From a virus, in IMG/VR virus record IMGVR_UViG_3300047319_000378, positions 1 through 23,698 of that record: DNA of 23,698 nt, one strand, 5' to 3'. The notes under the pieces are model-generated. The model saw only the letters and a program-made list of their open reading frames with translations. It made no database searches and was not told the DNA's origin. Positions 1-23,698 of this stretch are shown here, piece after piece (positions within the stretch are counted from its first letter, which is position 1; each line of letters opens with the position of its first letter). The position numbers and the translations under genes were made by a program.

Positions 1-1554
1 ATCTCGAGCGCGGACGGTAAGCGCGCTGGCCTGCCGTTCCATGTGCTCGGCGGCCCGCACGGTCACGTCCCGCTTCACTCCGGCGCCGGCGCCGCGATCG
101 GCGAGCTCGTCGCCCGCGGCGACCTACCGCTCTCGATCGTCGACATGGCCGAATTCGAGCCCGGCGGGCAGCACAAGTTTTTTATCGCGTTCGCGGATGC
201 GTTGCTGAAACGGATGCGCGGCGTGCTCTATCTCGTGCTCGAGGAAGCGCATGAGTTTGCGCCGAAGGAGCGCGCCGGATTCGATAAGGAGAATCTCGCG
301 CTGCACTACGCGAAGAAGTTCGCGACCGCGGGCCGCTCGAAAGGGATCCGGCTAATCGTCGCAACGCAGCGCACGCAGGCGCTTCATAACGCCCTGCTCG
401 GCAGCTGCGAGACGATGATCGTGCATCGGCTCACGGCGCCGGCCGATCAAGAGCCAGTCCTGAAATGGCTCAAGGCGAACGTCAACGACAAGGCGCGGCA
501 GGAAGAGATCGCCGGCGGGATCTCGTCGCTCAAGACCGGCGAGGGCTGGTTATGCTCGGGCGAGGCGAAGATCTTCGAGCGGATCCAGTTCCCGCGGATC
601 CATACCTTCGACAATTCGGCGACGCCGACGCATGACGGCGCCGAGGTCAAAGTCACAGCGGCGAACATCGACTTCGACAAACTGCACGCATTGATCGGCA
701 CGGCCATCAGCGAGGCCGAGGCGAACGATCCGAAGCTGCTCAAGGCGCGGATCCGCGAGCTCGAGGCGGCCGCGGCGAAGCGGTCGCCGGCGGCGGATCC
801 CGCCGATAACGCCGAGCTCCGCGTGCTGCGCCGGAAGGTCGAGGACTTCGAGCGCCGGGTCGACGAACTCACGCTATACGGTGAGCATATGTTCGCGGCA
901 GCCGCGCAGACGCAAGCAATCTCCGACGAGCTCGAGGAGAAGACGCGCGCGATACGGGCCGTGCGCTGGCCGCGCCAGCCGAAAGCCGTTCAACCCTCGG
1001 CGCCGGGGACGCCGCCCGGCGATAACCCTGCGCCCGCGCGCGTCATCCCGACCCCGGCGCCGAGGCCTTCGACGAACGGATCCGGCGAGCACGGACTCGG
1101 CAAGCCGCAATTCAACGTACTGCGTGCGCTGTATTGGCTGCGAAGCGAGGAGCGCACGGTCGCGAAGGTGGCCTTCTATGCTGACTACAGCCCGACGAGC
1201 AGCTCCTATGAGAAGGCGCTGAGCGGCCTGCGCTCCGCCGGCCTCGTTCAAGGATGGTCGATCACGTCGGACGGTGAGAGGCTGATCTCGGCCCATGCCG
1301 GCGAAAAGCCCGGCCGCGAGCAGCTCGTCTTTTGGTTGCGCGACAAGCTCGACGGTCCTCAGCTCGCCATCTTCGACGCACTGCTCGCCGCTCGCGGCCG
1401 ACGCATGAAGGCCGAGGAGCTCGCGCCCGCGAGCGATTACTCGGTCACGAGCAGCTCGTTCGAAAAGGCGCTGAGCAAGCTGCGCTCGATCGGCGCCGCC
1501 GATGGCTATGAAAAGGACGGCGGCGCGCGCGCTGCCGCGGTGTTCTTCGAATGA
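1..1554 (+). CDS. HerA/FtsK-like ATPase, 5' end outside window (partial)
   Basis: The reading frame is open from base 1, so the gene starts upstream; the GTG at 43 is internal. The visible part is the C-terminal half of a HerA/DUF87-type hexameric DNA-translocating ATPase. A Walker-B-like LVLEEAHEF lies at about 229-258 and a sensor-like LIVATQR at about 352-372. The Walker A loop must lie left of the window. A charged helical, coiled-coil-like stretch follows (about 720-990), then a Pro-rich linker (about 975-1080). Next come two copies of a winged-helix-like unit that share YS-TSSS(Y/F)EKALS-LRS, near 1183-1250 and 1435-1500. In phages such ATPases are inferred to act in DNA translocation or recombination; no NurA nuclease partner is visible. 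It overlaps the next gene by 4 nt. I am confident of the ATPase family but not of its role. Confidence 0.8.
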   Translation: MSSADGKRAGLPFHVLGGPHGHVPLHSGAGAAIGELVARGDLPLSIVDMAEFEPGGQHKFFIAFADALLKRMRGVLYLVLEEAHEFAPKERAGFDKENLALHYAKKFATAGRSKGIRLIVATQRTQALHNALLGSCETMIVHRLTAPADQEPVLKWLKANVNDKARQEEIAGGISSLKTGEGWLCSGEAKIFERIQFPRIHTFDNSATPTHDGAEVKVTAANIDFDKLHALIGTAISEAEANDPKLLKARIRELEAAAAKRSPAADPADNAELRVLRRKVEDFERRVDELTLYGEHMFAAAAQTQAISDELEEKTRAIRAVRWPRQPKAVQPSAPGTPPGDNPAPARVIPTPAPRPSTNGSGEHGLGKPQFNVLRALYWLRSEERTVAKVAFYADYSPTSSSYEKALSGLRSAGLVQGWSITSDGERLISAHAGEKPGREQLVFWLRDKLDGPQLAIFDALLAARGRRMKAEELAPASDYSVTSSSFEKALSKLRSIGAADGYEKDGGARAAAVFFE

Positions 1555-1829
1555 GCAAGGGAACAGACGGCGCCGTGGACTCGGTGAACGACGATCGGCG
1601 CGACAGCGAGCCGGCGGCCATGGTCGACGGCGAAGTGCGGATCCTCGTCGCGGATGTCACCGTCAAGTTCGACGACGGCAAGGAGACGCATTACGTCGGC
1701 GAGCTCGAGTACTACGGCCGCGGCAATTGCTTCCTCTTCAATCCAAACGACAATTGGTGCTACTCGGCCGAGGAGCTCGAGGCGCTCGCGAAGGTGCTGC
1801 GCGCACAGAAGCGGGACGTGACGCCGTGA
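1551..1829 (+). CDS. Small acidic hypothetical protein
   Basis: This gene encodes 92 residues that I do not recognise as any named family. Its ATG overlaps the TGA of the ATPase gene (ATGA), which indicates translational coupling. The first 25 residues are polar and probably disordered. The remainder alternates like a small beta-rich fold (VRILVADVTVKFDDG, then HYVGELEYYGRGNCFLF) and ends in a short helix. The protein is acidic and soluble, with no signal peptide or membrane segment. Its place between the ATPase and the recombinase suggests an accessory role in the same early module, but nothing in the sequence defines a function. Confidence 0.65.
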   Translation: MSKGTDGAVDSVNDDRRDSEPAAMVDGEVRILVADVTVKFDDGKETHYVGELEYYGRGNCFLFNPNDNWCYSAEELEALAKVLRAQKRDVTP

Positions 1830-1919
1830 AGACTCGCGAGCCGGAAATTACCTGGCTCCCGCCGATCGGCCTGCCGGACATGGCGGCCGTGCTAAAGTTG
1901 CGTCGCGCTCGGGGGATGA

Positions 1920-3413
1920 ATGGAAAAGAAGAAGGCCGCGACGTACCTGCGCAGCAGCAAAGACCGCAGCGACGTGTCGATCGACGCGCAGCGCCGCGAG
2001 CTACAGTCACTCGCCTCGAGCCGCGGCCTCGAGATCGTTCATGAGTACGCCGACGTCGTCCAATCCGCGAAGACCGCCGACCGTCCCGACTTTCAACGCC
2101 TGCTCTTAGACCTTCGCGACTCGCGTCGCGGATGGTCGACGCTGCTCACCGTCGACACGTCGCGGCTGTCGCGTCGTCGCTATTGGGCTCAAGCGTTTAA
2201 ACACGAAGCAGCGAAGCGCGGCGTCGCGATCCTTTACTCGAAAGTCCCCGACGTCGACCCGATCACTCAGGTCATTCTCGAGTCGGTGCTCGAGGCGATG
2301 GACGAAGTGCATTCGCTGATGAGCCGCGAGAAGGGCCTCGCCGGCATGGCCGAGAATGTGCGCCGCGGCTATCGCGCTGGCGGACGAGCTCCACGCGGAT
2401 ATCGGCTCGTTCACTTCGACACGAACGCGATCCGCGACGGCAAGGCGGTCCAGAAGTCGAAGCTCGAGCCCGACGAGCTCGCACCGGCGGTGCGCACGTA
2501 TCTCGCCGCTCGAGCGGCGGGCCGACCGCGCGCCGCAATCAAGAAGGCGCTCGGCCTGCCGGACACGACGCTCGTCGGCATGGAGTGGCAAGCGCTCACG
2601 TATGCCGGCTTTACGGTTTGGGGAATGCACTGCGAGAAGAGTGCGGAAGGCGGGTATGTCGGCGGCCGCAAGCGACGGCCGCGCGGGGAGTGGATGATCA
2701 GCGATTCGCCGACGCACGAAGCGCTGATCTCGCGCGCCGAGGCCGAGGCGATCTTGATCCGCCTCGAGACGTCGCCGATTGGCGCTCGTGTGTCGGAAGG
2801 TCGCCGCGGCGTCTCGGCGCCGCTCTTGACCGAATACCTCGTGACGTCGGACGGCCGACGATGGACTGCGGACCGAAAGTATTACCGGCTCGGCTCGTGC
2901 TTCGTGCGGCAGGACTCGATCGATGGATCCGTGCTCGAGCAGATCGAGCGCAACATGAAGTCGCCGGAATCGATCCGCGCACTGATCCGCGAGGCGCAGA
3001 GAGAGCAGCGCGTCGACGTCGGGCCCGCGCGCTCGCGTGTAAACGCCCTGACCGAGCAGATACGCCGGACCGTCGACCTCGCGGCGCAGCTCGAGGATCC
3101 GGCGCCGGCGGCCCGCCGCATCGAACAGCTCGAGCGCGAGCGCACCGCGGCAGTCGACGAGCTCGCCGACCTCGAGGCCGAGCAGGCCTCACGCACGGCG
3201 CTCGCAGCGATCGGCCCCCAGGAGATCACGGCCATCATCACGGAAAGCGAGCCGAAGCGGCTCCTAGAAGCCGTCGTGGATCGCGTGAGGCTGGACCCTG
3301 ACCTTAGAGGCCAGGTTGTCTATCGGCTATCTATGGCGTCCCCAGGGCGCGCAGAAGGATCGCCGATAACGGTCGCCGCGCCTTTCGAAGCCAGCGCGAT
3401 CCGCGGCCGCTAG
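1920..3413 (+). CDS. Large serine recombinase (probable phage integrase)
   Basis: The product has 497 residues with a serine-recombinase N-terminal domain. Y9-x-R11-x-S13 places the likely nucleophile at Ser13. RLSR at 82-85 supplies the conserved active-site arginines, and DRPDFQRLL follows the usual pattern. A recombinase domain spans about 150-290 (GYRAGGRAPRGYRL), with a coiled-coil-like region at about 365-430. The zinc ribbon usual in large serine integrases is present only as an outline at 300-330; three of its four cysteine positions are replaced and only Cys327 remains. A stop codon directly precedes the ATG at 1920, and a GGGGGA ribosome site sits 4 nt upstream. Large serine recombinases catalyse attP x attB integration. 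No attP could be identified here, so 'integrase' is inferred from phage context. Confidence 0.88.
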   Translation: MEKKKAATYLRSSKDRSDVSIDAQRRELQSLASSRGLEIVHEYADVVQSAKTADRPDFQRLLLDLRDSRRGWSTLLTVDTSRLSRRRYWAQAFKHEAAKRGVAILYSKVPDVDPITQVILESVLEAMDEVHSLMSREKGLAGMAENVRRGYRAGGRAPRGYRLVHFDTNAIRDGKAVQKSKLEPDELAPAVRTYLAARAAGRPRAAIKKALGLPDTTLVGMEWQALTYAGFTVWGMHCEKSAEGGYVGGRKRRPRGEWMISDSPTHEALISRAEAEAILIRLETSPIGARVSEGRRGVSAPLLTEYLVTSDGRRWTADRKYYRLGSCFVRQDSIDGSVLEQIERNMKSPESIRALIREAQREQRVDVGPARSRVNALTEQIRRTVDLAAQLEDPAPAARRIEQLERERTAAVDELADLEAEQASRTALAAIGPQEITAIITESEPKRLLEAVVDRVRLDPDLRGQVVYRLSMASPGRAEGSPITVAAPFEASAIRGR

Positions 3414-3441
3414 TCGCCCGCTTCTTTCTCACCGCCGACGC

Positions 3442-3470
3442 TTGACATCTAGGGCCATTGGCCCTAATAT
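3442..3470 (+). promoter_or_regulatory. Sigma70-like promoter with internal operator palindrome
   Basis: A perfect -35 TTGACA (3442-3447) is followed by an exact 17-bp spacer and TAATAT (3465-3470), one mismatch from the consensus -10. The spacer carries an inverted repeat with 8-bp arms around a single central base, TAGGGCCA-T-TGGCCCTA (3450-3466). It fills the space between the boxes and overlaps the first two bases of the -10. A repressor bound there would block RNA polymerase. The promoter reads into the SprT-like, HTH and small membrane genes. The regulator is not identified; the HTH protein two genes downstream is a candidate for autoregulation. Confidence 0.82.
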
Positions 3471-3522
3471 ACGTCCCATGGCCGGCGATATCCGCACGGT
3501 CGCAGAACCGGAGAATCCGACG

Positions 3523-4257
3523 ATGAACGCCAACACCCCTTCCCTCTCTCACGAGCAATTCATCCACGCCGTCCGCGAGATCGTCGCTTCGCGTGCAAAC
3601 GCACAAGACGCCGCGAAGCTGCGCCGCATCAAGCTCGCCTACGGCTTCGGTCAGCCCGGCCTGCGCGGTGTGACGATCTACTCGCGGTGGGCGAACGGCC
3701 ACGGTCCGCAAGACGCGGATCCGTTCGTCGAGATCTGCGCGGCCGGCGAGGAGAGCATCGTTCAGCTCGCGGGCACGACGGTCCACGAGCTCGCGCACGT
3801 CGTCGCCGGTTGGGAAGCCGGTCACGGCAAGGATTGGAAGTCGACTTGCGAACGCCTCGGCCTGCGCTGCGTGAAGGCGGCCGGTACGGTGTACGCGTGG
3901 GCGATGTTCGATGCCACGCTGCGCGACGCGATCCTCGCGCTCGGCAGCCCGTCAGACGGTTCGCCGCTGAATGGATTGGTCACGATGAAGATTGGCAAGC
4001 GCCGCGGCAAGGCGGGCCCGTGCACTGCTGGCACGGGAACTCGCGGCGGTAAGTCGCGCGGCATCGGCTCGGGTTCGCGGATGCGCAAGTATGTCTGCGG
4101 CCACGGCCAGATTATCCGCGCGGCGACCGATGACCTCGACTGCACGTGCAACGTCTGCTCGACGCAGTTCGTTCGCATCGACGTCGCTCCGGTCGGTCGG
4201 GTCGAGTGGCACACGATGCAGGCGCCGGCCGGTCTTGCGATGAACGACTGTAGGTAA
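3523..4257 (+). CDS. SprT-like zinc metallopeptidase
   Basis: The product has 244 residues. HELAH at 88-92 followed by WEAGHGKDW (H101) is the HExxH...H zinc site of the SprT/Spartan family, with Glu89 as the catalytic base. A C-terminal zinc-ribbon-like motif is seen at C192, H194, C207, C209 and C212. The family contains DNA-associated metalloproteases; the phage role and substrate are unknown. I chose the ATG at 3523 because GGAG lies 9 nt upstream. An in-frame ATG at 3478 is also possible: it lies where transcription from the upstream promoter should begin, so it could act as a leaderless start adding 15 residues. The stop codon overlaps the ribosome-binding site of the next gene. Confidence 0.85.
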   Translation: MNANTPSLSHEQFIHAVREIVASRANAQDAAKLRRIKLAYGFGQPGLRGVTIYSRWANGHGPQDADPFVEICAAGEESIVQLAGTTVHELAHVVAGWEAGHGKDWKSTCERLGLRCVKAAGTVYAWAMFDATLRDAILALGSPSDGSPLNGLVTMKIGKRRGKAGPCTAGTGTRGGKSRGIGSGSRMRKYVCGHGQIIRAATDDLDCTCNVCSTQFVRIDVAPVGRVEWHTMQAPAGLAMNDCR

Positions 4258-4271
4258 GGAGGGTTTTGAAG

Positions 4272-4547
4272 GTGAGCGAGGAAAGAGGTTCGTATCAGGT
4301 CGAGGGGCGAGCGGAGCCGCGTCGGGAGACGCGGCTTCCGTTCGCGAGTCCTCAGTACCGCGCGCCGACTCCGGACGAATTCCGGACGGTGACGCAGATA
4401 CTCGGCTTGACGGGCGCGCAAGTCGCGCAGCTCGTCGGCGCGGAGGATCCGCGCACGGTGCGCCGCTGGATCGGCGGCGAACGCGCGATCCCGTACGCGG
4501 TGTGGCGGTTGCTTCTGATCGACGCCGACCTCGAGCTCGAGGAGTAA
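4272..4547 (+). CDS. Small helix-turn-helix (XRE-like) regulator
   Basis: The protein is about 91 residues. A polar N-terminal third is followed by a helix-turn-helix-like domain: LTGAQVAQLVG, then RTVRRWIGGERAIPYAVWRLL. The tryptophan-containing recognition helix and the 'GE..IPY' turn are typical of small XRE-like proteins in proteobacterial phages and mobile elements. A strong AAGGAGGG site at 4256-4263 favours the GTG at 4272 (8-nt spacing) over the in-frame TTG at 4266, only 2 nt from that site. It is cotranscribed with the SprT-like gene from the operator-bearing promoter, so it may be that promoter's regulator. No binding evidence exists in the sequence. Confidence 0.72.
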   Translation: MSEERGSYQVEGRAEPRRETRLPFASPQYRAPTPDEFRTVTQILGLTGAQVAQLVGAEDPRTVRRWIGGERAIPYAVWRLLLIDADLELEE

Positions 4548-4553
4548 CAGCAC

Positions 4554-4742
4554 ATGCCCAAAATGATAGCTACCGCGTTCGAGATTCTGGCCCTACTACT
4601 GACGCCGCTCGTCGTCGCGTTCCTGATCGGCTACGCGTGCGGACTCGGAAGCCGGTTGCGCGCGCAGCAACCGACAGAGCCAAAGCCGAAGGCTGTCCGA
4701 TCGTTCTTGAAGGTCGTTCGGCCGCGGACTCCGCCCGGCTAG
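4554..4742 (+). CDS. Small single-pass membrane protein
   Basis: This gene encodes 62 residues: a short N-terminus, one strongly hydrophobic segment (about residues 5-30, FEILALLLTPLVVAFLIGYA), then a basic, proline-containing tail. The tail probably stays in the cytoplasm. The gene begins 6 nt after the HTH gene, with a GAGGAG-like site inside that gene's end. I recognise no family. Its stop TAG (4740-4742) shares CTAG with the stop of the opposing late-operon gene. It could be a small inner-membrane accessory protein such as an exclusion or lysis modulator, but that is speculation. Confidence 0.55.
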   Translation: MPKMIATAFEILALLLTPLVVAFLIGYACGLGSRLRAQQPTEPKPKAVRSFLKVVRPRTPPG

Positions 4743-5071
4743 TTCCCTCGGCGCTCGTCGTCGCGATCGAGCTGACCCTGTAAACGGCTGAGCGAGACCA
4801 TTGTCGCGCCGAGCCCTTTATTGAAGTCCTTGGCGAACTCGTCGACCTTATCGTAGAGCCGCTCGCGGCTCTCGCGCGCTTCTTCGTAATGGTCATCGAT
4901 GCGCTCGAGCATCGCCGCGTTCTGCTCCTTCTGCTCTCGCACGGCGGCGGCGAGCTCTTCCTTCGACGCCTTCGAAGTCACGAAGCGCCAAAGCGCGACA
5001 CATATAGTCACGGCGAGCGTCGCGAACGCGTCGCCAATGTGCCCAGGCCAGCCGGGATCCGGCGCACTCAT
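4739..5071 (-). CDS. Membrane-anchored coiled-coil protein, end of late operon
   Basis: The product has 110 residues. One hydrophobic segment near the N-terminus (about 13-31) is followed by a long charged helical region (KEELAAAVREQKEQNAAML onward) that looks like a coiled coil. The ATG at 5071 overlaps the i-spanin stop by 4 nt. It is the last gene of the leftward operon, inside the lysis block. A second holin, an antiholin-like protein or a lysis accessory factor are all possible. The topology alone does not decide, and no specific family is recognised. Confidence 0.65.
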   Translation of the reverse strand: MSAPDPGWPGHIGDAFATLAVTICVALWRFVTSKASKEELAAAVREQKEQNAAMLERIDDHYEEARESRERLYDKVDEFAKDFNKGLGATMVSLSRLQGQLDRDDERRGN

Positions 5072-5556
5072 TTGCTCAATTCGAGCTCGCGCTCGAGCAG
5101 CGCGCGATCCTGCGCCGCTAATCGGTCAGCCACTCGCGCAATGACGAGCAGGCCGGGCCCGACGTCGATCCCTGGCTGATCTCCCGCAGGCACGCTTGCG
5201 CCGTTCCCTCGGCCGGCGGTGGCTTCGCCAGCGACGCCGGGAACTCGGGCCGCGGCGGGCAGTCGACCGCTAGGGGCGGCGGGACACAGCCGGATAACGG
5301 GAGCAGGCTGCTCAGCGAGAGCAGCAGCGAGACGATCCTTCTCGGCCTGTAGCGCATTGGCGGCGTCCTCGTTCGTTTTCGCGTCGCGTTGAACCTGCTC
5401 GAGCTCGCGCTGCTTCGCCTCGAGCGCGGCGCGCATGTCACGCGTTTCAACGCGGGCGGCGCCGAGCTGCTCGACCTTATGCTTCCACACGAAATACGCA
5501 CCGATGCAGCCGACGACGAGCAGCGCGATCGCGGCGACCTTGAAGCGAAGGGTCAC
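5068..5556 (-). CDS. Rz-like inner-membrane spanin (i-spanin)
   Basis: The product has 162 residues. An N-terminal transmembrane anchor (about residues 5-24, FKVAAIALLVVGCIGAYFVW) is followed by a periplasmic coiled coil (about 30-85, AALEAKQRELEQVQRDAK) and a low-complexity C-terminal half. This is the N-in, periplasm-out plan of Rz-type i-spanins, which join an outer-membrane lipoprotein to fuse the two membranes in the last step of lysis. The assignment is greatly strengthened by the o-spanin reading frame nested wholly inside it. The gene overlaps both neighbours by 4 nt and lies directly after a holin-like gene. Confidence 0.8.
   Translation of the reverse strand: MTLRFKVAAIALLVVGCIGAYFVWKHKVEQLGAARVETRDMRAALEAKQRELEQVQRDAKTNEDAANALQAEKDRLAAALAEQPAPVIRLCPAAPSGRLPAAARVPGVAGEATAGRGNGASVPAGDQPGIDVGPGLLVIARVADRLAAQDRALLERELELSK
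5118..5357 (-). CDS. Rz1-like outer-membrane lipoprotein (o-spanin), nested in i-spanin gene
   Basis: This 79-codon frame lies entirely within the i-spanin gene in another frame, as Rz1 lies within Rz in lambda. The ATG at 5357 has GAGGA 8 nt upstream. The product starts with basic residues (RYRPRR), then a hydrophobic core (IVSLLLSLSSLLPLSG) ending in an LSGC lipobox with the lipidated cysteine at residue 24. A proline-rich stretch (VPPPLAVDCPPRPEF) follows, as is typical of o-spanins. The mature lipoprotein would have 56 residues. It would sit in the outer membrane and bind the periplasmic end of the i-spanin. Confidence 0.82.
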   Translation of the reverse strand: MRYRPRRIVSLLLSLSSLLPLSGCVPPPLAVDCPPRPEFPASLAKPPPAEGTAQACLREISQGSTSGPACSSLREWLTD

Positions 5557-5858
5557 GGCGGCGCCGGCGTGTTGAGAGCGGTCGTGATCGCCGTCGCGAC
5601 CTCGGCCTTAGCCTCTTCGATCCGCACCGCGTGCGTATTAGCGACGCCGGCGGCGATCGTGCCGCCGCCGAGCGCGACGTTCAGCAGCGAGAGGCCGATC
5701 GTCATCCAGCGCATCGGGCCTTCATCGATCAGAGCCGGCATGGTCGCGGTCGCCGCAAACATTCCCATAGCGATCATGCTGAGAAGCGCCGCGACGATCG
5801 TCGACAGAGTGCCGAGGATCTTCGTCTTGTTCTCTGTGAGCCATTGCCAGAACGTCAT
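5553..5858 (-). CDS. Holin-like two-transmembrane protein
   Basis: The product has 101 residues with two hydrophobic segments, about 14-36 (ILGTLSTIVAALLSMIAMGM) and about 51-72 (MTIGLSLLNVALGGGTIAAG). A charged helical C-terminal tail follows. Size, topology and position between the endolysin and spanin genes match a class II holin, which permeabilises the inner membrane to release the endolysin and time lysis. A GAGGTG ribosome site lies 8 nt upstream of the ATG. No sequence motif proves holin activity, so the call rests on topology and context. Confidence 0.65.
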   Translation of the reverse strand: MTFWQWLTENKTKILGTLSTIVAALLSMIAMGMFAATATMPALIDEGPMRWMTIGLSLLNVALGGGTIAAGVANTHAVRIEEAKAEVATAITTALNTPAPP

Positions 5859-5862
5859 TGAG

Positions 5863-6336
5863 CTACACCTCGTTTACACGATAGACGGTGCCGCCGCGCT
5901 CGTTGAGCGAGGCGATCAGGAACTCGGGGGAGTAATGCGCTGCGAGCGGGCCGTCGAGCGGCAGCCTCGAGACGTGGATCCATCGGCCGAACTCGAGGAT
6001 GCACTGCTTCAGCGGGAAGAACGGCGCGAGCTGGCGCACCGCTTCGACGATGTGCTCGAGCGGGATCGGCGGCGCGACGATGTCGGCCGCCAGCCCGAGC
6101 ATGTGATCGGATTTGCTCGAGCCGTTCACGGATCGATTGAGCGTCGGCGATCGGTAGCCGCTCGAGACGAAGAGCGGCCGGCCGAGAGTGTTGCGGAGCG
6201 GCTCGAGCACGTCGACGCAGAGCGCGCGCAGGTTCGCGATCGTCTCCGCGTCCGGCTCGTTCGGGATCCCGAGGCGCGCGGCGACCTCGCTGTGCGTGAC
6301 CTCCTCGAGCGAGAAGTGCGCAGTCAGCGGCGTCAT
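5863..6336 (-). CDS. M15-family peptidase (endolysin)
   Basis: The product has 157 residues with the zinc D-Ala-D-Ala carboxypeptidase-like fold (peptidase M15). Motifs read SSGYRSPTLN (58-67), SDHMLGLAAD with H78 and D85, and WIHVS with H121. These give the expected H-D-H zinc set, and Glu115 in LEFG is a likely catalytic residue. It would cut the peptide part of peptidoglycan, acting as the phage endolysin. The start at 6336 is chosen because it gives a 4-nt ATGA overlap with the upstream gene; a longer in-frame extension to 6570 is arginine-rich and shadows that gene. No signal peptide is seen, so export would need the holin. Confidence 0.87.
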   Translation of the reverse strand: MTPLTAHFSLEEVTHSEVAARLGIPNEPDAETIANLRALCVDVLEPLRNTLGRPLFVSSGYRSPTLNRSVNGSSKSDHMLGLAADIVAPPIPLEHIVEAVRQLAPFFPLKQCILEFGRWIHVSRLPLDGPLAAHYSPEFLIASLNERGGTVYRVNEV

Positions 6337-6653
6337 CCGCGCACCCGCGGCGTGACGCTGAGATCCATCGTGAACGCGCCGCCGAGCGCGAGGGTGTACG
6401 CGACTCGGCCGTGCGGCTTCGTGGTCGGCCCGCCGATGCACGAGACGCCGAGGCTCTCGCACATTCGGTCGACGAGCGCCTTCGGCTGCACGGCGCGCTC
6501 CGTCCACGGGACGGCGATCAGATCGAGATCTCGCTGCATGGATCCATGCACGGCGATCGCGTATCCGCACGCCCTGGCGGCCGTCGCGATCTCGTGGATC
6601 CGCCAGCTGTAGAACGCCGGCATCATGTTCGCCGGCAGCTTGTTGTCGCTCAC
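6333..6653 (-). CDS. Small nucleotidyltransferase-like phage protein
   Basis: The product has 106 residues. Its central motif, HGSMQRDLDLIAVPW (about residues 36-50), resembles the GS-x(n)-D-x-D signature of the polymerase-beta-like nucleotidyltransferase superfamily. N-terminal helices and a C-terminal beta-rich part (GRVAYTLALGGAFTMDLSV) surround it. Only a minimal catalytic core is present, so it may bind rather than transfer nucleotides. The substrate is unknown. It sits between a membrane protein and the endolysin, overlapping both by 4 nt. Small proteins of this type recur beside lysis genes in proteobacterial phages, as I recall. Confidence 0.68.
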   Translation of the reverse strand: MSDNKLPANMMPAFYSWRIHEIATAARACGYAIAVHGSMQRDLDLIAVPWTERAVQPKALVDRMCESLGVSCIGGPTTKPHGRVAYTLALGGAFTMDLSVTPRVRG

Positions 6654-7036
6654 AGCTTGATATGGCCGTCTATGTTCGCGTTCAGGAACGCGGCCTCGGC
6701 GCGCGCGAGCTCGCCGCGCCAGTCCGCGCGCGTGACGTTGCGCTGCACGCGGCCCGAATAGAGCTCGGGGATCGGGAAGACCTTCCAGACGATCGAGAAG
6801 CGCGGCAGCTGGCGGAACACGACCGTCCCGACCGTCAGGTTATAGACCGCGTCGGCCGGCACGCCGACCAGGAACCAGAAGAGCGAGATCACGTAGCGGG
6901 CGCGCGAGATCTTCACGCTCGCCGCGATCGTCCGCTTGTAGCCGGCGGCGACCATGAAGCCAGTAAAGACGACGAACGTCGTGAGCAAGACGACGAGCGC
7001 GGCGACGGCTGCCGCGACGGCATAGGCGTTCTGCAT
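6650..7036 (-). CDS. Membrane protein with N-terminal hydrophobic helix
   Basis: The product has 128 residues. A strong transmembrane segment covers about 5-31 (AVAAAVAALVVLLTTFVVFT). A second, moderately hydrophobic segment lies at about 48-68 (YVISLFWFLVGVPADAVYNL). The C-terminal half is soluble and ends in a charged helix. No family is recognised. It follows a presumed tail-appendage gene and is coupled by a 4-nt overlap to the nucleotidyltransferase-like gene. A role at the inner membrane, in exclusion or lysis, is possible but not shown. Confidence 0.6.
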   Translation of the reverse strand: MQNAYAVAAAVAALVVLLTTFVVFTGFMVAAGYKRTIAASVKISRARYVISLFWFLVGVPADAVYNLTVGTVVFRQLPRFSIVWKVFPIPELYSGRVQRNVTRADWRGELARAEAAFLNANIDGHIKL

Positions 7037-7052
7037 GGGGAAGGACTCCGGT

Positions 7053-7694
7053 TTAGGCGCCAGGCTGCGCGACGTAGATCGTGACGCTCGGCGTGCTCGT
7101 CTGTGACGCTTGCGACCAGCGCCACGCGCCGAAGCCGGCGGCGACTGGCGTCAGCGCGGTCCCGGTCGCGCTCTGCGACGTGAGCCCGGCCGGCGCCGCG
7201 ATCCAAGGCACATTCGCCTGAGCCGTCGCGACGTTCGGATCCGCCGGGCAGAGCTCAATGCTCCAAGTGCTCGTCCCGACTTGATTCGGGAAGAACGAAG
7301 CGCCGATCGTGGCGCCCGCGTTCAGCAGATAGCTCGCGCTCTTGATGACCGCCGAATAGCCGAGGTCGAACGTGTCGGCGCCGATCGTCGAGCTGATCGC
7401 GACGCTCGCGAGCGTCTTGTAGAACTTCGCGCTCGAGACGGTCGCCGATATGCCCGGCGCCGCGCGAGTCTCGGTCTGCGCCTTGCCGTCGGGATCCGTG
7501 CCGGTGATCGTCAGCGTCTTGCCGCTGTGATCGTTCGCCGTATTGTTCTTAATCGTGACCTGATGGCCGAGGCCGTCGGTCGGCTGCGCGGTCGGGATCC
7601 ACGGGCCCGCGCCGGTGACGCCGGCGGCGGCCGAGTTCGTCGCGGCCGCCATCGGAGCAAAAACGAACGGAGTATTAAGTAGCTGTGCGCCCAT
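7053..7694 (-). CDS. Probable virion appendage protein (beta-rich)
   Basis: The product has 213 residues, rich in Ala, Thr, Ser and Gly, with almost no charged helical parts. The run HQVTIKNNTANDHSGKTLTI, then GTDPDGKAQTET and TVSSAKFYKTLASVAIS, suggests beta-sandwich folding typical of secreted or virion surface proteins. It has no signal peptide. AGGAG lies 8 nt upstream of the ATG. Its position after the tail-tip genes suggests an adsorption-apparatus or decoration component. The exact family is not recognised. Confidence 0.6.
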   Translation of the reverse strand: MGAQLLNTPFVFAPMAAATNSAAAGVTGAGPWIPTAQPTDGLGHQVTIKNNTANDHSGKTLTITGTDPDGKAQTETRAAPGISATVSSAKFYKTLASVAISSTIGADTFDLGYSAVIKSASYLLNAGATIGASFFPNQVGTSTWSIELCPADPNVATAQANVPWIAAPAGLTSQSATGTALTPVAAGFGAWRWSQASQTSTPSVTIYVAQPGA

Positions 7695-7706
7695 TTGCGG
7701 AACTCC

Positions 7707-8123
7707 TCAGAGATTGAAAGGCGTTTTGACCTTAGAGCGGAGCGCCGCGATCTCGGCCTCAATCGACTGCAGCGCGGCACGCGCGGCCGCATTCGTCGGA
7801 TCGAGCGCGAGCTCGCGATGCGGTCGATGCTGCTTGCTCTCGAGCTCAGCGATCCGCGTCCGCGCGGCGCGGTCTTCTTCGGCAGCCGCGAGGCGCGAGC
7901 TCGGAACGAATTTCTCCGCCGCGTGCATCCAGGTATGGCCGTCGGGCGCTTCTCGGGGAACCGTCTTGCCGTCGACGACGCGCAACGTGACGTGATCGTG
8001 CTCGCCCTCGAGCGCGGCCGTCCCTTCCGGAAGATTCTCGCGAAGGAACGTCTCGTCTGAACCAGAGAGGCGGCGGCCAGTGAATAGGCCGGTCAGCGGT
8101 GTGTAGACGCTCCAGGTCTTCAT
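7707..8123 (-). CDS. Tail-appendage or fibre-region protein, coiled-coil C-terminus
   Basis: The product has 138 residues. It begins MKTWSVYTPLTGLFTGRRLS, resembling the start of many phage tail-fibre accessory proteins (W-x-hydrophobic-Y-x-x-x-TG-x-x-TG). A short beta region follows (HVTLRVVDGKTVPREAP), then a helical, charged C-terminal part (RLAAAEEDRAARTRIAELES) that looks like a coiled coil. The start at 8123 gives a 4-nt overlap with the upstream gene; an in-frame extension to 8225 shadows that gene. Function is inferred only from position after the tail tip. Confidence 0.6.
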   Translation of the reverse strand: MKTWSVYTPLTGLFTGRRLSGSDETFLRENLPEGTAALEGEHDHVTLRVVDGKTVPREAPDGHTWMHAAEKFVPSSRLAAAEEDRAARTRIAELESKQHRPHRELALDPTNAAARAALQSIEAEIAALRSKVKTPFNL

Positions 8124-8488
8124 ACCTTGACGAGCTTGATCTCGAGCAGCAGAGCTGAGAGTCCGTAGCTCCAAAATCCGCTGCTCGGACTCTGATGCGA
8201 GACTTCTTCGCTGCCGATCGGCCACGAAGCACCGCCGCCAGGATAGTCCATGACTAGATAAGCGACGGGCGCATAGCGGTCGATCGGTTCGGTATATCTA
8301 CGCACGCCGCCCGCCGTCGGACCGACGAACGCGCGCACGAGAATATCGGCTTCGTAGATGCCGCCGCTGCCTGGCGGCGCCGGGAATCCGGCATCGCGCG
8401 GCGCGGCGTTCGTGTAGAACGTCCCGCGAAACGTGCATAGCAGCTTGCCAGCGTTCGGGCTCGAGAATGATCCGGTTAAATGGCTCAT
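8120..8488 (-). CDS. Hypothetical tail-region protein
   Basis: The product has 122 residues, mostly beta-prone and rich in Gly, Pro and Tyr (GSFSSPNAGKLLCTFRGTFY, PVAYLVMDYPGGGASWPIG). It has no membrane segment, signal peptide or coiled coil. It starts 3 nt after the tail-tip stop and overlaps the next gene by 4 nt. That location fits a small virion or adsorption accessory protein. No family is recognised. Confidence 0.58.
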   Translation of the reverse strand: MSHLTGSFSSPNAGKLLCTFRGTFYTNAAPRDAGFPAPPGSGGIYEADILVRAFVGPTAGGVRRYTEPIDRYAPVAYLVMDYPGGGASWPIGSEEVSHQSPSSGFWSYGLSALLLEIKLVKV

Positions 8489-8491
8489 AGC

Positions 8492-10624
8492 TCAGCAGAA
8501 ATTGCAGTAGCCGACGCCGCTGCTATCGGAGAATGCCCAATTGTCGGTGACAGCGTTGGGATCGATCTGCGCCGTCGCGATGTTGCCGATCGGGCCGAAT
8601 TGGAGCTCGCGCACCGCAGCACCGAGTTCATAGAACGAAGAGTCGAGATAGAGTTTCGTATTCGGTGAGCCGATCGCGACCGATCGAAGCAACGTCTGAT
8701 TCTGGTAGTAGTTGACGGTAACGCCGTTATAGACGATCGAAAACTGATCGTCAGTCGTATAGCTACCGAGAGCGAGCACCGCGGCGCCGCTCTCGTAGAT
8801 CACGACGGTCCCCGCCTCCAGATAGATCGCGAAGTCAATGCTCGCGTAATAAGCGTCGGTGGTCGGATCAGAGTTCAGGCCGACCATTATGTGACTCGTT
8901 GTGTCGCCAGCCTTAAACTGGACGGTGCAGCGCGTGTACCAAACGTCCGAATAGACTTGCGCATCCCAGCCAGCGCCGGCGCCGGCCGTCTTGGTGAAGA
9001 TCCCCGCGGCACTGCGCGTGACGCCCGTGAAGAGCGGCGTCCAGTTCCAGCCATAGGCCGGCGGCTGCACGACCAGCTGAATGATCGCCGGCGGCGCCGC
9101 GATCGCGACCTCGGTCGCGCTCCACGTATAGAGTGACGTCGGCCCGGCCTCGAGCGTCAGATCGACGAGCGGGATCATGACTTGACGGCCCTGCGACACC
9201 TCGACCGTGTCGATCCGCAGCAAGACCTCGAGTACGCGCATCGTCTGCGCGCTGAGCCCGAAAGCTGCATGCGTGAGCTGCACGGTCTCGCCCGGCATGC
9301 AGCGCAGGCCATAAAGCGACGTCGTGACGGTGATCTTCTTCCCGGCCGCCTGCTTCTCGAGCTCGAGCTTCGCGATCCGCTGACAGCGCGCGCCGCCGTC
9401 ATAAACGCCGCCGGTATTGGTGGTATCAGCGACGGCTTGCAGATCGAGCGAGAGCATCCGCGGCGAGTTCGCGTCGGCGCCGGAGAGTGCGATCGGCGTA
9501 TAGGCGATTTCCGAGCCGAACTGCGTCAGCGAAGCGAAAGTTCCGGTCGCCGTGTCGAGCCGGCTTCCTTCGTCTTGCCATACCTCGTGCTGCAGCGGGC
9601 CGATGAAGAGCGAGTCATCGAGCGAGAGAGTCGGCGTGCGATAGGCGCCCGCGAAGAATCGCCACTTTGCGTCCGACACGATGAAGTCGCCGGCCATTGC
9701 TAATTCGAAATGGCGCTTTAGATCGCTCGGCGCCTGGCGCGGATCGAGAAGGACGTCGCACGTGTAACGCTTCTGAGCTCCGCCGGCGGCGAGCGTCACG
9801 TTCTCGTCGCAGACGTTCGCCTCGGCGATCACATTCGCCCAATCGAAGCGCGCGTCTGCTGCCCATCCGCCGGCGACGTTCACGCTATTGACCTTCACGC
9901 CACGCGCGAAATCGCAAAGACAAAGGACGTCGTTCTCGCTCCATGCCCACGTTGACGGCGTCGCCAGCCGATGCGATCCGGATCCGCCATTCGTGGAGTC
10001 GAGCCGCGGATCGTAGACCTTCCGACCCTTGACCAAGAATCTGAACTCGGGGATCGAGTTCATTCTCGACTCGTCAAAGGTGAGCTTGACGATCGCGTAG
10101 GCGAGGCCTCGAAGACGATGATTCGACGTCCAGACTCCCGAGAACACGCTCGTCAGCGTCGAGTCCGCCGTCTGCGAGTCGGTGCCCGTATAGGTGCGGA
10201 CGTTCATTAGCCCGACCCATGGATCCGCAGCCGTGCCGTTGACCGCGGTCACGTTGCCGCTGCCGTCGAGCGTGAGCGTCTTCTTATCGGCGACGACCGT
10301 CGTAACTGAATCGATCTCGTGCCCGGCGAGCACGATGACCATGTAGAGGTCTTGATTGTTGACGCCGGCGGCCTGGCGGAATCGCAAATAGCCGCCCGTA
10401 TATTTCGAGCCGTAGATGACTTCGCGGACGCCGATCGGATCGCCGGAGAGGGAGACCTCGCTCCCCATCGTCACAGGCGCTTTGAGCTTCGGCTTCGAGC
10501 TCGCCGAGATCAGCAGAGAGCCGCCGACGCGCAGCGCGGCGAGCGCCCATGGCGCCAAGGCCGGGAAGAAGAACGACGCGGCGAGCAGGCCGACGCCTGC
10601 GAGCAGCTTTGCCGTCTTGCTCAT
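8492..10624 (-). CDS. Tail tip / host-specificity protein (J-like central fibre)
   Basis: The product has 710 residues. The N-terminus has a hydrophobic stretch (about 5-40, LLAGVGLLAASFFFPALAPW) followed by GDPIGVREVIYGSKYTGGYL and LYMVIVLAGHEIDSV. This pattern is seen in tip-attachment proteins of the lambda J/TipJ type. The middle is beta-rich with a module around PGETVQLTHAAFGLSAQTMRV. The C-terminal 200 residues look like a carbohydrate-binding or jelly-roll-type domain and end close to GNIATAQIDPNAVTD, a common end region of tip proteins. It would form the distal fibre that contacts the receptor. It overlaps the upstream gene by 4 nt. It is shorter than lambda J (about 1,130 residues). 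Confidence 0.8.
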   Translation of the reverse strand: MSKTAKLLAGVGLLAASFFFPALAPWALAALRVGGSLLISASSKPKLKAPVTMGSEVSLSGDPIGVREVIYGSKYTGGYLRFRQAAGVNNQDLYMVIVLAGHEIDSVTTVVADKKTLTLDGSGNVTAVNGTAADPWVGLMNVRTYTGTDSQTADSTLTSVFSGVWTSNHRLRGLAYAIVKLTFDESRMNSIPEFRFLVKGRKVYDPRLDSTNGGSGSHRLATPSTWAWSENDVLCLCDFARGVKVNSVNVAGGWAADARFDWANVIAEANVCDENVTLAAGGAQKRYTCDVLLDPRQAPSDLKRHFELAMAGDFIVSDAKWRFFAGAYRTPTLSLDDSLFIGPLQHEVWQDEGSRLDTATGTFASLTQFGSEIAYTPIALSGADANSPRMLSLDLQAVADTTNTGGVYDGGARCQRIAKLELEKQAAGKKITVTTSLYGLRCMPGETVQLTHAAFGLSAQTMRVLEVLLRIDTVEVSQGRQVMIPLVDLTLEAGPTSLYTWSATEVAIAAPPAIIQLVVQPPAYGWNWTPLFTGVTRSAAGIFTKTAGAGAGWDAQVYSDVWYTRCTVQFKAGDTTSHIMVGLNSDPTTDAYYASIDFAIYLEAGTVVIYESGAAVLALGSYTTDDQFSIVYNGVTVNYYQNQTLLRSVAIGSPNTKLYLDSSFYELGAAVRELQFGPIGNIATAQIDPNAVTDNWAFSDSSGVGYCNFC

Positions 10625-11034
10625 GGAATCTCGAAGGCCGCGGCGACCTCGAGCGTTGGCCGGTAGGCGATGCCGTCGACCGCCAGGAACGCACTACGCT
10701 GCCCGAGGCAGATCCCGAGCGCCTCGACTGAGCCGGGCTCTTCCGGAGCGCGCAGGACGACGTCGCCGCGCTTGGCGAAGGCGAGGCCTACTTCGGGCCC
10801 GAGCGTCCCGCTGACGAGGTCACGGACGCTCGAGAAGCCGTCGCGCCGCATCCGCGCGTAAGCGACCTCGGCGGCGAGGCCGCGGTAGCCTTCCGGCAGC
10901 GGATCCCGATTCGTCATCGCGAGCACGACGTCGGCCGCGAACTGAAAGCAGGCGTACTCGTCGGAGAAGCCGCGCTCGGCCGCTCGCTCGATCTCCGCGT
11001 GTAAACGCTCCGGCCAGTCGAGACGTCGCGTCAT
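10621..11034 (-). CDS. DUF6950-like small tail protein
   Basis: The product has 137 residues. RLDWPERLHAEIERA, then YACFQFAADVVLAMTNRDPL, recalls the DUF6950 phage family, whose members share a W-x-x-x-DC-x-x-FAAD pattern related to the start of NlpC/P60-like tail peptidases. The Cys is kept but the preceding Asp is not, and no later catalytic His is obvious. If related, it is probably structural rather than enzymatic. The start at 11034 gives a 4-nt overlap with the upstream gene. It occupies the slot before the tail tip, where lambda has gpK. Confidence 0.68.
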   Translation of the reverse strand: MTRRLDWPERLHAEIERAAERGFSDEYACFQFAADVVLAMTNRDPLPEGYRGLAAEVAYARMRRDGFSSVRDLVSGTLGPEVGLAFAKRGDVVLRAPEEPGSVEALGICLGQRSAFLAVDGIAYRPTLEVAAAFEIP

Positions 11035-11711
11035 GGCTTGACGAGACCCGGCGGGCGATACGCGCCGCCCGTCAGCACGGTGTCGCCGTAGCTCGGATCT
11101 AAGTACGGATTCGGCGACGGGACGTAGCTGCCGCCGGGCGCCAGCGCGAGCGGCTTGCGGCCCCAAAAGATCGTCTCGTCCATCTTCGAGGCGAATTGAA
11201 GGCCGAGGTCGCCGGAAAAGAGCAGCTGCTGATGCGCGTCCGTGAGCGTGAAGTAGCGCGGCCGCTGCAGAAGAGAGAGCTCGGAACGTAGCCGGATCTG
11301 CAGGCTGCCGCTCGAGCCCGCGTCGTTGATCGTCGCGCCGTCGACGAAGCCGTGAAAGATCTCGTAAGCGTCGACGACCGAGAGCGGCGATGTCGCCATC
11401 GCGGCGATATACAACGACGCGTCTCGCCCGCGCGAATCATTCGTCGTGATCTCGTTGCGCAGCGTGTCGTCGAGATAATTCAGCGTCAGCAGGATGCCGA
11501 TGTCGGCCGGATCCACCGAGTCGGCGAACTTGTCGAATGTGCCCCACTTGCCAAGGCCGAGCCACGTCTGCGAATTCCACGAGATCGAGCCTTCGCCCGA
11601 CCACGCGTAGACGGCGCCGCCGAGGAGATTCAGATAGAGCAGAAAGGCGATGTTCGGAGTGGCCGAGCCGAGCGCCGTCTCGATCGTCGAGCTAAATCCA
11701 CGATCGGCCAT
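11031..11711 (-). CDS. Tail-tip hub-like protein
   Basis: The product has 226 residues. An N-terminal helix (ADRGFSSTIETALGS) precedes a beta-rich core (AFLLYLNLLGGAVYAWSGEG, SWNSQTWLGLGKWGTFD), then DDTLRNEITTNDSRGRDASL and DAYEIFHGFVDGATIND. Its place between a distal-tail-like protein and the tip complex corresponds to lambda gpL or the hub protein of other siphophages. The pattern of 'displacement then derivative' strands fits such proteins, but I cannot name a Pfam family with certainty. The gene begins directly after the previous stop codon. Confidence 0.62.
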   Translation of the reverse strand: MADRGFSSTIETALGSATPNIAFLLYLNLLGGAVYAWSGEGSISWNSQTWLGLGKWGTFDKFADSVDPADIGILLTLNYLDDTLRNEITTNDSRGRDASLYIAAMATSPLSVVDAYEIFHGFVDGATINDAGSSGSLQIRLRSELSLLQRPRYFTLTDAHQQLLFSGDLGLQFASKMDETIFWGRKPLALAPGGSYVPSPNPYLDPSYGDTVLTGGAYRPPGLVKP

Positions 11712-12305
11712 TTAGAGCGCCTCTTCGAAAGAGAGGCTGAAGACATGCAGACGGTTTTGATCGGGATCCTTCGCAGGGATCGACGTAAGCCGCAGAGTCA
11801 GCGCCGCGGCGGCGAACGTGACCACCGCGTTATCCGCCGGCGACGCGCGCAGAGCCGGCTTGAACTGCAGACCATTGACCTGGCCCGAGCCATTCGAAGT
11901 CGCGTCGGCCGTTAGGATCTTGTATTCGCTGCCGACCTGGAAATACTCGCCCGCCTTCGCGATGAGCGTCCCGTTCGGCAGGCCGTCGACGTTGAGCGTC
12001 GTGCCCGTCTGGCCCGCGCCGTTCACGAGGCACGTCGACTGCCCGCTCGTTACGCCGGGATTCATCGGATCGACGACCGTGAACGTCCCATAGATCCCGA
12101 CGGCCGCGAGGAAGGCCGTCATCGGCAGAGCTCTCAGCCAGTCGAGCGGCTCGGTCTCGAGTACGCCTTCCCAACGATCGGCCGTTCCGCCGGCGAGAGT
12201 GACGACCTGGCTTCTGCGTGTAAACAGGCTTTCGGTCCGCGCGACGTTCTCATTCAGCTGCAGCGAAAACCGCGTGACGCGAATTCCGGTCGGGAATGCC
12301 GACAT
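11712..12305 (-). CDS. Distal tail / minor tail protein
   Basis: The product has 197 residues. The order SLFTRRSQVVTLAGGTADRW, LPMTAFLAAVGIYGTFTVVD, CLVNGAGQTGTTLNVDGLPN and KAGEYFQVGSEYKILTADA is characteristic of a phage distal-tail protein family found just after the tape measure. It is inferred to form the ring that joins tail tube and tip. The N-terminal 120 residues and the C-terminal oligosaccharide-binding-like part are both present, so it seems complete. The gene starts 3 nt after the tape-measure stop. Confidence 0.72.
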   Translation of the reverse strand: MSAFPTGIRVTRFSLQLNENVARTESLFTRRSQVVTLAGGTADRWEGVLETEPLDWLRALPMTAFLAAVGIYGTFTVVDPMNPGVTSGQSTCLVNGAGQTGTTLNVDGLPNGTLIAKAGEYFQVGSEYKILTADATSNGSGQVNGLQFKPALRASPADNAVVTFAAAALTLRLTSIPAKDPDQNRLHVFSLSFEEAL

Positions 12306-12308
12306 GGT

Positions 12309-13493
12309 CTAGCGCTTCCCGCTCATGCGATTCGCGATCGCGCTATAGCTCTGAGTCGCCGCGATCCGCGCCGCCGTGCCGAGCGATTGATCCCACTGCG
12401 GCGGAAGCCCGGCGGCGACGTAGTTGTTGATCGTCATGCCGCCGCCGCGGACGGAATCCGTGACGAGCAGATTCCCCGCGCCAGCGAGCGAACCGCCGCC
12501 ACCCGCGCCGCCGCCAGTGAACAGGGATCCGAGGCCGCCCGCGCCGGTAAACCATCCTGCAATCGACTCGGCGAGCGGCTTGAAGACGGTGAGCTTCAGG
12601 ATGAGCTCGGCGAAGTCTTTCGCGAGACCTTTCACGGCCCCGCTCAGGTCTCCATCGAGGAGCGCTTGAATCCCGCGCGATTCGAACGACGCGGTGAACG
12701 TGTCGGCGAAGGCCTTCGCTTCCTTCTTCGCGGCCGCGAGTGCCGCGGCGAGCGCATCGGCCTCCGGAGTGAAGGCCGGCATCTGCCGGAGCTGCTCGCT
12801 CTTCGGGACCGTGATCTTCAGCGCGTTCTCGTCGAGGAGCTGCTCGTTACGATCCATTTCCGCGAAGCCGAGGTTTATATCGTCGAGCTTCTTGTTCAGC
12901 TCGTCGAGGCCCTTGAAGAGCGGCAGCTTCTCGACATCGAACGTCAGCGGCGCCGGCGCGTTCACCAAGGCGTCGCGCTTGGCGATCAGATCGTCGAGCT
13001 CCTTCTGCGCCTGCGCTCCCTTCGCGCCCTGCGTGAACGGATTCAACGGATTCGCGTTTGCATCCTTCGGCATCGAGTCGAGCGTTTTCTTCAGCGTGAG
13101 GATCTGCTCATTCAATGCTCGGATCTGCGAGTCCGCTCCGGTGTTCTCGCCGAGCCAGTCCTTCCAAAATTTCGCGGCCGTCTCGATCGATGGCGCGACC
13201 TTGGACAAGAGGTCGACGGAGAGATCGCCGAGCGAGTCGCCGAGGTCGTCGATCGCCTTCTTCGCGGTCACGATCGAGAACGCCGAGTCGGTGCCCATCT
13301 TCGCGGCGCGCTTCGCGACGGCGTCGAAGCCTTCGAGCAGCTTGTCGAAGCCGAACCCGCCGAGTACCGCCGTGCCGAGCCGGGTGATATCGCGGATCGG
13401 CCGCTCGAGCTCGTGCAGGTTGCGCGCGGCCGAGCGGATGGCGGCCGACGTCTCGTCGGTCGCGGTTATCCGGAATGAGGCGGTTGGATCCAT
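12309..13493 (-). CDS. Short tail tape measure protein
   Basis: The product has 394 residues and is predominantly helical. Early coiled-coil-like segments lead to an Ala/Lys-rich helix at about 255-285 (ALAAALAAAKKEAKAFADTF). A hydrophobic segment follows (GLAKDFAELILKLTVFKPLA), then a Gly-rich stretch (TGGGAGGGGSLAGAG) and a C-terminal tail. This order and its place right after the tail chaperone identify the tape measure, which sets tail length and is ejected with DNA. At about 0.15 nm per residue it predicts a tail of roughly 60 nm, short for a siphovirus. Its start lies inside the frameshifted chaperone extension, with AAGGA 9 nt upstream. Confidence 0.78.
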   Translation of the reverse strand: MDPTASFRITATDETSAAIRSAARNLHELERPIRDITRLGTAVLGGFGFDKLLEGFDAVAKRAAKMGTDSAFSIVTAKKAIDDLGDSLGDLSVDLLSKVAPSIETAAKFWKDWLGENTGADSQIRALNEQILTLKKTLDSMPKDANANPLNPFTQGAKGAQAQKELDDLIAKRDALVNAPAPLTFDVEKLPLFKGLDELNKKLDDINLGFAEMDRNEQLLDENALKITVPKSEQLRQMPAFTPEADALAAALAAAKKEAKAFADTFTASFESRGIQALLDGDLSGAVKGLAKDFAELILKLTVFKPLAESIAGWFTGAGGLGSLFTGGGAGGGGSLAGAGNLLVTDSVRGGGMTINNYVAAGLPPQWDQSLGTAARIAATQSYSAIANRMSGKR

Positions 13494-14037
13494 GCTGCGC
13501 GTTCCTTAGCGAGATAGGCGGCACACAGAGCGATCTCGGATTCGGTCCACTGCCAAACCTCGGCAGGCCGCACGCACCATCGCGCCGCGATCGCCAGGAC
13601 CGCGGCGAGGCCCGGATCCGTCGCTATTTTTTTTCGGCGGTCGCCAGAGTGACGCGGTTTTGGAAGAGCAGACTCGCGAGCTCGGCGATCGCCGCGGCCG
13701 GCGCTGTGAGCAGCGGAGCCGCGTGCGCGGGCCCGAACTTGAGCGATCCGTCGGCTTTGCGCGCACGCGCGATGACGATCTCGACGAGATCCTTCGCCGT
13801 CATGATGTCGCCCTTCTCGAGCTTGGACAGCACTTCATAGCGCTCGGCCGCCGTCATCGGATGGAAGTAATACACGCGGCCGAAGCCCTCGACGTCGGTC
13901 CACAAGAGTTCGCGCTGTTTCGCGAATCCTTGAAGGATCTCGTCCGCGGTGAGCTCCGGCAGCGCGCGACGCTCTGCGGCGATCTTCTCGGCGGCCGCGA
14001 GCTCGTCCTGAAATTTCGAGATTTGTGCGACGGTCAT
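13466..14037 (-). CDS. Tail assembly chaperone GT-like fusion made by -1 frameshift
   Basis: Reading the 0 frame from 14037 to the A8 tract (13634-13627), then slipping back one base, gives a fusion ending at TAA 13468-13466. The extension of about 54 residues (IATDPGLAAVLAIAARW, then PAEVWQWTESEIALCAAYLAK) is clearly protein-like. It has no start codon near its beginning. This matches the lambda G/GT design, in which a slippery site near the end of G adds a T domain needed to recruit the tail tube protein to the tape measure. The extension ends 28 nt inside the tape measure gene. Frameshift efficiency cannot be judged from sequence. Confidence 0.72.
13624..13635 (-). promoter_or_regulatory. 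Programmed -1 ribosomal frameshift site (A8 before stop)
   Basis: On the minus strand the sequence reads G-AAAAAAAA-TAG, with the 0-frame codons GAA AAA AAA TAG. A AAA AAA is a canonical -1 slippery heptamer, and here the stop codon occupies the next codon, which should promote pausing. Slipping opens a frame that continues to 13466. A small GC-rich stem just downstream (GGGCC/GGTCC around a 7-base loop) may stimulate it, but this stem is weak evidence. Confidence 0.72.
13624..14037 (-). CDS. Tail assembly chaperone G-like (0-frame product)
   Basis: The product has 137 residues. Helical segments (ISKFQDELAAAEKIAAERRA, LTADEILQGFAKQRELLW) precede VYYFHPMTAAERYEVLSKLE, an 'M-T-A-x-E' motif frequent in G-like tail chaperones. 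It ends E-K-K at an A8 run followed directly by TAG. G-like proteins coat the tape measure during tail assembly and are absent from the finished virion. The gene lies between tail tube and tape measure, overlapping the tube gene by 4 nt, exactly as expected. Its 3' end is the slippery site for the longer GT-like product. Confidence 0.8.
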   Translation of the reverse strand: MTVAQISKFQDELAAAEKIAAERRALPELTADEILQGFAKQRELLWTDVEGFGRVYYFHPMTAAERYEVLSKLEKGDIMTAKDLVEIVIARARKADGSLKFGPAHAAPLLTAPAAAIAELASLLFQNRVTLATAEKK

Positions 14038-14510
14038 GCGGCAGATACCTCGAGGACGGCGGTCGTGATCCAGAGAACGGCCTTCACGAGAATGACGCCG
14101 TCATTCGTGACGCTGTCGACGCGTAGGCTGCCGACTCGCGCGCGGAAGTAACGCTTCGTCGGGTTCGTCGAGATCTGGTCATTGAAGAGCACACGGAAAT
14201 TGAACTCGTCGAGCGCTTGGCTGACCGCCTGAAAGGCCGCCACCATCGCAGCCTGGCCGCCCTCGCCAGTCGTGTGCGCCCACACGATTTCCATGTCGCC
14301 AGCGTCCGCTGCGCCGCGCGCCTTGTTGACGCGGCCATCGGCGAGCGAGACGAACGTGACCTTATTCCGCTCGTCGCCGAACGCGCCGAGACTCTGCACG
14401 TTGCCGACGGGCGTGTATGTGTCGGTCTCGTAAGTCGCCTGATCGCCATTCGGGACAGCGAGCGTCGTGCCGATCGCGATCGAGGCGCCGGTGCCGGTTT
14501 TGATTGCCAT
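14034..14510 (-). CDS. Major tail tube protein
   Basis: The product has 158 residues. MAIKTGTGASIAIGTTLAVP and TYTPVGNVQSLGAFGDERNK, then VTFVSLADGRVNKARGAADA, follow the lambda gpV/TP901-like tail tube pattern: a beta-sandwich with a 'V-G-x-V' strand and a long loop that packs between subunits. It polymerises into hexameric rings forming the tail tube. It lies just before the frameshifted chaperone genes, the usual order. A strong AAGGAG lies upstream of the ATG and probably raises expression. Confidence 0.8.
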   Translation of the reverse strand: MAIKTGTGASIAIGTTLAVPNGDQATYETDTYTPVGNVQSLGAFGDERNKVTFVSLADGRVNKARGAADAGDMEIVWAHTTGEGGQAAMVAAFQAVSQALDEFNFRVLFNDQISTNPTKRYFRARVGSLRVDSVTNDGVILVKAVLWITTAVLEVSAA

Positions 14511-14525
14511 GTTTCCTTCGCTCCT

Positions 14526-14939
14526 TTAGGTAACCGCGCCGGCCGCGGCGACGCCGCTTCGGTTGAAGCCGAGCTGCAGCAAGCTCGCCGTCTGCCCGAC
14601 TCCGACGATAGTGATGAACTCGCCGCCGGCGATGTCGTCGATCGGCGCCATCTTCCCGGCGTTCACCGACAAGACGTACACCTTGCCGACTGCCACGGTC
14701 CCGCCAGGATTGATCGGGCCACCGAGCTGATACTCGACGGGCATGTTCGCCGCCGGCGCGCTGTTCAACGCGATCGCCGAGGCCGCCGCGTTGACCGCAC
14801 TGTTGCTCTGCGCCGGTACCCATTGATTCGACGTGTTGAGGCGGATCACGTCGCCAGCGTTGATCGCGGCGCCGGCGACGCCGGTGTTCCGATCGCCAAG
14901 GCCGCGCACGTTCGCCGCGGTTACTGAAAGGTCTGCCAT
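14526..14939 (-). CDS. Decoration-like (DUF2190-type) structural protein
   Basis: The product has 137 residues, rich in Ala, Gly, Val and Asn. It has the repeating beta pattern of head decoration/DUF2190-type proteins: SVTAANVRGLG, then AAINAGDVIRLNTSNQWVPA and VAVGKVYVLSVNAGKMAPID. Such proteins trimerise on capsid surfaces. Its position here, after the tail terminator and before the tail tube, is unusual for a head protein, so a tail decoration role should be considered. AGGAG lies upstream of the ATG. Confidence 0.6.
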   Translation of the reverse strand: MADLSVTAANVRGLGDRNTGVAGAAINAGDVIRLNTSNQWVPAQSNSAVNAAASAIALNSAPAANMPVEYQLGGPINPGGTVAVGKVYVLSVNAGKMAPIDDIAGGEFITIVGVGQTASLLQLGFNRSGVAAAGAVT

Positions 14940-14951
14940 CGAAGTCCTCTC

Positions 14952-15404
14952 CTAATAGAGTTGATAGGCCACAGTCCACTTCGCGACGAGGCCGGCGACG
15001 AACTTCTCGCCGTTCGATTCGGCGAGGAGCGGGCCCGCGCCGCCGTAACGGATCGCGTAAACGAAAGCCAGCTCGAGCCTCGAGCCGCCGGCCCTGAGCT
15101 CCTCGAGCATCAGCAGCTCGGACGCCTGGCGCATTGTCATGATCAGCGCGCGCGCGTCGGCCTCGAGGGGATCCGCGGTGAGCAGCGTGATCTCGACGCT
15201 GAGCGCGCTGCCGATGCTGTCGAGGCCTTTCCAATCGGCGGGCTGATCCTCGCCGACGTCGATCGAGATCGCGGGCATTTCGTCCTGCGCGGGATCGAGC
15301 GACTCTCGGCGATGCGTAAAGACGTGCCAGCCGAGCGGCTCGAACGCCTCGAGATGCAGTGCTGCGATCGCGTCGACGATCTGTGAGGCGCGATGATCGG
15401 TCAT
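14952..15404 (-). CDS. Tail terminator / tail completion protein (U-like)
   Basis: The product has 150 residues. It begins with a helix (HRASQIVDAIAALHLEAFEP), then beta strands, a central MPAISIDVGEDQ, a helix around ALIMTMRQASELLMLEEL, and ends in a strand WTVAYQLY. This helix-sheet-helix-sheet layout is shared by gpU-like tail terminators and minor tail proteins that cap the tail and meet the head connector. The start at 15404 gives a 4-nt overlap with the upstream gene; an in-frame ATG at 15425 shadows that gene. The family match rests on fold pattern and position. Confidence 0.62.
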   Translation of the reverse strand: MTDHRASQIVDAIAALHLEAFEPLGWHVFTHRRESLDPAQDEMPAISIDVGEDQPADWKGLDSIGSALSVEITLLTADPLEADARALIMTMRQASELLMLEELRAGGSRLELAFVYAIRYGGAGPLLAESNGEKFVAGLVAKWTVAYQLY

Positions 15405-15700
15405 CCGCGCAACATCAAAATGCACATGCCGCTGCCGTCCGGCTCGACGGTCGCGACGATGTATGGCGCCTTATCGGCGATCCGGACGACGCGACTCCCT
15501 TTGACGAGCTCGTGCAGCGTCGCATCGGATTCCCGGCAGGTGAGCATCGGCCGGCGGTTCTGCACGGGGATCATCTGCCCGAGCGAGTCGACGGTCTCGC
15601 GCTCGAAGATGGCGAGGAGCCGATCGGCCTTACCCGTATCGAACTCCTCGCCACCCAGGCCGTTGACCAGCGCAAGCCGGTCAGCTTCGCTCTCGAACAA
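15401..15700 (-). CDS. Head-tail attachment protein (FII-like)
   Basis: The product has 99 residues. The C-terminal two thirds (RRPMLTCRESDATLHELVKG, then SRVVRIADKAPYIVATVEPD) form the short beta-barrel pattern of FII-like head-tail joining proteins ('V...G..v.i.g..Y.V..v.pD..G'). The first 30 residues are helical and acidic. It would sit at the head-tail interface that lets the finished tail dock on the head. Position between head genes and the tail terminator supports this. Confidence 0.7.
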   Translation of the reverse strand: MFESEADRLALVNGLGGEEFDTGKADRLLAIFERETVDSLGQMIPVQNRRPMLTCRESDATLHELVKGSRVVRIADKAPYIVATVEPDGSGMCILMLRG

Positions 15701-15703
15701 GGG

Positions 15704-16195
15704 TTAGACGATCTTCTTCTTGCCGCCCGCGGTCACGCTCACGAGCGCGGGGCCCGTGACGATCGTGCCGACGTAGCCGAGGAAGCCGCCGACGACCTTC
15801 TTCGGATCCAGCGCGTAGGTCTGCGTATTGTTCGCCGAGCTGACGATCGTGAACGTCGCGCCGGTAATGTCCGCCGCGCCCGTGCCGTTCGCGTCGCTGG
15901 CGCTCTGCAGCTTGCCAGTGATGCTTCCCGTGACCGTGCCGATCTGCTGCGTGACGAGGATCTCCCCGTCGTAGATCCGAACGTCGAGCCACTTGCCGGA
16001 CCCGCTCGTCGCGGCCGCCGTGTTCGCGGCCGAGACCGCGTCGATCAGCGACGTCATCGTCGACGCGGATGCCTGACTGAGCAGCATCCCTACGAAGCCG
16101 ATCGACGTAGCGGCCCACAGCGGCACGAGACCGATGTGCACCGCGAACGCGAGCACGGCGATCGATGCGAGAGTGATGATGGTCGAGAGTCTCAT
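15704..16195 (-). CDS. Head-region protein with N-terminal hydrophobic hairpin
   Basis: The product has 163 residues. Residues 5-42 form one long or two short hydrophobic segments (IITLASIAVLAFAVHIGLVP, AATSIGFVGMLL). From Met47 on the sequence resembles small beta-rich virion proteins, with SGKWLDVRIYDGEILVTQQI, then GKLQSASDANGTGAADITGA and GGFLGYVGTIVTGPALVSV. AAGGAG lies 8 nt before the ATG at 16195, while the internal ATG at 16057 has no ribosome site, so the long form is preferred. The combination of a membrane-like segment and a structural-type domain is odd. Function is unknown. Confidence 0.6.
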   Translation of the reverse strand: MRLSTIITLASIAVLAFAVHIGLVPLWAATSIGFVGMLLSQASASTMTSLIDAVSAANTAAATSGSGKWLDVRIYDGEILVTQQIGTVTGSITGKLQSASDANGTGAADITGATFTIVSSANNTQTYALDPKKVVGGFLGYVGTIVTGPALVSVTAGGKKKIV

Positions 16196-16238
16196 GGACG
16201 TTTCTCCTTGGAGAAGTTGGATAGATGCGGGAGAAGAA

Positions 16239-16262
16239 AAGGCCGGCTTACTTGCCGGCCTT
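16239..16262 (-). terminator. Hairpin over stop codon, terminator or attenuator-like
   Basis: A perfect 9-bp stem (AAGGCCGGC / GCCGGCCTT) encloses a 6-base loop. On the minus strand the TAA of the upstream small gene spans the loop edge, and the stem is followed by a short pyrimidine-rich run (TTCTTCTC) joined to the stem's own TT. This resembles a weak intrinsic terminator. Lying after the capsid and its small neighbour gene, it could reduce expression of the downstream joining and tail genes, or protect the capsid mRNA 3' end. Confidence 0.5.
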
Positions 16263-16484
16263 CTTCGGCTTTTCGGCCTGCGGTGGATCGGCCTCGACAG
16301 GATCCGGCGCCGGCGCCGATGCCGGTTCGGGATCCGGCGCCGCCGGCGGCGGGTCGGGGACCCGCTCGACGGCGCCGATGCTGACGAGGAACTGAACGGT
16401 GCCCGGATCCAGATCGGCTTCTTCGCCCACCTTCAGGTGATTGTTGACGCCGATACAGACCCCGCGCTTCGCCTTGACCTTCAT
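16248..16484 (-). CDS. Small head-region protein with Pro/Ala-rich tail
   Basis: The product has 78 residues. The first 44 look like a small beta barrel (MKVKAKRGVCIGVNNHLKVG, TVQFLVSIGAVERV). The rest is a disordered tail of Pro, Ala, Asp and Glu ending in KPKKAGK. Short proteins of this kind often follow the major capsid gene in proteobacterial phages, but I know no assigned function. An AAAGGAGG ribosome site with near-perfect spacing suggests strong translation. Confidence 0.62.
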   Translation of the reverse strand: MKVKAKRGVCIGVNNHLKVGEEADLDPGTVQFLVSIGAVERVPDPPPAAPDPEPASAPAPDPVEADPPQAEKPKKAGK

Positions 16485-16524
16485 GGGTAATCGCCTCCTT
16501 TGACGATTCCGTCGCCGGAGTCGA

Positions 16525-18426
16525 TTACGAGAGGTTCGACGAGACGATGAACGCCTGCGGATAGCGCAGCAGCACGTCGACCATCCACAGAGCGCGGATG
16601 CCGACTTGCGCCTGATTGAACCGCGTGCCGCCGTTGTCGGTCGACAGCTCGAGCACGCCCCAATCGCCGATCACGAGCTCGTCCCACGAACCGAAGACCA
16701 GGCCGTTCGCTCCGACCTGCTCCGTGCTCATCGCGGGGAATCCGACGAGCGCGCCGTTCAGCAAATTGCCTTCCCAAACCGGCGTGTCGGTGCTCGTGAA
16801 GCGTTGCACGGTGACGAGCTTCGCCGCGCCGGCCGTGTTCGTCACGAAGCCCGGATTCCCGCGGATAGCGTTCGCCGACCCGGCCGTCTGCGGGAACGCG
16901 AGGATCTTCGCGTAGGTCGCCGATGCCGCATCCTGGCCGCTCGTGATGCCGGTCGTGTTCTTGATGCCGAGAGGCTGCGCGCCGCCCGTGCCGTTGAGCA
17001 CGGCATTGTCGACGCCGTCGATCGCGATCGTCGCGGCGAGGTCCGCCGTGATGAACGCTTCGGCCGACGGCGAGGACTGGCGAAGCAGCTGCTCCGAGAC
17101 GTCGGTCACGATGATCGCCGTCTTCGGCGTCATCGAGAGCTGTCCGAGCGCCTGATCGGTCGCCGTGACCGACGTGCCGTCGCCGCCTTGCCAGGTGACC
17201 GAGCTCTTACCCGTTTGACGCGGGAAGATCACGTTACCCGTGAGGCCCGAGAGCTGCCGAGCGCCCATCGCCATTGCGAATGAACGAGCGCGCAAAATCT
17301 CGATGAAGCCCATGTTCTCGACATTGACGAGATAGCCGCCCTTGCTGCCCGGCGTCGTTGCCATGGCCCGCATGTTCAGCGCGCTCGCGTCGAGCGGACG
17401 GCGCAGGATATCGGTCGGGATCAGAATCGAGCTGTTGATGTCCCCGCGATTCATCTGCTTCGCGACGGCGATCGAGCATTCGAGCTCGAAGCCGGCGGCC
17501 TGCAGGTTCGCATTATTCGGGAACTTCAGAGCCCGGATCGCGCGCACGAGGCTGTACTGCTTGACGTCCACCCCCGAGAGCCCGAGCTGAGCGGCGCCGC
17601 TCGGCTTCGCGGTCTGCCGCGCCTCGAGGACCTCGAGCAGCTCCTGCGAGACCTTCGTCAGCGACGTGCCGTCGTTGATCCAGCGCATTTCGATACGCGA
17701 GTCGAGATTGTTGCCTTTGCAGAGATTGCGGATCGCCTGCTGACGCTGCTTCTCGGCTTCGAGCGCCGACGCCGGCGCATTGCCGTCCGCGACGGCTGCA
17801 GCGGCTGCTCGGACAAGCTCGGGATTGGCGGGCGCGCCCGCCGGGGGGGTCTGAGTTTCCATTCGAATTACCTCGGCGGGTTTCGCCTCTATTGCCACGG
17901 GTTGAGAACTCGGTTCGCTCGAGCGCGTTCGCACTTCGAGCTCTTCTCGGCCGACTGCTCGACCGATGCCGACGCTTTGATCGGCGGGGATTGTGACGAG
18001 GGAGATCTCGAGCGCTTCCCAATCGACGACGCGATAGGTGTTGGCCGCGGCCTCTTCCTTCGTCTGCGCGATCTCGTTGACGCGATACATGAACGACACG
18101 TTCCGCAAGACCTTGTCGTTCACGAGGTCGAGCGCCTTCTGACCGTCTTCGTTTTGCGCGAGCCGGATGATCGCGTGCCCGCGCTTGTCGCTGCCGATCC
18201 ACGCCTTCTCGACGACGCCGCGCAGGTCGTTCATGTTGTGATTGAAGAGGACCGGCGCGCCGTCGTTTAAACGCTTGAGGTTCGCCGCCGATTTGCTGTG
18301 CTCGAGGATCTCGGTCCCGAACCATCGGTCGACCGGCTGCTCGGACGAGAACGAGAGCTCGATCGTGCGGTCCTTAACTGCGTCGGCCCGAACCTCGATC
18401 GTGCGGACTAGCGGCGGGAGCTTCAT
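16525..18426 (-). CDS. Fused prohead protease and HK97-fold major capsid protein
   Basis: The product has 633 residues. The first 165 match a U35-type prohead protease: FNHN (His63), NVSFMYRV (Ser111) and WEALEISLVTIPA (Glu140) form a plausible catalytic triad. A Pro/Ala-rich and helical linker (about 170-280) resembles the scaffold or delta region. The HK97-fold capsid domain fills roughly 290-633 (GSKGGYLVNVENMGFIEILR, NPGFVTNTAGAAKL, VFGSWDELVIGDWGVLEL). Fusion means the protease would cut itself and the scaffold away from the capsid subunit after shell assembly. It overlaps the portal gene by 4 nt. Confidence 0.9.
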   Translation of the reverse strand: MKLPPLVRTIEVRADAVKDRTIELSFSSEQPVDRWFGTEILEHSKSAANLKRLNDGAPVLFNHNMNDLRGVVEKAWIGSDKRGHAIIRLAQNEDGQKALDLVNDKVLRNVSFMYRVNEIAQTKEEAAANTYRVVDWEALEISLVTIPADQSVGIGRAVGREELEVRTRSSEPSSQPVAIEAKPAEVIRMETQTPPAGAPANPELVRAAAAAVADGNAPASALEAEKQRQQAIRNLCKGNNLDSRIEMRWINDGTSLTKVSQELLEVLEARQTAKPSGAAQLGLSGVDVKQYSLVRAIRALKFPNNANLQAAGFELECSIAVAKQMNRGDINSSILIPTDILRRPLDASALNMRAMATTPGSKGGYLVNVENMGFIEILRARSFAMAMGARQLSGLTGNVIFPRQTGKSSVTWQGGDGTSVTATDQALGQLSMTPKTAIIVTDVSEQLLRQSSPSAEAFITADLAATIAIDGVDNAVLNGTGGAQPLGIKNTTGITSGQDAASATYAKILAFPQTAGSANAIRGNPGFVTNTAGAAKLVTVQRFTSTDTPVWEGNLLNGALVGFPAMSTEQVGANGLVFGSWDELVIGDWGVLELSTDNGGTRFNQAQVGIRALWMVDVLLRYPQAFIVSSNLS

Positions 18427-20108
18427 TTGATGACCCTCATGCGACCTGATTGCGAACTCGTGTCGGCCGTGTCGGCGGCGTCCGCTGTGTCGGCGCCGGC
18501 CTGATCGCCCTGATCGGTGATCGGCGTCGTCGGCTTCGCGCCGGCGTCGAGCGGCGCTACGGACGGATCCACGTCATAGACGAGCGGCGGATCGAGCGCG
18601 GCCTGCGCCGCGAGCTCCTCGGATCGCTCGAGGTCGATGTCCTCGATATCGTCGCCGTTCGCCGTCTGCGCGATGACCGCGGTGCGCGTCGTGAAGCCGC
18701 AGCGGACGGCTTCCTTGAACGCTTGAACCTCTTTCGTCGGATCGATCCACGACCAGCCGCGCGCCTTGAACTTGGCGGCCTCGAACTTGTCCGGAGTGAC
18801 GCCGTACTCTTCGACCGGGACGCCGTCGACCTCGCCGGCGAGCACGGCTTGCTGTAGCCAGCGTCGATGCACTTCGCATCGGAACGACCGCTGCCACCAT
18901 GTCTGAAGCACTTTCCAGACGTCGCGATCGTCGAGCAGATCGAGCCGGCTCGAGCTGTAGTTCGTTTGCGAGTAGTCGCGCGACAGCGACGCATAGCTGA
19001 CGTCGAGGCCTGCGGCGATCTTCCGCAGCATGTAACGCATGAACGGATCGAGAGCGGCGTTCGGCCGGTTCGGATTGTTGAACGTCAGCTTCGAGCCCGG
19101 CGGGCCGCGCGCGATGATGCCCGGCGTGAGCTCGAGCTCGAACGAGCCGTCGTCTTGCTGCTCGACGTCGGGATCGTCGAGATCCGACTGCTCGAGGAAC
19201 CCGAGATAGTTCGCCGCGCCTCGAGCAGCGATGAGCTCGGCCTCTTCGTAGCCTTCCGAATCGTTCAGCGCCCGAGCGACGGCATGCACCCAGGGAACGC
19301 CGCGAGTCTGCGGCCAGCGATCGACGACGCGCAGGTGAATGATCTCTTCCGCCGGGATCCGCCGGACCTGGCCGCGCAGCGTCGACGGAAACGGGAAGTC
19401 GGCCGGATGCCGATCGCGGACCCAATACGCGACTGCGCGATAGAACTCGTCGACCTCGACGCCGAGCCGCATTTCCATACCGTTCACGCCGACCGACTCG
19501 CCGACGCCGAGCGCGATCAGATTCTCGTGCGGCACGCGTTCGGGCTCGATGAGCTCGAGCGCATACGGGATCGGTGAGCCGCCGAACGGTCGATAGTGCT
19601 GCCGAATGAATACCTCGCCAGCCTCGACGATCTGTCCCATCGCGGCCCGCTCGAAGTCGCCGAAGTCCATTCCGCCGCCCGTATGGCAGTAGGCCGCGCG
19701 CGACCAGCAACCGAAGGCCGCCTCGATCCCATTGTTTGCACGCTTGAGGAGCTCGCCGCGGCTGTTCTTGACCTGGCCCTGTAGGCCCATGCCGGCGCCG
19801 ATGACGTTATTGACGATGATCCGTCGAGCTCGCTTCGCATACGGCGAATCGCGCATGAGCGCGCGCGATCGCCCGCGAAGGTTCGTCAGGCTCGACGAGA
19901 TCTCTGCGTCGGCCGAGCTCTGCGTCGACTGCCATCCGGCCGTGAGGCGAGACGCGCGCGCCGAGTGATAGATGCGCCGGCCCGTGCGCAGCGCCTGCGG
20001 CGCCGGCGCGGGATCCGCGTAGAGCGGACGGCCCTGCGGATCGAGGCCGACGTCGGCCGGCGTTGCCGCAGTGATCGCCGCCGAGCGCGGCCATCCGAAT
20101 AGCTTCAT
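18423..20108 (-). CDS. Portal protein (lambda gpB-like)
   Basis: The product has 561 residues, close to the usual 500-550 of lambda-type portals (Phage_portal_2). Typical motifs appear in order: SARASRLTAGWQSTQSSADA, RSRALMRDSPYAKRARRIIV, GEVFIRQHYRP, IELI-like PYALELIEPERVP, EEIIHLRVVDRWPQTRGVPW, and ASLSRDYSQTNYSSSRLDLL. The dodecameric ring would sit at one capsid vertex, receive the terminase and later the tail. The C-terminal 60 residues are acidic and low-complexity. It overlaps the connector-like gene upstream and the capsid gene downstream by 4 nt each. Confidence 0.92.
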   Translation of the reverse strand: MKLFGWPRSAAITAATPADVGLDPQGRPLYADPAPAPQALRTGRRIYHSARASRLTAGWQSTQSSADAEISSSLTNLRGRSRALMRDSPYAKRARRIIVNNVIGAGMGLQGQVKNSRGELLKRANNGIEAAFGCWSRAAYCHTGGGMDFGDFERAAMGQIVEAGEVFIRQHYRPFGGSPIPYALELIEPERVPHENLIALGVGESVGVNGMEMRLGVEVDEFYRAVAYWVRDRHPADFPFPSTLRGQVRRIPAEEIIHLRVVDRWPQTRGVPWVHAVARALNDSEGYEEAELIAARGAANYLGFLEQSDLDDPDVEQQDDGSFELELTPGIIARGPPGSKLTFNNPNRPNAALDPFMRYMLRKIAAGLDVSYASLSRDYSQTNYSSSRLDLLDDRDVWKVLQTWWQRSFRCEVHRRWLQQAVLAGEVDGVPVEEYGVTPDKFEAAKFKARGWSWIDPTKEVQAFKEAVRCGFTTRTAVIAQTANGDDIEDIDLERSEELAAQAALDPPLVYDVDPSVAPLDAGAKPTTPITDQGDQAGADTADAADTADTSSQSGRMRVIK

Positions 20109-20617
20109 GTCTGTCCGAACCTCGTTAGAACGCGATGCGGTCGAAGGCCGAGCTCGGCGGCGACAGCGAGACGGTATCGGTCATAAGCCGCGTGGATCTC
20201 GTCCCACGTCATGCGGCTGATCGAGCGGCCGTTGATCGATAGCGTCAGCTGATCCGTCGACGCGCGGTTCTCGATCACGGCCTGCAGCGCCTCGAGGACG
20301 CGTTGATTGAACGTGCGCGCGTCCGACTGAATGTCGGCGAGGTTCGGATTTATGGCGACGCGGCCGGTGCCGATCGTCACGACGGTGAGGCCGTTCACGA
20401 CGCGCGCCTGCCATTCGTAGTTTCCCGGCGGGAACGCCTTCGTAGCGTCAGCGGCGACCGAGATCACATGATTCGCGCCGTTCGGCGTCGCCGGCGCCGA
20501 GAGCGCCTTCGCGCCGCGGAAGTAGTAGGTCAGCGCCCAGGTCGGCGCCGGATGATCTGAGAGGATCTCGGTCCACGTCCAGAGATCGCCGGCTGTGAGC
20601 TCCTTCGGGATTTCCAT
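20105..20617 (-). CDS. Probable head-tail connector with gpW-like C-terminus
   Basis: The product has 170 residues lying between terminase and portal, where lambda has gene W. The N-terminal 95 residues are beta-rich (APTWALTYYFRGAKALSAPA, GNYEWQARVVNGLTVVTIGT), like a small Ig-type domain. The C-terminal part (STDQLTLSINGRSISRMTWD, then AAYDRYRLAVAAELG) resembles the small helix-hairpin-helix of gpW. The whole could be a head-completion protein with an added domain. The gpW relation is inferred from position and a short match only. It starts next to the terminase stop codon. Confidence 0.6.
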   Translation of the reverse strand: MEIPKELTAGDLWTWTEILSDHPAPTWALTYYFRGAKALSAPATPNGANHVISVAADATKAFPPGNYEWQARVVNGLTVVTIGTGRVAINPNLADIQSDARTFNQRVLEALQAVIENRASTDQLTLSINGRSISRMTWDEIHAAYDRYRLAVAAELGLRPHRVLTRFGQT

Positions 20618-22504
20618 TTACCAGCTCGTCGTCCAGTTGTGCCGCATCGGGCGAAAGCGGCGCGCGCGTGCCGCCGGCGGCGGCGGGGGATTCGGCGGCG
20701 GCGGCGGCCGCGGGCCCGCCGGTGGATCCGGATTCGTCATGCTCTGCCGCTCCTTCTGCGCTGCGTCAGCCGCCGCGAGCTTTTCCCATTTCGGCCCGAT
20801 GATCTCGATCGCGACGCGGTTATAGACGCGAAGGTCGAGCGCCTCGTTACGCGCGCGTCGCTGCACATAGGCGCGCGCCTTCTGACCGTTCACCGTCTTC
20901 TCGACGCGATCCTCGGCCGTGAGCTGATAGAAATATTCGTCGTCATGCGACGTCGGAAAGTGCATGTAGCCGGGCCCGGCCGAGTCGATCGAGAGCCAGC
21001 TGAAAATTTGGTCCTTGCACTCGTCGACGTTCACGGGGATCACGGGACAGCGGAGCTTATTGTTCCGTGTCATGCGTCCGACGATCGGCTTGCCGGAGTC
21101 GAGACCGCCGACGCCCTTGATCGCGTAAACGCGGCGGCGAAACCGCTTCTTGCAAAAGCGATAGACCATGTCGGTGTGATGGCCCGAGTCGACCGTCATG
21201 CACGCGATCGGCAGCATCCGACCATCCGCTCGAGCGATCGCCGTGCGATGCCACTCGTCGAGCTCGTCCCAAACGTCAGGGAATGCCGGATCCCCGATGA
21301 ATCGCTTCGTCTCGAGCGACCAGCTCTCGAAGAGCGTCGACCATCCGACCGCCTCGACCTCGATGCGATCGTCCTGAATGTCGGCCGCCGCGGTCACGAT
21401 CAAGACCTCGGCCGGCGCTCTGTCGTAGACCTCGGCGCGCTTCTTGATCTGCTCGGGATCGTGTTTCTCGGACGCCTCTTCCCACGAGAGCCCGAGAGAC
21501 TCGTTGATGAACTTCTTCAGCGACTCCGGCAGGCGCTTCGCGTTCACGAAGGCCTCGACCATCTGCTGCCAAGTCACATGCGGCGAATAGAGCTCGTTGA
21601 TGTGATAGCCCTCGATACCGGTCGCCGGCGCCGTCGCGCGCCACTCGCCGAGCGCGAGCATCCGTTCCTTATGCCGGTGCTCGATCTCCGCGCCGCAGTG
21701 TTCGCAGACGTAGACCGCGGTCTCGGGCAAGTGTCTGCCCTTGCGTTTAAACGATGCCTCGAGCGCCGGGACTCGTGTTCCGTCGCCGAGCTCGCGCTGC
21801 CATCGCAGCTGTTCCCATATCAGGCGCTGACGCTCGCCGCAGTGCGGGCACGGTACGAAGTAGAACTGCATATTCGAGGCCTCGAATGCTGCCTCGATCC
21901 GGCTCGAGCCTCTGATCTCCGGCGTCGACGCGCGAAATATGCGGCGATTCCAAAAGCCCTTTGCCCGGCCGATCGCGAGGCCGACCGAGTCGATGTGCGC
22001 CGGATACGCGTCGATCTCATCGAGCAGCACGTTACGGATCGGCCGCATGCGGAGATTCGCCGCGCTGTTCGCTCCGGCGATCGTCAGGTGTCCGCCGGCG
22101 AATCGCTTGTGAAGGATCGTGTTATCGGAATCCTTCTCGTTGTCCGAGATCCGGCCGCGAAGACACGGCGTGTCGCGCAGCATCGGATCGACTCGATCCT
22201 TCGAGAAGCCCTTCGCCATTTCGATAGTCGGCTGCACGACCATCGTCGGGCCTTCGCCGTGGTCGACGATGCAGCCGAGAATGTTGAGCAGGCTCTCAGT
22301 CGCGCCGACCTGCGAGCTCTTCATCAGCACGACGTTGCTATCGTCGCGAAAGAACGCGTTCATGATCGCGCGGAGAAACGGAAATCGTGACGTGCGCCAC
22401 GGGCCCGGCGCCGCTGAGCTCTCAGGCGATAGAACGCGGTTCTGATCCGCCCAATCCGCTCCCGTTGCTCGCCGCGGCGGCGGCCGGATCTTCTCGGTCG
22501 TCAC
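20618..22504 (-). CDS. terL: Terminase large subunit (lambda gpA-like)
   Basis: From a GTG at 22504 the product has 628 residues and closely follows lambda gpA. ADWADQN leads to LKSSQ-like VVLMKSSQVGATE (Walker A, 62-70) and NVLLDEIDAYP (Walker B, D162-E163). Zinc cysteines lie in CPHC (219-222) and CEHC (267-270). Nuclease acids are probable at D375 (AAADIQDD), D439 (MTVDSGHH) and D557 (RNEALDLRVYN). The C-terminus is Pro-rich. It powers DNA packaging and cuts concatemers, probably at cos. An in-frame ATG at 22576 would add 24 shadow-like residues and lengthen the overlap with the small-subunit gene; neither start has a good ribosome site. Confidence 0.92.
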   Translation of the reverse strand: MTTEKIRPPPRRATGADWADQNRVLSPESSAAPGPWRTSRFPFLRAIMNAFFRDDSNVVLMKSSQVGATESLLNILGCIVDHGEGPTMVVQPTIEMAKGFSKDRVDPMLRDTPCLRGRISDNEKDSDNTILHKRFAGGHLTIAGANSAANLRMRPIRNVLLDEIDAYPAHIDSVGLAIGRAKGFWNRRIFRASTPEIRGSSRIEAAFEASNMQFYFVPCPHCGERQRLIWEQLRWQRELGDGTRVPALEASFKRKGRHLPETAVYVCEHCGAEIEHRHKERMLALGEWRATAPATGIEGYHINELYSPHVTWQQMVEAFVNAKRLPESLKKFINESLGLSWEEASEKHDPEQIKKRAEVYDRAPAEVLIVTAAADIQDDRIEVEAVGWSTLFESWSLETKRFIGDPAFPDVWDELDEWHRTAIARADGRMLPIACMTVDSGHHTDMVYRFCKKRFRRRVYAIKGVGGLDSGKPIVGRMTRNNKLRCPVIPVNVDECKDQIFSWLSIDSAGPGYMHFPTSHDDEYFYQLTAEDRVEKTVNGQKARAYVQRRARNEALDLRVYNRVAIEIIGPKWEKLAAADAAQKERQSMTNPDPPAGPRPPPPPNPPPPPAARARRFRPMRHNWTTSW

Positions 22505-23033
22505 TACGCCGACGATCGACGCCGACGATCGGGATCCGCAGATCGGCGACGACCTCGCGAGCTCCGTTGATTCCATCCTCGATAATCCGCACGACCGCTT
22601 CGCGATCGCCCTTTGCCGCTGCCGTCATGACTGAATCCGCCACGGCTTGCGGTACTGCGTTGAAACGCGATGCGAGCTCGAGCAAAACCGTGTCTAGCGC
22701 GGACTGAAATGACGAGAAGTGCGCGAGCTCGCCGCGGCGCTCGGCGAGGTCAAGCTCGAGCTCGTCGACCTTCAGTTCTTTCAGCCGCTCCGACGCATCG
22801 CCATCGACGGCGGCTCTCGGCGCGACGGCCGTGCGCTCTGCGTTGAACGCGGCGAGATCCGGAAGCGAGTACCACGGTGCCCTGCCGATGCGCGCATGCG
22901 GCTCGATATCGAACTGCCGGAAACGCTGCGGCGTGACGTTCAAGACCTTCGCCGCCCATTTCTGAGGTAAGCAGATGACGCCGTCGAAGACTTTGATCGA
23001 CACGGCGACCACCTTCGGCGCTTTGCGGCTCAT
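22422..23033 (-). CDS. terS: Terminase small subunit (Nu1-like)
   Basis: The product has 203 residues. A winged-helix-like DNA-binding part spans about 20-65 (LPQKWAAKVLNVTPQRFRQF, RAPWYSLPDLAAF), as in lambda Nu1. A helical oligomerisation segment (ERLKELKVDELELDLAERRG) and a second helical part (LDTVLLELASRFNAVPQAVA) follow. It recognises the packaging start site and loads the large subunit. Its start overlaps the HNH gene by 4 nt. Its last 27 codons or more overlap the start of the large-subunit gene in another frame. Confidence 0.85.
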   Translation of the reverse strand: MSRKAPKVVAVSIKVFDGVICLPQKWAAKVLNVTPQRFRQFDIEPHARIGRAPWYSLPDLAAFNAERTAVAPRAAVDGDASERLKELKVDELELDLAERRGELAHFSSFQSALDTVLLELASRFNAVPQAVADSVMTAAAKGDREAVVRIIEDGINGAREVVADLRIPIVGVDRRRSDDREDPAAAAASNGSGLGGSEPRSIA

Positions 23034-23668
23034 GCCGCGATGAGATCCGAGCCGTCTCTCGGACGCCGAATATTGTCAGCCGCCCAAAGCGGCCGCAGAT
23101 TCGCCAGAGCCCAACACGCCGAGATTTCTTCCGGAATGCTCGGATCGAAGTTGCACTTCGGCATGACGTGATCGATATGCCATTCGCCGCAGTTCGCCCA
23201 AGTCATGCCCGGCAAGAAGAGCCGCTCGAGGTGCTCGCGCAGATCTCGCCACGAGTAGTCGACAAAGCGCGGCCGCGATTGACGGTCGCCGCGCGCCCAC
23301 TTGGAGAACTGCCGCCGCATCAATTCGCGAAGCCTGAACTCGACGCTCGTCGCATAGCGCGCGCGATACCGCGCCCGATTCCGCGCATGGTTCCGGTGTG
23401 AACGTCGAACCCGAGCACGTCCCGCCGGCGTCTGGCGTCCCGCGCGATCGCGACAAATCTCTGAGCAGTACTTGCGTTTTCGCCCGCTCATGTCCTCTCG
23501 GCAGTGGGCGCATTGCTGAACGCGTTCGTCGACGGTGCTCTGCGCTCGAGCCCGGCTCCAACATAGGCGAGAGCACCATCGCGGAGCTGGACCGGCTCTG
23601 TTCATTTGCGGAAACTGAGCGCCGCAGTGCTCGCAGAGCCGCAGCCGCAGCGATTTTTTTTCTCTCAT
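23030..23668 (-). CDS. HNH endonuclease with N-terminal zinc-finger pairs
   Basis: The product has 212 residues. The HNH core is C-terminal: WHIDHVMPKCNFD (H164, D166, H167) and ANLRPLWAADN (N190, N199). The N-terminal half has two CxxC...CxxxC pairs, C12/C15/C32/C36 and C53/C56/C68/C72, likely two zinc ribbons. A very basic Arg-rich linker (about 82-105) joins the parts. HNH proteins beside terminase genes assist cos cleavage in several cos-type phages, and the gene is coupled by 4 nt to the small-subunit gene. The ATG at 23668 has AAAGG directly before it with no spacing, and the frame is open to the window edge, so the true start may be upstream. Confidence 0.85.
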   Translation of the reverse strand: MREKKSLRLRLCEHCGAQFPQMNRAGPAPRWCSRLCWSRARAQSTVDERVQQCAHCREDMSGRKRKYCSEICRDRAGRQTPAGRARVRRSHRNHARNRARYRARYATSVEFRLRELMRRQFSKWARGDRQSRPRFVDYSWRDLREHLERLFLPGMTWANCGEWHIDHVMPKCNFDPSIPEEISACWALANLRPLWAADNIRRPRDGSDLIAA

Positions 23669-23698
23669 CCTTTGAAGAGTTTCCGACGCACGCGGTGC

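Follow-up and report, generated by a model that had tools for sequence, protein, structure and literature searches.

The 23,698-nt stretch of viral DNA analysed here, hereafter the window, is a 23.7-kb uncultured virus record (IMGVR_UViG_3300047319_000378) whose minus strand carries a tail assembly chaperone gene of the G/GT kind. Sequence comparison and a predicted fold make it highly probable that a minority of ribosomes slip by -1 on the heptamer A AAA AAA, just before a TAG stop codon, to yield the longer protein GT. The G/GT kind is already known (PMC5009743, PMC10885494), and is met here in a 'heptamer plus adjacent stop' form. The G gene (13624-14037, minus strand, 137 aa) ends in GCC GAA AAA AAA TAG. 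Its slippery heptamer (13627-13633), the last heptamer of G and in frame with it, lies within an A8 run (13627-13634, a T8 run on the plus strand), and is directly adjoined by the zero-frame TAG (13626-13624). Most ribosomes would terminate at this TAG to give G, while a minority would re-pair one base back on the heptamer to give GT, a protein of 190 aa in which a 53-residue T follows G. The T extension in the -1 frame (13466-13627, minus strand) begins from an ATA codon and reads IATDPGLAAVLAIAARWCVRPAEVWQWTESEIALCAAYLAKERAAWIQPPHSG, followed by a TAA stop that ends at 13466, 28 nt within the tape-measure ORF (start 13493). An earlier note, made from the sequence alone, had described an A8 slippery site at the end of G, which is confirmed at 13624-13634 on the minus strand, and a -1 extension of about 54 residues reaching 28 nt into the tape-measure gene, for which the overlap is exact and the length is corrected to 53.

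The gene order tube, G, GT, tape measure, likewise proposed from the sequence, is borne out by the neighbouring genes. Upstream lies the tail tube (major tail) protein gene (14034-14510, minus strand; phrog_158 major tail protein, E 2e-16), whose stop overlaps the G start as ATGA. Downstream are a 394-aa ORF in the tape-measure position (12309-13493, minus strand), which overlaps the T frame by 28 nt, and the distal tail protein gene (11712-12305, minus strand; phrog_1302, E 6e-28). Family searches with the 394-aa ORF gave no match of its own, and its assignment draws on its position between G/T and the distal tail protein and on its counterparts in Roseobacter phages, which are annotated as tape measure. 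The same order is found in three GenBank Roseobacter phages (L002-L004). The minus strand of the window also encodes a terminase (phrog_15), a portal, a capsid/protease and a J-like protein. On the plus strand, a serine recombinase (PF00239, 1920-3413) suggests a temperate phage. In genome-collection searches with alignment queries, one query gave no near relative and another gave two distant ones, and no close host genome was found.

Relatives were recovered with TerL and alignment queries; the window G used as a query found no match in phages (tblastn) or viral contigs, and the distal tail protein alone and J alone retrieved no relatives from viral contigs. Loci were gathered from relatives in the neighbourhood of their distal tail protein and terminase, together with GenBank Roseobacter phages, and profiles for G, T and GT were constructed from 24 clusters. 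For the window G, the match to phrog_344 'tail assembly chaperone' is weak (E 0.014) and that to the family G profile has an E of 9e-7; within the family, phrog_344 is matched by 33/42 G proteins and phrog_337 'tail protein' by 38/40 T extensions. A search of the PDB by sequence with the window G returned nothing useful. An AlphaFold2 model of G, computed from an alignment of the window and scanned contigs with GenBank phage rows excluded, has a mean pLDDT of 83.5, and its best PDB match is the HK97 tail assembly chaperone 2ob9 (Foldseek probability 1.00, E 0.009; VIA Z 7.5 over 102 residues), a likeness of predicted fold at a sequence identity of only 10%. The top viral structure matches of the model also include tail assembly chaperones. 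By sequence, predicted fold and place, the locus is thus identified as a G/GT tail assembly chaperone gene.

Coding in the -1 frame was assessed against L005, an independent metagenome contig whose TerL is 87% identical to that of the window, and which contains the identical sequence GAAAAAAAATAG, including A8 and TAG. G is 71% and the T extension 69% identical between the two, and the T stop is the same. Calculated over the 133 nt that run from the TAG up to the ATG of the tape-measure ORF, pN/pS is lowest in the -1 frame (0.40), compared with 0.87 for frame 0 and 5.0 for the +1 frame, which shows, for this pair of sequences, purifying selection confined to the -1 frame; the per-frame test rests on this single close relative. 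When the same substitutions were placed at random, the observed T-frame identity was matched in only 0.4% of cases (P 0.004) and identity in the other frames was not beyond chance, while a stop in the -1 frame would be created in 62% of cases. The earlier note had proposed aligning relatives to see whether the -1 frame is conserved while the +1 frame is not, which is the pattern found, and had held that stop codons in the -1 frame of relatives would speak against the extension; none was seen.

The family profiles lead to the same frame. Against the GT profile, G of the window scores 27.8 bits, G joined to its -1 extension 42.1 bits and G joined to the +1 frame 27.7 bits, and G followed by shuffled T sequences (n=20) reaches at most 29.8 bits; the -1 extension therefore contributes 14 bits, which neither the +1 frame nor the shuffles supply. 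Profile-profile alignment of T is gap-free over a core of 39 columns (E 1e-4). T of the window alone gave no Pfam, PHROG or NCBIfam match, and its resemblance to the family T is weak. These results bear on the idea that the -1 frame is noncoding and open merely by chance in GC-rich DNA. The +1 frame is likewise open, for 40 codons in both the window and L005, as chance openness would allow, but conservation beyond chance and profile homology are found in the -1 frame only, leaving this explanation barely credible. The -1 frame of the window is thus open, with conservation at the protein level and homology to T, and the assignment to a GT-type chaperone made in the earlier note is upheld by per-frame conservation, a profile match that runs through the slip point, the HK97-like fold and gene order.

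T might instead be a separate small protein, with ribosomes that have terminated G reinitiating at a GTG codon at 13573. This GTG, the single one in the -1 frame of the window, is shared with L005, and T-frame ATG codons past the slip point occur in three near relatives by distal tail protein (L006, L007 and L179). However, it is located inside the conserved T domain and lacks an obvious Shine-Dalgarno sequence, homology and conservation extend ahead of it, and ATG, GTG and TTG are all absent from the T frame ahead of the domain in 98/99 relatives. Reinitiation is consequently considered very unlikely. The earlier statement that the extension has no conventional start nearly holds across the family, the GTG at 13573 making it literally incorrect for the window. 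More improbable again is an error of sequencing or assembly, by which the true run would be A9 and G and T one continuous gene: homopolymers are error-prone and one further A would fuse the frames, but A8 followed by TAG also appears in the independent contig L005, and complete genomes of Roseobacter phage isolates show the equivalent interrupted layout.

The layout was followed through the wider tail-module family by a T-profile search of the collected loci, which gave 99 homologues; G is intact in 96 of them. Each of the 96 carries a slippery heptamer in frame, and in 92/96 the zero-frame stop is at distance 0 from it, the other four lying at 3, 6, 6 and 24 nt. When T sequences are clustered at 60% identity, distance 0 holds throughout in 14/17 clusters, and one cluster is mixed. 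In an earlier scan, 84 distance-0 loci almost always had the heptamer A AAA AAC and mostly the stop TAA, with few TGA or TAG. The TAG of the window, at distance 0, places it with this adjacent-stop G/GT family. For comparison, mean heptamer-to-stop distances obtained with PRFect are 36 nt in the Xu set and 26 nt in the SEA-PHAGES set (PMC10885494), so that an adjacent stop is unusual for tail chaperones at large, as the earlier note had supposed, but is the rule in this lineage. In 74/83 loci the zero frame meets another stop no more than 15 codons further on, and the adjacent stop is therefore not needed merely for ending G soon. In a codon-choice test based on the -1 amino acids and the codon use of each locus, an adjacent stop was expected in 9.3/24 clusters of a set pre-chosen for distance 0, which suggests, as an indication only, that the adjacent stop may be selected beyond the requirements of the T sequence. 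Because of that choice of set, the family frequency is taken from the 92/96 count.

Close described counterparts include the CRP-822-type roseophages (PMC12629253), which have homologous G and T in the same order, with the stop adjoining the heptamer as in the window; the sequence is A AAA AAC TAA in these phages, compared with A AAA AAA TAG in the window. The word 'frameshift' is absent from the text of the paper describing them (PMC12629253). In six Roseobacter phage isolates in GenBank the T frame is unannotated, and A AAA AAC TAA is followed by a 138-nt gap without a gene of its own (for instance 5522-5659 in L002, 4981-5118 in L003, 5142-5279 in L004, 4655-4792 in L172 and 4575-4712 in L173). 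In the window, the distance between the G stop and the tape-measure ATG is 130 nt; the earlier note had put at about 130 bp the stretch that standard gene calling would leave blank. Stops that immediately follow a -1 heptamer are also known from Rous sarcoma virus and barley yellow dwarf virus (PMC4373837); the stop position is alike, but these are eukaryotic RNA viruses and the genes are unrelated. For phage tail chaperones, no description of the adjacent stop as a conserved layout was found in the open-access papers searched.

Two further signals are frequent, though not universal, in the family. The Shine-Dalgarno-like sequence GAGGA begins 11 nt 5' of the heptamer in most members, and a strong stem begins about 4 nt 3' of it in many, being absent from part of the family, including isolates. 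The spacing of Shine-Dalgarno sequence to heptamer in dnaX and IS elements is 10-14 nt, and that of GAGGA in the family is shorter. The downstream stem has a mean z of -2.6, in a set that includes the window and L005, against -0.4 for control segments. In a gap-free alignment of 48 downstream segments, the stem pairs in 72.9% of cells compared with 28-41% when it is displaced by 1 to 3 columns, and covariation is seen as 37 double-sided changes compared with 13.5 in shuffles. The covarying stem pairs columns 5-17 with columns 37-49 of the downstream alignment, for example in L061, L128, L149 and L051. RNAalifold over all 48 segments gave no consensus. Neither the window nor L005 has a stem better than shuffles (z 0.31 and 0.52), and both lack GAGGA at -11, where the window has GCGACC.

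The run itself is rare in its surroundings: two A8/T8 runs are observed in the window compared with about 0.05 expected under a first-order Markov model. The second (23654-23661, minus strand) falls in the first codons of a leftward gene (23668-23030, beginning MREKKSL) at the contig end. Lysine codons in eleven window genes are AAG:AAA = 122:22, which makes AAA AAA itself unusual here. For the window and L005, the main rival to ribosomal slippage is transcriptional slippage on the A8 run, in which the polymerase adds one A or drops two and the resulting mixed mRNA gives GT by ordinary translation. A8 is within the length considered for bacterial polymerases (An, n>7; PMC3711429), and long A runs recur near this position in the tree neighbourhood of the window, since A8 or A9 runs also occupy the corresponding position in the four loci nearest by distal tail protein, L006 (8449-8978), L007 (1921-2480), L174 (2782-3300) and L179 (3025-3590), whose G belongs to a different family. 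These are loci of the GTA gp10 / TAC_6 type (PF11836, PF09550), in which the pair occupies the same position with an analogous small T partner: the G protein is PF11836 in three of the four, T is TAC_6-like, and some relatives have a T ATG of their own, such that frameshifting and a separate T start may coexist in L006, L007 and L179. G of the window gave no match to PF11836 and its T none to PF09550, while L006, L174 and L179 match. The wider family to which the window does belong mostly has A7 followed by C, and many members have the stem-loop and the Shine-Dalgarno-like element typical of ribosomal frameshifting, so that its usual mode looks ribosomal. Transcriptional slippage is accordingly judged unlikely, if appreciably less so than the other alternatives, and ribosomal slippage is favoured.

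Ribosomal slippage at the window site would in outline resemble that of phage lambda, with the order tube, G, T, tape measure, a -1 shift close to where G ends, and T in the -1 frame. Lambda slips at G GGA AAG and has its stop farther on, unlike the window, where A AAA AAA is followed by a stop at distance 0. In lambda, G coats the tape-measure protein, the T part recruits tube protein, and G is about 30 times as abundant as GT (PMC5009743). By analogy, G and T of the window would perform these same two tasks, for which reason the ratio of G to GT would matter for tail assembly, and G would probably be in large excess.

The position of the stop gives this ratio a possible further determinant. 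With the stop codon next to occupy the A site once the heptamer has been read, release is most likely in competition with slippage, and ribosomes that do not slip would be released by RF1, UAG being served by RF1 only. Earlier work in E. coli with the HIV heptamer, described in PMC4373837, found that an adjoining stop lowers frameshifting and that extra release factor abolishes it, a result interpreted as slippage that follows translocation, once the A site has received the next codon. This favours competition with release factor as a probable contributor to the control, and agrees with the suggestion in the earlier note that termination efficiency may contribute to it. Such competition, like the ribosomal nature of the slippage, its rate and the functions of G and T, is inferred. 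Weighed against the frameshift reading were the lowering of frameshifting by an adjoining stop in E. coli, the published statement that A_AAA_AAA is much less shift-prone than A_AAA_AAG in E. coli (PMC5009743), the lack of a stem or GAGGA in the window and L005, the weak T match of the window taken alone, and a per-frame test made on L005 only.

The T frame represents a missing tail gene that can be added to these phages, including the six GenBank isolates, whose annotation could be corrected. The combination of a heptamer, a stop and an open -1 frame ahead of the tape measure provides a sequence rule for finding T elsewhere. A broader proposal, which is tentative and at present more doubtful than not, is that a 'shifty stop' G/GT switch operates in a widespread tail-module lineage, composed of the heptamer, a stop as the following A-site codon and, in a large part of the lineage, an upstream Shine-Dalgarno-like element and a stem-loop; both the G:GT ratio and the tail assembly that depends on it would then track the release-factor activity of the host. 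The conserved stop at the heptamer connects the termination of translation with the building of phage tails in a way that can be tested.
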